Positions 1 to 64,000 of a stretch of DNA of 64,000 bases are shown in pieces; the first letter of the stretch is position 1, and the number at the start of each line of letters is the position of its first letter. The notes under the pieces were generated by a model. The model saw only the letters and a list, made by a program, of their open reading frames with translations, ran no database searches and was not told where the DNA came from. This DNA is from Acidobacteriota bacterium (GTDB lineage Bacteria; Acidobacteriota; Thermoanaerobaculia; Multivoradales; Multivoraceae), in contig JAJCXN010000030.1 in the NCBI GenBank assembly GCA_029263415.1, forward strand, positions 1-64,000, written 5' to 3'. Position numbers and translations under genes: made by a program.

Positions 1-1
1 C

Positions 2-82
2 GGAGTGCTGTCCGAGGACGTCGTGACATGGTTTTGGGTCGGGGGACATCGGGAGTACGAGAGGTTGCTACGGCGTTTCTGA
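2..82 (+). CDS. C-terminal end of a probable RelE-like toxin (partial)
   Basis: Only the last 26 codons are in the window, ending with TGA at 80-82. The tail reads VVTWFWVGGHREYERLL. A hydrophobic strand ending in a V-T-W-F-W-x-G-x-H-x-x-Y pattern closes many small RelE/ParE-superfamily mRNA-interferase toxins, so I infer a toxin-antitoxin toxin whose start and partner lie upstream. No other reading frame crosses this edge convincingly. The neighbouring BrnT-type module supports the reading but does not prove it; with 26 residues the family assignment is tentative. Confidence 0.45.
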   Translation, partial: GVLSEDVVTWFWVGGHREYERLLRRF

Positions 83-165
83 GCAGCTGCAGAACAACCC
101 ACTCCAGCAGTCGCCGCTCGCACTTGCACGTTCGGCTATCCCCTTGAAGATTCGCTACCCAATCT

Positions 166-209
166 CAACTTCAGCGCGCCCACCAGCGGCGCAGCTGAGC
201 TAAGTCCGT
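166..209 (+). repeat. Imperfect hairpin repeat, copy 1
   Basis: This 44-bp unit recurs at 13717-13760 with 38 of 44 positions identical. It folds into a hairpin with arms TCAGCGCGCC and GGCGCAGCTGA, one unpaired A in the 3' arm and a 7-nt loop. The change between copies at unit position 8 (A to G) is matched at position 31 (T to C), so the pairing is kept. Each copy ends just before a small gene. The asymmetric bulge recalls integron attC sites, but the outer GTTRRRY core is missing. Confidence 0.6.
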
Positions 210-248
210 TCTGCAGTCCTTGGAATAGCCCGTTGACTGAGTCAGTCA

Positions 249-560
249 GTGGCGTGTACTGGTCAAGTGGAATGCGAGTGGGATGAGGACAAGAGCCGTG
301 CGAACCGAATCAAGCACGACATCTCATTCGAGAAAGCGCGAGAACTTTTCGAGTCAGGCGTTGACTATCTTGAAGTCTTCGATTCTGCGCACTCAGAGTA
401 TGAAGATCGGTTCATTGCGATACGGCCGATCAGTCGAGGGGTCATTGCAGTCGTTTGGACGGAGATGCATGAAGAAGTCGTCAGAATCATCAGCGCCCGA
501 CCAACAACCCACCGAGAGATTCGGGCGTTGAGAGGCGGAGCGAGAGCAAGAGATGAATGA
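249..560 (+). CDS. brnT: BrnT family toxin
   Basis: A 103-residue protein with the BrnT signature: an early E-W-D-E-D-K-S-R-A-N motif, then K-H-D-I-S-F-E-K-A, and a C-terminal R-I-I-S-A-R-P-T-T-H-R-E segment. BrnT toxins are small RelE-fold ribonucleases that stop translation until neutralised by the co-expressed antitoxin. The frame opens with GTG at 249; a second in-frame GTG at 267 would remove six residues and better match the usual BrnT start, so the exact start is uncertain. The gene overlaps the following HTH gene by 8 bp, as expected for a co-translated toxin-antitoxin pair. The usual partner BrnA is absent. Confidence 0.82.
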   Translation: MACTGQVECEWDEDKSRANRIKHDISFEKARELFESGVDYLEVFDSAHSEYEDRFIAIRPISRGVIAVVWTEMHEEVVRIISARPTTHREIRALRGGARARDE

Positions 561-855
561 GGCCCCAGAACTAACCAAAGCTCAGTTGTCGTCGTCCATG
601 CTCGCCAGCCAGCGCCGGCGCCTGATGAAGGGCCTGTTTGAAAGTGGCGAAGATGTCTCCGCGCTGAGGCGCTTTGTGGGGCTTTCTCAGCCGCGCTTTG
701 CGGAGGCTCTTGGGCTCAGCGTTCATACGCTTCGCAACTGGGAACAGAATCGCCGTCAGCCAGAAGGCCCAGCTGTTGCTCTTCTTCGGATAGCCGCTCG
801 CCATCCGCGCATCATCCGCGAGAATCTAGAAGCGCGCGGCGTGAGGCTGAGATAG
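553..855 (+). CDS. XRE/NadS-like helix-turn-helix protein, probable antitoxin of the BrnT-like toxin
   Basis: A 100-residue protein. Residues about 38-75 form an XRE-type HTH (V-G-L-S-Q-P-R-F-A-E-A-L-G, then T-L-R-N-W-E-Q-N-R-R-Q-P-E-G-P). The W-E-Q-x-R-R-x-P-x-G-P-A motif and the following A-L-L-R-I-A segment are typical of NadS/HigA-type antitoxins. The ATG overlaps the toxin gene by 8 bp. The inferred role is to bind and neutralise the toxin and to repress the shared promoter. NadS-type proteins usually sit beside RelE/HigB toxins, so the pairing with BrnT is uncommon. Confidence 0.75.
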   Translation: MNEAPELTKAQLSSSMLASQRRRLMKGLFESGEDVSALRRFVGLSQPRFAEALGLSVHTLRNWEQNRRQPEGPAVALLRIAARHPRIIRENLEARGVRLR

Positions 856-1237
856 GAGATTGGAGAGTGGAACAGATCGGAAGAAGGAATCGAAACCAGA
901 TCTGCCTCCGACGTGCCAGCTCGAATAGGGACCTCCTCTCGATGCCGTCCGAAGGAATGTCGCCCGACTTTGCCTCAGCTCGGACCGTCGAACCCATTCT
1001 TCGCAGGCGTGAGCCTCAGTGGATGCGCTCTCCCCTGCCGCGAGAATCGCAGCAAGGAGAACTCTCAAGGTCGCTCACGTCTCAGACACCTCTGGTTCTC
1101 TGGTTCTGGTTCCTTCGGCCCGTTCGCCCTCGGCCGGTTCGACCCCTCTGGTTGCAACAGTTGCTATTCTGTTGTTATGAGCTATCCACTTTCAATTTCA
1201 AAGCGCTTGTCATCGACGCAGCTGGTCTAGATCCGTC
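856..1237. other. Intergenic, no supported gene
   Basis: Open frames here lack a ribosome binding site and give low-complexity, Arg/Ser/Pro-rich translations with no recognisable family. At about 1085-1150 there is a run of imperfect short repeats built on GGTTC/CGGTTCG. I see no RNA gene or convincing terminator. Confidence 0.5.
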
Positions 1238-1744
1238 ATGCGGCTTGTACACATCGCAGTCTTCATCGGCTTGATCCTTGTAGTGCAGCGTGGTTCAACG
1301 CAGCCGCTCGAGGCTTCGGTCGGTGGTTTCGAGGGTATCTGGGAGAAGTGCTATGCGCCTGGGCTCGAAGGTGTCTACGAGATCGATTCGGGGTTTCTAG
1401 TCCTAATGCCGGCTGGCGAGTACTACGACGCGAGTGAGAGCTGCTGCAGTCTCGACGACGTTGATCCGAAGCCACCTTTCTGGGAACGGAATGTGTATCG
1501 TGTGGAGGGGGAAGTAGTCGTGCTCACCAGCCACAACTATTCTGGCCGAGTGGTTGAGCGTAGGCTCGTTCTGCGGGAGCAAAGAGAAACAGTGCTGTTC
1601 GATGAACCCCGTGGTGCTCCGAGATTGCGCGACGTGTTGGCCGGCGCAAACAACGACAGCCTGAGCTACGGGTATTGCCGGGTGTATCCGAGCTGGCCCG
1701 TGCGCGATGCGCCGCATAACAACCCGCTCGTCAAGGCCCCTTGA
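1238..1744 (+). CDS. Hypothetical secreted protein
   Basis: 168 residues, not recognised. The N-terminus has an Arg at residue 2, a hydrophobic core (about residues 4-17, V-H-I-A-V-F-I-G-L-I-L-V-V) and a likely signal-peptidase site near G-S-T-Q-P, so export is likely. The mature part is rich in aromatic residues and contains four cysteines (K-C-Y, S-C-C-S, Y-C-R) that could form disulfides in the periplasm. No lipobox is clear. It stands alone, with gene-poor DNA on both sides and no good Shine-Dalgarno, so expression is uncertain, but the frame is long and its composition looks coding. Confidence 0.6.
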   Translation: MRLVHIAVFIGLILVVQRGSTQPLEASVGGFEGIWEKCYAPGLEGVYEIDSGFLVLMPAGEYYDASESCCSLDDVDPKPPFWERNVYRVEGEVVVLTSHNYSGRVVERRLVLREQRETVLFDEPRGAPRLRDVLAGANNDSLSYGYCRVYPSWPVRDAPHNNPLVKAP

Positions 1745-2386
1745 TTAGACGCCTTCAACGCTTGTCGCAGGCCGCGTTGGGGAGCGCGTTCCGGCTGCCG
1801 GTTTCAAAGCGCGATCGCAGATCAGCCTTGAGATGGTCTACCTTTCTATCGGTGGCGGCCCTGCCGATTCTTCATGAACGAGTGCCGCCCGCGCGGCGGT
1901 GGGCTGCCGTTCTCGGCAGCGCTCCGCGCGGCTGACACAAGAGACGAACAACTACACACCGGCGCTTGCCAGCCGGAATCTGCGTCGTCTGCTCGTTCGC
2001 GTTTCGCTAACACGGCGAGACGGATCCGTTCGATGCCAGGCACAGCTACGACCGACCCTCTCTACGTTCTACGTGTCCCTCGTCCAGGAAGCTGCTTGCC
2101 AAGCGGCCGAAGGTTCAGCGATGAAAGGCAGATAGGGCCACAGGAAGCAGTGTCCGCTGTGTTCGAGATTGATACGTTCTAGCGAAAGAGAATGAGCCAG
2201 TGCCCGCTTGGGGCATGAGGCACGCGATTCGACTCCGCTGCGCTTGTGTCTCGTCTGTCTCGTCGGAGACGACTCTGGTCGCTGCACGCGCGGTCGAAAA
2301 CCCTTGATGGGTACCAGGAATCCTGGAGAGGCCAACGTCAAGCCGCGTCCTGAAATACACCTAGCACCAACACCAAGGATCTCGAT
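1745..2386. other. 640-bp gap without a supported gene; thiolase leader at its end
   Basis: Short frames on both strands do not resemble any family and have no usable start signals. The last 20 bases hold an AAGGA Shine-Dalgarno at 2372-2376, 10 bp before the thiolase ATG. I see no clear sigma-70 promoter, tRNA or repeat. Confidence 0.5.
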
Positions 2387-3616
2387 ATGACGCAAGAAGC
2401 CTGGATCATCGATGCAGTTCGCACCCCCCGGGGCATTGGCAAGCAGGGCAAAGGAGCCCTCTCCCACCTTCATCCCCAACGGCTAGCAGCCACCACGCTC
2501 GCTGCACTGAGGGACCGCAACGATCTCGACACCTCCGAGGTCGACGATGTGATCTGGGGTTGCTCCAGCCAAAAGGGAAAGCAGGGAGCTTGCATCGGAC
2601 GCATGGCTGCGCTCGACGCGGGTTGGAACACCAAAGCCGGTGGCGTGACTTTGGACCGCTTCTGCGGTTCGGGCATCACCTCGGTCAACCTGGGTGCTGC
2701 CACCATCATGGCCGGCATGGAAGATTGTGTGGTTTCGGGCGGCATCGAAATGATGTCTTACACAGCAACACTCGGCGGTGGCACCATGGACGCAGGCAAC
2801 CTACACCTGCGCGATCTGCACCCGCAGTGGCATCAAGGCATCTGCGCTGACGTGATCGCAACGCAAGAGGGCTTCAGCCAAGAAGACGTCAACCAAATCG
2901 GATATGTCTCGCAGCAACGCGCCAAGGTTGCGATTGAGCAAGGCCGGTTCCAACGCAGCGTTGTTCCGGTCTACAACGACGACGGCTCAGTCGCGCTGGA
3001 CCATGACGAGTATCCGCGGCCCGAAACCACCTTGGAGGGCTTGGCCGGACTGAATCCGGCCTTTGGCAAGTTCATGGACTTTCCGATCGACGACACGGGC
3101 GAAACTTTCGACCAACTGGTCCGCCGCACCTACCCCGATATCGAAATCAACCACGTGCACCACGCCGGCAACTCGTCAGGCGTGGTCGACGGGGCCGCTT
3201 GCCTCTTGCTGGCGTCTCCCGAATACGCGAAGTCTCAAGGATGGCAGCCGCGCGCCAAAGTGATCGCCATGGCCAACACCGCCGGTGACCCCACTTTGAT
3301 GCTCAACGAGCCAGGTCCGGCAGCGCGCAAAGTTCTGAAAAAGGCCGGCATGACCCTTGATGACATCGATCTGATCGAGATCAACGAGGCCTTCGCGGTG
3401 GTGGCGGCAAAGTTCATGCGTGACCTCAACGCTGACCCGGAGAAGTGCAACGTCAACGGCGGGTCGATCGCGCTAGGCCATCCGATTGCAGCAACCGGGT
3501 CCATGCTCATTGGCACCGTAATCGACGAGCTGGAGCGCCGCGATCTCAGCACCGGCCTGGTCACTATGTGTGCCGCTGGCGGTATGGCTCCGGCGGTCAT
3601 CGTTGAGCGGGTCTGA
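2387..3616 (+). CDS. Acetyl-CoA C-acetyltransferase / 3-ketoacyl-CoA thiolase
   Basis: A 409-residue full-length thiolase. The acylated nucleophile is C93 in R-F-C-G-S-G, the catalytic His is H365 in A-L-G-H-P-I-A-A-T-G, and the second cysteine is C395 in T-M-C-A-A-G-G-M. The N-E-A-F motif near residues 333-336 is present. These enzymes either condense two acetyl-CoA or cleave 3-ketoacyl-CoA at the end of beta-oxidation; the sequence does not tell which chain length is preferred. The gene stands alone, with no hydratase/dehydrogenase partner, in front of a convergent kinase gene. The ATG at 2387 has a well-placed AAGGA. Confidence 0.93.
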   Translation: MTQEAWIIDAVRTPRGIGKQGKGALSHLHPQRLAATTLAALRDRNDLDTSEVDDVIWGCSSQKGKQGACIGRMAALDAGWNTKAGGVTLDRFCGSGITSVNLGAATIMAGMEDCVVSGGIEMMSYTATLGGGTMDAGNLHLRDLHPQWHQGICADVIATQEGFSQEDVNQIGYVSQQRAKVAIEQGRFQRSVVPVYNDDGSVALDHDEYPRPETTLEGLAGLNPAFGKFMDFPIDDTGETFDQLVRRTYPDIEINHVHHAGNSSGVVDGAACLLLASPEYAKSQGWQPRAKVIAMANTAGDPTLMLNEPGPAARKVLKKAGMTLDDIDLIEINEAFAVVAAKFMRDLNADPEKCNVNGGSIALGHPIAATGSMLIGTVIDELERRDLSTGLVTMCAAGGMAPAVIVERV

Positions 3617-4069
3617 TTCCTAGGGTTGAGGGGGTCTAGGGTATAAGGCTGATAGGCGGAGGGGGTCGGAGCCTTCTACTACACGAGACGATGCCAGTCA
3701 GACTCGGGTCGACACTGCGTTCCTGCCGCCTCACTCAGCCGCCTGCATCTCCACTTGGCTCAGCGATTGTTAGCTGGGAAGCTCGTACAACTTCAGCGAG
3801 AACGATCCGCTGCTGCTGTAGAACACGCCGACCCTCTCTACCCCGGCCCTGCTGCGCGCTGCAGAACAACCACCTGGCGGTGTTCGAGGGGTCCAGCTGG
3901 TACTGCGTGGTTCCACCAGAGTCCCGCTTGTCCAGCGTGGCACCTCGAGTCCCGCGCACTCGTCCAGGTTGGTTTGAGCGATCCAGGCTCGCGAATCGGG
4001 CATGGCTCTCCTGGGAGCGCACCGGATCCGCTCTGCTCCGTCTTGCGTCCAGACGCCTAAGGTCGAGGT
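3617..4069. other. Intergenic between convergent genes; possible decayed coding remnant
   Basis: The thiolase and kinase genes converge here. On the minus strand, around 3735-4022, two overlapping frames each contain protein-like stretches: one reads S-G-G-T-T-Q-Y-Q-L-D-P-S-N-T-A-R-W-L-F, the other ends G-V-F-Y-S-S-S-G-S-F-S-L-K-L-Y-E-L-P-S before a stop near 3770. Read across a frameshift they could be the C-terminus of an exported beta-rich protein. No start or family can be assigned. A G-rich stretch lies at 3625-3675. Confidence 0.3.
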
Positions 4070-6889
4070 CTAGGAGGATGCCTCGGGAATGGCCAGCAGG
4101 TTGGACACGAGCGAAAGAAGTTCTTCGATTCTAAAGGGCTTGGCCAAGAAGCCTGAGATATCAGGCGCTGAGAACTGCTGTCTCAAGTCGAGTTCAGAAT
4201 ACCCACTGGTCAGAATCACCGGCACTTTGGAAACGCTCTTGACGGCTGCAAGGAACTGCGCCCCGTCCATTACCGGCATCGTGGCGTCGACAATGATGAG
4301 GGAGATCTGCTCAGCTCTTTCGGTCACAATCTCAAGGCCCTCAAGACCGTTGCGGGCCTGGAGCACAGTCAGTCCCGCGGCTTCCAGTGAGATCCTCATC
4401 AGTTTGCGAAGAATGGGTTCATCGTCGATCACCAGGACCGTCTGGCCTGAGACCATCGCGGTCGATGTGCTCGTCTGAGCGTCCTGGGACTTCGGTTGTT
4501 TGACAGTCGGAAGCTGGAAGACCACTCGTGCGCAGGTGCCCTGGTCTGGGATGGAGTCGATGAACAGGGCGCCTGAGTGCCCCTGGACGATTCCAAGAGT
4601 CGCAGCGAGGCCGAGGCCTCGACCCGCGAGCTTGGTGGAAAAGAACGGATCGAACATCTGGGCCAACACGTGCTCATCCATGCCGACCCCTGTATCTCGG
4701 ACCTCAAGGAACGGATAGTTACCCGGCTTCAGGTCCCCGCCCGCGCGCGCTCGAATCAGTTCCTTAGAACTCACTGCTGCGCTGCCGGTGGTGATCACGA
4801 TCTCTCCGCCTTCGTCCGGCAAGGCCTCCGAGGCATTGGTGATCAAGTTCATCACTACTTGCCTGATCTGCACGGGATCGCCTTCGACGGGGGCCGAATT
4901 CGTGTCAACGATGAGTTCGGCCTTCTTCGAGATAGATGCGGTCAGTAAGGCCAACATCTCCTGGACGATTTCAGCCAGATCGAGACGCTCGACTTTGAAT
5001 GGCGCCTTGCCGGTGTAGGCGAGCATCTGCTGCACCAGCTCTGCTGCCCGCGCGCCTCCCAGGTGTGTTTCATTCAAGAGGCTGGTGATCTGCGGATCGG
5101 ATGCACTCTTGGCGATCGCAAGTTCCACATTGCCCATCATGCCCGCGAGGAGATTGTTGAAGTCGTGAGCGATACCGCCCGACAAGATCCCCAGACTCTC
5201 CAGCTTCTGCGCCTCTCGCATACGCCGGTCTAGTAATTCCTTCTCTTGTTTCGCCTGCATCCTGCGGGTGACGTCGCGGCTGGTAGCCAACATGCGCAAG
5301 GCTTGGCCAGAGGCGTCTCGCGCAACGACTTTGCCTAGCTCCTCGAACCACAAGCATTCGCCGGTGCGTGTGTGCCGGCGCACAACTACTTCAAGGCGAT
5401 CCGAGTCACCCTTGATGCAATCGATCAGAGCCTTGGAGTGTCGAGGCCTATCGTCTGGGTGCAAGCTGTCCTCCCAGATGCGCGTTCGCTCCTCGGCGGC
5501 GGTCACGTCCTTCCCGTTGAATCCCAAGGTTTCAAGGGCACGGTCGCTCAGAAAGAATTGCCCGCCTTCGAGGTCCCAATCACCGACGCCTTCCGAAACT
5601 GCTTCGAGGGTTAGCCTAAGTGAATGGTTGCTGCCATGCAGCGCCTTCTCCGCGCGCGTTCGGAGCTCCACTTCGCCTTTTAGAGCGGAGTTCGCGCGGC
5701 GAAGGTCTCTAGTTCGCTCTTCAACATGTTCCTCGAGTTGCGATTGATGCTCGGTCAATTGCTCTTGGGCTGCGATCCGTTGGGCGGCCTCGGTCCGAAG
5801 TGTGGCGTTGGCGGCAGCGAGTTCGCTGGTTCGATTCCTCACCAGCCGCTCGGCGCGATGCCGACGCTTGTTCAGGGTAGCAACGTAGATCGCAGCGAGG
5901 GCCGACAGCAGAAGACCAGCGATGCCTAGCAGGATGGGCGCTGCAGATGCATGAAGGAAATCCTGGGTTGGAAAAGCCCTAGCCTCCCAGACCCGGCCTC
6001 CCCATGAGACGAACGCGCTGGCGTAAGAGCCGGTTTCAACGCGCTCGCGTGTACCCGCATGGGGTGTTGCCTGGGCGACCCGTCGCGGTCCGGCGGGCGA
6101 GGAGATGTCCCAAACCTCGAGGTCGAACGGCAAGTCCTCGAAGGCGGACAGGGCCCGGTCGAGGAGGTCCTGAACGCGAACGACACCGGTGATGACACCA
6201 GAAGGTTGGTTGGCCTCTGAGCGTGGTCGAAACTGCGGCAGAACGGCCAATACACCGTACGCCGAGTTGTCATTCTCTCCGAGCTGAATGGGGGCAGTGA
6301 CCGTGAGTTGGTTGGTTCTAGCCGAGAGTTCGATGGCAGTGCGCCTGTTGGCTTCAGACAGGACGTCGAAGCCTAGGGCGTTCTCGTAGTCAGTTCGGGG
6401 CTCCACCCACAGGACCGGGAAGTAATGGCTGCGCCGCGCTGCGGGCATCATGGTCTCGCCAGCGTTGGCTTGCCGCTCGGTGATGCGAAAGCCGGGGTAC
6501 CCATGGGCACGGCCCTCGTCCTCGAAGGCTTGGCGGTCAGAGTGGAGGACGCGGGGGTTCCAGGTGAGCGCTACGAGAGCGCGATTGCGCTCGAGAAGAG
6601 GCTTGGTGAATAGGTGAAAGCTTTCGCGATCGACAACGCCTGCGTGATCAAGAAACAAGCGGACATTGTCGAGCGCGACCGCGAGGCTTTGTGTTTCTGT
6701 TTGAAACACTGCGGTGCGGTCGTGCAGTTGCAGCTGTAGCCGAGACGCGGCTGCGTCGCGTGAGTATCCACGGGCTTGGTGCCAACCCCAGAAACTAAGC
6801 GCGACCCCTAACAACAACACGATCCACGGGCTGGCCGCGCTGAAACGCGGCCGTGCGCTTGCTCGACCATTCGCGGTTCGCGTGGCCAT
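4070..6889 (-). CDS. Membrane-bound hybrid sensor histidine kinase (CHASE-PAS-HisKA-HATPase-REC)
   Basis: 939 residues. The order is: TM helix about 22-40, a periplasmic CHASE-type domain about 60-300, TM helix about 315-338, a long coiled coil about 340-420, a PAS domain about 425-545, HisKA with phospho-acceptor H575 in G-G-I-A-H-D-F-N-N, HATPase with the N box near 690 and G boxes near 732 and 757, and a C-terminal receiver with D868 (V-D-A-T-M-P-V-M-D-G) and K917. It probably senses an external ligand through CHASE and passes phosphate to its own receiver. No cognate response regulator, Hpt protein or DNA-binding output is adjacent, so the downstream target is unknown. The D-F-N-N H box matches the HisKA class often fused to receivers. 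Confidence 0.92.
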   Translation of the reverse strand: MATRTANGRASARPRFSAASPWIVLLLGVALSFWGWHQARGYSRDAAASRLQLQLHDRTAVFQTETQSLAVALDNVRLFLDHAGVVDRESFHLFTKPLLERNRALVALTWNPRVLHSDRQAFEDEGRAHGYPGFRITERQANAGETMMPAARRSHYFPVLWVEPRTDYENALGFDVLSEANRRTAIELSARTNQLTVTAPIQLGENDNSAYGVLAVLPQFRPRSEANQPSGVITGVVRVQDLLDRALSAFEDLPFDLEVWDISSPAGPRRVAQATPHAGTRERVETGSYASAFVSWGGRVWEARAFPTQDFLHASAAPILLGIAGLLLSALAAIYVATLNKRRHRAERLVRNRTSELAAANATLRTEAAQRIAAQEQLTEHQSQLEEHVEERTRDLRRANSALKGEVELRTRAEKALHGSNHSLRLTLEAVSEGVGDWDLEGGQFFLSDRALETLGFNGKDVTAAEERTRIWEDSLHPDDRPRHSKALIDCIKGDSDRLEVVVRRHTRTGECLWFEELGKVVARDASGQALRMLATSRDVTRRMQAKQEKELLDRRMREAQKLESLGILSGGIAHDFNNLLAGMMGNVELAIAKSASDPQITSLLNETHLGGARAAELVQQMLAYTGKAPFKVERLDLAEIVQEMLALLTASISKKAELIVDTNSAPVEGDPVQIRQVVMNLITNASEALPDEGGEIVITTGSAAVSSKELIRARAGGDLKPGNYPFLEVRDTGVGMDEHVLAQMFDPFFSTKLAGRGLGLAATLGIVQGHSGALFIDSIPDQGTCARVVFQLPTVKQPKSQDAQTSTSTAMVSGQTVLVIDDEPILRKLMRISLEAAGLTVLQARNGLEGLEIVTERAEQISLIIVDATMPVMDGAQFLAAVKSVSKVPVILTSGYSELDLRQQFSAPDISGFLAKPFRIEELLSLVSNLLAIPEASS

Positions 6890-7020
6890 CGATGTGCCTG
6901 CCCCTCTGCTTTCTTGTGCGCTGTTGTTCCCGTTCTTGTGGCGCCGTTCACAACATAGCAGGTCCGTACGTGGGGCTCGGAGCCGCGAAGGCGCCCGCTT
7001 CTTGCTGTGGGGCAGTGCAG

Positions 7021-7041
7021 ATACTTCGCCACGTGTAGTAT
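7021..7041 (+). promoter_or_regulatory. Candidate PadR operator upstream of the first PadR-permease pair
   Basis: Inverted repeat ATACT-N11-AGTAT, 56 bp before the regulator ATG; AGTATCG recurs at 7052-7058. PadR regulators commonly repress their own operon from palindromes of this kind. A TACT-N4-AGTA element sits before the PadR gene at 27978. The assignment rests on position and symmetry only. Confidence 0.35.
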
Positions 7042-7096
7042 CGTGTGAAGGAGTATCGATGAGGCGAAACCAACCGTAGCGTCCGGGAGGACTTGA

Positions 7097-7429
7097 ATGT
7101 TTAGTGCCGACCTAAAGCGAGGCAGCATGGAGATGCTGATCCTCTCAGTGTTAGAGGGCCCTCCGTGCCACGGATATGAAATAGGCAAGTCTCTGGAGCG
7201 CTGTTCGGGAGGCAAGCTTGAGTTCAGGGTTTCGACCCTCTACTCGGTGCTCTATCGCATGGAGAAGCGGAAGTGGATCAAGGGGCGATGGGTGGAAAAG
7301 CAAGGACAGCGTCGGCGGTGCTACTACAGATTGACGCCGGCCGGTCGCAAGATCCTCTCGCAGCAGCGGGAGGAGTGGGCGTCGTTTGTCGAAACCGTTG
7401 AGCTAGTCGTGGGGATGCACGGTGCCTAA
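7097..7429 (+). CDS. PadR family transcriptional regulator
   Basis: 110 residues: winged HTH typical of PadR-s1, with an M-E-M-L-I-L-S-V-L start, the H-G-Y-E-I motif, and the V-S-T-L-Y-S-V-L-Y-R-M-E recognition helix followed by the wing G-R-W-V-E-K. Its stop overlaps the following permease gene by 8 bp, so the two are co-translated. PadR proteins of this kind usually repress their own operon and release it on a stress or drug signal. It resembles the PadR at 24578 more than the other two in this window. The ATG at 7097 is preceded by a GGGAGGA ribosome site. Confidence 0.9.
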   Translation: MFSADLKRGSMEMLILSVLEGPPCHGYEIGKSLERCSGGKLEFRVSTLYSVLYRMEKRKWIKGRWVEKQGQRRRCYYRLTPAGRKILSQQREEWASFVETVELVVGMHGA

Positions 7430-10262
7430 AAACCAGATGCCTAACCAGACGCCTGACCAGATTCCCGACCGGACGCCTGAGCGCATGCCTGATTGGGAGA
7501 AGTTTCTGCGTGATCGATTGGAGCTGCCGAGGATGCAAGAACGCAGGGACGATCGGATGATTCGCGAGTTGGCGGATCACCTTGAGGATCGGTACCGGGA
7601 GGCTCGGCTCGAGGGGGCTTCGCCGGAGCAAGCAGAAGCTGCGGCGATGGAGTCGCTAGGCGACCTGCAACTGGCCAACGGGGACCTGGTTGCAGCGGAG
7701 CCCGCACGCCTTGCGGCGCTGGGCACTCGATGGGCTCGGTCACAAGAGGACCGCGCGCGGGGGCGAGGTGGCGCCTGGACCAGGATCGCGGACTTCGCTA
7801 GGGATCTACGGCTTAGCGTGCGAGTTCTCGCCAGGCGGCGGCTGTTCTCTCTCGCGGTTGTTCTGGTGCTGGCGGTCGGCATCGGTGGGACTTCAGCGAT
7901 GTTCACCTTGGTGGACTCCGTGCTCCTGTCGCCTCTTCCGTTCAACGATCAGGATCGTTTGCTGAGCGTCAGTCACACGGCTCCAAAGATCGGCTTCGAT
8001 GATGCGGGCCAGTGTGCGGCTTGGCACTACACCTATGAAGCCGATAGCCGTACGCTCGAACGGCTGGGAATGTATGAAGTCGGGTCGGTGGCGGTGACTG
8101 GTGCCGGAGATCCCGAGGCGGTAGCAGCGCTGTTTGTTACCAGCGGCGTTCTAGACACGCTTGCGCTTGTGCCCGAGCTCGGTCGGACGGTGCTGCTGAC
8201 CGACGAGGGACCGCAGGCCGCTCCGGTCGTCTTGCTAACTTCTCACTATTGGCGCACTCGGTTCGGTGGCGACCGGGCTGTGATCGGTCGCCTTCTGGAG
8301 GTTGATGGAACTCGGCACGAGATCGTTGGAGTGGTGCCCGATGACATTGCTGCGCTCGGCGAGCGACCCGATCTGATTCTGCCCCTACGCGCAGACAAGA
8401 GTGCCTTGTACGTGGGTAACATTGGCTATGGCGCGGTTGCTCGTCTTCGTGCAGGCGTTACGTTGAACCAGGTCGCCGAGGAACTGCAGCGGTTGCTGCC
8501 GTCAGCGTGGGAGCGCTACCCGGGTGGACCCATCGCCACAGCAGAGGATGTGCGCGCCTTCTCGGTGGTGGTGGTACCGCTCAAGCAGCGCCTAGTCGGA
8601 GAATCTGCGAGCTTGCTATGGGTGCTGCTGGCGGGAGTTGGGCTTGTGTTACTCGTTGCTTGTGCCAATGCGGCGAACCTCTTTCTGGTTCGCACCGCAG
8701 ACAAGCGAACGGAGATGGCACTGCGCAGAGCTATCGGAGCAAGTGCGCTCCGCGTCCGCTGGGAATACATCAAGGAAAGTCTGATCCTCTCCCTTGCGGC
8801 TGGTCTTCTGGGAATGGCGTTGGCTGCACTAGGCCTCAAGGCCCTGGTTGCAGTGGCCCCGGTCCAGCTGCCCCGAATTCAGGAGGTCTCCTTGAGTCCT
8901 CTGGTGCTGTTGACAACCTTCGCGATCTCCCTGGTTGCGGGGCTTGCGATTGGCCTATTGCCAGCTTTGCGAGCTGGGCGATTGGGCGCAGGAGAGGCGC
9001 TGGTTGGTGGCTGCTCCCGGGGTGCTTTGAAGGGCAGCTCCCAGCGGTTCCAGAGCACGGTGGCCATCGCTCAGGTGGCGTTGATACTTGTACTGCTTAT
9101 CGCCTCTGGTTTGATGTTCCGGAGCTTCCAAAAACTTGGGCAGGTTGAGCCCGGCTTTGGCAAACCGGAGAACGTGCAGACCCTGCGTTTGTACATTCCC
9201 CCAGACGAGGTGCCAGAGATCGAGGACGCTGCGTTGGTGTTCGAAACGATCGCTCGACGCCTGGAGCAAGTCCCCGGGGTCGACGGGGTGGCCCTGGCGA
9301 CAGCGATCCCAATGGATGGAAACAACAACGTCAACGCGTTCTACGCCGAGTCTTCAAGCAAAGAAGGTGCCGGTCGCGGCGTCATCAAACGGCACAAGTG
9401 GGTGGGAGGCGAGTTCTTCTCGGTGATGCAGATCCCCATCGTTGCGGGCCGCGAAATTGAGTGGCAAGACGTGCAGAATCGCCTGCCGACTGCGGTCGTT
9501 TCCGCAAGCCTCGCGCGGGAGTACTGGGGATCGCCGGAGGCCGCCATCGGCCAGAGGATCGCGGCACGACCGGAGCCACCATTCTGGTACCAGGTTGTTG
9601 GGGTTGCAGGAGATGTGCGAGACGACGGGATCAGCCAAGAAGCGCTCTCGATGGTCTACTGGCCCCAGGTGGCGCGGGGTTTCTGGAATGGCACTTCGGC
9701 CGACTCGATACTCGCCTGGCGCGACAACGGGTTTGCCATTCGGAGCAATCGCGTAGGCGACTCGAGGTTTCTAGGAGAGCTTGAGAGAGCCATTTGGGAG
9801 ATCAACCCGCAACTCCCGCTTTTGCAGTCCGCCACGCTCCCGGAACTGATGGCTCGATCAATCGCCAGCACTTCCTTTCTGACTCAGTTGCTCGCCGTGG
9901 CCAGCGGTCTGGCCTTGCTGCTGGGATTGGCTGGTGTCTACGGTCTGGTCTCGAACTCGGTGAGCCAGCAGTCCCAAGAGCTCGGCATTCGAATGGCGTT
10001 CGGTGCAAGTGCGCGGGACATTCAGGTCCTGGTGCTGAGGCAAGGTTTGGTGATTCTGGTTGCTGGCGTGTTGCTAGGCCTTGGACTGACGCTGGGCCTA
10101 CGCAACGCTATGGGCCACTTGTTGTTCGGCGTGAGCCCTTCCGATCCGGTCACCGTCGCGATGGCATCGGTATCTTTGGCACTTGTAGTGCTCGCCGCTT
10201 GCTACTTCCCGGCCAGGCGCGCCGCGGCGGTAGATCCGATGGATGTTGTTCGAGCCAATTGA
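7422..10262 (+). CDS. MacB-like FtsX permease of the orphan duplicated type (ADOP), copy 1
   Basis: 946 residues. A cytoplasmic prefix of about 130 residues (L-A-D-H-L-E-D-R-Y-R-E-A) is followed by TM1 near 138-165, which ends in the family-typical S-V-L-L-S-P-L-P-F. Then come a MacB-type periplasmic core, a first FtsX block of TM helices about 400-540, a second core and a second FtsX block at the C-terminus (Q-E-L-G-I-R-M-A-F-G-A-S). This is a duplicated FtsX architecture, unlike single-copy MacB, and there is no ATPase domain or adjacent ATPase gene. It may need an ATPase in trans or act mechanically or as a sensor; the substrate is unknown. GTG start inside the PadR gene. Confidence 0.88.
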   Translation: MPKNQMPNQTPDQIPDRTPERMPDWEKFLRDRLELPRMQERRDDRMIRELADHLEDRYREARLEGASPEQAEAAAMESLGDLQLANGDLVAAEPARLAALGTRWARSQEDRARGRGGAWTRIADFARDLRLSVRVLARRRLFSLAVVLVLAVGIGGTSAMFTLVDSVLLSPLPFNDQDRLLSVSHTAPKIGFDDAGQCAAWHYTYEADSRTLERLGMYEVGSVAVTGAGDPEAVAALFVTSGVLDTLALVPELGRTVLLTDEGPQAAPVVLLTSHYWRTRFGGDRAVIGRLLEVDGTRHEIVGVVPDDIAALGERPDLILPLRADKSALYVGNIGYGAVARLRAGVTLNQVAEELQRLLPSAWERYPGGPIATAEDVRAFSVVVVPLKQRLVGESASLLWVLLAGVGLVLLVACANAANLFLVRTADKRTEMALRRAIGASALRVRWEYIKESLILSLAAGLLGMALAALGLKALVAVAPVQLPRIQEVSLSPLVLLTTFAISLVAGLAIGLLPALRAGRLGAGEALVGGCSRGALKGSSQRFQSTVAIAQVALILVLLIASGLMFRSFQKLGQVEPGFGKPENVQTLRLYIPPDEVPEIEDAALVFETIARRLEQVPGVDGVALATAIPMDGNNNVNAFYAESSSKEGAGRGVIKRHKWVGGEFFSVMQIPIVAGREIEWQDVQNRLPTAVVSASLAREYWGSPEAAIGQRIAARPEPPFWYQVVGVAGDVRDDGISQEALSMVYWPQVARGFWNGTSADSILAWRDNGFAIRSNRVGDSRFLGELERAIWEINPQLPLLQSATLPELMARSIASTSFLTQLLAVASGLALLLGLAGVYGLVSNSVSQQSQELGIRMAFGASARDIQVLVLRQGLVILVAGVLLGLGLTLGLRNAMGHLLFGVSPSDPVTVAMASVSLALVVLAACYFPARRAAAVDPMDVVRAN

Positions 10263-10410
10263 TTGCTGCTTGTTCGAGGACGACTCCCCGCCGAAAGAAG
10301 GCTCTTGCCATCTGGTGAAGCGCATTGGTGCAACCATTTGTTCTCACTTAGCGTACATATCCCTGCCTCGACCTGGAACCACACATCATGACCTCGGAGA
10401 CGGAGTGCGA

Positions 10411-10749
10411 ATGGGCAAGGGAAACCTCCTAGGAGAGTTTGAGCAACTGGTGCTTCTTGCCCTGCTGAGGCTGGGGCCGGACGCGTACGGGCTCTCCGTC
10501 AGAGACGACATTGCAGAGACCACAGGCAGGAGGGCGGGGATCGGTTCCGTGTACGCCACTCTCGATCGACTACACACCAAAGGCTGGGTGGAATCAGCGG
10601 TCTCGGCTCCGACTCCGGTCCGAGGTGGACGCGCCAAAAAGACCTTTCGAGTCACTGCTTCCGGGGAGGAGGCGCTAGAGAACTCACTGCGCATGATCGA
10701 CGCCATGCGCAGTACGCCGCTGGTTGAGCGCGAGGGCGGTCGGTCGTGA
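10411..10749 (+). CDS. PadR family transcriptional regulator
   Basis: 112 residues from ATG 10411; the open frame extends upstream to 10243, but only the segment from M-G-K-G-N-L-L-G-E-F-E aligns with PadR proteins. HTH motifs are D-A-Y-G-L-S-V-R and G-S-V-Y-A-T-L-D-R-L, and the wing carries R-G-G-R-A-K-K-T-F-R-V-T. This PadR subgroup is the one typically fused by operon to orphan duplicated permeases. Its TGA overlaps the permease start (GTGA), so translation is coupled. Likely role: auto-repressor of this pair. Confidence 0.88.
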   Translation: MGKGNLLGEFEQLVLLALLRLGPDAYGLSVRDDIAETTGRRAGIGSVYATLDRLHTKGWVESAVSAPTPVRGGRAKKTFRVTASGEEALENSLRMIDAMRSTPLVEREGGRS

Positions 10750-13490
10750 AGCGCTCCACCGTCGCTTCGACACTGTCCGTGCTCACGAGGTGCCTTGGTG
10801 TTCTTGTTCCCGGTCCCGAGCGCGAGTACTTGCTCGGCGATCTCAGCGAGGAAACCAGTCGGCGTCTAGCGGCCGAGGGGTCGTTCAAAACCATCGCTTG
10901 GTGGACCGGCCAGGCGACAAACATCGCCGTCGTCGCACCCCATTGGCATTGGAGAACCTGGCGGAGTAGACAGCGAGAACTAGCAGCAGCCGCTGCGACC
11001 AGAACCGTCATGTTGACCAAGGAGAAGCTGATGCACGGTGTTTGGAGTGACTTGCGATTTGTACTCAGGCAACTAAGTCGCAGCCCTGGTTTCGTCCTTA
11101 CGTCGGTCCTGATTCTCGGTTTAGGACTTGGTGCAAACGTGACCATCTTTGGGCTCGCGAATGCCGTTGTGTTCAAGGCGATGCCTGGGATCCAGCCGGC
11201 GGACGAACACTTCATGGTGCTGTCACGCACCGAGCAGGACCGCGACTTCGAGGGCGCTCTTTCCTACCCGGACTTTGTCGATCTCCGGTTGGCTTTCGGT
11301 GATCAGGCGATGATTGCAGCCCGGGACGCGATGCCAGTTGGACTTCGCCTAGGCGATGTCACGGAGCGCCGACGCGGAGCCGTGGTGTCGGGAAACTACT
11401 TCTCGGTTCTCGGCGTGGACCCTGCGGTGGGCCGGACGTTGACTCCCGAAGACGACCAAGCACTCCTCAGCTCGCCGGTTGCGGTAATCAGCCATCAATT
11501 GTGGCGCGATCGATTTGGAAGTCGGCAAGGCGCCATCGGACAACAGGTCTCACTCAACGGAACCAGCTTCGAGATTGTTGGCGTGGCGCCTCGAGGCTTC
11601 CGAGGCGACCAGCGCTTCGACCGAGTCGACATCTGGGTCCCCATGATGATGCAACCGGTGGCGCGACCGAGTGGGTTCGACGTATTCAATGAAAGAGAAT
11701 CCACCTGGATGGGGGTCCTCGGACGAAGGCAAGTCGGCGTTCCGCTGAGCACTCTGGAACCGCTTGCCAGGTCCCAAGAGCGCGATTTCACCGCCTACAG
11801 CCCAGAGGACACGCGGCGGCGCGAGTTCACGCTGGCGCCAGGCCTTGGGCCGGAGCCCGCCGAGCGGCGCGCGGCGAGCGCTCTGATTGGGGCACTACTC
11901 CTGGTCACCTCGCTGGTCCTGGTAATCGCTTGCGCCAACGTAGCCAACCTGATTCTTGCGCGCAGCAATCGACGCGTGTCAGAGATCTCGCTTCGCCGAG
12001 CGCTGGGCGCTGGTCAGGGCCGGATCGTGCGACTGCTGTTGACTGAAAGCCTCATAGTGGCTTCGGTGGCCGCGGCGGTCGGAATCGCCATGGCGCTGGC
12101 AGTGCGTGGCGCGCTCATGAACTTCTTGCCCGCCATCGCGCGGAACTCTGGGATAGAACTCGCGATTGACGCACGTGTTGCGGGCTTCGCGATCCTCCTA
12201 GCCCTCGCGAGCGGAGCCCTCTTTGGACTCGCTCCGACTGTAAGTAGCAACGGTCTGCGCCCCTCCCGTTCGTTAGCCAAGAGTTCCGCGCAAGGTCCAA
12301 AGAGCAGGCTACGCAGTAGCCTGGTGGTTGCGCAGCTCGCGCTTTCGGTCGTCCTTTTGATGAGTGCCGGCCTCTTGCTCGAGAGCATGCGGCGATTGCA
12401 ATCGGTGCCTCCAGGATTCGAAGCCGAGGGTGTGCTCTCTGCCGCGATTGATCTGGGTATCACGCAGAGGTCGCCTCAAGAGATGGGTGAGTTCTACGGC
12501 AGCCTGTTGGAGCGGCTTAACGAAAGCCCTCAAGTGGCAGCGGCAGCTATGTCGTCCGCGGTTCCGCTTTCAGGCTCCGGCGACACCTTTGGAGGGCTGT
12601 TGATCGAAGGCAACGAACCTCCACCCGGTCGTCCTGGTTGGAGTTCGCGAGTCAACCTAGTCACCTCCGGGTTCCTCGAAACCCTCTCGATACCCCTATT
12701 GACGGGCCGTGACTTCGATCGCACGGACACCTTCTCTTCAACTCCCGTCGCCATCGTCAACCGTGCGTTCCAGCGACGCTACTGGCCCGATCAGGATGTG
12801 CTCGGCAAGACGATTGACATGCCCTATCGAGGCAAACGGCAGGTGGTCCGAGTAGTGGGTCTGGTCAACGATGCGCACTACCGGTCTCTCAGTAGGGCGG
12901 TTGAACCGCTGATGTATTTGCCCGTGCAACAGCGCGGGACGGCCCGCGTGGCCGTCGTGCTGCGCACCAAGGCCGGCGGGACCACGGCGACGTTGACCGA
13001 CACGCTTCAGCGCAGCGCCGCGGAACTCGACAACGAGGTGCCCATCTTCGCAGTTGCGCCGCTCTCGGCCGTTGTGAACGAGTCGCTTTCACAGACCAGG
13101 ATGGTGGGCTCGCTGATCTCGTTGTTCGGGGTACTGGCCCTGGTCCTTGCGTCGGTCGGTCTGTATGGCGTCGTTGCTTGTTTGGTAAGTGAAAGGCGCA
13201 AGGAGATCGGCATTCGACTCGCGCTTGGCGCCAAGCCTGCGGCCGTCATCAAGGGGTTGTTTCAGCGCTGCTTGAGACTCTCCGCCTCGGCGGTCGGTCT
13301 AGGCCTTCTGGGCTCGATCGGCGTTGGCCGATTGCTCAGCAGCTTTCTTTACGGCACCCACGCGCTCAATCCGTCGCTGATGTTTAGCGTTGCCGTTCTC
13401 TTGCTCGCGGTCACCGTGCTTGCAAGCATCGGCCCGCTCTTGCTCGCGGCTCGTCTGCAACCGGCCAAAGTCCTTCGCGCCGACGACTGA
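10746..13490 (+). CDS. MacB-like FtsX permease of the orphan duplicated type (ADOP), copy 2
   Basis: 914 residues. The N-terminal prefix has the L-L-G-D-L-S-E-E motif of one ADOP prefix type, and differs from copy 1. TM1 lies near residues 115-140 (F-V-L-T-S-V-L-I-L-G-L-G-L-G-A-N-V-T), followed by a periplasmic core and FtsX block ending about 510, then a second core and a C-terminal FtsX block with K-E-I-G-I-R-L-A-L-G-A-K. Inner-membrane location; ligand unknown. The GTG start shares bases with the PadR stop. Copies 1 and 2 are consecutive on the same strand, each behind its own PadR gene. Confidence 0.88.
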   Translation: MKRSTVASTLSVLTRCLGVLVPGPEREYLLGDLSEETSRRLAAEGSFKTIAWWTGQATNIAVVAPHWHWRTWRSRQRELAAAAATRTVMLTKEKLMHGVWSDLRFVLRQLSRSPGFVLTSVLILGLGLGANVTIFGLANAVVFKAMPGIQPADEHFMVLSRTEQDRDFEGALSYPDFVDLRLAFGDQAMIAARDAMPVGLRLGDVTERRRGAVVSGNYFSVLGVDPAVGRTLTPEDDQALLSSPVAVISHQLWRDRFGSRQGAIGQQVSLNGTSFEIVGVAPRGFRGDQRFDRVDIWVPMMMQPVARPSGFDVFNERESTWMGVLGRRQVGVPLSTLEPLARSQERDFTAYSPEDTRRREFTLAPGLGPEPAERRAASALIGALLLVTSLVLVIACANVANLILARSNRRVSEISLRRALGAGQGRIVRLLLTESLIVASVAAAVGIAMALAVRGALMNFLPAIARNSGIELAIDARVAGFAILLALASGALFGLAPTVSSNGLRPSRSLAKSSAQGPKSRLRSSLVVAQLALSVVLLMSAGLLLESMRRLQSVPPGFEAEGVLSAAIDLGITQRSPQEMGEFYGSLLERLNESPQVAAAAMSSAVPLSGSGDTFGGLLIEGNEPPPGRPGWSSRVNLVTSGFLETLSIPLLTGRDFDRTDTFSSTPVAIVNRAFQRRYWPDQDVLGKTIDMPYRGKRQVVRVVGLVNDAHYRSLSRAVEPLMYLPVQQRGTARVAVVLRTKAGGTTATLTDTLQRSAAELDNEVPIFAVAPLSAVVNESLSQTRMVGSLISLFGVLALVLASVGLYGVVACLVSERRKEIGIRLALGAKPAAVIKGLFQRCLRLSASAVGLGLLGSIGVGRLLSSFLYGTHALNPSLMFSVAVLLLAVTVLASIGPLLLAARLQPAKVLRADD

Positions 13491-13716
13491 ATCGATAGCG
13501 CTCCGGAGCAGCTGGTCTTCGCACCTCGGTCGAGGAGACCCTCGGCACGGAAGCCGGCCCGGCCACTGCTCTTCGCGCGGTGCTGTAGGAGCGGTGTGGC
13601 TGGCTCGAGCTTCCGGTAGAAACAGAGCCTAGACTGAACGGGGGCTCCCGCAACTGCCCGCGCCACCGCGTGTGCTCGGGCGATCAGCTCGTGTGTGCAG
13701 ATGAAGATCTCAAGTT

Positions 13717-13760
13717 CAACTTCGGCAGGCCTGCCAGCGGCGCAGCCGAGCTAAGTCCGT
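13717..13760 (+). repeat. Imperfect hairpin repeat, copy 2
   Basis: Second copy of the 44-bp unit at 166-209, 13.5 kb away. The outer stem is TCGGC/GCCGA where copy 1 has TCAGC/GCTGA, a compensatory change; the inner stem keeps three G-C pairs and has a small internal mismatch. It ends 10 bp before the TTG start of the small gene at 13771. The last 18 bases, including the GAGCTAAGTCCGT tail, differ only at the compensatory position. Confidence 0.6.
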
Positions 13761-13770
13761 CAGGGCCACT

Positions 13771-14127
13771 TTGAACGTCGCGGAACTAGAGAACCTGCCC
13801 GAATCCATCTCCCATCAAGAGGCGCATAGCTATTGCTGCCAAATCCTTGATGGCAGCGAGCCGTCGACCCAGCAGCTCACCCTAGAGGGCTTGCTAATCG
13901 CTGCCGACAAACAGTGGCATACCTACGAAGTGCCTTCGCCTGATCTAAGACAAAAGCTGGCGTCCTGGATCCTGTCGAACTGGATCTCGGACTCCGATGA
14001 GTTCTTAGAAGTGGTCTTTGTACTCGCCAACAACTACGCTTTAGAAAAGCTGCTGTTGCGACGGGTAATTCGACAGTATGACGGTCCTGACAAACAAAAA
14101 AGTGGTGGAGACACTGGCCAAAGCTAA
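13771..14127 (+). CDS. Hypothetical small soluble protein
   Basis: 118 residues, not recognised. The translation is acidic and mostly helical (S-H-Q-E-A-H-S-Y-C-C, then L-T-L-E-G-L-L-I-A-A-D, S-W-I-L-S-N-W-I-S-D-S-D-E-F-L-E-V), with a basic, polar tail. The only available start is TTG at 13771, with no clear Shine-Dalgarno, immediately after the hairpin repeat. The overall look resembles small immunity-type proteins, but there is no motif to support that. Codon use appears coding throughout. Confidence 0.5.
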   Translation: MNVAELENLPESISHQEAHSYCCQILDGSEPSTQQLTLEGLLIAADKQWHTYEVPSPDLRQKLASWILSNWISDSDEFLEVVFVLANNYALEKLLLRRVIRQYDGPDKQKSGGDTGQS

Positions 14128-14285
14128 GGGCGAATTCCTGGATCCGTACGGGTCACTCCGCTGAGCGATGCAACCCATGGGGGCAAGGACCTGCTAGCGC
14201 CGCCGATTGTTGTCTGGCCGCACGGAGGCTAACCTGGAAGGATGGACTGCCTGGACGCCGGTCTCAGCGCGAATAGAGGAGCTCT

Positions 14286-14684
14286 ATGAAGAAGGTGATA
14301 CGTGCGAAAGCTGCGGCAAATGCACTACTGATCGCGCTAAGCGCGCTGGCCGTTTTCCATATCCTGATGGTCTTAGGCGTTCTGCCAGCGAGCATGGTGT
14401 GGGGAGGACGCGCCGACGGCGCTCGTGTGAACCTGGGACTACTTGAGGTAGTAAGCCTGGTCGTCACCGGCCTGATCGCTCTAGTCGTGGCAGCCAAGAT
14501 CGGCTACCTGAAGGCTGAAAGGTTCCGCCGGGTCATTGCGGTCAGTATGTGGGTGGTGTTTGCCTACTTCGTTCTCAACACCTTGGGGAATCTCGCCTCT
14601 TCTTCGTCGCTCGAGAAGGCCATATTCACACCGGTCAGTCTTGTCCTCTCCATTTTGGCCCTTCGGTTGGCAATCGAAAAGTAG
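14286..14684 (+). CDS. Hypothetical four-helix membrane protein
   Basis: 132 residues beginning M-K-K-V-I-R-A-K, with four hydrophobic segments at about residues 12-34, 50-70, 82-102 and 110-128, and the C-terminus at K132. No family recognised; similar short four-TM proteins of unknown role are common near other small membrane genes. GAGGAGCT just upstream (14276-14283) serves as ribosome site for the ATG. It starts a run of small plus-strand genes reaching 17.4 kb. Confidence 0.72.
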   Translation: MKKVIRAKAAANALLIALSALAVFHILMVLGVLPASMVWGGRADGARVNLGLLEVVSLVVTGLIALVVAAKIGYLKAERFRRVIAVSMWVVFAYFVLNTLGNLASSSSLEKAIFTPVSLVLSILALRLAIEK

Positions 14685-14986
14685 GTGGCGGAGAGTGGGA
14701 GGACGGCGTCTGACTCCACCCTTGAGGTGAACTACCTGTACCTCAGCATCGGAAGCCCAGCAGATCGGTCGCGAACCGGAAGAACACTGCAGCTTGGGTT
14801 CTTGGCCCTTTGGGGATCTAAGGTGAAGGCGTGGCACTATTGCAGCTGTGACCATCGAACAGGGCGATTTGACCGCGCACGACCTCCAATACCGTGGATC
14901 CAATACCGTGGGTCGCTGGCCGAGGATCGGTCGCCGTGCTTCGCCGCTCGTCATGAGCTAGAGATAACTGATGGGACGGAAAACAG
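14685..14986. other. 300-bp gap without a supported gene
   Basis: An open frame begins near 14685 and runs into the next gene out of frame; its translation has no family resemblance and a patchy composition, so it may be a decayed gene or chance. At about 14884-14911 the string CCAATACCGTGG occurs twice, 14 bp apart. Confidence 0.4.
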
Positions 14987-15646
14987 ATGTTTATTGGACA
15001 CTTCGGCGTCGGTCTCGCTGCGAAACCAATAGCGCCGAGGATTTCTCTTGGCACCCTGTTCCTTGCCGGGCAGTTCATCGATCTGCTGTGGCCGACATTG
15101 CTGCTCTTGAAACTCGAATCGGTTGAGATTGTGGCTGGTGCGACCAAGCTGATTCCTCTTGAGTTCGTTCACTACCCGATCTCCCATAGCTTGTTAGCCG
15201 TCGCGGGGTGGTCTCTGCTTTTTGCCGGCGTGGTCTTCGCGGTGTGCCGCTCGGCAAAGGCAGCGCTTGTTTGCTGTGCGCTCGTGTTGAGCCATTGGTT
15301 TCTTGATGCTCTGACCCACAAGCCGGACCTGCTCTTGATTCCCGGAGGTGCCACCAAGATTGGCTTGGGCCTTTGGAATCACCCGGCTTTCGAAATCAGC
15401 TTGGAGGTCGCAATCTTCGCTGCTGGCGTCTACTTGTACCATCGAACGACCGAGGCCACCTCAAGGGTTGGCGCAGTGGCGTTTTGGTCGCTCGTAGCCC
15501 TCCTGGGCTTCATCTACGCCGGGAACATATTCGGACCGGCTCCGCCAAGCGAGGCGCTGGTCGCCTGGACTTCTCAGGCGCAGTGGCTACTGATCGTTTG
15601 GGGCTACTGGGTTGACCGTTATCGAAGAGTGAGAAGCGGGATATGA
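14987..15646 (+). CDS. Multi-pass membrane protein with conserved histidines (metal-dependent hydrolase-like)
   Basis: 219 residues with about six TM helices. Histidine/aspartate motifs sit at membrane edges: F-I-G-H-F-G-V-G near residue 4, H-Y-P-I-S-H-S near 62-68 and S-H-W-F-L-D-A-L-T-H near 103-112. This spacing recalls the YdjM-type family of membrane proteins annotated as metal-dependent hydrolases, but the resemblance is partial and no activity can be claimed. Its stop overlaps the next gene (ATGA), so the two are co-translated. Confidence 0.65.
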   Translation: MFIGHFGVGLAAKPIAPRISLGTLFLAGQFIDLLWPTLLLLKLESVEIVAGATKLIPLEFVHYPISHSLLAVAGWSLLFAGVVFAVCRSAKAALVCCALVLSHWFLDALTHKPDLLLIPGGATKIGLGLWNHPAFEISLEVAIFAAGVYLYHRTTEATSRVGAVAFWSLVALLGFIYAGNIFGPAPPSEALVAWTSQAQWLLIVWGYWVDRYRRVRSGI

Positions 15647-16101
15647 CACCGATAGTGAGAGCGGCCTTGTTGTGGGTCGCTGTTTTCGTCGTGTCGTTCG
15701 CGGGAACAATGATTGGAGAGGATGACGTGATGTTGGCAAGCGGTACGTTCGAAGTGAAGCTCACACCGCAGGCAGACGCCGATTCCCCTGCGGGAAGAAT
15801 GATCATCGACAAGACGTATATTGGAGCTCTTGAAGGTCTCGGTGTTGGCCAGATGATCAGCAAGCGGACGGAAGGCGGAACGGCCGTCTACTACGCGATC
15901 GAGGAGTACACCGGAACTGTTGGCGGTAAGAGCGGTGCATTCACACTCGTTCACAGGGGAGTCATGGACAAGGAGTCTCAATCGCTAGAGGTGGTGATCC
16001 TCGAAGGTTCCGGAAGCGGTGAGCTGGAGACCATTACCGGTTCCATGATCATCACTCAGGATGAGAATGGCCACGCCTATGAGCTCAAATACAAGTTGTA
16101 G
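15643..16101 (+). CDS. DUF3224 domain protein, probably exported
   Basis: 152 residues. A hydrophobic N-terminal stretch (about 4-24) looks like an uncleaved or weak signal. The rest is a DUF3224 beta barrel: A-S-G-T-F-E-V-K-L-T-P-Q near residue 32, a G-M-I-S-K-like turn, Y-A-I-E-E-Y-T-G-T-V, S-G-A-F-T-L-V-H-R-G and a C-terminal H-A-Y-E-L-K-Y-K-L. DUF3224 proteins have an allene-oxide-cyclase-like fold; no bacterial function is established. It is coupled to the upstream membrane protein by a 4-bp overlap. Confidence 0.82.
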   Translation: MTPIVRAALLWVAVFVVSFAGTMIGEDDVMLASGTFEVKLTPQADADSPAGRMIIDKTYIGALEGLGVGQMISKRTEGGTAVYYAIEEYTGTVGGKSGAFTLVHRGVMDKESQSLEVVILEGSGSGELETITGSMIITQDENGHAYELKYKL

Positions 16102-16173
16102 ATCACCAAAGGAACCCAATCAAATGAAGAGCTCTGTTGGCCTTCTGAAACTGACGTTCGATTGAGGAGCGCA

Positions 16174-16611
16174 ATGTCGTCTGGCTGGATACTCTTCGGA
16201 CTCCTGGCGGGCGCAGCCCTCGGGCTTGCAGCGGGGGCACCCCTTCTCGCTGGCGTCATCGTTCTGGCGATGGCCGCCCGATTCTTCGTCGGCGGCGTGG
16301 TGGCCGCTTGGAGATCCAGGTTGCCGGTCGCAGCCTTGAGTTTGTTCCTTGAAGGGTGCGCGCCTTTGCTGCTCTGGCCTTTGTTGGTTCGTGAGCGATC
16401 AGATCGTGATCTTGAACAGACCTGGCCGTGGCTGTTTGGGATTCTGGTCTCTCTGCTTGGGGCCTTTTTGCTGTGGAGGCTTGCTCTGCGCGGATCAGCG
16501 CCACTACGCGACGCGCGAGATGGTGCCCACAATGCAGGAGCCCTTGCCCAAGCTTTGTACCTTTGGCTTCCCAAGTCGTTCTCAGGCCTGAGACCAAACA
16601 ACGATGCCTGA
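16174..16611 (+). CDS. Hypothetical membrane protein
   Basis: 145 residues from ATG 16174, chosen because GAGGAG lies at 16164-16169; a TTG at 16162 would add four residues. Four hydrophobic segments rich in Ala, Leu and Gly span about residues 5-45, 50-72 and 87-108; the C-terminal 35 residues are polar. No family recognised. It follows the DUF3224 gene by 72 bp in the same direction. Confidence 0.62.
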   Translation: MSSGWILFGLLAGAALGLAAGAPLLAGVIVLAMAARFFVGGVVAAWRSRLPVAALSLFLEGCAPLLLWPLLVRERSDRDLEQTWPWLFGILVSLLGAFLLWRLALRGSAPLRDARDGAHNAGALAQALYLWLPKSFSGLRPNNDA

Positions 16612-16736
16612 CACCAACTGACGAAGTCGGAACCTCAAACCTGACGGCCGGCCCAGACGAGGACGGGACGTCCTATTTCCACCTGAGCCACGCGTGCTCC
16701 CAAACCCACTCGACCCCATAGATCGGTCCCTACACA

Positions 16737-17414
16737 ATGCAACAACATGATCACGACCTCTGGACCTCCGACGCACCACTTCGTTTCGTTGGTCTCGAGG
16801 TTGGGACGCGCATGACGGTACTACGCCTTCCGGACTCTCGCCTTCTCCTTCATTCGCCGATTGGACCCAGTCCAGCTCTACTCAGCGCCGTGAAAGAGCT
16901 TGGGACGGTGGCGTTCCTGGTGGCTCCTAACCGACTGCACCATCTGTTCATCGACCAGTGGCAAAAGGAGTATCCAGACGCTGCGACCTTCGTCGCCCCG
17001 GGGCTCGAAACCAAGCGGGCAGACTTGGCGATTACCGGTGTGCTGAGCGATGATCCTGAACCGGGTTGGGAGGGTGCGCTCGATCAAGTTCTCCTTCGCG
17101 GTATGCCCTATGTGAACGAGGTGGTGTTCTTTCACCGCGCGAGCGCCACCTTGATTGTCACGGACTTGGCGTTCAACCTCGGTCCAAACAGCCCGTTGCT
17201 GACGCGTGCGGCCTTTCGTTTCGGCGGCGGCTATGGACAGCTGGGCCCCACGCTTCTCGAGCGTCTGTTGGTGCGCAATCGCGCGGCCTTCCGTGAGTCT
17301 TTGGAGCGCATTCTTGAATGGCCCTTTGATCGTGTGATCGTTGCACATGGGAACGTGTGCGAAACGGGCGGCCGTGCGCAACTCATGCGTGGCTATTCGT
17401 GGGCACTGGACTGA
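16737..17414 (+). CDS. DUF4336 domain protein (metallo-beta-lactamase-like fold)
   Basis: 225 residues matching DUF4336: an N-terminal M-T-V-L-R-L-P-D-S-R-L-L-L-H-S-P-I strand, the A-P-N-R-L-H-H motif near residue 62, V-V-F-F-H-R-A-S-A-T-L-I-V-T-D-L-A-F near 128-145 and the C-terminal R-V-I-V-A-H-G-N. The H-H and A-H-G elements are reminiscent of the metal sites of beta-lactamase-fold hydrolases. Substrate unknown. It stands alone, convergent with the exporter gene downstream. Confidence 0.85.
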   Translation: MQQHDHDLWTSDAPLRFVGLEVGTRMTVLRLPDSRLLLHSPIGPSPALLSAVKELGTVAFLVAPNRLHHLFIDQWQKEYPDAATFVAPGLETKRADLAITGVLSDDPEPGWEGALDQVLLRGMPYVNEVVFFHRASATLIVTDLAFNLGPNSPLLTRAAFRFGGGYGQLGPTLLERLLVRNRAAFRESLERILEWPFDRVIVAHGNVCETGGRAQLMRGYSWALD

Positions 17415-17515
17415 GGCTGGGGCGCGGTCGCTGGGTTCGACTTCCACCGGCCAGTCACGCCCCACTCAGGCCCCGGGCGAAGAGTGTGGTGATTGTGGGC
17501 TTCGAGCGGGTTCGC

Positions 17516-18541
17516 CTAATCGCATTCGCTAGCGGTTCCGAAGGCGCACTCGGCCCTGAGCAGGTTCTCTGCGAGCGCGGGGCCGCTTCTCGGCGCCGTC
17601 TCGCCTGAGCTGGCTAAGGGAACCGCTGGGCGGCTCGACCGCAGCGCTGCACCTTGTGCTTGACGACCTTGGCTAAGTACACAGACGTTGCCAGAGATCA
17701 CCAAGAGCATGCCGATAAGGGTGGGCGTATCGATACTCAAACCCTCGAAGGCGGTTGAGATCGCCACCGCCACCACCGGCGCCATGACCACCGCGTAGCC
17801 AGCGCGATGAGCACCGATTCGTCCGAGCAGAGTCAGATAGGCGCCGAACGCCACAATCGATCCGAACACGACGAGGTAGGCCAGCGAGAGCAGGTATGAG
17901 GGCGATGTCTCGATTCGGAAGCTCTCGCCCTGCCCTAGCGCAACGAAGCCGGTGAAGAGCGCTCCGTAGAACATGCCCCAGGCGTTCGACTGAACCACGG
18001 GCAAGCCCTTGCGCTGTGCACCTTGCGAGGCCATATTGCCGAGTGAAGCGATGAACGCACCGACCAGCGAGAACACGGTGCCAATGACCACGCCGTCGGC
18101 CGCTGACAACTCGGTGATCTGCGGCGCGAACACGGTTGCAATGCCCGCCACACCGAGTGCCGCGCCGAGCAGAGTTCGTCGACCTGAAACAACACCGAAG
18201 AAGAGGCGGGCGTTGAGGATGTTCATCCAAACGATCGAGGAGAACGTGATGGCGGTGAGCGCCGAGGAGATGTAGAGCTGCGCGCGATACGCAGCGATGT
18301 AGTTGAGCCCGAAGAGGAACATCCCTAACAGGGCGAACCAAACGTGCGAGCGCCACGGGAAGCGGAGTTGTTTGCGTTGGACCCGGCACCAGGCGAAGAG
18401 CAGCAGTGCTGCGAGACCGTAGCGGTAGACAACCGACACCTCCGGTGCGGTGCTACCGAGTTGGAACTCGATGGCGAACCAAGTGGATCCCCAGATAAGA
18501 ATCGTGACGAGGTAGAGCAGGGTGTTGTTCATGAGAGGCAT
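17516..18541 (-). CDS. EamA/DMT-family exporter
   Basis: 341 residues with ten predicted TM helices in two EamA repeats (the first begins L-L-Y-L-V-T-I-L-I-W-G-S-T-W-F, the second A-A-D-G-V-V-I-G-T-V-F). The family exports small metabolites such as amino acids. ATG at 18541 or 18532 are both possible; an upstream extension of the frame runs into the divergent gene and is rejected. The C-terminal 45 residues after the last TM are polar and poorly conserved in look. Divergent from a MocR-type regulator, the usual arrangement when the regulator controls the exporter. Confidence 0.87.
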   Translation of the reverse strand: MPLMNNTLLYLVTILIWGSTWFAIEFQLGSTAPEVSVVYRYGLAALLLFAWCRVQRKQLRFPWRSHVWFALLGMFLFGLNYIAAYRAQLYISSALTAITFSSIVWMNILNARLFFGVVSGRRTLLGAALGVAGIATVFAPQITELSAADGVVIGTVFSLVGAFIASLGNMASQGAQRKGLPVVQSNAWGMFYGALFTGFVALGQGESFRIETSPSYLLSLAYLVVFGSIVAFGAYLTLLGRIGAHRAGYAVVMAPVVAVAISTAFEGLSIDTPTLIGMLLVISGNVCVLSQGRQAQGAALRSSRPAVPLASSGETAPRSGPALAENLLRAECAFGTASECD

Positions 18542-18552
18542 TCTAGAGATAG

Positions 18553-18600
18553 TCTGTATAATGAACAGATACAGATTCACAGAAACACGACCTATACAGA
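18553..18600 (+). promoter_or_regulatory. MocR operator/promoter region between exporter and regulator
   Basis: Inverted repeat TCTGTAT-N9-ATACAGA at 18553-18575 with a third half-site ATACAGA at 18594-18600. A perfect -10 hexamer TATAAT overlaps the first half-site at 18557-18562 on the plus strand, directed at the regulator gene. MocR/PdxR-type proteins bind combinations of direct and inverted half-sites in the divergent promoter, which matches this layout. No strong -35 is visible, as expected for an activated promoter. Confidence 0.6.
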
Positions 18601-18649
18601 TGTGGCGCCCGATACCACGGCTGTACCGAGCACAAACGAAGGGAGGTTC

Positions 18650-20158
18650 ATGCAAGCCAAAGCAACAGCCGTCACTGCGCAGACCGAGGGTTGCTCTGCG
18701 CCCCAGCTGGGTGGGTCTGACCCGCTCTACCGCCAGGTGATGGAGGTGGTTGCGCAAAGCATTAGCAGCGGTGCACTACGTCCGGGTGATCGGCTTCCCT
18801 CGCTGCGCAAAATGAGTTCCTCGACGGGGGTAAGCATTCCCACCGTGCAGCAGGCGTACGTAGAGTTGGAGCGCCATCGGCGCGTGGAATCGCGCCCGCG
18901 GTCTGGCTTTTTTGTTCGCCACGTTGCGGAACTACCACTGGTACGGGCCGCGCCTCGCGGGAGTCGTGGGCCGGCTCGGTATCGCTCCGTGCCGCTGGTC
19001 CAGCGTGTCTATGAAGCGATCGACCGCGCTGACCTGGTTCCTTTGGGTATTGCCAACCCAACCATGGCCCGACCCGCAACTAAAGCGCTCGGCCGGTGCA
19101 TGCGCCGGGTCATGTCACGGCAGGGTGAACGGACGATCAACTACCCACCGACGTTGGGCGAGCCGGTGCTCAAGCGCCAACTCGCGTTCTACTTACTCGA
19201 CAGTGTTGGTGCGCAGATCGATCCTGATTCCATCTGTATCACCAACGGCGCGCAGGAGGCATTGGCTCTCGCGCTTCAGGCGGTTGCCTGTACCGGGGAT
19301 GTGGTGGCTGTCGAGTCGCCGACCTACCACGGCATGCTCGAGTTGATCGACAGCTTGGGCATGTACGCGCTGGAAATTGAGACCTGCCCTGAAGATGGGA
19401 TCAGCCTGCGCGCTTTGGAACGGGCGCTTGCGGGCCGGAAGGTCAAGGTGTGCTTGTTCGCGACGACCCTGAACAATCCGCTGGGGGTGAGCATGCCGCA
19501 GGCCAATCGCGCGCAGATGCTCGAGTTGCTCGCCCGACATCAGACCACGCTGATCGAGGATGATGTCTACGGCGAACTGCGCTTTGATGGTCAACGCGCG
19601 GTACCGAGCCAGTTTCTGAGGTCAGGCCGAACGCCCTCCACGCATCCAGGTCCGGACGTGTTGACCTGTGGTTCGTTCTCGAAGACCGTGGCACCCGGAT
19701 ACCGGGTTGGCTGGGTGATCAGTGCGCGCCATCGAGACGCCATCGCCCGGCTCAAGCGGTCGCATTCCTGCGGCTCGCCAGCGTTACCCCAGCTGACGCT
19801 TGCGGACATGTTGGCTTCAGGCGACTACGCGCGGCACTTGATTCAGCTGCGCTTGGCGTTAGGGCAGAATGCAGCACTGATGACGAGTCAGGTCGAGGCG
19901 CACTTTCCGGCGGGTACTCGGATCTCAAAGCCTCGGGGCGGCGGGGTCCTGTGGGTCGAGCTGCCGGAGGGCCTGGATTCAGAAGATCTATTCGAACGCG
20001 CGATTGACGCGGGGGTCAGTATTGCTCCGGGCGGCATCTTCTCCCCTGGCAAGCGGTACTCTAATTTCGTTCGATTGGGTTTTGGGCATGTTTGGGACGA
20101 AGCGACCGACAGAGCGCTGTTGTGGCTGGGCGGCGAGGTTTCGCGGCTCGCGGCTTGA
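18650..20158 (+). CDS. MocR-type regulator: GntR winged helix fused to PLP aminotransferase fold
   Basis: 502 residues from ATG 18650, which has an ideal GGGAGG at 18641-18646; a longer frame upstream lies in the divergent promoter and is not used. The GntR HTH spans about residues 22-92 (D-P-L-Y-R-Q-V, then L-R-P-G-D-R-L-P-S-L-R). A type-I aminotransferase domain follows, with the Schiff-base lysine in G-S-F-S-K-T-V-A-P-G-Y-R-V-G-W and the N-N-P-L-G motif. MocR proteins use PLP or a PLP adduct as effector and regulate vitamin B6, GABA or amino-acid genes; here the likely target is the divergent EamA exporter. Confidence 0.92.
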   Translation: MQAKATAVTAQTEGCSAPQLGGSDPLYRQVMEVVAQSISSGALRPGDRLPSLRKMSSSTGVSIPTVQQAYVELERHRRVESRPRSGFFVRHVAELPLVRAAPRGSRGPARYRSVPLVQRVYEAIDRADLVPLGIANPTMARPATKALGRCMRRVMSRQGERTINYPPTLGEPVLKRQLAFYLLDSVGAQIDPDSICITNGAQEALALALQAVACTGDVVAVESPTYHGMLELIDSLGMYALEIETCPEDGISLRALERALAGRKVKVCLFATTLNNPLGVSMPQANRAQMLELLARHQTTLIEDDVYGELRFDGQRAVPSQFLRSGRTPSTHPGPDVLTCGSFSKTVAPGYRVGWVISARHRDAIARLKRSHSCGSPALPQLTLADMLASGDYARHLIQLRLALGQNAALMTSQVEAHFPAGTRISKPRGGGVLWVELPEGLDSEDLFERAIDAGVSIAPGGIFSPGKRYSNFVRLGFGHVWDEATDRALLWLGGEVSRLAA

Positions 20159-20208
20159 TCGCCCGGCTTGATCGCCCGGCGAGTCGGTCGGCGTACAATG
20201 AAAGGGAA

Positions 20209-20628
20209 ATGATGGCTGAGAACAAGACCAAGCCGACCTCCGCGAGCGTGCGCGACTTCGTCGCCGGGCTCGAGAACCCGCGACGCCGGGCGGATACCCT
20301 TCAAGCGCTCAAGATCTACAAAGGGGTGACCGGGTTGCCGCCGGTGATGTGGGGACCGTCGATCATTGGTTTCGGCCGCCATCGCTATGTCACCGGAGCC
20401 GGCCGCGAGGGGCTGGTTCCAGCAGCGGGCTTTTCGCCACGCAAGGCCAACATGACGTTCTACCTCGGCGATAAGTTCGAGGGCGCAAATGCGCTGTACG
20501 CCAAGCTCGGCAAACACAGAAAGTCGGCCGCGTGTCTGTATGTCAACAAGTTGGACGACATCGATCTCGATGTTCTGCGTACCATCGTGACTCGCCAATT
20601 TCAGCGTGCCGAGCAGTCCGAACTATGA
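20209..20628 (+). CDS. DUF1801 domain protein
   Basis: About 139 residues from ATG 20209 (a second ATG follows at 20212) behind AAAGGGA. DUF1801 pattern: S-V-x-D-F-V-A-G-L-E-N-P-R-R-R-A-D near the start, W-G-P-S-I-I-G-F-G near residue 50 and a C-terminal V-N-K-L-D-D-I-D-L-D-V-L. The fold is YdhG-like and its biochemical role is not established. A 13-bp tandem duplication (CGGCTTGATCGCC, 20151-20176) covers the stop of the upstream gene. Confidence 0.85.
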   Translation: MMAENKTKPTSASVRDFVAGLENPRRRADTLQALKIYKGVTGLPPVMWGPSIIGFGRHRYVTGAGREGLVPAAGFSPRKANMTFYLGDKFEGANALYAKLGKHRKSAACLYVNKLDDIDLDVLRTIVTRQFQRAEQSEL

Positions 20629-20690
20629 GCCCATACCGCCTGCATCACCGCTAACCAAGAGACGGCGCGAGGCCGAAAGGAAAGAACACA

Positions 20691-21056
20691 ATGCACGAGA
20701 AGTCGAGACTCTACTGGGTCACAACTGGTCTGTTCTGTTTGGTCATGGTCGCTGGTGGTGCTGCCAACCTGCTTGGTGCCGCGGCTCAGGTCGAGGCGAT
20801 GGAGGCGTTGGGTTACCCGCTCTATCTGATGACCATCCTGGGCGTCGCCAAGATCCTGGGCGTCATGGCGCTGCTTTCACCGAAGCGCCCAATCCTCAAG
20901 GAATGGGCCTACGCGGGCTTTACGTTCGATCTGATCGGCGCGAGCGCTTCGCACGGCTTAGCCGGCGATCCGGTCGTGCCAACGCTGATTCCACTGGTGG
21001 TCTTGTCGCTGTGTGTCGGGTCGTATCTGACGCGCCCGGCAGATCGCAGGCCTTAG
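20691..21056 (+). CDS. DoxX-like membrane protein
   Basis: 121 residues with four TM helices. DoxX-like features include the L-G-Y-P-L-Y-L-M-T-I-L-G-V-A-K-I-L-G-V segment in the second helix and P-I-L-K-E-W-A-Y-A-G-F-T-F-D after it. The family comprises small inner-membrane proteins of mostly unknown function, some linked to redox homeostasis. A purine-rich AAAGGAAAG precedes the ATG by about 8 bp. Same direction as its neighbours, with no overlap. Confidence 0.8.
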   Translation: MHEKSRLYWVTTGLFCLVMVAGGAANLLGAAAQVEAMEALGYPLYLMTILGVAKILGVMALLSPKRPILKEWAYAGFTFDLIGASASHGLAGDPVVPTLIPLVVLSLCVGSYLTRPADRRP

Positions 21057-21100
21057 TTTTCTTTGATCTCGGGTAGAGCGAGGCCGCGGATGAGGTTGCG

Positions 21101-21493
21101 ATGCTAGCGGGCGGCTGCTTTTGCGGCGACATCCGCTACCAGGTGGATTCTCAGCCGACACACGAGACCAACTGTCATTGCACGATGTGCCGACGCACGA
21201 GCGGCGCGCCGTTTGTTGCCTGGTTCACGGTGGAGCGCACCGCGTTCCAGTGGACCGCAGGCGCGCCGACCGGGTTCGCGTCCTCCGATCATGCGCAACG
21301 CACATTCTGTCCGCGTTGCGGAGCGTCGCTCACTTTCGAGACAACCCGTGAGCCTGAGCTGATCGACGTCACCATCTCTTCATTGGATGATCCGCAGCGG
21401 GTGGCGCCGCTCAACGATATCCACACCAGCTCCAAGCTGAGTTGGGTGTCGCTAGACGACCGACTGCCGTCGTACAAGCGTGAGCGATCGTAG
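21101..21493 (+). CDS. GFA family zinc-binding protein
   Basis: 130 residues with the complete GFA metal ligands: G-G-C-F-C-G near residue 5, C-H-C-T-M-C-R-R near 25-32 and F-C-P-R-C-G near 69-74. The family takes its name from glutathione-dependent formaldehyde-activating enzyme; most members have unknown substrates, and no formaldehyde pathway genes are nearby. It is complete for the family (about 120-135 residues). Confidence 0.9.
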   Translation: MLAGGCFCGDIRYQVDSQPTHETNCHCTMCRRTSGAPFVAWFTVERTAFQWTAGAPTGFASSDHAQRTFCPRCGASLTFETTREPELIDVTISSLDDPQRVAPLNDIHTSSKLSWVSLDDRLPSYKRERS

Positions 21494-21616
21494 GCCGCGT
21501 TCGAGCAAAGCGGTGGAATGTTGCAGCGTGTGACCACTACCTCTGAGGTAGTTGCTTCGATGACGCGAGCGCGAGACACTGAACCGCCGTTCAACAACCG
21601 GAGGTCATCACCAACC

Positions 21617-21901
21617 ATGCAACGCGCAATTCTTTGGATCATTCTCGTTCTGTTCGGAGCACTCACCGTCGCGGCACTTCTCGAGCACGGCTACATGGGC
21701 ATTATCGGCCCTCACTTTGAAAGTTTGGCTGGCGGACAAGTCTTCGCGGATCTGGTCATCGCGCTTCTCATCATTCTGGTGTGGTTGTGGCGCGACGCGA
21801 AGCAGCGCGGGCGCAACCCGTGGCCTTGGACTCTGATCACACTGGTGATGGGCTCGTTCGGCCCGCTCCTGTATTTGGTGACCAGCAAAAATCGCGAGTA
21901 G
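21617..21901 (+). CDS. Small two- to three-helix membrane protein
   Basis: 94 residues from ATG 21617; the open frame starts 99 bp earlier but the extra segment is polar and unlike the rest. Hydrophobic segments cover about residues 4-22, 38-55 and 68-86, with a basic loop W-R-D-A-K-Q-R-G-R-N-P-W between the last two. The arrangement resembles DUF2834-type proteins, but this is not secure. Function unknown. Confidence 0.6.
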   Translation: MQRAILWIILVLFGALTVAALLEHGYMGIIGPHFESLAGGQVFADLVIALLIILVWLWRDAKQRGRNPWPWTLITLVMGSFGPLLYLVTSKNRE

Positions 21902-21947
21902 AAGTCACGCGGAAGACCCGAGGACTTGTATCCGCTGGAGGTAGTCG

Positions 21948-22328
21948 ATGCGTTTCATTGTCTCGGTTTCATTGATCGTGGCGGGTCTGATCCACTTGCC
22001 GCCGTTGGTCGGCGTGTTCGGTCAGCGCCAGTTGGAATCCGCCTACGACGTCGAGGTTGCGGAAGCGAACCTATTGGTTCTTTTGCGACATCGAGCCGTC
22101 TTGCTTGGGCTGGTCGGGTCAGTTCTGATTGCGGCCGCGTTCGTGCCGTCGCTTCAGTCCAGCGCTTTGGCCTTGGGGCTAGCAAGCGCAGGTACATTCC
22201 TATGGCTGACCTGGTCGACTCCCGGTACCAACGCCCATTTGTCGAAGGTGTTTGCCGCAGATGTGGTGGCGTTGGTTTGCCTCTTGATCGGTCTTGGCGC
22301 ACACTTGGTCCTTCATTATCGCGGGTAG
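21948..22328 (+). CDS. Hypothetical four-helix membrane protein
   Basis: 126 residues from ATG 21948 behind GGAGG. Four TM segments at about 3-22, 48-68, 70-88 and 102-122, with an acidic linker after the first (S-A-Y-D-V-E-V-A-E-A-N). Small membrane proteins of this form recur in many bacteria without a known role. It lies 46 bp after the preceding gene and 45 bp before the next, so a shared transcript is plausible. Confidence 0.62.
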   Translation: MRFIVSVSLIVAGLIHLPPLVGVFGQRQLESAYDVEVAEANLLVLLRHRAVLLGLVGSVLIAAAFVPSLQSSALALGLASAGTFLWLTWSTPGTNAHLSKVFAADVVALVCLLIGLGAHLVLHYRG

Positions 22329-22373
22329 CTCGACGCATCGAGCGGCCGGGTACTACTCCTTGGAGGTCGGATC

Positions 22374-22685
22374 GTGCACACGATTGGGATCGAACTCGAA
22401 CTCTTCGTTCTGCTTGGCCTACTGATTCTTGGCGCTTCCGTCTTTGCCCCGTTCGAAGTCGAGACCGCTGCGTGGAGGAAGGCGCTCAAGTGGGTGATGA
22501 TCACGGTCATCACCGTCGCGCTCCATAGCGCGATTGGCCATTGGGCGGCATTGGTTCCGCTGGCGTTCGGCCTACTCGGCGCAACCGTGCATTGGGTTTG
22601 GTGCCGCAAGCACGGAATTCATCCGATTCATGCAACGCCGCGGCGGCGGTACTACGAACTGCGCGGTTGGCAGTGGCATGAGTGA
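22374..22685 (+). CDS. Hypothetical small membrane protein
   Basis: 103 residues with a GTG start at 22374, preceded by TTGGAGG. Three TM segments (about 8-27, 38-58, 60-76) and a His/Arg-rich cytoplasmic tail (H-G-I-H-P-I-H-A-T-P-R-R-R-Y). No family recognised. Tandem with the membrane genes on either side. Confidence 0.58.
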   Translation: MHTIGIELELFVLLGLLILGASVFAPFEVETAAWRKALKWVMITVITVALHSAIGHWAALVPLAFGLLGATVHWVWCRKHGIHPIHATPRRRYYELRGWQWHE

Positions 22686-22724
22686 CGTCGCACAGCCAGT
22701 GGTTCTCGAGCGATAGGGGTTCGG

Positions 22725-23090
22725 TTGCTCTATTTCGCCGCCTTCCTCCTCGTCGCGATTGCTGTCGTTCACTCGGTTCTGGGCGAGCGCTACATCTTGA
22801 TGCGACTGTTTCGTCGCGGCAATATGCCGAAGACCCTGGGAAGCGCGAAGTTCACCGAGGCAACGTTGCGCTTCGCCTGGCACCTCACGTCGGTTGCGTG
22901 GTTGGGGTTTGCCGCTGTGCTGGTGCACCTGGCCAATCCGCCGGTCAGGCCAGAGGCCTTGGGATGGATTCTCGGGGCCACCTTCCTGGTGCATGGACTA
23001 GTGGCTCTCGTCGGATCACGAGGACGGCATCTGTCGTGGGTCGTGTTCTTCGCTGTCGGTGCCATTGCGATCGTCGCGAGCTCGTCCTGA
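22725..23090 (+). CDS. Hypothetical four-helix membrane protein
   Basis: 121 residues with a TTG start at 22725 (L-Y-F-A-A-F-L-L-V-A-I-A-V-V-H-S). Four TM segments; conserved-looking features are H-S-V-L-G-E-R near residue 16 and R-F-A-W-H-L-T-S-V-A-W near 49-59. Proteins with this paired His pattern occur as uncharacterised integral membrane proteins. It closes the run of small membrane genes that starts at 20691. Confidence 0.62.
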   Translation: MLYFAAFLLVAIAVVHSVLGERYILMRLFRRGNMPKTLGSAKFTEATLRFAWHLTSVAWLGFAAVLVHLANPPVRPEALGWILGATFLVHGLVALVGSRGRHLSWVVFFAVGAIAIVASSS

Positions 23091-23139
23091 GATCTGAGTT
23101 TGGCACTAAGGGATACTGGCTCTAAGGGAATAGGTATCG

Positions 23140-23850
23140 ATGGCATCCACCTCAGCACATCCCATCTTCTATTCAACGTTTCACGGGCAGGCCGAGCGAG
23201 TCGCCGAGATGCTCGCTTTCGATCCGACCCTTATTGATGGCCGCAATGCGAAGGGTTTGACACCGCTGCAGGTCGCCGCGAGTCGTGGCCAGTGTGCGGT
23301 GGCCAGGGTTCTAGTGGAAGCCGGAGCCGGCGTTTCTGCGCGGAGCGGCCTCGCCGATTGGCCGCCCCTTGTCTGGGCCTGCTACCGCGGTCATCTGGAG
23401 ATGGTGAAGCTGTTGTTGGAACACGGCGCGCCGGCCAGCGAGGCCCACGGTAATCCGATCCACTACGCGGGCCAGCAACGGCACAAGGAGGTCTGCCGGC
23501 TGTTGGTAGAGCATGGCGCAGTGGACGACTTGGTGGACGACAGTGACGTCGAGCTGCGTCAGCTGTTTCGAGCCGCCTATTCGTTCGATTCACTCCGGGT
23601 CGACGAACTGCTGACGAGCGATCCGGACCTCGTGGACAGTGTCGATCGCAACGGACGGGGCCTGTTGCACGAGGCCTGCGCGCACGGAGACATCAAGACC
23701 GTGCGCGTACTCTTGCGCCACGGGGCCGATGCGTCATTGGTCGATGCCCGCGGTCAAACGCCACTCGATCGCGCCACTAGCCATCGCCATCGTGCGGTTG
23801 TTGCAGCGCTCAAGACTCACGCGAAGCAAGTTGCTTCCCCCGCCGGTTAA
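23140..23850 (+). CDS. Ankyrin repeat protein
   Basis: 236 residues with about five or six ankyrin repeats, for example G-L-T-P-L-Q-V-A-A-S-R-G, W-P-P-L-V-W-A-C-Y-R-G-H-L-E-M-V-K-L-L-L-E-H-G-A, G-R-G-L-L-H-E-A-C-A-H-G-D-I-K-T-V and G-Q-T-P-L-D-R-A. No signal peptide or second domain, so a cytoplasmic protein-binding scaffold is the likely role. Partner unknown. It is followed by a broken TPR gene on the opposite strand. Confidence 0.88.
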   Translation: MASTSAHPIFYSTFHGQAERVAEMLAFDPTLIDGRNAKGLTPLQVAASRGQCAVARVLVEAGAGVSARSGLADWPPLVWACYRGHLEMVKLLLEHGAPASEAHGNPIHYAGQQRHKEVCRLLVEHGAVDDLVDDSDVELRQLFRAAYSFDSLRVDELLTSDPDLVDSVDRNGRGLLHEACAHGDIKTVRVLLRHGADASLVDARGQTPLDRATSHRHRAVVAALKTHAKQVASPAG

Positions 23851-24024
23851 GGTTCGGCCAGGTTCGGCCGAACTGTGTGAAGAGGCGGCGCTGCTAGGAG
23901 GAGGCCCCAGGACTCAGGTGGTGGGGTGGACGGTTGTCGATCGGAACTCTATTGAGGGAAGCCGTCTCGACATGTCCTGATAAGTGGCGGTTCTCCTGAG
24001 GAACGCCAGGTGGCGGACGCTCAA

Positions 24025-24469
24025 TCAGCGGCCTCCGGCCTCGTCGCCGGGTGGGCATCGCGCTTCCCTCCAGGTGACGAAGCGCGTCTGCCAACGAGTC
24101 TCGTGCAACGGCAGTTGCCAGTTGTTGGTGTCGAAGCGGGCCTCGCGAATACCGACAGCGCAACCGTAGTTGGTGACAGCCTCCTCCCCACTGTTCACGG
24201 TCACGATATAGGTTGGCGAGTGCGTGGCAGGCTATGGCCACGTCGGTGTGCTCGGGACCGTAGGCATCCAACCAGATGCGGTGCACATCCAACAAGGTCC
24301 TTTTCGACTCTTCGAACCTTGACTGTGAGGCCCAGATCCCCGCCAAGTTCAGGAGCGGCGCCGCGGTGTCTGGATGGTCGGGGCCGAGAGTTTGCACGAA
24401 GATTTGGTGGGCCAGTCGGTAAGCGGTAACGGCACTCTCGAGATCTCCTTGGTGTTCACGGCATACGCG
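24025..24469 (-). pseudogene. Degraded TPR-repeat protein fragment
   Basis: Two minus-strand frames together spell kinesin-light-chain-type TPRs. The first, opening after a stop at 24470-24472, reads L-E-S-A-V-T-A-Y-R-L-A-H-Q-I-F, then L-G-P-D-H-P-D-T-A-A-P-L-L-N-L-A and Y-G-P-E-H-T-D-V-A-I-A-C-H-A-L-A-N-L-Y. Just after R-E-Q-W-G, near 24185, the pattern moves to another frame (E-A-V-T-N-Y-G-C-A-V-G-I-R-E-A-R-F), consistent with one extra base in a G-rich run, and ends at a TGA at 24025. No start is present upstream. In many bacteria such TPRs are the C-terminus of Ser/Thr kinases, so this is probably a relic of a larger gene. Confidence 0.6.
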
Positions 24470-24577
24470 TCAACCGCGTTCCTAGCTAAGCCGAACAGTG
24501 AACCCAACTGAAACCCGGTAGTGCGGCTTCGCGTACCTACTTCACGTAGTCCTCCACGACATGTAGCATAACAACCT

Positions 24578-24922
24578 ATGACTAAACCCTATACGGATCG
24601 AGAACGCAAGAAGGGCACCGCTGATTTGCTGGTGTTAGCCCTCGTGGGCGAGCGCCAGCGTCACGGCTACGAGATCGCAAAGCTCATTGAACAACGTTCG
24701 GGCGGCTCGCTGGTTTTCCAGGTCGCGTCGCTATACCCACTGCTCTATCGACTAGAGAAGAAGGGGCTGATTAGCGGTCGCTGGGTGGAGAAGGCGGGCG
24801 AGCGGCGCCGGCGTTTCTACCGGCTGACGGCGAAAGGCAAGCGGTTCTTGGGCGAAGAACGCCAACGCTGGCGCGAGTTCGTCGAAGCTGTCGAACGCAT
24901 CACCGAGCCCGAACTGGCGTAG
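24578..24922 (+). CDS. PadR family transcriptional regulator
   Basis: 114 residues. PadR-s1 winged helix: L-L-V-L-A-L-V-G-E-R-Q-R-H-G-Y-E-I, recognition helix V-A-S-L-Y-P-L-L-Y-R-L-E-K-K-G and wing G-R-W-V-E-K-A-G-E-R-R-R-R-F-Y-R. The H-G-Y-E-I and G-R-W-V-E-K motifs are shared with the PadR at 7097, so these two are likely paralogues. The permease gene starts 33 bp downstream. An imperfect CTAC-N5-GTAG palindrome at 24537-24549 may be its operator. Confidence 0.9.
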   Translation: MTKPYTDRERKKGTADLLVLALVGERQRHGYEIAKLIEQRSGGSLVFQVASLYPLLYRLEKKGLISGRWVEKAGERRRRFYRLTAKGKRFLGEERQRWREFVEAVERITEPELA

Positions 24923-24955
24923 CTCCTTAGTCGCTCCGAAACACCCTTTGAGAAC

Positions 24956-27781
24956 ATGACCATGAACGACGACTCCAGAACCTTCACTCAAGACGCTAGC
25001 TCTCAAGCGCCGCATGACGTGGCGTTGTGGCGCGGCGCTGTCCGCAAGGAGCTTGCGGCACTGCCGGGCCCCGCACAGGAGCGGTCGCGCATTGAAGACG
25101 AACTCGCTCAGATGCTGCGGGACGAGGCCGAGGCTGGGGGTATTGAGTGCCAGAGCCCCACGGCGGTCGAGTCCTGGCTCGCCAGCCAGCGGCACCGCTT
25201 TGAGACATTGGTCGCAGAGCTGGTCAACAGCTTGCCGCAGGATGAGGTTGAAGCAAGTGCTCTCGCGAGTGCTCCGACCGCCGGCATGGGTACTGGGTTC
25301 GCGATTCTCAGCGGCATCCAAGCCGACCTAAAAGTGGCGCTGCGCGCGCTGCTCAAGCGGCCTGCGCTAACGGCGGTGATCCTGGCCACTCTAGTGCTCG
25401 GGATTGGCCTCAACTCGGCTGTCTTTAGCATTCTCAACAGCGTTCTGTTCAAACCGATGGCGGTGGTTCAACCTGAACAGCTGATGCGGATTTACTCGGT
25501 GGTACCGAACGACTTCGTGCTGGAAGGGCCCTCCGCGGCGCCGGATCTCATGGACTTACGGTCGAGCGAGGCGGTGGCTGATCTGGCGGCTCACGCATTG
25601 ACATTCAGTGCGCTGTCGATCGATGAGTCAGCCGAGATCGTGGTCGCAGAGATGGTGACCGACAACTTCTTTGAACTTCTGGGCGTGCCTCCATTGCGCG
25701 GTCGATTGTTCGCGTCGGGCGATCAAACTGTGCCCTACGGTTCCGAGGGTGACACCCTGGTGATCAGTGCGGCTGCTTGGGGCAGGCTGTTTGATTCCGA
25801 TCCTGATGTCGTAGGACGAGTAGTCAGGCTCAACGGGCACCCATTGGAGATTGTGGGCGTCGTGCCTGCAGACTTCAGAGGGCTCTTGCGCGGGCTGGAA
25901 CCGGCGGTCTGGGTGCCAGTGAGCACGGCGCTGCGCATCGGAGCAACCCCAAGCACAAACAGCGGGACGGCGACGATGGAGTCCCTACTCGAGGATCGAG
26001 GACGGCGTTGGCTCTGGGGTGTGGCCCGACTCGCTGACGGCTTGAGTGCGGATCAGGCTGGCGCTGAGATGGAGAACATTGCGGCCGCGCTCAAGGCCGA
26101 GTTTCCAGACACCAATGACGATCGCGACGTGTCGATAATTCCCTTGAGCAACGTCAAGGTCATGCCCGCGTTTGATTCCAGCATCGACACCGTTTCGGCG
26201 GTGCTCTTGGGTTTGGTCTTCCTGGTCCTGCTGATCGCCAGTGCGAACCTGGCGAACCTCTTACTTGCTCGCGCTCTGGCGCGGCGCGGCGAGATGGCCA
26301 CTCGGTTGTCGCTGGGCGCGAGCCGAAGCAGGATCGTCAGGCAGCTGCTGGTTGAGAGCCTGTTGTTGGCCGCACTTGGGGCTGCGGGCGGGCTGATGGT
26401 TGCGTACCTCGCCAGTTGGCTGATGAGTCGAGTCCGCATCGACATGGTGGTGCCGCTCCAGGTCTCGGTGAGCCCCGATTTGAGGGTGGTGGTGTTCACC
26501 GTACTCATCGCTACACTGACCGCTGTGCTGTTCGGACTGGTGCCGGCGATCGAGGCGTCGCGTACGGACCTCGCGTCGGTGATGAAAGAGAGTGCCGGTC
26601 GCGGCGGGCGACGCATGCGATTCCAAAGCACCATGGTCGCTTTACAGGTCGCCTTCTCGGTGGTGTTGTTGATCTTTGCAGGGCTTGCTCTGCGCAGCGT
26701 CGTGAACGCAACCAACATCAATACGGGCATGCAGACGGCGGGTGTCGCCGGCATCATGCTTGCGCCAGAGAGCCAGGGCTACGAGGAGACCGAGGTCGTC
26801 GGCTTCTACGAGGAACTTCATCGGCGCATCGAGGCTTCGCCTGGGGTGCAGCGCGTGAGTTCGGCAAGCCACTTGCCTTTGAGTTTGTTCATCAACACCA
26901 ACCCTGCGGTTCCCTCTAGACGCGCGGGCGAGGATCAAGACACTTGGCCCCAGGTCGATACAGGTAGCGTTGACGATGCATACTTTGATGTCTTGGGGAT
27001 CCCGATGCTGCGAGGCCGGGCGTTCACTCAAGGAGAGCTCGATCAGGAGGCGCGGGTGGTGGTGATCAACCAGACCCTGGCTGAAAAATTCTGGCCGGGC
27101 GAAGAGGCGGTAGGGGAACTCTTGGTGACTAACCCGGAGTCGGACCCCTATCGCGTCGTTGGGGTGGTGGGCAACGGTAAGTATCGAACCTTGGGCGAGG
27201 AGGCTCGATCCTTCGCCTATTTCCCCTTGCGAGCAAACACCTCGATGCGGACGGTGGTTGCTCGATTCGATCGGCCACAGCAGGCGACCGGTCGCCTCTT
27301 CGAAGATCTGGCGCACGGGATCGATCCACACCTCGCGATAGCCAACTCTGGTTCAGTTGAGGAACTCACCAGTTCGAGTGTGCTCATTCCGAAGATTGCG
27401 GCAGCGGTTTTCGGGGTGCTCGGCCTGGTCGGCCTGCTGCTTAGTGCGATCGGATTGTTTGGTGTGCTCGCCTATTCGGTTAGCCAGCGTACTCACGAGA
27501 TCGGCCTACGGATCGCGATGGGCGCAAGCCGCGGGCGAGTGATGGCCCTGGTAGCGCGCCGCGGACTGACGCTGGTCGGTTTCGGGGTCGCACTAGGTAC
27601 TGCGGTCGCGGTCGGCGTGACCCGGTTCTTGAGCGCGATGCTGTACGGCATCAGCGCCACAGACGGGTTGACCTTTGTGCTGGTGGTCGTGGTGTTGCTG
27701 GCGGTTGCCTTGATCGCAACTCTTGTGCCCGCTCGTGCCGCGCTCAGAGTAAGCCCGACCGAAGCCTTGCGCTACGAGTAG
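24956..27781 (+). CDS. MacB-like FtsX permease of the orphan duplicated type (ADOP), copy 3
   Basis: 941 residues from ATG 24956 (24962 also possible). A soluble prefix of about 115 residues (W-R-G-A-V-R-K-E-L-A-A-L) precedes TM1 at about 140-165, whose end reads S-V-L-F-K-P-M-A. Two MacB core plus FtsX blocks follow; the second ends H-E-I-G-L-R-I-A-M-G-A-S. No ATPase gene is near. The C-terminal codons and stop lie in a perfect 12-bp-arm hairpin (27763-27790). Its prefix is of the same general type as copy 1, matching the similarity of their PadR genes. Confidence 0.88.
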   Translation: MTMNDDSRTFTQDASSQAPHDVALWRGAVRKELAALPGPAQERSRIEDELAQMLRDEAEAGGIECQSPTAVESWLASQRHRFETLVAELVNSLPQDEVEASALASAPTAGMGTGFAILSGIQADLKVALRALLKRPALTAVILATLVLGIGLNSAVFSILNSVLFKPMAVVQPEQLMRIYSVVPNDFVLEGPSAAPDLMDLRSSEAVADLAAHALTFSALSIDESAEIVVAEMVTDNFFELLGVPPLRGRLFASGDQTVPYGSEGDTLVISAAAWGRLFDSDPDVVGRVVRLNGHPLEIVGVVPADFRGLLRGLEPAVWVPVSTALRIGATPSTNSGTATMESLLEDRGRRWLWGVARLADGLSADQAGAEMENIAAALKAEFPDTNDDRDVSIIPLSNVKVMPAFDSSIDTVSAVLLGLVFLVLLIASANLANLLLARALARRGEMATRLSLGASRSRIVRQLLVESLLLAALGAAGGLMVAYLASWLMSRVRIDMVVPLQVSVSPDLRVVVFTVLIATLTAVLFGLVPAIEASRTDLASVMKESAGRGGRRMRFQSTMVALQVAFSVVLLIFAGLALRSVVNATNINTGMQTAGVAGIMLAPESQGYEETEVVGFYEELHRRIEASPGVQRVSSASHLPLSLFINTNPAVPSRRAGEDQDTWPQVDTGSVDDAYFDVLGIPMLRGRAFTQGELDQEARVVVINQTLAEKFWPGEEAVGELLVTNPESDPYRVVGVVGNGKYRTLGEEARSFAYFPLRANTSMRTVVARFDRPQQATGRLFEDLAHGIDPHLAIANSGSVEELTSSSVLIPKIAAAVFGVLGLVGLLLSAIGLFGVLAYSVSQRTHEIGLRIAMGASRGRVMALVARRGLTLVGFGVALGTAVAVGVTRFLSAMLYGISATDGLTFVLVVVVLLAVALIATLVPARAALRVSPTEALRYE

Positions 27782-27790
27782 CGCAAGGCT
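27763..27790 (+). terminator. Perfect hairpin spanning the permease stop codon
   Basis: Arms AGCCTTGCGCTA (27763-27774) and TAGCGCAAGGCT (27779-27790) pair perfectly over 12 bp with a CGAG loop. The TAG stop is the first codon of the right arm. No T-tract follows, so it is not a classical intrinsic terminator; it could protect the 3' end of the message, slow the polymerase or help separate the two PadR-permease units. Confidence 0.5.
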
Positions 27791-27929
27791 CCGGTCGTGA
27801 TCGGGCGCGCGATCCGCGGTGCTAGCGCGAAAACGAGAAAGTGATTGGCCGAGTTGAATCTCCGGGAGGCTGCGCTCCGGCTGGTGGCCTCAGGCGGGTT
27901 GTGAAGGTTCTTTGCAACCACCGTCCGTA

Positions 27930-27950
27930 TACTCCGTAGTAGATGCATCT
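27930..27950 (+). promoter_or_regulatory. Candidate PadR operator
   Basis: TACT-N4-AGTA at 27930-27941 overlaps a perfect 10-bp palindrome AGATGCATCT at 27941-27950, about 30 bp before the PadR ATG at 27978. Symmetric elements at this distance are typical for PadR auto-repression. Compare the ATACT/AGTAT element at 7021-7041. Confidence 0.35.
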
Positions 27951-27977
27951 GCAACGGATGTATCGAGGAGATTCAGG

Positions 27978-28343
27978 ATGACGCGAGAAGATTCGACCAC
28001 CCACCTCACACCGGTGGTGTTCCACACCTTGGTTGCGCTCGCTGACGGCCCTTTGCACGGCTATGCCATCACTCAAAGTGTCGAGACTGCGAGCGAAGGA
28101 ACGGTGAAAATGGGGCCGGGCACTTTGTACGGATCACTTCAGCGGATCCAGGTTGCAGGGTTCGTTGAACGGGTGGAAGCCCCCGCTGGAGTTGAAGGGT
28201 CTCACGCGGATCGGAGACGCTACTTTGAGATCACCCAAGCCGGACTCGCTGCGCTCGAACGCGAGGGTAGACGCTTGGCGAGTGCTGTGAAGGTCTTGCG
28301 TTCGCGCGGACTGTTGAGAACAGGCGCTGGGACGCCGCAATGA
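27978..28343 (+). CDS. PadR family transcriptional regulator
   Basis: 121 residues from ATG 27978, with GAGGAG at 27965-27970; the frame extends upstream to 27912 but that part lies in the promoter. PadR motifs: L-T-P-V-V-F-H-T-L-V-A-L-A-D-G, H-G-Y-A-I-T-Q-S-V and M-G-P-G-T-L-Y-G-S-L-Q-R-I. The wing is longer than in the other three (D-R-R-R-Y-F-E-I-T). Its TGA overlaps the following permease ATG (ATGA), giving coupled translation. Probable auto-repressor of this pair. Confidence 0.9.
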   Translation: MTREDSTTHLTPVVFHTLVALADGPLHGYAITQSVETASEGTVKMGPGTLYGSLQRIQVAGFVERVEAPAGVEGSHADRRRYFEITQAGLAALEREGRRLASAVKVLRSRGLLRTGAGTPQ

Positions 28344-31072
28344 GTGGCGCGACCCACCGATCGTTGCTCAGTCGCCTGCTTCTCCTCTTCTACCCATCTC
28401 CGCTCCGCGGGAGTGATGGCGATCAGATCCTGGGGTGGTGGAGTGAGCGCTGGGAAGAGCGCAGAAGGCGCAGCGGTGCGGTGCTAGGTGGGGTGCTTTT
28501 CATTGGCGAAGCGTTTCTCGACGTGCTGCGAACCCGCTGGCATGCCCACATTGCCGAACCCGACCTCTGGCAGCTCCACGTCGATTCGCAAGATTCCCGT
28601 AGTCGGTTCCCTGGTCGAGTGACTCAGCAACTCGACGATTTGCGCTTGACCGCTCGCAGTCTGATGCGTGCTCCAGCGTTCTTGGTGGTGTCAGTTCTGA
28701 CCCTGGCCACCGGCGTCGCGGCGGTTACCATGGTCTTCAGCTTGCTGAACTCGGTTCTGCTCAAACCGCTTCCCTATCCCGACGCGCACCGCATAGTGCA
28801 GGTTGGCTATGCCTCGCAAGATCTGGCGGAAGCGGATGATCTCGGGTCGCTGTCGGCGCTTGACTTTTTCGATCTCTCCGACCGCAGCACAACGCTCGAC
28901 TCCCTAGCGGCCAGTCGTGGCGCGATGTTCACCTTTACGGGTCTTGGTCCGATGAGTGAGCCGGAGGCTGTATTTGGGGCGCTGGTGTCGCCCGAATTCT
29001 TTCCTGCACTCGGAGTGATGCCCCGCTGGGGTAGGACATTCAGCGCGGCGGAGGACGCAAATCGTGCTGCGGTGGTGGTGTTGAGCTATGAGCTTTGGCA
29101 GCGCCGCTGGCAGGGCTCACTCGACGTCCTGGATCAAACCGTGACCATCGATCAAGAGCCGTTCACGGTGGTCGGCGTCATGCCGCCTGACTTTCGCCCA
29201 CCCGAAGGCATCTACCAGGAGGGTGCCGAACTGTGGGCGCCCTTGCAGCGGGTGGATCCGGAGTTGGCGGCGAATCGGCACGACGGCTTCTTGATCGCCA
29301 TCGGCCGCATGAAGAAAGATGTGTCGCTGGAGGCAGCGCGGACGGAACTGGCGCTGATCGGAGACCAGTTGAGTGCCGAGTATCCGGAAGTTGGAGAACG
29401 CTGGTTTGGAGCCTCATCGTTGCACCTCCAGACGGTGGGCGACTTCACCAGAACCATCAACATCCTGCTCGCGTCGGTCGGGCTCCTGCTCTTGATCGCG
29501 TCGGTCAATGTTGCTGGATTGCTCTTGGCGCGAGCGGTCGAACGGCGGCGCGAGTTCTCGGTGCGCCGGGCGCTAGGAGCCCGGCGGTCTCACATCGTTG
29601 CTCAACTCCTCAACGAGAGCTTGGTGTTGGGAAGTGCCGCAGGGATTCTGGGTGCAGGAGTGGCTTGGGCAGGGGTTCGTGCCTTCCGCTCAGCGATCCC
29701 GATCGAGGTGCCAAGGATCGGAGAACTGGTAGTTGATCAGCGAGTTCTGCTCTTCGCGATGGTTGTGTCGGTAGCGATGGCAGTGTTGTTTGGTCTGATT
29801 CCTGCGCTGCGCGTTTCCAACGGCCGCCAGGCGCGTGCGGGATCCAGTGTTGCTGCCACGGTCGGTCGGGGCGTCGTTGGGTCGCGCAGCGATGAACGTA
29901 CTCGGGCGTCTCTGGTAATCGCGGAGACAGCCTTGGCCGTGGTTTTGGTCACTGGGGCCGGCCTATTGATCAGCAGCTACCAGCGCCTACAGGAGGTGGA
30001 ACTCGGCTTCACTCCGGATGGCGTCGAGGTGGTGGCGCTCACCTCAGATGAGACCGAACCCGAACGCTTGCGCGAGTTCTATCGCCAGGTACTGGACCAG
30101 GTGCGGGCCGCGCCGGGTGTGGAGTCTGCGGGAATTGCTTCAATCACGCCGCTAAGCCGCGGTCGGCAGATGCAAGGTCTCTCCTTCGAGGAAATTGGCG
30201 CACAAACGCTACACGGGGAAAATCACGTGTACTCGACGCATTACCAAGTCGCGACCGAGGGCTACCTGCAGACGCTCGGCGTGCCGCTGCGCCGTGGGCG
30301 CGGGTTCGAGGGGCGGGATCGGAACGGTTCGGCGAGGGTCGCCCTGGTGAATGAGAAGGTCGCGGGGGAGCTCCGCGAGGCAGGAGTCGAACCGTTAGGC
30401 CAACGGTTCTCGTTGGGTGAACACGGGGTGAGCGATGGCAGTTTCGAGATCGTTGGCGTGGTCGGCAATATTCAGCAAGCGAAGCTCACCGATGACGCCA
30501 TGCGCCGCATCTACCTGCACTACGACCAGGTCCCCAGAGAGCGGATGCGGGTGTTTGCTCGCGCCGCTTCCGGCATCTCAGCTTTGCCTGTGTTGCGCGA
30601 GCGCATCTGGTCGGTGAACGCGGACCTTCCACTGGTGGGCTACGAACTCAACGTGCTGCTGGATCGTGCGCTCGCTGCCCCTCGTTTCTACATGCAACTG
30701 ATAGGTGCTCTTGCAGCGATCTCACTGGCTCTGGCCTTGGTCGGTGTTTACAGCACCTTGTCTCATGGGGTTGAACGCCGGCGTCGCGAGGTCGGACTGC
30801 GCATGGCGCTTGGCGCGACCGAACGTTCGGTGTTGCGATTGATCCTGCGGCGAGGCGTCCTGTTGGTTGGGGTGGGCTCCGCGATTGGACTGATCACCTC
30901 TTCGTTGGTCACTCACCTGCTCGAGGCGTTCCTCTTTGGGGTGACTTCCACCGACCCGAGGACCTTTGCTGCGGTCGCGGCCTTGGTGCTCGGGGCCGGC
31001 GTGGTGGCGAGCTTCGTGCCCGCGCGTCGCGCCATGCGCGTTACGCCAGCGCAGGCGTTGTCGGAGGACTAG
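28340..31072 (+). CDS. MacB-like FtsX permease of the orphan duplicated type (ADOP), copy 4
   Basis: 910 residues. The prefix is of another ADOP type (L-L-L-F-Y-P-S-P-L-R-G-S-D-G-D, then W-W-S-E-R-W), followed by TM1 at about 112-140 with S-V-L-L-K-P-L-P-Y-P, a periplasmic core with the Q-T-V-T-I-D-Q-E-P-F-T-V-V-G-V pattern, an FtsX block, a second core and a C-terminal FtsX block with R-E-V-G-L-R-M-A-L-G-A-T. ATG shares bases with the PadR stop. Four different N-terminal prefixes in four permeases suggest different inputs or partners. Confidence 0.88.
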   Translation: MSGATHRSLLSRLLLLFYPSPLRGSDGDQILGWWSERWEERRRRSGAVLGGVLFIGEAFLDVLRTRWHAHIAEPDLWQLHVDSQDSRSRFPGRVTQQLDDLRLTARSLMRAPAFLVVSVLTLATGVAAVTMVFSLLNSVLLKPLPYPDAHRIVQVGYASQDLAEADDLGSLSALDFFDLSDRSTTLDSLAASRGAMFTFTGLGPMSEPEAVFGALVSPEFFPALGVMPRWGRTFSAAEDANRAAVVVLSYELWQRRWQGSLDVLDQTVTIDQEPFTVVGVMPPDFRPPEGIYQEGAELWAPLQRVDPELAANRHDGFLIAIGRMKKDVSLEAARTELALIGDQLSAEYPEVGERWFGASSLHLQTVGDFTRTINILLASVGLLLLIASVNVAGLLLARAVERRREFSVRRALGARRSHIVAQLLNESLVLGSAAGILGAGVAWAGVRAFRSAIPIEVPRIGELVVDQRVLLFAMVVSVAMAVLFGLIPALRVSNGRQARAGSSVAATVGRGVVGSRSDERTRASLVIAETALAVVLVTGAGLLISSYQRLQEVELGFTPDGVEVVALTSDETEPERLREFYRQVLDQVRAAPGVESAGIASITPLSRGRQMQGLSFEEIGAQTLHGENHVYSTHYQVATEGYLQTLGVPLRRGRGFEGRDRNGSARVALVNEKVAGELREAGVEPLGQRFSLGEHGVSDGSFEIVGVVGNIQQAKLTDDAMRRIYLHYDQVPRERMRVFARAASGISALPVLRERIWSVNADLPLVGYELNVLLDRALAAPRFYMQLIGALAAISLALALVGVYSTLSHGVERRRREVGLRMALGATERSVLRLILRRGVLLVGVGSAIGLITSSLVTHLLEAFLFGVTSTDPRTFAAVAALVLGAGVVASFVPARRAMRVTPAQALSED

Positions 31073-31079
31073 GCGAGGC

Positions 31080-31409
31080 TCACTTGGCCGGCAAGGTCAG
31101 CGTGAAGCCCGCTGCGCGATTGATCCAGCCTTCGAGGTCCTGGTCGGACTCGAGTCCTTCGGGCGCGATGAAGACCATGCTCTTGATGATCCGTTTGGTG
31201 AAGTCCATGGGTCGCACGTGGGCCTCTTTGAGTGCCTCCGCTGCGAGCTCATTGCCCAGCCGCAGCATCAGGTCTTCGTTGGCGACGCCGCAGGCCATGT
31301 TGCCGTTGATCATGAAGCAAACGCCACCGAACATTCTTCGCTCGCTGATGCCGCTGCGTTGAGCGAGAACCATCCGTACACGTTCTGCGAGGCCTTCATC
31401 GTGAGCCAT
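31080..31409 (-). CDS. TfoX/Sxy N-terminal domain protein
   Basis: 109 residues starting M-A-H-D-E-G-L-A-E at ATG 31409; the open frame reaches 31451 but the extra residues do not fit the family. TfoX-N pattern: R-R-M-F-G-G-V-C-F-M-I-N-G-N-M-A-C-G-V near residue 25-43 and P-M-D-F-T-K near 66-71. Full TfoX/Sxy also has a C-terminal domain that is missing here, as in many stand-alone TfoX-N proteins whose function is unknown. It converges on the permease gene, with only 7 bp between them. Confidence 0.85.
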   Translation of the reverse strand: MAHDEGLAERVRMVLAQRSGISERRMFGGVCFMINGNMACGVANEDLMLRLGNELAAEALKEAHVRPMDFTKRIIKSMVFIAPEGLESDQDLEGWINRAAGFTLTLPAK

Positions 31410-31487
31410 GATTGATTCCTGGTGCGGTAAGTCGGGGTCGAGACTCCTCAACGGCCGATCGAAACAGTCGATTAGCGCTAGAGTCCG

Positions 31488-32783
31488 ATGATCATGGATT
31501 GGTATGCCGCAGCTGCAATCATTGTCAGCCTAACCGCGTTTTTTAGCTACGCAAATCGTAAGTGGTTCGGGCTACCGACGGTGATCGGCGTGATGCTGGG
31601 TGCTTTGGTGGTGTCATTGCTCCTGATCATCGCCGGAACTTTTGCACAACCCGTGCGTGCCGAGCTTCTGGTGTTGTTGCAGAGCCTCGATTTCGATCAG
31701 CTGCTGATGCAAGGCATGCTCTCGTTCTTGCTGTTCGCTGGAGCGCTGCACGTCGACCTTGGCTCGCTGCGAGATCAAGCGCCGCTGATCGCTACCTTGG
31801 CTCTGGTGGGTGTCGTCTTTTCGACCTTCACGATCGGCTTGATCGTGTGGTGGGTGTTGGGCCTGCTGGGCATCACGGTGCCCTTGCTCTGGGCTTTGGT
31901 GTTTGGCGCGCTGATCTCGCCGACCGACCCGATCGCGGTTCTGGGACTCTTGCGCCAAGCCAAAGCGCCTAAGAAGGTCGAGACGCTGATCGTGGGCGAG
32001 TCGTTGTTCAACGACGGAGTGGGTGTGGTGGTTTTTGGGGCAATTGCGGCCCTACTGGGTTCGGGGCACGGTGTTGATGCGGGGCACAATGGCGATGCGG
32101 GCCATGCTCCAGCGGAGTTCGGAGTTGGCGCGATAGTCAACCTGTTCGCCGTCGAGGCGCTGGGAGGCGTTTTGCTCGGGTTGGGACTAGGCCTGTTTGC
32201 CTACTGGATGCTCAAAGCGATCGACGACTACAGCGTGGAGGTGTTGATCACACTGGCCGTTGTCATGGGCGGCTATGCGTTGGCTGGCGCCCTGCACACG
32301 TCAGGGCCTCTCGCGATGGTGGTCGCTGGTTTGTTCCTCGGCAACCGCGGTCGCGCCTTTGCGATGTCCAAACGCACCCGCGAACACCTCGATACCTTCT
32401 GGGAATTGATCGACGAGATCTTGAATGCGGTGCTGTTTGTGCTGATCGGCATGGAGGTCTTGGTGCTCTCGTTTGAGGCGCGCTACTTTGTTGCCGCCGC
32501 GGTGGCGCTGCCGGTGGTCTTGGGTGTGCGATTGCTCTCGGTCGGGCCTCCAGTGGCGCTCCTTCGTAGGCGCAATGAATTCCCGCCTTACACGGTGACG
32601 CTGTTGACCTGGGGTGGGCTGCGCGGTGGCATCTCGATCGCGCTGGCGCTGTCGTTGCCCGCGGGCGATGAGCGTGGCCTGATCTTGTTCATGACCTATG
32701 CTGTGGTTGCGTTCTCGATCCTGGTGCAGGGTTTGACTGTCGGAAAGATCGCACGCCGCGCCGCTCGCATGACAGCCCCTTGA
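31488..32783 (+). CDS. Monovalent cation:proton antiporter, CPA1 (NhaP-type)
   Basis: 431 residues with about 12 TM helices. CPA1 hallmarks: L-L-F-A-G-A-L-H-V-D near residue 82, the S-P-T-D-P-I-A-V motif near 144-151, the G-E-S-L-F-N-D-G-V-G-V-V motif (about 170-180) that carries the ion-binding acidic residue, and T-W-G-G-L-R-G-G-I-S near 370. Probably exchanges Na+ or K+ for H+ across the inner membrane for pH and salt balance. A short His/Asp/Gly-rich loop (G-H-G-V-D-A-G-H-N-G-D-A-G-H) near residue 190-205 is unusual. ATG at 31488 or 31494. It stands alone. Confidence 0.92.
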   Translation: MIMDWYAAAAIIVSLTAFFSYANRKWFGLPTVIGVMLGALVVSLLLIIAGTFAQPVRAELLVLLQSLDFDQLLMQGMLSFLLFAGALHVDLGSLRDQAPLIATLALVGVVFSTFTIGLIVWWVLGLLGITVPLLWALVFGALISPTDPIAVLGLLRQAKAPKKVETLIVGESLFNDGVGVVVFGAIAALLGSGHGVDAGHNGDAGHAPAEFGVGAIVNLFAVEALGGVLLGLGLGLFAYWMLKAIDDYSVEVLITLAVVMGGYALAGALHTSGPLAMVVAGLFLGNRGRAFAMSKRTREHLDTFWELIDEILNAVLFVLIGMEVLVLSFEARYFVAAAVALPVVLGVRLLSVGPPVALLRRRNEFPPYTVTLLTWGGLRGGISIALALSLPAGDERGLILFMTYAVVAFSILVQGLTVGKIARRAARMTAP

Positions 32784-32837
32784 GGGAGCAGCCCCGAGTA
32801 ACACGCCACCTATGCCGTCGGTTGCGAGGAGACCCGT

Positions 32838-34505
32838 TTGCGATTGAACGCTCAACGTAGGATTGTTCCGTACCACCGTCGCCTCCTTGTCTTGGTTGGG
32901 CTGATTGCGGTCGTGTGGTTGTCATTGGGCTGTGCGGTGCTTGAGGAAGGTGCTGCCGATCGGCACTCGATCGCCACAGCGTCGGGCCAACTGCGCGGCG
33001 TTGCAAGTCCTCTCGCTGAAACGGTAACCGTATTTCGGGGAGTACCGTTTGCAGCGCCACCGGTCAACGAAAGGCGTTTTAGACCGCCACAGCCTCCGGC
33101 GTCGTGGGAGGGCGTGCGCGATGCCGACCAGTTCGGCACTGCTTGCTGGCAAGATCTAACGCCTGAAGATTCGCTCTACAGCCGTGGGATGGACCTCGAG
33201 CGTAGCGAGGACTGCCTCTATCTCAACGTCTGGAGCGACACCGCTGGAACCGATCAGCCAGTGATGGTGTGGTTTCACGGTGGCGCTCACACCACTGGCC
33301 ATGGAAGCTCCGCCATCTTCGATGGCACCACGCTGGCAAGCAAGGGGGCAGTGGTGGTGAGCCCCAACTACCGTCTGGGCGCCTTTGGCTTTCTCGCTCA
33401 TCCGTCACTGACCGCAGAATCGGTGGATGATTCCTCGGGCAACTATGGGTTGCTCGATAAGGTGCGCGCGCTCGAATGGGTGAGAGACAACATTGCAGCC
33501 TTTGGTGGCGACGCCGGCAACGTGACCATCTTCGGACAGTCGGCTGGATCGCAGAGCGTATGCGCGTTGATGGCCACACCCTTGAGCGAGGACCTCTTTC
33601 ATCGAGTCATTGGGCAGTCGGGATCATGCCTGGGTGACCTCTTACCGCTGTCCGAAGTGGGAGACTCGGCGGCGAGCACGGCATCGAGCGCTGGATCCAG
33701 CGGGCACGCGATCGGACTCGCGTTTGCCGAGCAGCTGGGCGCTGGCAGCGTGGCAGATCTGCGGGCAGCAACGGCCGAAGAGATTCTGGAGGCTACGGTC
33801 CAAGTACCGGGAGGTGTTCGGCAGTTCGTGCTCGATGGTTGGGTGTTCGAGCGCCAGGTGAAGGCGACGTTCGAGCGCGGATTGCAACACCAGGTGCCAG
33901 TGCTCACCGGTACCACTGCAGACGAAGGAACGGCGTTGTTCGAGACGCTTTCAGATGTTGATGTGGAGGGGCTGTTGCAGTTCATCAGTAGTCGCTTCGA
34001 TGGCGGCCCTGGTGCGATCCTCGATCTCTATCAAGAGGCCCTAGACATCTCTCCTAAGCGCGCGATGCAAGCAATCCTGGCGGACCAGCTCTTCGCGGTC
34101 GGCGCCCGTGCCTGGGTTCAGTTCAGTGCAAGCGTTGGCCAGCCTGCCTACCTCTACTCTTTTGAGCGCGCGGTGCCCACCTTCAGGCTGTATCTGCCCG
34201 ATCGCCCAGACCTGGGCCCGAGTGAAGAGCGAGGTTTTGGGGCCTATCACTCGGGCGACTTGGCCTACACTTTTGGCAACACCCGCAATCTCGGAATCCA
34301 CTGGGAGGACTGGGATCATGAGATTGCGGATTACATGTCGAGCTACTGGGTGAACTTCGCGCGCTCCGGCGACCCCAACGGCGAAGGGTTGCCCAACTGG
34401 CCCCGCTATGAGGCCAACAGCGATCAGGCTCTCCTAATCGGCCCCGCAGAGATCACAACGGTGGCCGGCTTCAAGAAGGCCAAGGTCGAGCGGCTGCGGC
34501 GGTAG
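32838..34505 (+). CDS. Type-B carboxylesterase/lipase lipoprotein
   Basis: 555 residues with a TTG start. The signal has a lipobox L-S-L-G-C at residue 32, so a lipid-anchored envelope enzyme is predicted. Carboxylesterase family: E-D-C-L-Y-L-N-V-W near 124-132, oxyanion loop W-F-H-G-G-A-H-T-T-G near 145-154, nucleophile S235 in I-F-G-Q-S-A-G-S, the acid Glu in T-T-A-D-E-G-T-A-L-F and the catalytic His in A-Y-H-S-G-D-L-A-Y. The triad appears complete. Substrate not predictable. The gene is convergent with the quinone oxidoreductase, 21 bp away. Confidence 0.9.
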   Translation: MRLNAQRRIVPYHRRLLVLVGLIAVVWLSLGCAVLEEGAADRHSIATASGQLRGVASPLAETVTVFRGVPFAAPPVNERRFRPPQPPASWEGVRDADQFGTACWQDLTPEDSLYSRGMDLERSEDCLYLNVWSDTAGTDQPVMVWFHGGAHTTGHGSSAIFDGTTLASKGAVVVSPNYRLGAFGFLAHPSLTAESVDDSSGNYGLLDKVRALEWVRDNIAAFGGDAGNVTIFGQSAGSQSVCALMATPLSEDLFHRVIGQSGSCLGDLLPLSEVGDSAASTASSAGSSGHAIGLAFAEQLGAGSVADLRAATAEEILEATVQVPGGVRQFVLDGWVFERQVKATFERGLQHQVPVLTGTTADEGTALFETLSDVDVEGLLQFISSRFDGGPGAILDLYQEALDISPKRAMQAILADQLFAVGARAWVQFSASVGQPAYLYSFERAVPTFRLYLPDRPDLGPSEERGFGAYHSGDLAYTFGNTRNLGIHWEDWDHEIADYMSSYWVNFARSGDPNGEGLPNWPRYEANSDQALLIGPAEITTVAGFKKAKVERLRR

Positions 34506-34526
34506 CCGGCACGGTCAGGAGCCCAC

Positions 34527-35498
34527 TTACGGTTCGACCACCACCTTGCCGATGATCTTGCGATCGATCATGTCGCGCAGCGCTTGCGATACTTCATCGA
34601 GCGCGTAGCGACGGGTGACGTGCGGGTTGAGTTTCCCTTCGGCTGCGAGCTGGTCAATCTTGCGAGCGCCTTCATGAAACAGCTCCGGCTCCTTGCCTTG
34701 CGCTGCACCCCAGAATACGCCGAGGATGTCGCAGCCCTTGAGCAAGGCCAGATTGAGCGGGATGCGGGGGATGCCCGCAGTGAAACCGATGACCAAGAAC
34801 CGACCGCGCCAGGCCAACGCGCGCAGCGCAGCCTCAGCCTTGTCGCCACCGACAGCGTCGTAGACCACGTTGACGCCCTTGCCTTCGGTCAGCTCCTTGG
34901 CGCGCACCTTGAGGTCTTCGGTGGTGTAGTTGATGGTTTCATCGGCACCGATCTTGGTGCAGAGCGCGAGCTTCTCGTCACTCGATGCTGCGGCGATCAC
35001 GCGGGCACCTAAAACCTTGCCCAGCTCGATGGCGGCGAGGCCCACACTGCCAGCTGCTCCAAGCACCAAGAGTGTTTCGCCGGGCTGAAGGTTGCCGCGG
35101 TGGACCAAGCCGTAGTAGCCGGTGCCGTGGGCGTAACCGAAGCCGGTTGCCTCGGCGTATCCAAGTCCTTCAGGGAGCGCTCGCAGACGAGAGGCGGGGA
35201 CCGCGACTTGTTCGGCGAAGCCACCGACTGAACTGCCACCGAGCACGTCGTCGCCGACTGCGAAGTCGGTCACACCTTCTCCCACAGCGCTGACGACGCC
35301 AGCCACTTCGTTGCCGGGAATGAACGGTGGCGCCGCTTTGAACTGGTAGCGGTTCTCGATGATGAGCGTGTCCGGGAAGGTGATGGGCGCGGCTTTGATG
35401 TCGATCAACACTTCACCAGGGCCTGCGATGGGTGCATCGACGTCTTCAACAACCAGGTTCTCGGGCGGGCCAAACTCTTTGCAGACAACAGCTTTCAT
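34527..35498 (-). CDS. Zinc-independent NADPH:quinone oxidoreductase (MDR superfamily)
   Basis: 323 residues starting M-K-A-V-V-C-K-E-F-G-P-P at ATG 35498; the open frame continues to 35582 but the extra residues are not part of the fold. GroES-like N-terminal domain (P-G-N-E-V-A-G-V-V), then a Rossmann fold with L-V-L-G-A-A-G-S-V-G-L-A-A near residue 145-157. The structural and catalytic zinc cysteines of alcohol dehydrogenases are absent, placing it in the QOR branch. It reduces quinones or enones with NADPH; the physiological substrate is unknown. Confidence 0.9.
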   Translation of the reverse strand: MKAVVCKEFGPPENLVVEDVDAPIAGPGEVLIDIKAAPITFPDTLIIENRYQFKAAPPFIPGNEVAGVVSAVGEGVTDFAVGDDVLGGSSVGGFAEQVAVPASRLRALPEGLGYAEATGFGYAHGTGYYGLVHRGNLQPGETLLVLGAAGSVGLAAIELGKVLGARVIAAASSDEKLALCTKIGADETINYTTEDLKVRAKELTEGKGVNVVYDAVGGDKAEAALRALAWRGRFLVIGFTAGIPRIPLNLALLKGCDILGVFWGAAQGKEPELFHEGARKIDQLAAEGKLNPHVTRRYALDEVSQALRDMIDRKIIGKVVVEP

Positions 35499-35607
35499 GG
35501 TGCGAGCTTCCTTCTGTGCGTTCCTTGGAGCCGTGGAGCATAGATGATCAATGCGCTCGGGGTCAGCTTCGCGGGCAGTCAAGCGCTTGGGCTAGGCTGC
35601 TCGACAT

Positions 35608-37170
35608 ATGAGCTTTCAAGCAGTTCTCGGTGTGCTGTTGGTTTTGTACCTGGCCTTGATGGTACTTCTCGGCTGGGTGGGTCGACAGCGCACCCATGGT
35701 GTGGGTGACTACTACGTCGGCGGCCGCTCACTCGGCGGTGTGGCGCTTGGCCTCAGCTTCTTTGCCACTTACGCAAGCACCAACAGCTACCTAGGTTTCT
35801 CTGGGAAGAGCTACGCCTATGGTGCGCCGTGGCTCTTGCTGGTCCCGTTTGCTGTCGGCTTGTCGTTGCTGGCGTGGACCCTGGTGGCACCTCGCTTGCG
35901 CGAGTTCACGGGGGTGCTCGACTCACTCACCATTCCCGATTTCTTAGGAACGCGCTTCGACTCTCCTGCTGCTCGTTTCGTGTCGGCTGTGCTGGTGTTG
36001 CTAGCGAGCCTCTTGTACCTGACCGCGGTCTACAAGGGCATCGGCAACCTTTTCGAAAGCCTGTTGGGGATCTCCTATCTGACGGCGGTGGGGTTAGTAC
36101 TAGCGATCGTTGTCACCTACACCAGCATCGGTGGGTTTCACTCGGTTGTACGCACCGACGTCGTTCAAGCGCTATTGATGATTGGTGCCGCCGTCCTGTT
36201 GTTCGTCGGCACCACGCGCGCCCTGGGTGGGGTAGGAGCGCTCTTTGAGTTGTCTCAGCACCCGGAGACAGAATCGCTGTTCCAGTGGAATGTGGTGGTG
36301 CCGACAAGCGTCTTGCTCGGTACGTTGTTTGCGACCACGGTGAAGTTCTTAGTTGAGCCGCGGCAGCTGTCTCGTTTCTTCGCGCTCAAGTCGGCAAGGG
36401 AAGCGCGGCGCGGAATCTGGGTGTCAACGCTGACCTTCTTCGTGGTGTTCTCGCTACTCACTCCACTGGGCATGATGGCGCGGCCACTGTTGCTTGGGCT
36501 CTCAGACACCGATCGCGTGATTCCTGAACTGCTTGCCGCTGGAGTTGGCTTCGGGCCGGTGAGTACCGCGTTCTTGATGCTCGCGATTCTCTCGGCTGCG
36601 ATGTCTTCGCTCGATAGTGTCTTGCTGGTGATGGCCTCGACGTTCGAGCGTGACGTCATGGTCAAGCTGCGAGTGCGCTCGTTCGAAAGCCAGTCGCTCG
36701 AAGCCCAGTCGCTCGAAGCCCAGTTACTCGAAGCCCAGTCGCTCGAAACTCAGTCGCGCGAAAGAGAGTCGCAGGAAACAGGGGCAGCGGCCGCGGCGGC
36801 TAGAACCGCGTCCACCTTGCGCTCGACTCGCTCGTGGGTGGTGGTGTTCGCTCTACTCGCTGCGATCGCCGCGATCAGGCCGCCGGGCGGCATCGTTGAA
36901 CTGACGTCGTTTTCTGGCGCCGTCTTTGGGGCCTGTTTTCTGCCGCCAGTGCTGCTCGGTCTGCACTGGCGTCGGGGCAGTGGCGCCTCGGTGCTGACCG
37001 CGATCGGCTCGGGTTTGTTGGTGCTCTTGATCTGGCGCTTTACTCCGTGGAGCAAGACTGTGCACGCAGTGTTTCCGGCGATCGTGTTGTCGACGAGCGG
37101 GTACTGGCTGGTGGCACACCAAACCGCAGCGGCTTTGCCTGAGCGCCTGGAGCAGTTCTTCGTCCGCTGA
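35608..37170 (+). CDS. Sodium:solute symporter (SSS family) with a repetitive cytoplasmic insert
   Basis: 520 residues, about 13 TM helices. SSS features: G-D-Y-Y-V-G-G-R-S-L-G near residue 33, A-T-Y-A-S-T-N-S-Y-L-G-F-S-G near 52-65 and the R-T-D-V-V-Q-A-L-L-M motif near 181-190. It imports a small organic solute with Na+; the substrate is not evident. A hydrophilic loop near residues 357-400 is built from 5-residue repeats of the S-L-E-A-Q type, encoded by 15-bp tandem repeats, then an Ala-rich stretch. Such a loop is not a normal part of the family and probably varies in length. Confidence 0.88.
   Translation: MSFQAVLGVLLVLYLALMVLLGWVGRQRTHGVGDYYVGGRSLGGVALGLSFFATYASTNSYLGFSGKSYAYGAPWLLLVPFAVGLSLLAWTLVAPRLREFTGVLDSLTIPDFLGTRFDSPAARFVSAVLVLLASLLYLTAVYKGIGNLFESLLGISYLTAVGLVLAIVVTYTSIGGFHSVVRTDVVQALLMIGAAVLLFVGTTRALGGVGALFELSQHPETESLFQWNVVVPTSVLLGTLFATTVKFLVEPRQLSRFFALKSAREARRGIWVSTLTFFVVFSLLTPLGMMARPLLLGLSDTDRVIPELLAAGVGFGPVSTAFLMLAILSAAMSSLDSVLLVMASTFERDVMVKLRVRSFESQSLEAQSLEAQLLEAQSLETQSRERESQETGAAAAAARTASTLRSTRSWVVVFALLAAIAAIRPPGGIVELTSFSGAVFGACFLPPVLLGLHWRRGSGASVLTAIGSGLLVLLIWRFTPWSKTVHAVFPAIVLSTSGYWLVAHQTAAALPERLEQFFVR
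36676..36780 (+). repeat. Seven degenerate 15-bp tandem repeats inside the SSS symporter gene
   Basis: Consensus CAGTCGCTCGAAGCC. The units at 36691 and 36706 are identical; the others carry a few substitutions. The 15-bp period keeps the reading frame and gives (Q-S-L-E-A)n. Copy-number change would alter loop length without breaking the protein. Confidence 0.85.
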
Positions 37171-37208
37171 CCTGAGGTCGCTCACAAGTTCAGTTGATGA
37201 TGCGCTCT

Positions 37209-37436
37209 TCAGTTGCCCTCGAGCTCAACAACACGCTCCTGTATTTCTCCTGCGATCACATCGATCTCGAACGAGGACTCGCTGCCATTCGACGCCTTGA
37301 GCGAAACCTTGTAGCGCTTGGGAAGAAGCAGGAACGTGGCTAGGATCTTGAGCGACCTCATCTCGGCGTCGTAGGTGCCTGAGGTGATGCGGATGGTGGC
37401 CGGGTTGTGGGTAGGGCCGGCGTAGGTCCGGAGCGA
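37209..37436 (-). other. 75-codon sense stretch in frame after the TlpA stop codon
   Basis: Directly after the TAG at 37437-37439, the same frame continues for 75 sense codons to a TGA at 37209-37211. The translation looks like a genuine beta-rich domain (Y-A-G-P-T-H-N-P-A-T-I-R-I-T-S-G-T-Y-D, then V-S-L-K-A-S-N-G-S-E-S-S-F-E-I-D-V-I-A-G). It has no start codon at its beginning; the only ATG is internal. Either the upstream TAG is a recent mutation or read-through signal, or this is a relic of a separate gene. No family recognised. Confidence 0.45.
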
Positions 37437-38483
37437 CTAGTTGCGCGCGCTCTTCTCTGCTTTGCGCGCCTCTCGGATCGCTCGGTTGACTTCGTTGCGG
37501 ACCTCGACGTCCTTGCTGGTGCTCCAGCCGCTCGAGCGGTAAACGATGATGCCCTCGTGGCTGATAATCAGGTAGCTCGGATAGGAGCCGACCTGGTAGT
37601 CGGCGATGATCTCTCGCTGCCGATCCCACACCTGCGGCCAGTCCATCCTGTTGTCTTTGATGAAGGCTCTTAGTTTTTGCTCGTCAGAATCGTTGGAGAT
37701 ACTGATCATCTCGAACGGCGCTTTGCTACGTCGTCGAGAGATGTCTCTTAGGCCGGGCACCGCGTCGTGGCATGGCCCGCACCAGGTTCCCCAAAAGTCG
37801 AGAAGGACGACTTTGCCGGCGAGGTCTTCGAGGGCCAGGAATTCGCCATCTAAGGTGGCGACGTCGAACTCAGGTGCAAGGGCGACGCGCGCACGAAGAG
37901 GATTCTCAATCAATGACCGAGCCCGCCTTGCGCGAGGCGCCTGCGGATCCACTTCCAGGTACTCCTTGAGCAAGGCGACAGCTCGTTCGTCTTGCTCGAG
38001 TTGCAGCAAGATCTCCGCGAGGCTTGCGCGTGCGGAATTGGCCTGGCCGCCCGAAATCTCGAGCACCTTCTCGAATGCTTGTGCCGCGGCCGGGAAGTCA
38101 GCGGTGTCTCCTTCGCCTTGGGCGAAAAGAGCAATGCCCAGATTGTTGTGAGCGAGAGCTCGTTGTGGGTCGTCAATGGCCAATGTGATTGCGGCTTTCG
38201 CCGCAGTGACACCGTTCTTGAACGCTCCTGCGCCATTGTAGGCCCGGCCGAGGGTCACTTGCAGCTCGAAGTCGTCGGGGTTGCTGCGAGCAGTCTTGCG
38301 CAATAGCTTCACAGCGTCGGTGAAACTCCCCTCGGCCATTAGGTCCTCCGCCTCGAGCAGGACGTCGGTAACGTCGTCCTGTGCGTGGGCCGGCACAGCA
38401 GCAACCGTTGACAGTCCTGCGACGAGAATGATCGAGCTCAGGCTACGGAACAGCGGCCATCGAGTTGTGCGTCGGTCGGTCAT
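37437..38483 (-). CDS. Exported TlpA-like thioredoxin with N-terminal TPR repeats
   Basis: 348 residues. Signal peptide with cleavage after A-H-A (about residue 34), TPR repeats about 38-185 and a TlpA/AhpC-type thioredoxin domain about 203-335 with the redox pair C235/C238 (T-W-C-G-P-C) and the cis-Pro in Y-P-S-Y near 302. Probably a periplasmic thiol-disulfide reductase or cytochrome-c maturation-like factor; the TPR may bind a partner. The ATG at 38483 is followed by R-R-T-T-R-W. An in-frame sense stretch follows its TAG. Not in an obvious operon. Confidence 0.88.
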   Translation of the reverse strand: MTDRRTTRWPLFRSLSSIILVAGLSTVAAVPAHAQDDVTDVLLEAEDLMAEGSFTDAVKLLRKTARSNPDDFELQVTLGRAYNGAGAFKNGVTAAKAAITLAIDDPQRALAHNNLGIALFAQGEGDTADFPAAAQAFEKVLEISGGQANSARASLAEILLQLEQDERAVALLKEYLEVDPQAPRARRARSLIENPLRARVALAPEFDVATLDGEFLALEDLAGKVVLLDFWGTWCGPCHDAVPGLRDISRRRSKAPFEMISISNDSDEQKLRAFIKDNRMDWPQVWDRQREIIADYQVGSYPSYLIISHEGIIVYRSSGWSTSKDVEVRNEVNRAIREARKAEKSARN

Positions 38484-38651
38484 CTTGGGTGAACCCCTTA
38501 GGGCTGTTGTCTCGTGCTGGGAGTCTGAACAGCTAGCAAATGAAAGTGACGGTAATTTTTGATTCTGTCAAATGCAACGGGTCCAGGGCGCTCTGCAAAG
38601 TGCCCGAAGTGCCCTAGAGCCGGTCAGGTCGTCTGAGCGTCGCCCGAGCCG

Positions 38652-39887
38652 TCAGACCTTGAGAATCCAATTGCGACGGTACATCCACGCCAGCACCAGG
38701 TACCAGAGACCGATCCAGGTCAGCGCAAACATCAAGGAAGCGTTCACTGGCGACGCGAGGGGCTCGAAAATGTGGGCGTAGATCCAGGAGTGCAGTGAAG
38801 TGCGTTCAACTGCGGCTGCCGCCTCGGTGGTGAAGCGGAATGGAACTTTGATCAGAATCAGACTCTTTGCCACCAGACCCGAGAGCACGAACACGGTGAG
38901 CGCGTTGACGCCGTAGACTACGAACGGCCGCGAGAAGCGACGGGCCGTCGCCTGCGGTCTTGCGTCGAGAAACCAATAGCAGAGGCCAAGCGCGATGCAC
39001 GCCAGCCCTGCGGTGAACACTGCATAGGAACTGGTCCAAATCGATTTGTTGATCGAGAATACGTAGTTCCACACGAAGCCGACCCCAACCAAGCCGCAGC
39101 CTCTCAATAGCAAGCCTAGGGTCACCAGGGTTCGATCACTCTCCTTGCGAATGAGTTGGCCGGCGAAGACACCGAAGAGCGTGGTGGCAATCGCGGGGAT
39201 GGTCGAGAACAAGCCTTCGGGATCCCAGCGTCGACCAGCGCCCGCCCACAGGTGGTTCTCGCCCAAGAGTGCCCGGTCAATGAAGGCGCCGAGGTTGCCG
39301 ACTGGATCGGTCAATTCACCTGGGCCGAAGCCTGGTACCGGAACGGCAGTCATTGCCAGCCAGTAGCCGACCAAGAGGGCACCCGCGAGCAGTCGCTGAC
39401 TTTGGGTTCGCAGGAACAAGAAGGCACAAGCACAAGCTAGGTAGCACAGCGCAATGCGCTGCAGCACTCCCATGATGCGTAGCCAATCCCAAGCCGCAGG
39501 TCGAATGCCAACCCCGGGCTCGCCGGAGATCAGTGGGAAATGGAATAGCGGGAAGATCGCCAATAGCAGGCCCAGGCCAAACAGAATCACGGAACGCTTG
39601 GTGGCCTTCTTGGTGAGTTGGCCGCGACTGGCTCCACGGTCGAGTTCTTTGCCAAGAGCCAGCGGAATCGCTACCCCGACAATGAACAAGAAAAAGGGGA
39701 AGACCAGGTCTGTTGGGGTCCAGCCTTGCCATTTGGCGTGGAGCAAGGGCCCATAGACGTGGCTCCACGAACCCGGATTGTTCACCAAGATCATGGCGAC
39801 GATGGTCGCGCCGCGGAAGGTGTCGAGAGATAGCAGGCGGTCGGTGCCGATGCTTGGCGGGAGATTCACGGATGGCGTGGCGGTCAT
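38652..39887 (-). CDS. DUF5009 / heparan-alpha-glucosaminide acetyltransferase-like membrane protein
   Basis: 411 residues, about ten TM helices. N-terminal signature R-L-L-S-L-D-T-F-R-G-A-T-I near residue 17-29, N-N-P-G-S-W-S-H-V-Y near 36-46 and the W-T-P-T-D-L-V-F-P-F-F-L-F motif near 56-68. The family is related to lysosomal HGSNAT, which moves acetyl groups across a membrane to an amino sugar; in bacteria the role is unproven, possibly acylation of a cell-wall or exported sugar. ATGA overlap with the upstream TrmL gene couples the two. Confidence 0.88.
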   Translation of the reverse strand: MTATPSVNLPPSIGTDRLLSLDTFRGATIVAMILVNNPGSWSHVYGPLLHAKWQGWTPTDLVFPFFLFIVGVAIPLALGKELDRGASRGQLTKKATKRSVILFGLGLLLAIFPLFHFPLISGEPGVGIRPAAWDWLRIMGVLQRIALCYLACACAFLFLRTQSQRLLAGALLVGYWLAMTAVPVPGFGPGELTDPVGNLGAFIDRALLGENHLWAGAGRRWDPEGLFSTIPAIATTLFGVFAGQLIRKESDRTLVTLGLLLRGCGLVGVGFVWNYVFSINKSIWTSSYAVFTAGLACIALGLCYWFLDARPQATARRFSRPFVVYGVNALTVFVLSGLVAKSLILIKVPFRFTTEAAAAVERTSLHSWIYAHIFEPLASPVNASLMFALTWIGLWYLVLAWMYRRNWILKV

Positions 39888-40390
39888 CGATGCCCCCCTC
39901 GTGGAGAGTTACTGTTGGACCGTTGACGGCGGGTCTCGAAGATCGCGACCGCGGCCGCGTTTGAAACGTTGATTGAGCGAATGTGTGGCGACAGCATCGG
40001 GATCTTGACCAAGCGCTCGCGATGGCGTTCTCTGATGGCGTCAGGGAGGCCGCGGGTCTCGCAGCCGAAGATCAGCACCGTGTCCCCGGTGAGGTCGACG
40101 TCCCACAGCGTTTGCTCCGCTTCAGCGCTGAAGAACCATGGAGCGCCGAGGTCCTCGATCTGAGGCTCGATTGCTTCCCAGGAAGGCCAAACTTCGAGGT
40201 TGACGTGCTTCCAATAGTCAAGCCCCGCGCGCTTGACCGCGCGATCGTCGATGTCGAAGCCTAACGGCTCAACCAGATGGAGCTTGGCGTTGATTGACAG
40301 GCAGGTGCGACCGAGGTTGCCGGTGTTGCCGGGGATCTCGGGCTCGACCATGACCACATGGAGCGAGGGTTCGGTGTCTTCTGAGGTCAC
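39884..40390 (-). CDS. trmL: tRNA (cytidine/uridine-34-2'-O)-methyltransferase, TrmL-type SPOUT enzyme
   Basis: About 168 residues. SPOUT motifs: E-P-E-I-P-G-N-T-G-N-L-G-R-T-C near the N-terminus, L-I-F-G-C-E-T-R-G-L-P near the middle and the C-terminal knot I-P-M-L-S-P-H-I-R-S-I-N-V-S-N-A-A-A-V. TrmL methylates the wobble ribose of tRNA-Leu isoacceptors using SAM. The start is not certain: GTG 40390 avoids overlap with the upstream gene, while GTG 40357 gives the shortest family-like start; neither has a clear Shine-Dalgarno. The upstream open frame to 40498 is rejected because it overlaps the neighbour. Confidence 0.9.
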   Translation of the reverse strand: MTSEDTEPSLHVVMVEPEIPGNTGNLGRTCLSINAKLHLVEPLGFDIDDRAVKRAGLDYWKHVNLEVWPSWEAIEPQIEDLGAPWFFSAEAEQTLWDVDLTGDTVLIFGCETRGLPDAIRERHRERLVKIPMLSPHIRSINVSNAAAVAIFETRRQRSNSNSPRGGHR

Positions 40391-40431
40391 GAGAGGGGAT
40401 TCATGGATGGTCGGGGACCGGGCCCTATCTC

Positions 40432-41088
40432 TTAGGGTTGATCCTTCCTCTTTGGAGAGTGCTTGCTTCGGTGTAGCGCCACACGAGGGGCGAACCACTT
40501 CTTCAGACTCTCGAACTGCTTGCTCTTGAGCTTGTAGCTGCGTTCCTGGAGGCGGCCCGTGAGGGTGAATTCTAAGGTCTCGCTCTCAACCAGCAGAATC
40601 GCGTCTTCCAGGTCGATGTTGAACGTGCGTTCCTCGGTCTGTTTCGTGCTGAATTGAGAGTCGGCGCCGCCTGGAGCGAAAGCAAGCCCACCGTTCCAGC
40701 GCGCGTTCGAATCCTTCGGCAGTTGCGTGGAGAACTCTCCTTGTTCGGTGACGAATCGAGCCTTGTAGATGCCGAGGCCTCTGTCGCCGCTGATGGTGAC
40801 CTGAATCAAGAAAGGGTTGAAGCGTGAGTCGGTGATCTCTACACCTTTGAGCTTGACGCGGTGTCCCCGGTCAGCGCCGGCGTTGACTGACTGACGCATG
40901 CGCACGATGGCGTTTGCTGGCGGTGGCGCTCGCCAACCTTCCATGGGCTCGTCTTGGCCGTGCGCGGGGCCGATTACGGCCGCCAGGTTGAGAACCAGCG
41001 CGAACAGTCCGCTGACAGAAACGGTACGCCCGCTAGCGGTGGAGCTGCGGCCAAGAGGCTTCGCTGATGGAGGTGTAGCTTGGCTCAT
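40432..41088 (-). CDS. Hypothetical exported protein
   Basis: 218 residues, not recognised. A long n-region then a hydrophobic segment (V-S-G-L-F-A-L-V-L-N-L-A-A-V-I-G) and A-H-G-Q-D-E form a signal peptide with cleavage near residue 45. The mature part has beta-rich segments (F-L-I-Q-V-T-I-S-G-D-R-G, L-E-F-T-L-T-G-R) and a strongly basic C-terminus (K-H-S-P-K-R-K-D). It lies 41 bp upstream of trmL in the same direction. Confidence 0.68.
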   Translation of the reverse strand: MSQATPPSAKPLGRSSTASGRTVSVSGLFALVLNLAAVIGPAHGQDEPMEGWRAPPPANAIVRMRQSVNAGADRGHRVKLKGVEITDSRFNPFLIQVTISGDRGLGIYKARFVTEQGEFSTQLPKDSNARWNGGLAFAPGGADSQFSTKQTEERTFNIDLEDAILLVESETLEFTLTGRLQERSYKLKSKQFESLKKWFAPRVALHRSKHSPKRKDQP

Positions 41089-41204
41089 TGGAGGTCCAAG
41101 ATAGCGCAGAAGCGCCGCGGCTGCTGGCTACAATTCAGGTTACTGTTGGAGCGACTCTTGTGTGAACTCGCAGCACTGAACCCTGCATTCCGGATCGTCT
41201 CTAA

Positions 41205-41798
41205 ATGACTGAACATCAACTGTGCCGTTTCCCCGTCGTGCGAGCAAGCAGCGTCGCTGCCGAGGGTCGATTCGCTCGATCCATGCGCCGCGCCGAAGAT
41301 CGCTTACGCACGCAGTACGGCACCAGTCTTGATGGCTTGCCGATCGAGGTCAAGGAGCGATTTCTTCGTCGCTACCGGTGGCAGGAGTGGCCAGACAATC
41401 ATGTCTGTGGGTCGGTGGCCCTGGTTGCCTTGAACGAATCGGCCCTGCGTGCAGACGTCTATCTTGCCCGCCGCAGGTTCCCCCGCGGGCATGTGGAGCA
41501 CTCCTGGCATCTGCCGCGACTAGGCGATGAGATCCTGCTGTATGCCAGTGGGTCTGAGTTGCTGGTGATGCCCGGGAACAACATCTCTTATCAAGAAGTG
41601 GCAGCGATTCTCCTTGAGGGCGCCCAGCATTTGATTCGCAGCGAAGGGTGTGGAGCTCAGCAATCGCTAGTGTTGGTCGAGCCCGCTCTCGAAGCGATCA
41701 ACCTAGCCTGGATTCACCAGCAAGCAATGTCGAAGAAGCGTCGGTCCGGCCGTGGCTCGGGTGATCCGAAAGGGTCGGCCCAACAGAGTTTCCTCTAA
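41205..41798 (+). CDS. Hypothetical protein
   Basis: 197 residues, not recognised. Arg-rich helical N-terminal third (S-M-R-R-A-E-D-R-L-R-T-Q-Y-G), a central segment with Y-R-W-Q-E-W-P-D-N-H-V-C-G and S-W-H-L-P-R-L-G-D-E-I-L-L-Y-A-S-G, and a basic tail. No signal or TM segment. The 3' end overlaps the next gene by up to 47 bp if that gene starts at 41752. Confidence 0.6.
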   Translation: MTEHQLCRFPVVRASSVAAEGRFARSMRRAEDRLRTQYGTSLDGLPIEVKERFLRRYRWQEWPDNHVCGSVALVALNESALRADVYLARRRFPRGHVEHSWHLPRLGDEILLYASGSELLVMPGNNISYQEVAAILLEGAQHLIRSEGCGAQQSLVLVEPALEAINLAWIHQQAMSKKRRSGRGSGDPKGSAQQSFL

Positions 41799-42063
41799 GG
41801 TGGCAGCTGAGCCACCGTCGGGCTGGTGCGTCTACATGCTTCGATGCTCAGACGGTTCGCTGTATACAGGGGTGAGTAATCGGCTTGAGTACCGCATTTC
41901 GCAGCATGGCGCCGGCAAAGGGGCCAAGTACACACGCTCTCGGCTGCCTGTAGAGCTGGTGTGGACCCGCTCGCAACCAGATCGCGGAGCCGCCTTGAGC
42001 TTTGAGGCGGAACTCAAGAAATGGAACAGAAGTCGGAAGCTAGAGTTGATTCAAGAGTGTTAG
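41752..42063 (+). CDS. GIY-YIG domain protein (YhbQ-like endonuclease family)
   Basis: 103 residues at most. The GIY-YIG core is V-Y-M-L-R-C-S-D-G-S-L-Y-T-G-V-S-N, then the catalytic-type Arg in R-I-S-Q-H, Y-T-R-S-R-L-P-V-E-L-V-W-T and E-A-E-L-K-K-W-N-R. Stand-alone proteins of this type (UPF0213) are small nuclease-fold proteins without a settled role. Start GTG 41752 overlaps the upstream gene; GTG 41800, right after the upstream stop, would give 87 residues and starts closer to the domain. Confidence 0.88.
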   Translation: MARVIRKGRPNRVSSKVAAEPPSGWCVYMLRCSDGSLYTGVSNRLEYRISQHGAGKGAKYTRSRLPVELVWTRSQPDRGAALSFEAELKKWNRSRKLELIQEC

Positions 42064-42146
42064 GGGCCTTTGGACCCTACTCAACGACAATGGACCGAAA
42101 AGCGTCCTGCGACCCCTTAGATGGTCGAACGAAGGAACTGAATCGA

Positions 42147-45107
42147 ATGAACAGAAGACGAAGGCAGTTACCAACTTGGCTGAGCATGTCGCTGGTCGCC
42201 GCACTGATCGGCTGTACCGCCACTTCGATGCCGCCCGAGCCACCCGAGGCGCCGACTGTTGCACCGCAAGAGACCGAAAGACCGGCGCCTGCAACGAGTC
42301 TGCCTGCGGCACCCGTCGCTTCCTCAGGAGAAGTGCCGCTAGATCCAGCGGTTAAGCAAGGGAGGCTCAAGAACGGGCTTCGCTATTTCATCCGCGAGAA
42401 CGAGCGGCCGGCGAACCGAGCCGAGTTGCGCTTGGTGGTCAACGCGGGTTCGTTGCAAGAAGACGAAGATCAGCTGGGCCTGGCTCACTTTGTTGAGCAC
42501 ATGGCTTTCAATGGCACCAAGAACTTCGAGAAGCAAGAGTTGGTCGACTACCTCGAAGGCATCGGCATGCGCTTCGGTCCCGACTTGAACGCCTACACCA
42601 GCTTCGACGAGACCGTCTACATGCTGCAACTGCCCACCGACGAAGAGGACATTCTCGCTAAGGGTTTCGACATCCTCGAGGACTGGGCGCACAACATCTC
42701 CTTCGACGATGAGGAGATCGACAAGGAGCGCGGCGTCGTCATCGAGGAATGGCGCTCTCGCCAGGGTGCCGGCAGTCGGATTCAAGATCAGCAACTCCCG
42801 GTCACCTTCTTTGGGTCGATGTACGCCGAGCGCCTGCCGATCGGGACGGTAGAGATCCTGAGCAACGCGCCCTACCAACGGCTGCGCGACTTCTACCGCG
42901 ATTGGTATCGACCCGACCTGATGGCGGTGGTTGCGGTGGGCGATTTCGATGAAGCCAAGATCGAGGCCACCATCAAGAAGCACTTCTCCAGAATCAAGCC
43001 GGTGGCCAAGCCGCGTGCCCGCACCAATACCGAGATCCCGGATCATGCTGAGACGCTGGTCAGCATCGTCTCTGATCCAGAGGCGACGTCCAGCCGCGTT
43101 GCGGTGGGATGGAAACGGCCGCCCTACGGCGAGACCATGACCCTCGACGCGTTGCGCCAGGACGTGGTTGATGAGCTTTACCACAACATGATGATCGGTC
43201 GACTCCAAGAGCTGGCTCAGACAGCGGATCCGCCGTACCAGTTTGCGTTCGCTTTTGATGCGTCGCTAGGGCGTACCAAGTCGATCTATCGGTTGGTCAC
43301 CAGCGTTAACGACGGTGGCGTCACCAGAGGGCTCGAGACCATGCTGGTCGAGGCCAAGCGAGTCAGGGATCACGGTTTCACTAGTTCCGAACTCGCACGT
43401 GGCAAGGAAAATTTTCTGCGCGGCGTCGAGCGCGCTTACGAAGAGCGCGACAAGCAGGAGTCGAGATCTCTGGTCGGCGGCTATGTGAGCTTCTTCCTAG
43501 AGGGCGATCCGTCGCCGAGTGTGGAGTTCTTGCGTGACTTCTATGTGGACGCAGTGCCTGGAGTGACGATCGAAGAGATCAATGCTCGTGCCGAGCAATG
43601 GATGACCGGCGGCGAGGACCAACCGATCGAAGCCAACCGCGTCATCTTGGTGAGCGGCCCAGATACTGAAGCCGCAGATTTGCCGAGCGAAGCGCAGCTG
43701 CTGGCGGTGTTTGATGAGATCGACGATGTAGCAACTACGCCGTGGGTCGACCGCACCAGCGACGACCCGTTGGTTGCAGTGCAGCCCGAGCCAGGCAAGA
43801 TCACTAGCGAAGAGACCATTCCCGAAGTCGACGCAACCAAATGGACGCTGTCGAATGGCATTGAGGTTTACTTGAAGACGACCGACTTCAAGAACGACCA
43901 GATCTTGATGGCAGCATCGAGCCCCGGTGGCCATTCACTGGTTTCAGACGAAGAATTTTTCAACGCATCCCAGGCCGGTGGTCTGGTCATGCAGATGGGG
44001 CTCGGCTCCCTGGGACCGATTGAGTTGGGCAAGAAACTCACCGGCAAAGCGGTCCGCATCGACGCCAACATTGGTGAGCGGCAAGAGAGCGTTGGAGGCA
44101 GCGCGTCGCCCAAGGATCTCGAGACGTTGTTCCAGTTGAACTACTTGGCGTTCACCGCGCCGCGCTATGACGAAGTTGCCTTCCAGTCTCTCAAAAGCCG
44201 CATCAGCGGAATTCTCGAGAATCAGAAGGCGTCGCCGCGATACTGGTTCAACAAGCGACAGCGGGAGGAGTTCTTTGGTGATCACCCGCGTCGACAAGGC
44301 TTCGAAGCCGAAGACGTGGAGCGGATGGACGCGCATGAAGCATTGCGTATCTACAAAGAGCGCTTCGCTGATGCGTCGGATTTCAAGTACTTCTTTGTTG
44401 GCAACTTCGAGCTTGATGAGATGCGGCCATTAGTGGAGCGTTGGCTCGCGGGCTTGCCGAATCTCGACCGTGAAGAGACCTGGAAGGACGTCAACGCGTA
44501 CCCCGCAACCGGGGCTCGCAAGTTTGTTGTGCAGAAGGGCTTGGAGCCTCGTGCCCAGGTGCAGCTCAGCTACTTTGGCGATACCGAATGGAGTATCGCG
44601 CGGTCCAACGTGGCGTCTGCGGTTGGTCAAGCGCTGCGCATCCGGCTGCGCGAAGTTCTACGCGAGGATCTGGGTGGGGTCTATGGCGTGGGGGTCGGGA
44701 CAGGCATCAGTCGTCTGCCGCGCGGTCGCTATAGCGCCAACATCGGCTTCGGCACCGATCCTGAACGCGTGGACGAGCTGCTCGCCGCGACGCAGGCTGC
44801 GATTGATGTGTTCAAGAGCGACGGCCCATCGCAAGAGGCGATCGACAAGGTTAAGGAGAGTTGGCGTCGGAGTCGCGAAACGCAGCTCGAACAGAACGGA
44901 TTCTGGCTTGGCGTTATGCAGAACTACGTCGAAGACGAACGTCCTTGGTCTGATTTCGACAAGTTCGAGCAACGGCTCGAAGCGGTTACCGTTGAGTCAG
45001 TGCGAGACTTCACTCGCATCCTCTTTGACGATGCGAATGTGGTCGAAGGCCGCCTGGTGCCTGAGGAGTCGATCGATGCGGAGACCGGGTCGGGATCCGA
45101 TCGCTAG
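42147..45107 (+). CDS. M16 family zinc metalloprotease lipoprotein (insulinase/pitrilysin type)
   Basis: 986 residues from ATG 42147 (AAGGA at 42132-42136). Signal with lipobox A-A-L-I-G-C at C23 and a Pro/Glu-rich linker to about residue 65. The inverted zinc motif is H114-F-V-E117-H118 with the distal ligand E194. The second M16 half (from about residue 570) lacks an HxxEH motif, as usual for two-half proteases where the C-terminal half only closes the chamber. Likely degrades peptides in the periplasm. Stop codons of this gene and the convergent gene at 45104 overlap by CTAG. Confidence 0.92.
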   Translation: MNRRRRQLPTWLSMSLVAALIGCTATSMPPEPPEAPTVAPQETERPAPATSLPAAPVASSGEVPLDPAVKQGRLKNGLRYFIRENERPANRAELRLVVNAGSLQEDEDQLGLAHFVEHMAFNGTKNFEKQELVDYLEGIGMRFGPDLNAYTSFDETVYMLQLPTDEEDILAKGFDILEDWAHNISFDDEEIDKERGVVIEEWRSRQGAGSRIQDQQLPVTFFGSMYAERLPIGTVEILSNAPYQRLRDFYRDWYRPDLMAVVAVGDFDEAKIEATIKKHFSRIKPVAKPRARTNTEIPDHAETLVSIVSDPEATSSRVAVGWKRPPYGETMTLDALRQDVVDELYHNMMIGRLQELAQTADPPYQFAFAFDASLGRTKSIYRLVTSVNDGGVTRGLETMLVEAKRVRDHGFTSSELARGKENFLRGVERAYEERDKQESRSLVGGYVSFFLEGDPSPSVEFLRDFYVDAVPGVTIEEINARAEQWMTGGEDQPIEANRVILVSGPDTEAADLPSEAQLLAVFDEIDDVATTPWVDRTSDDPLVAVQPEPGKITSEETIPEVDATKWTLSNGIEVYLKTTDFKNDQILMAASSPGGHSLVSDEEFFNASQAGGLVMQMGLGSLGPIELGKKLTGKAVRIDANIGERQESVGGSASPKDLETLFQLNYLAFTAPRYDEVAFQSLKSRISGILENQKASPRYWFNKRQREEFFGDHPRRQGFEAEDVERMDAHEALRIYKERFADASDFKYFFVGNFELDEMRPLVERWLAGLPNLDREETWKDVNAYPATGARKFVVQKGLEPRAQVQLSYFGDTEWSIARSNVASAVGQALRIRLREVLREDLGGVYGVGVGTGISRLPRGRYSANIGFGTDPERVDELLAATQAAIDVFKSDGPSQEAIDKVKESWRRSRETQLEQNGFWLGVMQNYVEDERPWSDFDKFEQRLEAVTVESVRDFTRILFDDANVVEGRLVPEESIDAETGSGSDR

Positions 45108-45850
45108 CCGCGACTGATCTCGTCGACTCGGTGCTGGAGGGCGGTGATCCGTGCCTCCAGCTCTGCGCGCCAGGCCTCGAATTCCTCTGCCTTTAAGCGT
45201 GGAGGAAGTGCCATGGGTTCGCCGTAGATTACATCGACCCGGGCGAAGGGCCAGGGCAAGAGGGTGAGATCCCAGGATCTGCGGAGGGTGTAGCTGGGAC
45301 GTGCGGCTGCGGTGATCGGGACGATCAACCCGCCGGTGCGTTGTGCCAGCGAGATGATGCCGCCTTGGACCTTCCCACGGGGACCGCGCGAGCCATCAAT
45401 TGCTAGACAGGACGAGAGTTCGGGATCCTTTTGCACGCGCCGGATCATGTCGAGGATTGCCTGCAGGCCATCTCGACCGGACGAGCCACGGATGACCTCG
45501 AAGCCGAACGTCTCCTCGACCTTGGCCATGGCGTCTCCGTCGAGGCTCTTGGAACACATCGACAGCCACCGCCCGTTGCGGGACCGACCCATGAAGCGCA
45601 AGAGCAAGAAGATGCGTCCATGCAGGAACGCACCGACGATCGGCTTGCCAGCGGCACGGGCGGCGTCGAAGTGATGCCGATCCGTCTCTCGGTAGCGCCA
45701 GGTGAAATCGAGCAACCGGATCAGACTGACTGCCAGCAGCGGCACGACCCGCAGCATCAAAAAGCGCTTGGCTGGTCCGGCCTGCGTCGAGGGTGAGGGC
45801 TCCGCCGGGGCGCTGCCCCAGATCACGCGGTCTTGGTTCCCTCGAGACAC
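45104..45850 (-). CDS. DUF374 lysophospholipid acyltransferase-like protein
   Basis: 248 residues. The PlsC/LpxL-like fold of DUF374: P-I-V-G-A-F-L-H-G-R-I-F-L near residue 69-81 (catalytic His in the F-L-H-G motif), D-G-D-A-M-A-K-V near 104, R-G-S-S-G-R-D-G near 120, D-G-S-R-G-P-R-G-K-V near 148-157 and I-V-P-I-T. Such enzymes transfer acyl chains to membrane lipids or lipid A-like acceptors. GTG start inside the ACP gene (28 bp overlap). Last gene of a four-gene operon, so it probably uses acyl chains delivered by the preceding ACP. Confidence 0.85.
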   Translation of the reverse strand: MSRGNQDRVIWGSAPAEPSPSTQAGPAKRFLMLRVVPLLAVSLIRLLDFTWRYRETDRHHFDAARAAGKPIVGAFLHGRIFLLLRFMGRSRNGRWLSMCSKSLDGDAMAKVEETFGFEVIRGSSGRDGLQAILDMIRRVQKDPELSSCLAIDGSRGPRGKVQGGIISLAQRTGGLIVPITAAARPSYTLRRSWDLTLLPWPFARVDVIYGEPMALPPRLKAEEFEAWRAELEARITALQHRVDEISRG

Positions 45851-46071
45851 GTCACTAGGTCGCCCACCGTTTGCATCTCGAGGATTGTAGCGGCGGCGAG
45901 CTGGGTGCCGAATTCTTGATCCAGATCAAAGATCAGGTCGAGCACGGAGAGGGAGTCGAAGCCGAAAGACTCGAGCGGAGTTTCTTCCGTGACGTCGCTC
46001 CAATCGACGTCTTCGGCTGAGGATTCTTCGATGACGTCGCCGAGGCGTTGCAGGAGGTCTGCACGGCTCAT
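45823..46071 (-). CDS. Dedicated acyl carrier protein
   Basis: 82 residues, acidic. The phosphopantetheine site is S40 in G-F-D-S-L-S-V-L-D-L. Start ATG overlaps the ketosynthase stop (ATGA). This is not the usual housekeeping AcpP type (which has D-S-L-D); the S-L-S-V-L-D form is seen in specialised lipid and polyketide systems. It would carry the chain built by the upstream reductase and ketosynthase and hand it to the DUF374 enzyme. Confidence 0.9.
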   Translation of the reverse strand: MSRADLLQRLGDVIEESSAEDVDWSDVTEETPLESFGFDSLSVLDLIFDLDQEFGTQLAAATILEMQTVGDLVTCLEGTKTA

Positions 46072-47366
46072 GGTGTCTCCAGGTTAAGTGGGGAATCAGG
46101 TGAGCGACCAAGAACAAGAACACCGTTGCCACCGCCAAAGCCAAAGCTGTTCTTCATCGCCAAGCCGGGGGCCAAGGTGCACGGTGTGTTGCCGATCAAC
46201 TGCACGTCACAGGCGGGATCGGGGTGGTCGAGATTGAGGTTCGCCGGTGCGGTTCCAGATTCTAGTGCGAGCACGGTGACGACACTTTCAATGGCGCCTG
46301 AAGCGCCTAAGGTGTGTCCGAAGTATGACTTGCTCGCGCCGATGGGAATCGACCCCGCGGCGTCGCCCAGAGCTTCGCGAATCGACAGGCACTCGGTGAT
46401 GTCGTTGGCCTGGGTGCCGGTGCCATGGGCGTTGATGTAGGCGATGTCGCTGGCGACGGCGTCAGCACTTTGCAGCGCGCGCCGGATCGCAACAGCTTGC
46501 CCGGCAACCGATGGGCTGGTGAGGTGGGTGGCGTCTGAGGACTCTCCGTAGCCTTTGATCTCACCGCGTATGCGCGTGCCGCGTCGCTCGGCGCTCTCGA
46601 AAGATTCGAGCACAAGGGCCCCAGCTCCTTCACCGAGCAGTGTGCCCGCTCGATCGCGGTCAAATGGTCGCAAAGCCGTGGTTGGCTCGGGCAGCACGGA
46701 GAGCACGCCCAGGTTGTTCCACAGACCGTAGTAGAAGGGGTCGGAGCAGGCATCAACGCCACCGCACAGGACGGTGTCGGCATAGCCGTCTTGGATCAAG
46801 CGGAACCCTTGTCCGAGAGCGTTGGTGGACGAAGTGCACGCCGAAACGATGACTTGGTTGGTGCCGCGCAAAGAGAACTGGATGGAGACGCTGGCCGAGA
46901 TCGTGTTCGCCATGCACGCGGGGACGCTGCTCGGCCGCATGCCCTGAGGACCCTTGTCCGCGAATCGTAAGTTGGCGTTGTAAAGAGCGCCGCATGGACC
47001 GCAGCCGCAGCCCCACAGATTGGCGACGTCGAGTCCCTCGGCTGGTTCCGACTTGAGATCCTCTTCGCGCTCATGGGGGATCAGGCCAGCTTCGAGCAAC
47101 GCCTGCCGTGAGGCTTCAGTTGCGAACCGGACCGTGCGATCGGCGCGCCGCAGCTTGCCGCGTTGGTGATGCTCAAAGGCAGAGGTGTCGACCTCGCCAC
47201 CGTGCTGCACGGTGTTTCCAGAGGCGTCGAAACTGCGGATGACACCAAGGCCGCTCTCTCCGGCTAGCAGGCGTTGCCAGTTGGTTTCGACATCGTGGCC
47301 CAAAGAGGTGACCATGCCAAGGCCAGTCACCGCGACCCGGCGCTTTAGTGCCCTCGAATTGCTCAT
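46068..47366 (-). CDS. Beta-ketoacyl-ACP synthase (FabF-like)
   Basis: 432 residues from ATG 47366, which forms ATGA with the upstream reductase stop; an in-frame GTG at 47378 would add four residues. Catalytic triad complete: C177 in V-S-A-C-T-S-S, H314 in N-A-H-G-T-G-T and H351 in Y-F-G-H-T-L-G-A-S-G. The segment L-W-G-C-G-C-G-P-C-G near residue 118-127 replaces the usual G-T-G-x-G-G loop and is cysteine-rich, which is unusual. Elongates ACP-bound chains with malonyl units. Part of the reductase-KS-ACP-acyltransferase operon. Confidence 0.9.
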   Translation of the reverse strand: MSNSRALKRRVAVTGLGMVTSLGHDVETNWQRLLAGESGLGVIRSFDASGNTVQHGGEVDTSAFEHHQRGKLRRADRTVRFATEASRQALLEAGLIPHEREEDLKSEPAEGLDVANLWGCGCGPCGALYNANLRFADKGPQGMRPSSVPACMANTISASVSIQFSLRGTNQVIVSACTSSTNALGQGFRLIQDGYADTVLCGGVDACSDPFYYGLWNNLGVLSVLPEPTTALRPFDRDRAGTLLGEGAGALVLESFESAERRGTRIRGEIKGYGESSDATHLTSPSVAGQAVAIRRALQSADAVASDIAYINAHGTGTQANDITECLSIREALGDAAGSIPIGASKSYFGHTLGASGAIESVVTVLALESGTAPANLNLDHPDPACDVQLIGNTPCTLAPGLAMKNSFGFGGGNGVLVLGRSPDSPLNLETP

Positions 47367-48106
47367 CCGTTCATCCACATGCCGCCATCGACGTGCAGCA
47401 CCTGACCGGTCATGTAAGCGGCGTCTTCCCCTAGAAGGAACGCCACTACGCCGGCGATGTCGGCAGGGGTTGCCATGCGTTTGAGCGGGATGCCGAGATC
47501 GCCGCGCAACGCGTCTGGGAGGTCGTTGGTCATATCGGTTTCAACGAATCCTGGGGAGATTGCATTGCAACGGATGCCAAAGCGCGCCGATTCCAGTGCC
47601 AGGCTCTGAGTCAGGCTGACCATGGCCGCTTTGGATGCAGCGTAGTCGGCTCCCATCCATTTACCTGGCCCGTGCGCTGACAGCGAAGCTATGTTGACGA
47701 TGGCGCCACGCTTTTGTTTACGCATTAGCGTGTAGGCGGCTTGTGACGCGACCATCGCGGCTTCGAGGTTGATGCGGAAGGTCTGTTGCCAGCTGTCGAC
47801 CGTGAGAGCCCGAAAGGGGATCGCGCGGCCGCTGCCAGCATTGTTGACCAGGCCGTCGATGCGCCCGGTGGCCTGGACAAACCTATCGACCAGGTCTTTG
47901 GCTGAAGCCGGGTCTGACAGGTCTGCGCTAAAGGGCAGAGCGCGTTCGGGATGGAGTTCCGTTGCCGTGAGCTTTACCCCGTCCAGATCGCGGCCGTGGA
48001 GGCCGACCACCGCGCCGTCGGCAATCAAGCGTTCGGCGATGCCCCGGCCAATGCCGCGAGTGGATCCAGTAACGAGAACGCAGCGCTGTGCAGGGGGTTG
48101 AACCAA
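47363..48106 (-). CDS. 3-oxoacyl-ACP reductase-like short-chain dehydrogenase
   Basis: 247 residues. Classical SDR: cofactor loop T-G-S-T-R-G-I-G, N-N-A-G near residue 88-91, catalytic Ser in N-I-A-S-L-S, Y155 and K159 (Y-A-A-S-K), and P-G-F-V-E-T. FabG-like proteins reduce the 3-keto group with NADPH. First gene of the operon; the next three genes follow with overlapping starts. No dehydratase or enoyl reductase gene is present here, so the product may be a 3-hydroxyacyl chain, or these steps come from housekeeping enzymes. Confidence 0.88.
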   Translation of the reverse strand: MVQPPAQRCVLVTGSTRGIGRGIAERLIADGAVVGLHGRDLDGVKLTATELHPERALPFSADLSDPASAKDLVDRFVQATGRIDGLVNNAGSGRAIPFRALTVDSWQQTFRINLEAAMVASQAAYTLMRKQKRGAIVNIASLSAHGPGKWMGADYAASKAAMVSLTQSLALESARFGIRCNAISPGFVETDMTNDLPDALRGDLGIPLKRMATPADIAGVVAFLLGEDAAYMTGQVLHVDGGMWMNG

Positions 48107-48343
48107 AGTCTCTTCCGAAGCAGTTCTGGGTCGACGGGGATAGACCTCATACGACCGCGATCCATGGCTCGCGCTAACGAAGCGCCAGACTTCATGGGGC
48201 CGGAATTTTGTCAGCTTCGGCCAAGAGAACCAAGCATGCGGGCGCGAGTACCGTAGGCCGGTGCTTGGAGAATCGCTGTGTCCCTGTAAGGATCGCCGTC
48301 CTTTGACGCCACCAACCGAACCAAAGCCCCCGATGGAGTTGCA

Positions 48344-48751
48344 ATGAGCGAGCTAGCCCCGCCAGATGAACTGAGCCAAGCCTTGGGGGCGACCGGTGAA
48401 CGCTCGGTCGATGCCGAAGCCGGTACTGCCCGCATCCATTACATCGTGAAGCCTGAGTTCTGCCATTCCGGCGGCATTGCCCAGGGCGGGTTCGTCACCG
48501 GTTGGTTGGATTCGGCGATGGCGTTTGCCGCGATGTCTCGGGCGGATCGCTCCATCTGGCTGGCGACACTCGAGCTCAAGGTTAGTTTCTTTGGCCCCGC
48601 GCGCGCACAGACTGAAGTGGTCTCGGATGGTTGGATCGCAAAGCCGGGTCGCAGCATCGTCTTTTTGGAGTCGCGGCTAACCGAACTCGACGGGGGCAAG
48701 GTGCTTGCGACCAGTTCGTCGACCGCCAAGTTGGTGGCCCTCAAGCGCTAG
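48344..48751 (+). CDS. PaaI-like hotdog-fold thioesterase
   Basis: 135 residues. Hotdog features: H-S-G-G-I-A-Q-G-G-F-V-T-G-W-L-D-S-A-M-A, with the hydrogen-bonding Gly-Gly and the catalytic-type Asp, and an E-L-K-V-S-F-F-G-P-A-R strand. These enzymes hydrolyse acyl-CoA or acyl-ACP esters. Divergent from the reductase-KS-ACP operon at 237 bp; a role in releasing or editing acyl chains from that system is possible but only by proximity. Confidence 0.87.
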   Translation: MSELAPPDELSQALGATGERSVDAEAGTARIHYIVKPEFCHSGGIAQGGFVTGWLDSAMAFAAMSRADRSIWLATLELKVSFFGPARAQTEVVSDGWIAKPGRSIVFLESRLTELDGGKVLATSSSTAKLVALKR

Positions 48752-48780
48752 ACGGGGGTCAGCGATGCTTGGTTTTGCCG

Positions 48781-48806
48781 CCTGTGCCTGTGCCTGTGCC
48801 TGTGCC
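48781..48806 (+). repeat. (CCTGTG)4 microsatellite
   Basis: Four perfect copies of a 6-bp unit, plus two bases, in the 89-bp gap between the thioesterase and the convergent polyprenyl transferase gene. Non-coding. Confidence 0.85.
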
Positions 48807-48840
48807 GGAGGCCGTGGCCACGCCACGAGACTAGGAAGGG

Positions 48841-50298
48841 CTAGGAAGCGCCGCGCCCGCTCAGAACTGCAGGAATCGTTTTTAGGATGATCTTGAGATC
48901 AAGCATCGGCGACCACTTGTCGATGTACTCAAGATCCATCTCCATCCAACGATCGAAGTCGACGTTGTTGCGACCGGAAACCTGCCACAGACAGGTGAGC
49001 CCCGGCTTCATCGACAGTCGGCGGCGTTGCCCGCGGCTGTACTGCGCGACCTCGGTTGGCACTGGGGGGCGAGGCCCGACCAGGCTCATGTCCCCGCGCA
49101 GGACGTTCCACAACTGAGGCAGTTCGTCCAGGCTGAACTTGCGCAAGAATCGACCGATCCAAGTGACCCGCGGGTCTCGGCGAACCTTAAAGGCGGGCCC
49201 GTCCATCTCGTTGAGGTGGGCAAGTTCGGATTGACGATGCTCTGCGCCGTCGACCATGGTGCGGAACTTGTACAAGGTGAACGTGCGACCGTTCAAGCCG
49301 CACCGCGTCTGTTGGTAGACCACCTGGCCGGTGGATGTCATCTTGATCACCAGCGCAATGAGCAGCACCAGGGGCAATCCAAAGAGCGCAAGCACGGTGG
49401 CAAGGGCGACGTCCATGGATCGCTTAGCGAGTAGTTGGGCGTAGCTAGTGGGTGCGCGGGAGAAACTCAAGAGAGAAACTCCACCCATCTCTTCGAGCTC
49501 TATCCGGCTAGGGGCAACCGGTGCTAGGTCCAAGAGGAAGCGGGTGCGGACACCTTGCTCGTGGAGGGCAGCAAACGAGCTCTCGAGCTCTCTTAAGTCT
49601 CGATGGGAGACCGAGAAAAAGACATCGTCCACCACGTTGTCTTCGAGCAGTTGGGGAAGGTCCTCAAGTGAACCGAGCAAAGGTCCTCCGAGGTTGCGTT
49701 TGGGGTCGCGGTCGGTGCTCCGGGTCTTGACGAAGCCGAGCAGCTTGAAGCCCCAATAGGAGTGATCGTTGATCGATGCAGCGAGCGTGCGCGCGGGCCG
49801 GTTAGTGCCGACGATGACTAGGGTGCGGTAGTTGAAACCGCGCTGGCGAACGTAGCGAGAGGTGAGCCGAATGCCGAGCTTCTCGAGCAGCAGGAGTGTA
49901 GCTGCGAGAATCGCGAACACCACCACCCAACCGCGACTCAGGCGGTCGCCTTGAAGCAGATAGGAGTCAAAGCGGGTGATGAAGAAGAACAGCGACCACA
50001 CAACCGTTGCCAGCAATGTCACGCGCAACACGGACAGCACCTCTGACGCCAAGGTCATGGTGCGGTGCGATCGGTAGATGTGGTTGGCGACCAGCGCGAA
50101 AGACCAGCACAAGAGCGCGATCGGCAACAGCGGCAAGTACTGGGTCAGCGGATAGAGCCGGCTCGGGAAGAGCGTGGGCGCAACGCTGGGCAGCCAGCCG
50201 TCGCGGACCAGGAACGCGAGCACGAACGCAGCCGTTACCAGTAGTAGGTCCAGCACGAAAATCGACCCGTGTAGCATTCGGGCTCGTTGTTTGAGCAT
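48841..50298 (-). CDS. Exopolysaccharide polyprenyl glycosylphosphotransferase (WbaP/WcaJ type)
   Basis: 485 residues. Four N-terminal TM helices (about 10-130), a CoA-binding-like Rossmann domain about 150-270, a fifth TM at about 300-325 after K-R-S-M-D-V, and the bacterial sugar transferase domain: Q-T-R-C-G-L-N-G, Y-K-F-R-T-M, K-F-S-L-D-E-L-P-Q-L, V-G-P-R-P-P and K-P-G-L-T-C-L-W-Q-V-S-G-R. Starts glycan synthesis by moving a sugar-1-phosphate to undecaprenyl phosphate at the inner membrane. Separated by 204 bp from the upstream glycosyltransferase gene. Confidence 0.93.
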   Translation of the reverse strand: MLKQRARMLHGSIFVLDLLLVTAAFVLAFLVRDGWLPSVAPTLFPSRLYPLTQYLPLLPIALLCWSFALVANHIYRSHRTMTLASEVLSVLRVTLLATVVWSLFFFITRFDSYLLQGDRLSRGWVVVFAILAATLLLLEKLGIRLTSRYVRQRGFNYRTLVIVGTNRPARTLAASINDHSYWGFKLLGFVKTRSTDRDPKRNLGGPLLGSLEDLPQLLEDNVVDDVFFSVSHRDLRELESSFAALHEQGVRTRFLLDLAPVAPSRIELEEMGGVSLLSFSRAPTSYAQLLAKRSMDVALATVLALFGLPLVLLIALVIKMTSTGQVVYQQTRCGLNGRTFTLYKFRTMVDGAEHRQSELAHLNEMDGPAFKVRRDPRVTWIGRFLRKFSLDELPQLWNVLRGDMSLVGPRPPVPTEVAQYSRGQRRRLSMKPGLTCLWQVSGRNNVDFDRWMEMDLEYIDKWSPMLDLKIILKTIPAVLSGRGAS

Positions 50299-50355
50299 CT
50301 AGTCCCCTCAGCGTCCTCTCCGCGTTCCGAGCGAAGAGATTACCTTGCGCAATTA

Positions 50356-50370
50356 TCTCTATTGTAGAGA
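50356..50370 (-). promoter_or_regulatory. Palindrome in the leader of the polyprenyl transferase gene
   Basis: TCTCTA-N3-TAGAGA in a short AT-rich patch, about 58 bp before the ATG at 50298. On the minus strand it includes TACAAT, a near-consensus -10, without a clear -35. Could be an operator over a secondary promoter of the glycan operon. Confidence 0.35.
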
Positions 50371-50502
50371 CTTACGAGCGCGAGCGGGAGGATGTTGAGG
50401 CAGAGTTTGCGATGCAAGAGCTTCGGGGTCTGAGACCGCTTTGCCTCAAGAGGCTGCTCTGTCTGGTGGGTTCTTGCTGCGAAGAGCCGAATCGCGTGAG
50501 GC

Positions 50503-51621
50503 TTAGCGCGCCCCGCTGAGCTCTAGGAATAGCTGTTCGTAGGCCTGGGTGACAGCGTCCCACGAATACTCATCTTGCGCGCGAGCCTTCGCCGCCCGCC
50601 GGTAGCGAGCAACAGTCTCTTGATCGTCGTCCAATGCATCAAACAACTGAGTGAGAGTTTCGGGTTCGCGAGCACGAAACAGCAGCGCGGCGTCGGCGGC
50701 CACTTCGCGGTTCTCAGGTACATCGTTGAGCAAGATGCAGTTGCCGAAGCCCATTGCTTCGAGCAGCGCAGGGTGCGTACCGCCGACTTCGGTGGCTTGC
50801 ACGTAGGCGTAGGCGTGGGTCTGCAGTTCGCGATAGGCGTCGCCATACAGAGCGCCGGGAAAGAGGATCCGCGAATCGCCCGTTTCGGTGAAGCTGCGAA
50901 TGAAGTCGTCGGCGTAGGGTGCAGATCCGAGCATCACCAACCTGCGCTTCGCATGGGAAGCGCGAAACGCTTCGGCCACCCGGTGGGGATTGTTCTCAGG
51001 CTCAAAGCGAGAGACGTACAGAAAGTAGGAGTCGGGCTCGAGGCCCAAACTCTCCAGGGTCTCGGTGGTCGAGATAGGTTCAAGGTCGCTGCCGTAGGGG
51101 ATCATGGTCGAGACTGCTGAATGCTGCTCCAAGAAGTGACGTTCGATGGCGCGCGCGTCGGTCACTAGGCGATGGGGTACAAGCGTGGCGAGCCGCTCGG
51201 AGACTCGATAGACAATCTGGCCTAGCCGTCCCCACTTGGCCCGCTCTTGTTCTAGGCCGTCAACGTGCAGGGCGGTTGGAATGAGGCCGGCGCGCAGAAT
51301 CGGGACGAAGACGGTGTTGGCGGCGTTGACGAGCAGCACCGCATCGAAGCGGCGGCACACGGCGTCGATGGTCGAGAGCAGGGTGTGAACCGGAGTGTCG
51401 AGATACTTGGTGCGAACGGTCGGCAAGACCACTAAGCGAACGCCATCAATGTAGCGCTCGGATCGTTGGGTGTAGTGCGATCGACAGTAGACCGTGATCG
51501 AGTGGCCACGTTTGACCAGCCGCTTGGACAGCTGCTCCATGAAGGTCTCGTAGCCGCCGTATCGAGCCGGAATGCCACGACTTCCCATCAGGGCGATGCG
51601 CAACGGCTTCTGGGTGCTCAC
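50503..51621 (-). CDS. Glycosyltransferase, GT4 with DUF1972 N-terminal domain
   Basis: 372 residues from GTG 51621, which overlaps the upstream stop (GTGA). The N-terminal half carries the DUF1972 motif I-A-L-M-G-S-R-G-I-P-A-R-Y-G-G-Y-E-T-F, the C-terminal half the GT4 donor site T-H-P-A-L-L-E-A-M-G-F-G-N with E-N-R-E-V. This group transfers rhamnose, glucose or galactose units in capsule and O-antigen clusters; the exact sugar is not predictable. Last gene of the coupled glycosyltransferase series. Confidence 0.9.
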   Translation of the reverse strand: MSTQKPLRIALMGSRGIPARYGGYETFMEQLSKRLVKRGHSITVYCRSHYTQRSERYIDGVRLVVLPTVRTKYLDTPVHTLLSTIDAVCRRFDAVLLVNAANTVFVPILRAGLIPTALHVDGLEQERAKWGRLGQIVYRVSERLATLVPHRLVTDARAIERHFLEQHSAVSTMIPYGSDLEPISTTETLESLGLEPDSYFLYVSRFEPENNPHRVAEAFRASHAKRRLVMLGSAPYADDFIRSFTETGDSRILFPGALYGDAYRELQTHAYAYVQATEVGGTHPALLEAMGFGNCILLNDVPENREVAADAALLFRAREPETLTQLFDALDDDQETVARYRRAAKARAQDEYSWDAVTQAYEQLFLELSGAR

Positions 51622-52715
51622 GGCTCGCTCGCTTGATCGAACGATAGGGGGAACGCGTCCGCGCTGAACCAACGGTTGACGCGGGAGTTGGGTGCGGTCT
51701 GCTGGGCTTTGAGCCATCTTCGCCTGCGGAGCAGCCGAGCGCGGTGCTTGATCAAGAATGTGTAAGCCCGAAGCGAGGAACGCTCACGCAAGAGCACGTA
51801 CGGCAAGATCGCCAGATCACGAATGAGCGCTGGCAGCGTCAAGGCGAGATTGAAGGGGCTTTGGTGCAGTAGGCGCAACAGGTACCGATTCTTGAGCGAG
51901 TGGTAGTTGATCGACGTGCTCATCTTCGAGCGCCGCTCGGGGAGGTTGTAGCGGCCGTGCTCGATCACCGCTTGAGGTTCATAGATACATCGCCAATCTC
52001 GGCGCTGCAGGCGCAAACCCAGTTCGGCGTCTTCGCGAAACGAATGGAAGTCTTCGTCGAAGGGTTGAGCGTGTTTCGCGGCGCTGGTCTCTGATGGAGG
52101 TAGGGCCACGTCATGGAGCGCCTCAAGACTGTAGAGCGTTCCTGCTCCGGTGCCAGCAAAGACCTCTTCGGCTTCGCTGAGCCGACCGTCGTCGGGCTCG
52201 CTCGATCCGCGATCCAGATGGCGCCACTGGCGTGTCCAGCGCATGCCGCAGGCGTCGAGTACCCTACCTTCGTTGGCCTCACACTGAGGCCGGACCAATC
52301 GTGCGGTCACCGAGCCGACGCGAAAGCTGGATCCTTCGGCCGAGCCGCGCGGCGTGTAGCGGGTGAAGGCGGACACGAGGTGAGGCAAGCAGTCTTTGTG
52401 GGGTCGCGCGTCTGGATTGAGCGCTAGCGCCCAAGCATCGTGGGGCTTGAGTTCGGCGAGGCAGCGGTTCATGCCGCCGGCGAAGCCCAGGTTGTCATCA
52501 GCAGCGATCACCTGCAGCGCTGGCGATGCGCCGCCACCAGCTTCGAGAGCTCTCAGTGTCTTGACGCTGTTGTCGTTGCTGGCGCAATCGACAGCGACCA
52601 CGCGCACCCTTAAGTCCCGCACATCGAGTGCACACAGCGCCTCCCACCAACCGGCGAGATGCGCAGCCGAGTTGTGCGTCACGGTGCAGATGAGGAGTCC
52701 GTTGTGCAGGCTCAC
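51618..52715 (-). CDS. Family 2 glycosyltransferase
   Basis: 365 residues from GTG 52715 (GTGA with the previous gene); the longer frame upstream overlaps the neighbour and is rejected. GT-A fold: I-C-T-V-T-H-N-S-A-A-H-L, V-V-A-V-D-C-A-S-N-D-N-S, D-N-L-G-F-A-G-G-M-N-R and the metal-binding L-N-P-D-A-R. A rhamnosyltransferase-like enzyme is a fair guess from the N-P-D motif, not more. Cytoplasmic face of the inner membrane. Confidence 0.9.
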   Translation of the reverse strand: MSLHNGLLICTVTHNSAAHLAGWWEALCALDVRDLRVRVVAVDCASNDNSVKTLRALEAGGGASPALQVIAADDNLGFAGGMNRCLAELKPHDAWALALNPDARPHKDCLPHLVSAFTRYTPRGSAEGSSFRVGSVTARLVRPQCEANEGRVLDACGMRWTRQWRHLDRGSSEPDDGRLSEAEEVFAGTGAGTLYSLEALHDVALPPSETSAAKHAQPFDEDFHSFREDAELGLRLQRRDWRCIYEPQAVIEHGRYNLPERRSKMSTSINYHSLKNRYLLRLLHQSPFNLALTLPALIRDLAILPYVLLRERSSLRAYTFLIKHRARLLRRRRWLKAQQTAPNSRVNRWFSADAFPLSFDQASEP

Positions 52716-53665
52716 GAGTCGCGATCCTGTCGCGGTGGCCAGCGCCATCCGGTGACCGCAGAGGTCGCGAGTTGAATCAAGGCGATGGCTGCTGCGGTGC
52801 GTGAGTGCGAGGCCCTGGGCACGCGCACGAGCAGGGTTGGCAGTCGCAGTATTGCCGCGATCGCGACGATCAAGGGAGCGGTCGCCGCCACCACACGCCA
52901 GCCTCGCGCCAACGCAAAGCGCTGCAGGTTGCGATAGTAGATGCGCAAGAAGCGAGCGAAGCCCAACGACGGCACACTGGCGCCGCCCGCGTGTGTGAAC
53001 TCCGCACGCCGCGCATAGCGACCGACGTAGCCTGCGTCTGCGAGGCGCTGGGCGAAATCGACGTCCTCGAACCAAGCCGGCGCGAAGCGCTCGTCGAATC
53101 CGTCGATCTCAACGAAAGCATCGCGACGGACCAAGAGCGCTGCCGCCGCAGGCTGCTCGACGGCTGCGCCGTCCGCGGGCTCGATTGCTGGTCCGCGCGG
53201 CCTGCTCAAGAACAGGCATTGCGCCAATAGGTGACGGCGCTCGGTGAGCGGTCGCAGCTGCCAGCGGTGTTGACTGCGAGTGCCATCGCTCTTGAGATCT
53301 GGGTCGATCAGACGCGGTGCGACCATCGCAACTTGTGGGTCATGCTGCTCATACTCTTCGGCAGCCGCCAACAACTGCTCGAGCGCTTCGAGGTTCGCCA
53401 CCGTGTCGGCATTGAGCACCAACAGCCAACGACCGTTGGACCGGCGTGCGCCTTCGTTGACGCCTCCGCCGAAGCCGAGGTTTCGGCTCGGAGTGATCCA
53501 CTGTGCCCAGGGGTGCTCTGCTGCAAGTGCCGCGATGCTGCCGCTGTTGTCGACAATGGTCAGAGCGAACCGCTGATCGCGAGGCCAGGCCGCAAGGAGC
53601 TGGCCGAGCTCCGTTTCGTTGCGCCAGTGAACAACGATGCCGCTCAGTTCGGGCGCCGAGTTCAC
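52712..53665 (-). CDS. Family 2 glycosyltransferase
   Basis: 317 residues from GTG 53665 (GTGA with the upstream gene). GT-A motifs V-V-H-W-R-N-E-T-E-L, R-N-L-G-F-G-G-G-V-N-E-G and L-V-L-N-A-D-T for the metal site. The C-terminal part has a hydrophobic segment (V-A-A-T-A-P-L-I-V-A-I-A-A-I-L-R-L) that may anchor it to the membrane. Its order in the glycan pathway cannot be told from sequence. Confidence 0.9.
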   Translation of the reverse strand: MNSAPELSGIVVHWRNETELGQLLAAWPRDQRFALTIVDNSGSIAALAAEHPWAQWITPSRNLGFGGGVNEGARRSNGRWLLVLNADTVANLEALEQLLAAAEEYEQHDPQVAMVAPRLIDPDLKSDGTRSQHRWQLRPLTERRHLLAQCLFLSRPRGPAIEPADGAAVEQPAAAALLVRRDAFVEIDGFDERFAPAWFEDVDFAQRLADAGYVGRYARRAEFTHAGGASVPSLGFARFLRIYYRNLQRFALARGWRVVAATAPLIVAIAAILRLPTLLVRVPRASHSRTAAAIALIQLATSAVTGWRWPPRQDRDS

Positions 53666-54624
53666 CGAGGGCTCGTTACAGCTTCGAGAGGATGGGCTGC
53701 GTGCCAGCTCAAGAAGCGGGGTAGGAGTCGGGCTGCCCGCGCCCATCCGCGCAGGGCGCCAACGCCGAAGTCGCGCAGGTCACGCAGCATTAAGGCGGGC
53801 ACGGATGGCAGGTAGCCACGCCCGAGATGGCGTGCGAGGACTAAGTGCCGGTTAGCGATCAACAGGCGTTGGCGTTTCTTGGGGGCGCTCGATGATCCAG
53901 CGTGTTCGCAGCGCACGGTGACGTCGCACAAGGCGCTCCACCCTGAGCGCTGCAGGCGACAAGCGAGGTCCACGTCCTCGTAGTAGGTGTCTAGCGATTC
54001 CTCGAACACATTGCAGCCAGCTTTGATGGCGGACTGTAGCGCCTCGACCCGAAAGACTGCCGCGGTTGCCGATACCCCGAATAGCATGCGCACGTTCTCG
54101 CCGTTCTCGGGGTTCTCTGTGTTCTCGGTGAAGTCTGAAACCTCGACGCAGTGGCCGATCTGCACCGCCTGGCGCTGCGGGCTCCAGCGAATGCCGGCGC
54201 CATCAATCAGAGTACTGATGCCGGTTCTGCGACGGATGAGGTTTAGGCCTTGTGCCGCACCGACTTGCGGGTGGGTTTGTAGCTGTGCGATCAGGCGCGC
54301 GAGCCAGGTGTCGTCGATGATTGCGTCGTCGTTGATCAAGGCGATGAACTCGGGAGCGGCTGATTCGAGCCGAACTAGATCTTGCAGCGCTCGGTTGTTC
54401 GCTGCCGCAAAACCGATTGGTCGTTCGCAACGAATGTGACGATCGGTGCAGCGGTCCACGATCTGAGTCGTCTGTTCGTTGAGTGTTCCTTGAGAGACCA
54501 CGATGAGCTCGAGGTCGACGCTCTTGCGCTGCCGGCCAATGGCTTCGAGTGATTCTTCGAGCAGGTCGCTGGTGCCGAGCGTGGCGACGACCACTGCGAC
54601 TTGCGGTCGTGCTTCAGCGGTCAT
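53662..54624 (-). CDS. Family 2 glycosyltransferase with a short tandem-repeat insert
   Basis: 320 residues from ATG 54624 (ATGA with the upstream gene). GT-A motifs V-V-V-A-T-L-G-T-S-D-L, G-F-A-A-A-N-N-R-A and L-I-N-D-D-A-I-I-D. A region near residue 168-178 reads E-N-T-E-N-P-E-N-G-E-N, encoded by four 9-bp repeats (54094-54129), between two conserved parts of the fold. Such a repeat could change loop length near the acceptor site. Confidence 0.88.
   Translation of the reverse strand: MTAEARPQVAVVVATLGTSDLLEESLEAIGRQRKSVDLELIVVSQGTLNEQTTQIVDRCTDRHIRCERPIGFAAANNRALQDLVRLESAAPEFIALINDDAIIDDTWLARLIAQLQTHPQVGAAQGLNLIRRRTGISTLIDGAGIRWSPQRQAVQIGHCVEVSDFTENTENPENGENVRMLFGVSATAAVFRVEALQSAIKAGCNVFEESLDTYYEDVDLACRLQRSGWSALCDVTVRCEHAGSSSAPKKRQRLLIANRHLVLARHLGRGYLPSVPALMLRDLRDFGVGALRGWARAARLLPRFLSWHAAHPLEAVTSPR
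54094..54129 (-). repeat. Four 9-bp tandem repeats inside the glycosyltransferase gene
   Basis: Plus-strand units GTTCTCGCC, GTTCTCGGG, GTTCTCTGT and GTTCTCGGT. The 9-bp period keeps the reading frame and encodes E-N-x four times on the minus strand. Confidence 0.85.
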
Positions 54625-56582
54625 TCGATCGACCCCACACTGCCGATCGAGACCACGCTGCCGATCGAGACCCGATCGATGCGCAGCTGCACCTGGGGTG
54701 GCAGTTCCGGGTTGCGCTCGACGCGCACGGACGCTTCGGTGCCGCGATTGGCGGTCTGGCTAGTGTTGACTGCGTGACCCGCGGCTTTCAGTAGCAGCCG
54801 GCTACGGAAACGTTGACCGAGTAGTGGCGGCTCATCGTCGGTCCACCAATGGGCAAACGGCCGGAGTTGGGTCGGCAGTGGACCGCTCCCCTCCCCAGTG
54901 TGCGTTCCGGAGCGCAGCTCTGAAGCCAAGGTGGTTTCGAATCCCTCGACCAGGACGGTTGCTGTCACGGTGCTTGGCTCGAGTCCAGCGCCGTAAGCGA
55001 GGAAGGTGTCGATCCACAGGACGACCGCCGCGCCAGGCTCGGCGCCGTTCTGGTCCGCCACCCAGTCTGCTGGCAACTCGTAGGCGGCTTCGGGCGCATC
55101 AGCCTTGAGCACATGCGGTGGCCACTGGTGAATGGTGCGGTTGACGCCGACGTGAGTTCCAAAGAGGCACAGTGCAACCGCAGCCAAGAAGCACAGCGCA
55201 AGGATCGGTAAGGCGGCTGTACTAAGGAGCGCGGAGCGCTTTTTGGTGGTTGTGCCGGTCACCACTACGAATCCCGCGATTAGCGCCGCTCCCGTGCACA
55301 GAGCCAGGGTCAGCCAGGACGGTGTCTCACCGATCGCTCTGGCGGTGCCGATCTGTTCGCCAACTCCGGCCGAGCGCAGCCAAGGGTAGCTGGCGGCGAG
55401 TGCGACTGCGCCAAGCCAAAGACCGAGCCAGCTACCGATGGTCGCGACGATGCGCTCGCGGTTGAGGGGGCCATTCGATCTGAACGGCGCACACCAATGG
55501 AGCGCTGCGGGGACGATTGCCAAATTGGGTTCGAGCGTGCGCAGGGTCACCGCGGCCAGAGCGACTCCGGTGAGCAGACGCCAGAGTTCGTCGCTTTCGA
55601 GGCGCAGTCCCAGCCAGTTGGTTGCGGTCTCGTCGCGCATCATCGCTGCAGCACTAATCGGCATGAGCAATACGAGGATAAAGAGACTCTCACCGACGGC
55701 GCCCCAAGGTCTTGAGGGCAAGGCAAGAGCAAACAAGGCCCCGACTACCACCAGCGCCGCCAGCCAACCCCGTCGTGCGCGCTGCGCCCAGGCCGCCATC
55801 ACCACGAACAGGCCAACCCACGATACGGCACACGCCGCCGCGACGAACATAGCGGCCACTGCCAGACGGGCGAGCCGATGTGCGCGTTGGCTCGCAACGG
55901 CCCACTCGATCGCGGCGCACGCCATCAGCGCAAGACCGGTGAACCAATGGGCACCAGCGAACACGATGACCGCGCAAGCGGCGCACAGCGCGTTCAGTCC
56001 CCAGGTGCGTCTGAGCCAGGCGGTCGCTATGCCAATCAACATGGCGATTGCGACCAGCTCGAGCCGTTCTTCGTTGCTCGCCGTCACCATGGTGATGGGC
56101 TCCAGTACGACTGCTAGCGCCAGAGATGCGGCAACGGTGACGACGTCGAGCCGGGTGGAAAACCCGAGGACCAAGGCTGTTCCGACATTCTCGGTCGTGC
56201 GCTGATCTGCGACCTCCTGGCCCGAAGCGCGCCACAAGAGCACCAAGGCGGCTCCGATCGGGATGAGGGTGATCGCTGCCACGAATTGGCGCAAGCCATA
56301 GGGCAGGCCGATGAGCGCGATGAACGGCAGTACTAGGCTCCATAGGAGTAGTGCGCTCAGGCGGCTCGATCGCGGGTCGGTCGGGATTGCAAGGAAGCAA
56401 ACCAAGAGCAACCCGAGCGCGAGGACTGCTTGCGTGGCGAGGAACTGTGCTTCCACCACTCCGGGGCCGTTGACCAAAGTGACGTGCACAGCGAGCCATC
56501 CTCCTGCTAGGAGGACGAGCCCGATAGCAACCCTGCTGAAGGACCGCCGTATCGGAGGCTGCGCGTGCGAGTTGCCGTTCAT
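54621..56582 (-). CDS. Large multi-pass membrane protein of the glycan operon
   Basis: 653 residues from M-N-G-N-S-H-A-Q at ATG 56582; ATG 56630 is also in frame. About 13 hydrophobic segments fill the first 475 residues; the last 170 are a soluble, probably periplasmic domain. It lacks clear Wzx, Wzy or oligosaccharyltransferase signatures, but position at the head of the operon fits a polymerase, ligase or sugar-modifying role. The C-terminus repeats S-I-G-S-V (V-S-I-G-S-V-V-S-I-G-S-V-G-S-I-E), encoded by short tandem DNA repeats. The ATGA overlap links it to the next gene. Confidence 0.72.
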   Translation of the reverse strand: MNGNSHAQPPIRRSFSRVAIGLVLLAGGWLAVHVTLVNGPGVVEAQFLATQAVLALGLLLVCFLAIPTDPRSSRLSALLLWSLVLPFIALIGLPYGLRQFVAAITLIPIGAALVLLWRASGQEVADQRTTENVGTALVLGFSTRLDVVTVAASLALAVVLEPITMVTASNEERLELVAIAMLIGIATAWLRRTWGLNALCAACAVIVFAGAHWFTGLALMACAAIEWAVASQRAHRLARLAVAAMFVAAACAVSWVGLFVVMAAWAQRARRGWLAALVVVGALFALALPSRPWGAVGESLFILVLLMPISAAAMMRDETATNWLGLRLESDELWRLLTGVALAAVTLRTLEPNLAIVPAALHWCAPFRSNGPLNRERIVATIGSWLGLWLGAVALAASYPWLRSAGVGEQIGTARAIGETPSWLTLALCTGAALIAGFVVVTGTTTKKRSALLSTAALPILALCFLAAVALCLFGTHVGVNRTIHQWPPHVLKADAPEAAYELPADWVADQNGAEPGAAVVLWIDTFLAYGAGLEPSTVTATVLVEGFETTLASELRSGTHTGEGSGPLPTQLRPFAHWWTDDEPPLLGQRFRSRLLLKAAGHAVNTSQTANRGTEASVRVERNPELPPQVQLRIDRVSIGSVVSIGSVGSIE

Positions 56583-56739
56583 CGCAGCGACGGTAACACT
56601 GTGTTCGACGTTGTTGGGGTACACGATCACGTGTCCAATCTCGATAGGCTAGCCGCCCGCTGTGGAGGGCACGCGCCGAAGCCTTGCCACGGGCTATCTG
56701 CAGCCGACCATCGGCCGAACGACCATAGAAGAATCACCT

Positions 56740-58020
56740 ATGCTGAGTAGAGAACGACTGCGCGCCGGCGGCGATGAGCTGCGTGCCGCATTGCAACAAC
56801 GAGGCGTCGAGCCCGAAGCCTACGATCGTTGGACAGAACTCGATGTTGAACGCCGTGGAATTCTGGTCACTGCTGAGGACCTCAAGCGCCAGCGCAATGA
56901 GGCCAGCAAAGACATTGGCAAGAAGAAATCGCAAGGCGAGGATGCAAGCGAAGCGATTGCCGCTGTCGGCCAGCTCAAGCAAGGGATTGCCGAGGCTGAG
57001 GCCGCGCTCGTCACAGTCGATGAGGAACTGGAGGCGTTCGAACTGTCGGTGCCTAATATCGCGCACGCCTCAGTCCCTCAAGGTGCCAGCGAAGAAGACA
57101 ACCAAGAGCAGCGTTTAGTCGGCAAGCCTCCCGAGTTCGATTTCGAACCCAAGGCGCACTGGGACCTCGGCCCTGAACTTGGCGTACTCGACTTCGAGCG
57201 TGGCGCGAAGCTCGCGGGCGCCCGTTTCACGGCCACGATCGGCTGGGGAGCACGCATGGAACGCGCGCTCGCAAACTTCATGCTCGACTTGCATACCGGT
57301 GAACACGGCTATACCGAGGTCAACCCACCACTGCTGGTCAACTCGGAGTCGATGACCGCCAGTGGTCAGTTGCCCAAGTTCGCCGAAGATGCGTTCCGCG
57401 TCGAGCAGCACGGCTACTACCTGATCCCAACTTCAGAGGTCCCGCTAGCGAACCTGCATCGCGACGAGGTGATCGAGGAAGCTGATCTGCCGCTGCGCTA
57501 TACCGCGTGGACCCCGTGCTTTCGTTCAGAGGCCGGCTCGTACGGTAAGGATGTGCGCGGTCTGATTCGCCAGCATCAGTTTCACAAGGTCGAGCTTGTG
57601 CAGTACACGCATCCCGATCAAAGCTTCGCTGCCCTTGAGGATCTCACTAGCCAGGCGTGCAAGGTGCTTGATCTTCTAGAACTGCCGTATCGCGTGATGA
57701 CGCTGTGCACTGGCGATATGGGCTTTGCCGCCGCTAAGACCTACGACCTTGAAGTGTGGCTTCCCGGCCAGAACGCCTACCGCGAGATCTCGTCGTGCTC
57801 GAATTGTGAGGACTTCCAAGCCCGTCGCGGCGGCCTTCGGTTTAGGCCTGACGGCGGCGGCAAGCCGCAGTTCCTGCACACTCTCAACGGCTCCGGCCTC
57901 GCTGTTGGTCGAACGTTGGTGGCAGTGCTCGAGAACTACCAGCAGGCCGACGGTTCGGTGGTCGTGCCCGAGGTGCTGCGTCCTTACATGGGCGGCGCTT
58001 CAAAGCTGGGCGCTCTTTAG
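56740..58020 (+). CDS. serS: Serine--tRNA ligase
   Basis: 426 residues from ATG 56740, the normal length; the upstream part of the frame (from 56662) is rejected. N-terminal coiled-coil arm about 30-100 ([10 protein letters not shown]) that grips the long variable arm of tRNA-Ser, then the class II core with motif 2 F-R-S-E-A-G-S-Y-G and motif 3 [11 protein letters not shown]. It charges tRNA-Ser in the cytoplasm; the tRNA-Ser gene is about 3.2 kb downstream. Divergent from the glycan operon. Confidence 0.97.
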
Positions 58021-58085
58021 TCAATGTGGGTGCAGCGGTTGCGAGGTGCGGGCCGAGCTTCAGCAGCGTCGAGACCGGAGCTGAA

Positions 58086-58903
58086 TCAAGCGCGCTGAAT
58101 GCTGAGGAACAACGAAGCTTCCATTGGATCCGTGCCACGCTGATACTCGATGAACATAGGCCTTGAATCGGGTTGCCAGCCTGAGCTTGGAAACCAGTCG
58201 CGGAACACTCGGTCAAAGGTGCCACGGACGCTGCCTTGGCCCTGGTGGTAGACGTGGGCGTAGCGACCGCCCGGCAAGATCCGTTCACGGATGCCAGGTC
58301 CTATCGACAGCCCTTCGTCGATAGTGAGCGCGGCTTCGCCTCGCGTCTTTGTTTCGTGCGTGATGGTTTGATCGTCCCAGTAGATGCCCCGATCATGTTC
58401 TGCAGTTCTAGAAGACCGAGTGGCGCCGCCCAGTCGGCGAGCCTCGCAAACGCTTCAAAGCCTGAATCGTACGGTCCGACGAATGGCACCGACGCCAAGC
58501 GAGTTCGTTCAAGCGACACGATTTCGAAGGGGTCGGTGGTCTCGCGTCGAACTCCATCTGCTTGCGTCTGATACCGGCGAGGAGGAACGCCGAAACGATC
58601 GTGAAACGCGCGAGTGAAAGCCTCGTGGGATTCATAGCCCGAGTCGAACGCAACGTCGATGACCGAGACGCCGGGCTGGCGCAATAGGAAGGTCGACCGC
58701 TCTAGGCGAAGTCTGCGCACGTACTGTTTCGGTGACTCGCCCAGCACCTGCTTGAACACCCGCTGAAAGTGGTGAGGCGAGAGTTCGGCGATCCGTCCCA
58801 ACGAGGCAAGGTCCAACGGTTCATCGAGATGGCCAGCGATATAGCTCGTGACCTGCTCAACGAGACGTCGATGTCTGTTTTGGGTTGATCTGCGTGCGCT
58901 CAT
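58086..58903 (-). pseudogene. AraC-family regulator with GyrI-like domain, frameshifted
   Basis: The first part (58903 down to about 58395) encodes an AraC HTH pair (L-A-S-L-G-R-I-A-E-L-S-P-H-H-F-Q-R-V-F and F-D-S-G-Y-E-S-H-E-A-F-T-R-A-F) and the start of a GyrI-like effector domain up to L-Q-N-M-I-G. The family pattern then continues in another frame (I-Y-W-D-D-Q-T-I-T, and G-G-R-Y-A-H-V-Y-H-Q-G) to the stop at 58086. The shift lies in a GGGGC run at about 58388-58393, equal to one missing or two extra bases. It could be inactivation or a sequencing error; the DNA-binding part alone could still be made (to 58301). Confidence 0.8.
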
Positions 58904-59007
58904 TCACGTCTCTAAGGCCGGCGATGCTCATTGGCATCAGTAGCACTGCCGTTTGGGAACGGCGCGAGTATCGCAGATCGACGCGCGGCTCTGTGTTGGT
59001 GCGGCCC

Positions 59008-60762
59008 TTAGCCAAAGAGTCCGCGTTGCTCTGCGATACTTTGAGTTTCGCCGATGGCAGGTGGCATCCATTGCTCGTACACGGCGCCGTTCCATGCCAT
59101 GAGCAGGAGTGACGGATCATCTAAGGCCTTGGAGAACTGAAATCGCAGCGAGTGTGGATCTCCGCTAGCGTCGAGCCCGAGTACCTCAACTCTCAGCCCA
59201 TCCAGATTCACTCTGTCGCCAACCGTGAAGGGTGCATCCTGGGACCTGAAGTAGCGACTAAATGGATCGGGAAACAGGCCCTCTTCAAGAGTGACGTGAA
59301 GGGTGGTTGCGGTCTCCCTCAGGACCTTCATCGCCGAGCCGCCATGAGCAAGTGCACGCACTGCGATAGGCCGCTCGCGGCCGTCGTTCATGCGCATCAT
59401 CGGGATGGACATCACACTGTAGATAGAGTCCGGTGGGTTCAAGAGGACCAGCGTTTTTCCTTCCAGGTTCTGATCAGGAACGCTCGAAGAAGCCGCTTCC
59501 ATGCGGCGAGCTGCGTCGTTCTGCATCGCTAGAAAGAAGTAGGCCAGGGCTGGAGCGAGTACCAGATGCAGGATGAGTAGAGCGGCGAATCCGGTGCGTA
59601 CCAGCCTGCTCGAAGGCGCGGGCTGGGCGGCACTGCGTTCGGTGAGGTCGCGGGCTAGGCATCCGATCATTCCCATTGCGCCGAAGCCAACGAAGAAGAG
59701 CAGGCGATTTTGGGGAGTGACTGCGCAGACCGGCGCGAGCGACACTAGTGAACCGAGTAGGAAGAAGCGACACGCCGGATCGCGCCGCAAGGTTCCAGTG
59801 AATAGAAGAGCGAGCAGTGCGACGGTGATGAGTGCCGCGATGCGCAGAGGCTGCGCTGCGCTGGTGCCGAGTTCGATCACCGACGCCCAGTCGGAAGGAA
59901 ACGGTGTCCATTGCCCGAGAAGGAGCGCTGCGGCACGATCTGTCGTTATCTGAAGAAAGCCGATTGGTTCTCTGAACGGGTCGATGTAGACACCCGATCC
60001 TTCCGAACCGAATCCTCCCATTCGATGCACAGCGAACCAAGCGATGGAGACAATCGCGTTGGGTATCAACGCTCGCACTCGCTCGAGCAAAGTGCCTCGG
60101 TCAAGAGTCAGGGCGAAGCTCCCCAAGAACGCGACCGTCGAGATCGCCAACTCTCCTGCTGAAAGAGCCAGTGCCAAGCAAAGCGGCGAGAGCCAAACCC
60201 CTCGGTGCCATTTGTCCTGGCGCTGGCGCGCATGACAGTAGAGGCAGGCCAAGCCGAAGAACGTGGCAATCAGCGCGTTGCGGTTTGCCAGGTAAGCCGT
60301 TGGCAGCGCGTGGGCATCGTCGAGAGCGTAGAGCAGCCCAGCGATGGCAGCGGGCCACATCGGCAAACAACGCCGATAGAGCACCAAGGCCATGCCGATG
60401 AGAAGCGCAAGCCAGATCAGACTATGGAAGTGCATCAAGAGCGGTGAGTCGGGCCACAAGAGGTAGTCGAGTTGCATGGATAAGACGCTCAAGTAGCGCA
60501 GATTGGCGTGACGCAACGTTGGGTGCGACCACCACGGCAAGTGCCCACTCTCCATCTGGGCGCGGTTGGTGTCTGGGTCGCCGTCGTAAAAGACAAACAG
60601 ATCGATCGCAGGCTCGCCTAAGCCAAGCAAGCGAAACCGCTGAAAGTGATCGTCGAGTTGGAAGCCGGAGAATAGTGCGGGGGCGAGAAGCGCGGCGGAC
60701 AACAGGCCGAGAAGTAGCGGTGCCGAGCGGTGAGAGGCGAGAGATCGAAGGACCTTGAGCAT
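59008..60762 (-). CDS. Large membrane protein, glycosyltransferase-like architecture
   Basis: 584 residues from ATG 60762, which has AAGGAG 8 bp upstream; the frame continues to 61140 but that part has no domain. About 11 TM helices and a soluble C-terminal domain of roughly 140 residues. The loop F-Q-L-D-D-H-F-Q-R-F after TM1 and the Y-L-A-N-R-N-A-L segment resemble GT-C-type membrane transferases (acidic first loop), but no family is certain. May act on lipid-linked sugars. Stands alone. Confidence 0.68.
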   Translation of the reverse strand: MLKVLRSLASHRSAPLLLGLLSAALLAPALFSGFQLDDHFQRFRLLGLGEPAIDLFVFYDGDPDTNRAQMESGHLPWWSHPTLRHANLRYLSVLSMQLDYLLWPDSPLLMHFHSLIWLALLIGMALVLYRRCLPMWPAAIAGLLYALDDAHALPTAYLANRNALIATFFGLACLYCHARQRQDKWHRGVWLSPLCLALALSAGELAISTVAFLGSFALTLDRGTLLERVRALIPNAIVSIAWFAVHRMGGFGSEGSGVYIDPFREPIGFLQITTDRAAALLLGQWTPFPSDWASVIELGTSAAQPLRIAALITVALLALLFTGTLRRDPACRFFLLGSLVSLAPVCAVTPQNRLLFFVGFGAMGMIGCLARDLTERSAAQPAPSSRLVRTGFAALLILHLVLAPALAYFFLAMQNDAARRMEAASSSVPDQNLEGKTLVLLNPPDSIYSVMSIPMMRMNDGRERPIAVRALAHGGSAMKVLRETATTLHVTLEEGLFPDPFSRYFRSQDAPFTVGDRVNLDGLRVEVLGLDASGDPHSLRFQFSKALDDPSLLLMAWNGAVYEQWMPPAIGETQSIAEQRGLFG

Positions 60763-61256
60763 GGTGGGTCTCCTTGGGACTGGACAGGGAGGCGGCCGCT
60801 GACGTGAGGTTGTCCCCGAGGCCGGCGCTGGGTTCTTTCGTGACCCAAGTCTCCTGTGTCCAGTGGGTCGGTGCTTGACCGCGATTGCGAGCACCCTTGA
60901 CCATTCTTGCGAACTTCTCCGTGTGCACCCTGTGGGAGTCGCTATCGACAAGTAGAAACGGCTTCGAGAGAGAATGGTCTCGAAGCGGTTGAAGAGCAGG
61001 CGAAGGTCGATACCAGCCGCGATGTAGAAGAAGATGGTGCGGGTTCCCATCGCAACAGCTAGGAAGGCCGCTCTCGCTAGAGTTGCTGAGCACAGACGCC
61101 CCTGATTGATGCGGATATCGCCTGGCAGGGAGTGTCGCAACGCGCCAAGTCGCGCTAGGCTTCCGCTCCGCGAAAGGAGCGCTTGTGCAAAGTCCTCCCT
61201 CGCGCCAAGAGTCCCGCCTTCGACGCCGCGGCTCGGTTAGTGTTTCGTAGCTACCT
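60763..61256. other. Gap between membrane protein gene and tRNA-Ser; no supported gene
   Basis: Open frames on both strands extend real genes or read into the tRNA and show no domain. The promoters for the minus-strand membrane gene and for tRNA-Ser must be here, but no strong -10/-35 pair stands out. Confidence 0.45.
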
Positions 61257-61346
61257 GGAGGGGTGGCAGAGTGGTCGAATGCACCGGTCTTGAAAACCGG
61301 CGTCCCTTCACGGGGACCGTGGGTTCGAATCCCACCCCCTCCGCCA
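61257..61346 (+). tRNA. tRNA-Ser (anticodon TGA)
   Basis: 90 nt including the encoded CCA. Acceptor stem GGAGGGG/CCCCTCC, anticodon stem CCGGT/ACCGG with loop CTTGAAA, a long variable arm with the CCC/GGG stem typical of type II serine tRNAs, and T arm GTGGG-TTCGAAT-CCCAC. Reads UCA codons (and UCN by wobble). Its 3' half is duplicated at 63219-63320, marking it as the probable target of an integrating element. Confidence 0.96.
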
Positions 61347-61347
61347 T

Positions 61348-61366
61348 GCGCGCGCAAGCGCGCTTT
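61348..61366 (+). terminator. Intrinsic terminator of tRNA-Ser
   Basis: Stem GCGCGC/GCGCGC with a GCAA tetraloop and a short TTT, starting 2 nt after the CCA. An identical copy follows the tRNA fragment at 63322-63340. Confidence 0.75.
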
Positions 61367-61396
61367 GGCGTCTGGCGTGGGATGGTCGGCGGGCAC

Positions 61397-61417
61397 ACTC
61401 GAGTTTGCAACTCGAGT
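61397..61417 (+). repeat. Inverted repeat downstream of tRNA-Ser
   Basis: ACTCGAGTT-TGC-AACTCGAGT, a perfect 9-bp stem. The related element at 63371-63391 (ACTCGAGCT-TCC-AGCTCGACT) retains most of the pairing with different bases at the inner positions. Confidence 0.65.
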
Positions 61418-61482
61418 GCTTGGGACCGAATCCCTGCCGCAGAGTTCTGGGCGCCTTGGGAGATCGAACTAGTGAGAAGTGT

Positions 61483-62380
61483 TCACCTCCAACGCCACCT
61501 TCTCTGGTCCCAGGTTTGGACCTGTGCACTCTTGAGCCGCGGTTCGAGGAATAGTCTGACTGCAGCTACAAGATCGTCGAGGTCTTTCCATGCAAGATCG
61601 TTGTCCTGAGCCATCTTTCGATACGGCTCCTCCCAGAAGTGGGGTGGGTCGGGGACGGATGACGGCAGGGCGTGTGTACCGCGGAAATCAAATGTCTTTT
61701 CCAGCGCGCGTCCAAGGTCGTCGGCTCGAATCGTCTCCGTGGTCGCTAGGAGCGCAATGTCTGGCAGATCACGAAACGCGTGTATTCGGTCGATCTCTTG
61801 GCATGGTGTAGGCGTGGAGCTTCTCTGCGATGTGTGTGACAACTGGATAGAGGCGCACTTTGGGTGGCGCGATCCCGGCGAACCCGAGAGTGTCCGCGGC
61901 GATCACCGTTGTCGGCTTACCGACCATCGGGTCTCCGAAGCCGACATCGATGCCAAACGGCTGTCCATAGACAATTCCAGCTAGTTGACAGAGTGCTCGA
62001 TAGCGGTGGCCTTCGTAACGTAGGGCATCCCCTCCGAGCGTTGGATGGCGGCGGTCGCGTTGGACTTCGAATGTCATGAAGTCGGCGAGGTCGGTTCGGC
62101 CCGCGCCTTGGAGAGCATCGAGGACCTTTCGGGGCGAACCGGCGAAGGCTAGATCGATGTCTTTGGTGGTTCTAGCCCTGTCGATGCGTAGCTCGAGAGC
62201 GAGCCCGCCCTTCAGGGTCACAGCGTCGCCAAGGACTCCCGTTACGCGCGCAAGGAATCGATCGAAGACCAAGAGTTGGCGTCGGCGAGCGAAGTCGACC
62301 CCTGTAGAGGAGACGGTCTTCAGCCGCTCTTCAAGCGCCTGCTTGAAGGACAGGGGGGTTGCGTAGCTCCGGATGGTCAA
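61483..62380 (-). pseudogene. abiEii: AbiEii nucleotidyltransferase toxin, frameshifted
   Basis: The N-terminal 200 residues are intact: T-L-K-G-G-L-A-L-E-L-R, R-T-T-K-D-I-D-L-A-F (the NTase metal-binding D-x-D) and V-T-H-I-A-E-K-L-H-A-Y near residue 183-193. After P-N-T-R-V the frame ends with TGA at 61769, while the family continuation R-D-L-P-D-I-A-L-L-A-T runs in another frame to 61483. Removing one T from the GTTT at about 61775-61780 restores a single frame. AbiEii blocks translation by modifying tRNA; here its C-terminal part is lost unless the shift is a sequencing error. The ATG overlaps the antitoxin stop by 4 bp. Confidence 0.82.
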
Positions 62381-62976
62381 GAGGCGCCGATGGCTTTGCG
62401 GAGTTTGTTCTTGAGTTGCCTTGCTTCTGGCTGTGAGATCAGGCCTCGCTGTCTTGCTTGGCGAAGTGCTTGCTCGATGAGATCAGGTGCGACGTGCGCC
62501 TCGATGCAATCTTGCAGAGTGCGGAGCGGTGTCGTGATTGGAATGGCGCTTTTGTAGGACCAATCCGCCTCTTTGAGGTCCGCGTAGCGGAGCTCGAGGC
62601 CGACTGGCTTGCGCATGCGGCGCTTCGCCCAGCGGGCTGGGACGGTCATCGTGACGTTGGCCGGAAGGATGTCTGAGAGATCGTGAAGAGCAAGAGCGGT
62701 CTCGTGAGAGAGAGTTCCTTCCTGCTTTGTCCAGAGCCAAAGCACAACGAGTCCCTCGTTTTCCGACGGGGGAAAGCGGACAAGGCGATAGATGCCGTGG
62801 CGAATTCGGTGCATCTCGCCGTTGCGCAGATATTTGTGCAGCAGTGGGTTGGAGTAGCCCGCTTGGATCGCCTGGCTCGTTGTGAAGTAGCCGTGTTGAT
62901 CCTGGGCTATGCCGTAAAGAGCGTCCTTGCTGGGGCTACTGTGTATGTCGTCGGGAGGTGATGTCATGGCACACAA
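62377..62976 (-). CDS. abiEi: AbiEi-type antitoxin of a type IV toxin-antitoxin system
   Basis: 199 residues (ATG 62976, or ATG 62967 which removes three). Winged HTH about 20-75 (G-Y-F-T-T-S-Q-A-I-Q-A-G-Y-S, then R-I-R-H-G-I-Y-R-L), followed by the AbiEi C-terminal domain (L-S-H-E-T-A-L-A-L-H-D-L-S, T-T-P-L-R-T-L-Q-D-C). AbiEi represses the operon and counters AbiEii without binding it stably. It is intact and precedes the broken toxin by an ATGA overlap. The pair lies between the two copies of the tRNA-Ser end. Confidence 0.9.
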   Translation of the reverse strand: MCAMTSPPDDIHSSPSKDALYGIAQDQHGYFTTSQAIQAGYSNPLLHKYLRNGEMHRIRHGIYRLVRFPPSENEGLVVLWLWTKQEGTLSHETALALHDLSDILPANVTMTVPARWAKRRMRKPVGLELRYADLKEADWSYKSAIPITTPLRTLQDCIEAHVAPDLIEQALRQARQRGLISQPEARQLKNKLRKAIGAS

Positions 62977-63218
62977 AGGATAGCCGAGGGTTAACTTTTG
63001 TGCGATCTCAGCTAGCGCGTCGAGCTATCCGGCCTCGTTCGACGCTCGGTAGGGCCGAACCTCTTCCCTCGCTTCTTGGGGGGTGCAATTCTGGGTGCAT
63101 CGCGTGGCAACAGATAGCAACTAAGGACTGCATTCGACAACTAGGGGCGTGCCGGCGAGACGGGGATTGACCGTTGGTGGTTGTTGCCAAGAGTCGCTCG
63201 GTGTTGTATCCCGCCAGA

Positions 63219-63377
63219 CTTGAAAACCGGCGTCCCTTCACGGGGACCGTGGGTTAGCTTCGCAGTCACTGCACCACCCGCCCCTAGCCCCTCCGTGGTC
63301 GAATCCCACCCCCTCCGCCATGCGCGCGCAAGCGCGCTTTGTCATATTGCGCGGGATGGTCGGCGGGCACACTCGAG
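63219..63377 (+). repeat. Duplicated, interrupted 3' half of tRNA-Ser with downstream flank
   Basis: 63219-63255 equals 61289-61325 (anticodon loop to T stem, 37 bp); 63299-63341 equals 61325-61367 (T loop, acceptor, CCA and terminator, 43 bp); 63353-63377 equals 61379-61403 (25 bp). Between the first two blocks is a 44-bp insert at 63256-63299 that contains GCAGT-C-ACTGC. Because the 5' half is absent and the T loop is interrupted, this is not a working tRNA. It looks like the far end of an element integrated at tRNA-Ser. Confidence 0.88.
63322..63340 (+). terminator. Second copy of the tRNA-Ser terminator
   Basis: Identical to 61348-61366: GCGCGC stems, GCAA loop, TTT. Follows the interrupted tRNA fragment. 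Confidence 0.65.
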
Positions 63378-63391
63378 CTTCCAGCTCGACT
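63371..63391 (+). repeat. Second inverted repeat after the tRNA fragment
   Basis: ACTCGAGCT-TCC-AGCTCGACT; eight of nine pairs hold. Counterpart of 61397-61417, with a compensated change at the inner stem (T-A to C-G). Confidence 0.55.
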
Positions 63392-63428
63392 ACTTTGCGG
63401 AGACGTTCAGACCCCGTTACTTCGCCGT

Positions 63429-63665
63429 CTACTCCGTCTGTGAGCGCCAATACTTCGCTTGGGCCTTTAGCGCTCGTTGCTCCTTGTTGAGCTTAAGAGC
63501 CTGCGCCGATCGATACTTTGTGAGTCCAGGAGGAAAGGTACGCGGCAGGATGCTCTCGGCTAGGTTCCAGGTCCGCTCAATGGCCTCAAACAGCTCTTCG
63601 CTACCCGCGGGATACCAGCGCTCGTCAGGCATCTCATTGATGCTCTTGTACTTTCGGATCGGCAT
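63429..63665 (-). CDS. Small hypothetical partner of the nucleotidyltransferase-like gene
   Basis: 78 residues, M-P-I-R-K-Y-K-S-I-N-E-M-P-D-E-R-W-Y at the start and a basic, helical C-terminus (K-L-N-K-E-Q-R-A-L-K-A-Q-A-K-Y-W). Proteins of this form often precede or follow nucleotidyltransferase-like genes in toxin-antitoxin-type pairs. Starts 2 bp after the upstream stop. Function unknown; an antitoxin role is a guess from context. Confidence 0.7.
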   Translation of the reverse strand: MPIRKYKSINEMPDERWYPAGSEELFEAIERTWNLAESILPRTFPPGLTKYRSAQALKLNKEQRALKAQAKYWRSQTE

Positions 63666-63667
63666 CG

Positions 63668-64000
63668 CTAGTCCTCTAGGTCGAAGGCGTTTCGCAGAGC
63701 CTCCGCGTCCGCTCGGTCTTTCAAACGGACCGTGTCCTTCTTCATCTCGTAGAGCGTCTGCGGACTCACAACACTGACCTTGGTTCCTTGATAGTCGATA
63801 CGCCGACTCTTCAAGTCTGAGAAGGCGAAGGCGTCACCCAGCCTCGTGAGAATGTCGATATGAAACGCCAACCCCGGAGGGTTGTATTCGACGGCGGGAT
63901 ACTCGCCAAGGAGGTCCTCCGGCGTAAGCTCCTCAAGCTGAGGATCGTTGAAGACGGACATGAGCGCGGCTCGGAGTCGGTGGATGTTCTCGACGTTTGG
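63668..64000 (-). CDS. Nucleotidyltransferase-like protein, C-terminal part (runs off the window)
   Basis: At least 110 codons, with the frame open to the right edge (N-V-E-N-I-H-R-L-R-A-A-L). The segment L-T-P-E-D-L-L-G-E-Y-P-A-V, then F-H-I-D-I-L-T-R-L-G-D-A-F and V-S-P-Q-T-L-Y-E-M-K-K-D-T-V-R-L-K-D-R-A-D-A-E, is typical of the minimal nucleotidyltransferases related to AbiEii/MNT toxins. The catalytic N-terminus is outside. With the 78-residue gene it forms a second NTase-type module downstream of the same tRNA. Confidence 0.75.
   Translation of the reverse strand, partial: PNVENIHRLRAALMSVFNDPQLEELTPEDLLGEYPAVEYNPPGLAFHIDILTRLGDAFAFSDLKSRRIDYQGTKVSVVSPQTLYEMKKDTVRLKDRADAEALRNAFDLED

Follow-up and report, generated by a model that had tools for sequence, protein, structure and literature searches.

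Which acyl chain is made by a compact operon of four genes, and to which molecule it is attached, is the question raised by a locus of an uncultured Acidobacteriota bacterium that lies within the 64,000 nucleotides of DNA analysed here (the window). The operon encodes a ketoreductase (KR), a ketosynthase (KS), an acyl carrier protein (ACP) and a DUF374 acyltransferase (Table 1). A sequence-only reading had proposed that, with this set, a chain can be lengthened and reduced on the operon's own carrier before it is handed to a membrane-lipid acyltransferase. This proposal is supported by the analysis, in which the gene set was found to be conserved. On balance, the four genes probably constitute a dedicated acyl-chain unit for the secondary (late) acylation of lipid A, by which lipopolysaccharide is anchored in the outer membrane.

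Table 1 Positions of the operon, its genes and adjacent features in the window
Feature	Positions	Strand	Start site or basis
Four-gene operon KR-KS-ACP-DUF374	48106-45104	minus	ORFs and Pfam
KR, FabG-like 3-oxoacyl-ACP reductase, first gene	47363..48106	minus	TTG start as listed
KS, FabF-like ketosynthase	46068..47378	minus	likely start ATG 47366
ACP, dedicated acyl carrier protein	45823..46071	minus	Pfam PP-binding, phosphopantetheine Ser40
DUF374 (LpxJ-family-like) acyltransferase	45104..45850	minus	PF04028; likely start GTG 45826
C-G-C-G-P-C loop, KS residues 124-129	46992..47009	minus	aligned to E. coli FabF GSGIGG
Hotdog protein, divergent from the operon	48344-48751		

The four open reading frames are present as claimed and were confirmed by Pfam as adh_short_C2 (KR, E 3.5e-57), ketoacyl-synt (KS, E 3.1e-42), PP-binding (ACP, E 9.6e-11, with S40 present) and DUF374 (PF04028, 55.4 bits against a gathering cut-off of 26.8). 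Both ATGA overlaps reported for them hold, at 46071-46068 for KS/ACP and at 47366-47363 for KR/KS if the KS begins at the in-frame ATG; with its listed GTG start at 47378, the overlap with the KR is 16 bp. The reported overlap of 28 bp between the ACP and DUF374 genes hinges on the start codon GTG 45850. A second GTG in the same frame, at 45826, yields a GTGA overlap and the relative L009 is arranged alike, so that an overlap of 4 bp is likelier. A scan for promoters and terminators yielded nothing clearly above shuffled sequences. Polysaccharide genes adjoin the operon in the window.

Conservation of the cassette was assessed in the best 80 of 175 relatives, of which the top 19 were delimited by a gap in score (at least 407 bits versus at most 322 bits). 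All 19 nearest loci contain the KS, while an adjoining ACP and an acyltransferase within the cluster were each found in 18. The acyltransferase is LpxL-type (PF03279) in 14 loci (six tested by Pfam, all 14 by similarity) and DUF374 in four. PF03279 was also found in the 11 other genomes of the same phylum carrying the cassette KS, and the DUF374 form also occurs in the window and in one genome of the Verrucomicrobiota sample. Cassette loci are labelled Acidobacteriota, Verrucomicrobiota, Kiritimatiellota, Lentisphaerota and Myxococcota. This recurrence in loci of five phyla, found in the search across genomes suggested by the sequence-only reading, indicates that the gene set is not due to chance.

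The KS cut-offs in the genome samples (1e-105 and 1e-110) were chosen ad hoc and may miss diverged copies; in the Verrucomicrobiota sample, four of eight cassette KSs have no adjacent acyltransferase, and three of those four have no adjacent ACP; L027 belongs to these four. KR and KS are kept with no acyltransferase alongside in L203-L205 and L027. In a sister genus the cassette is split, with ACP and LpxL adjacent in 9/9 loci and this pair located 10-22 kb from KR-KS in seven genomes. No FabZ-type dehydratase is part of the four-gene set. Among the families encoded next to the cassette, none is common to more than three of 21 loci, hence there is no conserved dehydratase. LptF/LptG, the LPS export permease, is encoded near the cassette in three loci (L016, L022 and L026). 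The divergent hotdog thioesterase noted earlier does exist as an open reading frame. With a threshold of E ≤ 1e-3, its matches were confined to the window's own place (89 sources; also 40 sources), which rules it out as a fifth member of the cassette.

The catalytic residues of the KR (Ser, Y155 and K159) are present. Across 30 rows of cassette KRs, the Ser-Tyr-Lys site is shared, as is a motif of the type AHGP...MGADYAA(S/A)KA, with minor differences between rows. The KR of the window is 78% identical to that of L009. The KS retains its Cys-His-His triad (C181/H318/H355) and yielded 392 bits against the canonical FabF equivalog TIGR03150, which is below the cut-off of 493.75, and 384.5 bits against NF005589 (cut-off 387). 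For the ACP, the score against NF005079 (PRK06508), a model that we take to represent AcpXL, was 27.8 bits (cut-off 83). Compared to housekeeping FabF, FabG and AcpP, the cassette proteins belong to the same families and have the same catalytic residues, but the cassette KSs form a separate clade, set apart from FabF with 100/100 support in the KS trees. The unusual C-G-C-G-P-C loop emphasised by the sequence-only reading exists and aligns with the position of E. coli FabF I108, a residue presumably involved in chain length. However, only the window and L009 have it among 32 cassette KS rows (in which one place occurs twice and one genome contributes two rows), with CGCGPA in L010; being private to these two, it was ruled out as a hallmark of the cassette.

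In the KS tree, all six cassettes with DUF374 fall into a single clade that is nested within the LpxL cassettes (support 98/92; 96/89 in a second tree), indicating that one enzyme took the place of the other. Judged from these trees, a single swap of the acyltransferase is the likeliest course. The KS trees were calculated without L024 (same place as L109) and without various near-copies of L111-L118, and three trees kept different subsets of L107-L113. A cassette-type LpxL was not found in the genome of the window (best match 29% identity, 82.8 bits); in 12 genomes of the same order, it was detected with 342-664 bits.

The DUF374 family is the LpxJ family of tested lipid A late acyltransferases (PMC6148475). 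As in LpxJ, the window protein scores above the PF04028 cut-off, keeps the His/Asp pair and has no HX4D/E at that His. H77 and D152 are the equivalents of LpxJ H61 and D132, the catalytic pair proposed in that source, and are found in 6/6 cassette members. D104, W193 and D194, corresponding to D86, W172 and D173 of Rickettsia typhi LpxJ, are kept as well. Thus, in an alignment by motif, the window protein keeps 5/6 positions described there as lethal to R. typhi LpxJ activity when mutated. The exception is the essential Trp (R. typhi W60), which is replaced by Leu in 4/6 cassette DUF374s (L76 in the window protein) and by Phe in 2/6. Of 38 other aligned DUF374s, 36 have Trp at this position and none has Leu or Phe. 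Similarly, DGS replaces DGP in all six cassette members and in 0/38 of the others. The absence of the Trp in 6/6 members suggests that activity or specificity may differ from LpxJ, and the window protein is therefore filed as a predicted LpxJ-like acyltransferase, lacking LpxJ's essential Trp, rather than as LpxJ. A further difference from LpxJ is that the cassette member is encoded together with its own KR, KS and ACP.

The predicted fold of the window protein, based on a modest model (pLDDT 69.5; the remaining four models reached 43-55), resembles PatA (Z 14.5), PlsC (12.6) and LpxM (11.7). When its sequence was compared with the PDB, even the best match (E 0.19) was not convincing. DUF374 is frequent in the phylum (256/297 above the cut-off), and the window gene is the sole DUF374 match in its genome. 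In the DUF374 tree, the copies from cassettes group apart, in a clade of their own (SH-aLRT 100; 39 of 43 rows, with L132, L138, L139 and L140 dropped as incomplete and L202 absent). Together with the two differing motif positions, this separate clade rejects the idea that the phylum's ordinary single-copy DUF374 has moved into the operon.

A system of similar composition is the acpXL-fabZXL-fabF2XL-fabF1XL-adhlA2XL-lpxXL cluster of Rhizobiales, associated with the very long chain fatty acid that lipid A carries there (PMC11901934). Both systems encode a dedicated ACP and dedicated elongation enzyme(s) together with an acyltransferase for the product, in the cassette a putative lipid A acyltransferase, and both are conserved sets that can be split into transcription units. 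In contrast to the rhizobial cluster, which has two KSs and an alcohol dehydrogenase, the cassette has a single KS and an SDR-type KR. It lacks FabZ, its gene order is different, and in the window DUF374 stands in the place of LpxXL. The best reading is that the cassette would be analogous to AcpXL-LpxXL, built from different parts.

Following this reading, the four proteins would act together. The KS would use malonyl units to lengthen an acyl chain, the 3-oxo group would be reduced by the KR, and the chain would ride on the cassette's own ACP, the putative acyl donor, from which the DUF374 acyltransferase would move it to lipid A itself or to a late precursor. With KS and KR acting alone, the product would be a 3-hydroxyacyl chain. 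A saturated longer chain would result if the dehydratase and enoyl reductase of the housekeeping pathway took part, and housekeeping FabZ/FabI could act on the cassette ACP. Lipid A is the likely acceptor because in most relatives the fourth slot is filled by LpxL-type enzymes (PF03279), a family to which the window gene does not belong, and because DUF374 is the LpxJ family (PMC6148475).

The window's genome encodes LpxC (308 bits), LpxB (295 bits) and LpxK (248 bits) of the Raetz pathway. LpxC was found in 22/23 cassette genomes, with only 101-127 bits for 7 of the 22 matches. It was not found in G299, the genome of L011, in which LpxK and LpxB were detected; these two are present in 10/10 cassette genomes tested. 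Since lipid A genes are common, their presence in the hosts adds little weight. The window's genome also has three further PF03279 genes and thus other candidate late acyltransferases besides that of the cassette. Its aryl-polyene/flexirubin-like cluster at G000:C26 comprises an AMP-ligase, two KS genes, a GT2, an SDR and an MMPL protein fused to PF03279, the latter indicating that members of this family also act outside lipid A.

An unlikely explanation, yet the one that competes best, is that a special chain is made and attached to another envelope molecule, such as an aminolipid, glycolipid, polysaccharide precursor or protein. It would fit the fold shared with PatA and PlsC, acyltransferases of other acceptors, the absence of the essential LpxJ Trp and the polysaccharide genes next to the cassette in the window, but not readily the occupation of one slot by two different lipid A late-acyltransferase families, the LptF/LptG genes near three relatives' cassettes or the lipid A genes of the hosts tested.

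Given that KS, KR and ACP are near housekeeping families (as seen from the KS score close to the NF005589 cut-off) and that a dedicated dehydratase is absent, the cassette might also be a second ordinary fatty-acid module, in which extra FabG, FabF and AcpP serve housekeeping chains and the acyltransferase stands alongside by operon economy. We regard this as improbable, since a separate run of SDR, ACP and FabF-like KS is present at C55 of the window's genome, the cassette KSs form their own fully supported clade and the ACP remains with the acyltransferase where the cassette splits.

Clusters of the aryl-polyene and flexirubin type also carry KS, KR, ACP and an LpxL-like acyltransferase, along with a second, chain-length-factor-like KS, a ligase and an MMPL exporter. 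That the cassette is a fragment of such a pigment pathway, a match considered by the sequence-only reading, is highly improbable: the C26 cluster likewise has KS, SDR and PF03279, but the four-gene set has a single KS and neither ligase nor MMPL protein, and membership was ruled out as the genome's own such cluster lies elsewhere, at C26.

Returning to lipid A as acceptor, the sequence-only reading had itself named a match to a lipid A pathway as a refuting result. The match argues against the suggested envelope lipid route being of an entirely undescribed kind and still allows for a new variant form. A description of the cassette was not found among titles and abstract beginnings of openly licensed papers, and its status as undescribed rests on these literature listings. 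A bolder proposal, tentative and rather doubtful as a whole, is that of a system for tailoring lipid A, so far unreported and distributed over Acidobacteriota, Myxococcota, Verrucomicrobiota, Kiritimatiellota and Lentisphaerota. In it, a dehydratase-free KR-KS-ACP set would deliver a 3-hydroxyacyl or otherwise unusual chain on a private ACP directly to lipid A, and in one lineage the place of LpxL would have been taken by a new LpxJ-like subclass that lacks the Trp and has a donor or acceptor specificity of its own.

To our knowledge, little is known of the structure of lipid A in these phyla, whose members are mostly uncultured. If the cassette indeed serves late acylation of lipid A, it would predict which genomes bear a special secondary acyl chain and would name ACP, KS and acyltransferase as candidates for testing. 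It would also connect DUF374 genes with a particular acyl donor in a way open to testing, and the exchange of LpxL for DUF374 amounts to a natural experiment, in which the carrier and the elongation enzymes stayed and the transferring enzyme changed.

The cassette in the window comprises four genes, whose families were assigned by Pfam (see table). The sequence-only reading had described overlapping starts of ATGA, ATGA and 28 bp. The ATGA overlap is present at both the KR/KS and the KS/ACP junction. With a start at 45826, which would match the apparent arrangement in the relative L009, the acyltransferase gene would overlap that of the ACP by GTGA. The catalytic residues of KS, KR and ACP are all present. 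The Cys-rich loop of the KS aligns to GSGIGG of E. coli FabF, a position which lines the acyl pocket and at which the relatives are variable. The cassette is flanked by a convergent M16 peptidase gene, whose end is at 45107, and by a divergent hotdog protein gene at 48344. Directly upstream of the cassette lies a surface-polysaccharide-like run (48841-56630, minus strand) with a bacterial sugar transferase (PF02397), one group-1 and three group-2 glycosyltransferases and a 669-aa protein without Pfam match. Short tandem TGTGCC units (about 48780-48812) were observed between the hotdog and sugar transferase genes.

Cassette genes in the window and LptF/LptG (LPS export permease) near cassettes of related genomes
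Feature	Locus	Position	Strand	Remark
KR	window	48106-47363	minus	first gene
KS	window	47378-46068	minus	second gene
ACP	window	46071-45823	minus	third gene
DUF374 acyltransferase	window	45850-45104	minus	fourth gene
LptF/LptG	L016	2970-5183		near cassette
LptF/LptG	L022	6442-8669		near cassette
LptF/LptG	L026	2-1012		near cassette

A KS scan of genome contigs yielded 175 relatives, of which the best 80 were kept. The 19 nearest loci (L009-L027) scored at least 407 bits, compared to at most 322 bits for the rest of the best 80 of 175, and their KS proteins are 48-72% identical to that of the window. The sequence-only reading had suggested a search for a conserved four-gene order; as a gene set, KR-KS-ACP-acyltransferase recurs among these loci. 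A cassette-type KR is located directly upstream of the KS in 16/19 and behind the acyltransferase in L022, but was not found at L017 and L023. In 18/19 loci, the gene after the KS encodes an ACP. The acyltransferase, likewise found in 18 loci, is of the PF03279 (LpxL) type in 14 (six checked with Pfam) and DUF374 in four (all checked), directly 3' of the ACP in L009, L010 and L013 and divergent and upstream at L011; it is absent from the cluster at L027. Comparison of 21 loci revealed no non-cassette neighbour family common to more than three; LptF/LptG is close to the cassette in three. A T2SSE-family ATPase adjoins LptF/LptG in L016 and L022.

Among 297 genomes of the same phylum, the KS subfamily (E ≤ 1e-105) was found in 12, namely the window's genome, ten genomes of a sister genus and G015 of the same order. 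All four genes are together in G176, G262 and G015, with LpxL as acyltransferase. In eight sister-genus genomes, KR-KS and ACP-LpxL occupy separate places, 10-22 kb apart on the same contig in seven and on different contigs in G117. The ACP-LpxL pair is adjacent in 9/9 split loci (these eight genomes and G214, in which a KS was not found at E ≤ 1e-105). In G117, KR-KS occurs twice close to the ends of contigs (C19 and C34) with equally scoring KSs, perhaps an assembly duplicate. The next gene after the split KR-KS belongs to the mpaB/rubber-oxygenase family (L107, 6487-7644; Pfam for L107 only), and L111, L112, L115 and L118 hold ORFs of the same length (385 aa). In the Verrucomicrobiota sample (the phylum to which the genome of L012 belongs), the KS was found in 8/194 genomes, with an adjacent acyltransferase in four (LpxL in G300, G305 and G370, DUF374 in G401); G314, G437, G477 and G492 have none beside the KS, and in three of these there is no neighbouring ACP either. 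Such KR-KS pairs, whose KS is of the same subfamily, are those at L203, L204, L205 and L027, of which the last three have no ACP beside them.

In the KS trees, the cassette KSs are set apart from FabF as one clade (support 100/100), within which the DUF374 cassettes are a single clade (98/92 with five rows, 96/89 with six). Since the next node (98/95 and 96/92, respectively) has LpxL cassettes within it as well as outside it, the simplest history is a single replacement of LpxL by DUF374 with later spread between phyla. The cassette DUF374 proteins also form their own clade in the DUF374 tree (SH-aLRT 100; 5 of 39 rows). The sixth member, from G401, scores 348 bits against the profile of the other five and has the same residues.

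According to PMC6148475, DUF374 proteins are LpxJ, the enzyme that attaches a secondary chain to the primary one linked at the 3' position of lipid A, and R. typhi LpxJ needs W60, H61, D86, D132, W172 and D173. When aligned by motif, the window protein has five of the six (H77, D104, D152, W193, D194) and carries Leu76 at the position of W60. The six cassette DUF374s have Leu (four) or Phe (two) at this position and DGS instead of DGP, whereas 38 other DUF374s have Trp (36) or Ser (two) and always DGP. G168 and G029 each have a second DUF374 copy (L163, L164) in which Ser-Glu replaces the conserved Trp-His, so that the proposed catalytic His is lost. A fold model from a five-row alignment, of modest quality (pLDDT 69.5, pTM 0.67), matched PatA best (E 7.3e-6, Z 14.5), with PlsC at Z 12.6 and LpxM at Z 11.7; after the rows of glycerol-3-phosphate acyltransferases and of a single complex I assembly chain (Z 11.3), scores dropped to less than Z 7. 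From residues and predicted fold, we call the enzyme LpxJ-like, not LpxJ.

The window corresponds to contig C30 of its genome (6.9 Mb, 99.2% complete), which encodes LpxC, LpxK and LpxB. The genome's one DUF374 match is the window gene itself, and none of its four PF03279 matches is of the cassette type. A separate run of SDR, ACP and FabF-like KS is present on contig C55. Another cluster (L122, G000:C26:136500-156000), which we read as aryl-polyene/flexirubin-like, contains an AMP-ligase, two KS genes, GT2, SDR, an MMPL protein fused to a PF03279 acyltransferase and a halogenase-like protein. Judged by titles and the start of abstracts, no published description of the cassette was found among open-licence PMC papers, and the consulted part of PMC3087551, which surveys how lipid A genes evolved, does not mention it. 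Nearest in logic is the Rhizobiales acpXL-lpxXL cluster described in PMC11901934, which comprises an ACP, FabZ, two FabF, an alcohol dehydrogenase and an acyltransferase. Enzyme number and kinds differ, as does the acyltransferase, and the window ACP is far under the NF005079 cut-off. By analogy, the cassette would work like this system, of which it is not a member.

From the observed gene content, residues and linkage we infer joint action of the four proteins, the acyl donor and the acceptor: the KS would elongate a chain carried on the ACP, with reduction by the KR and transfer by the acyltransferase. Given that the set has no dehydratase, a 3-hydroxyacyl chain is a possible product, and host FabZ and FabI may act on the chain. 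Against a link to lipid A stand the missing LpxJ Trp, four cassettes without adjacent acyltransferase and other roles of PF03279. In its favour, two lipid A late-acyltransferase families occupy one slot and LptF/LptG is nearby at three loci. Also in its favour, though weakly since lipid A genes are common, LpxC was found in 22/23 cassette genomes (seven matches weak, 101-127 bits; not found in G299), and LpxK and LpxB in 10/10, G299 included. Taken together, the cassette is real and conserved, and is probably lipid A-directed.
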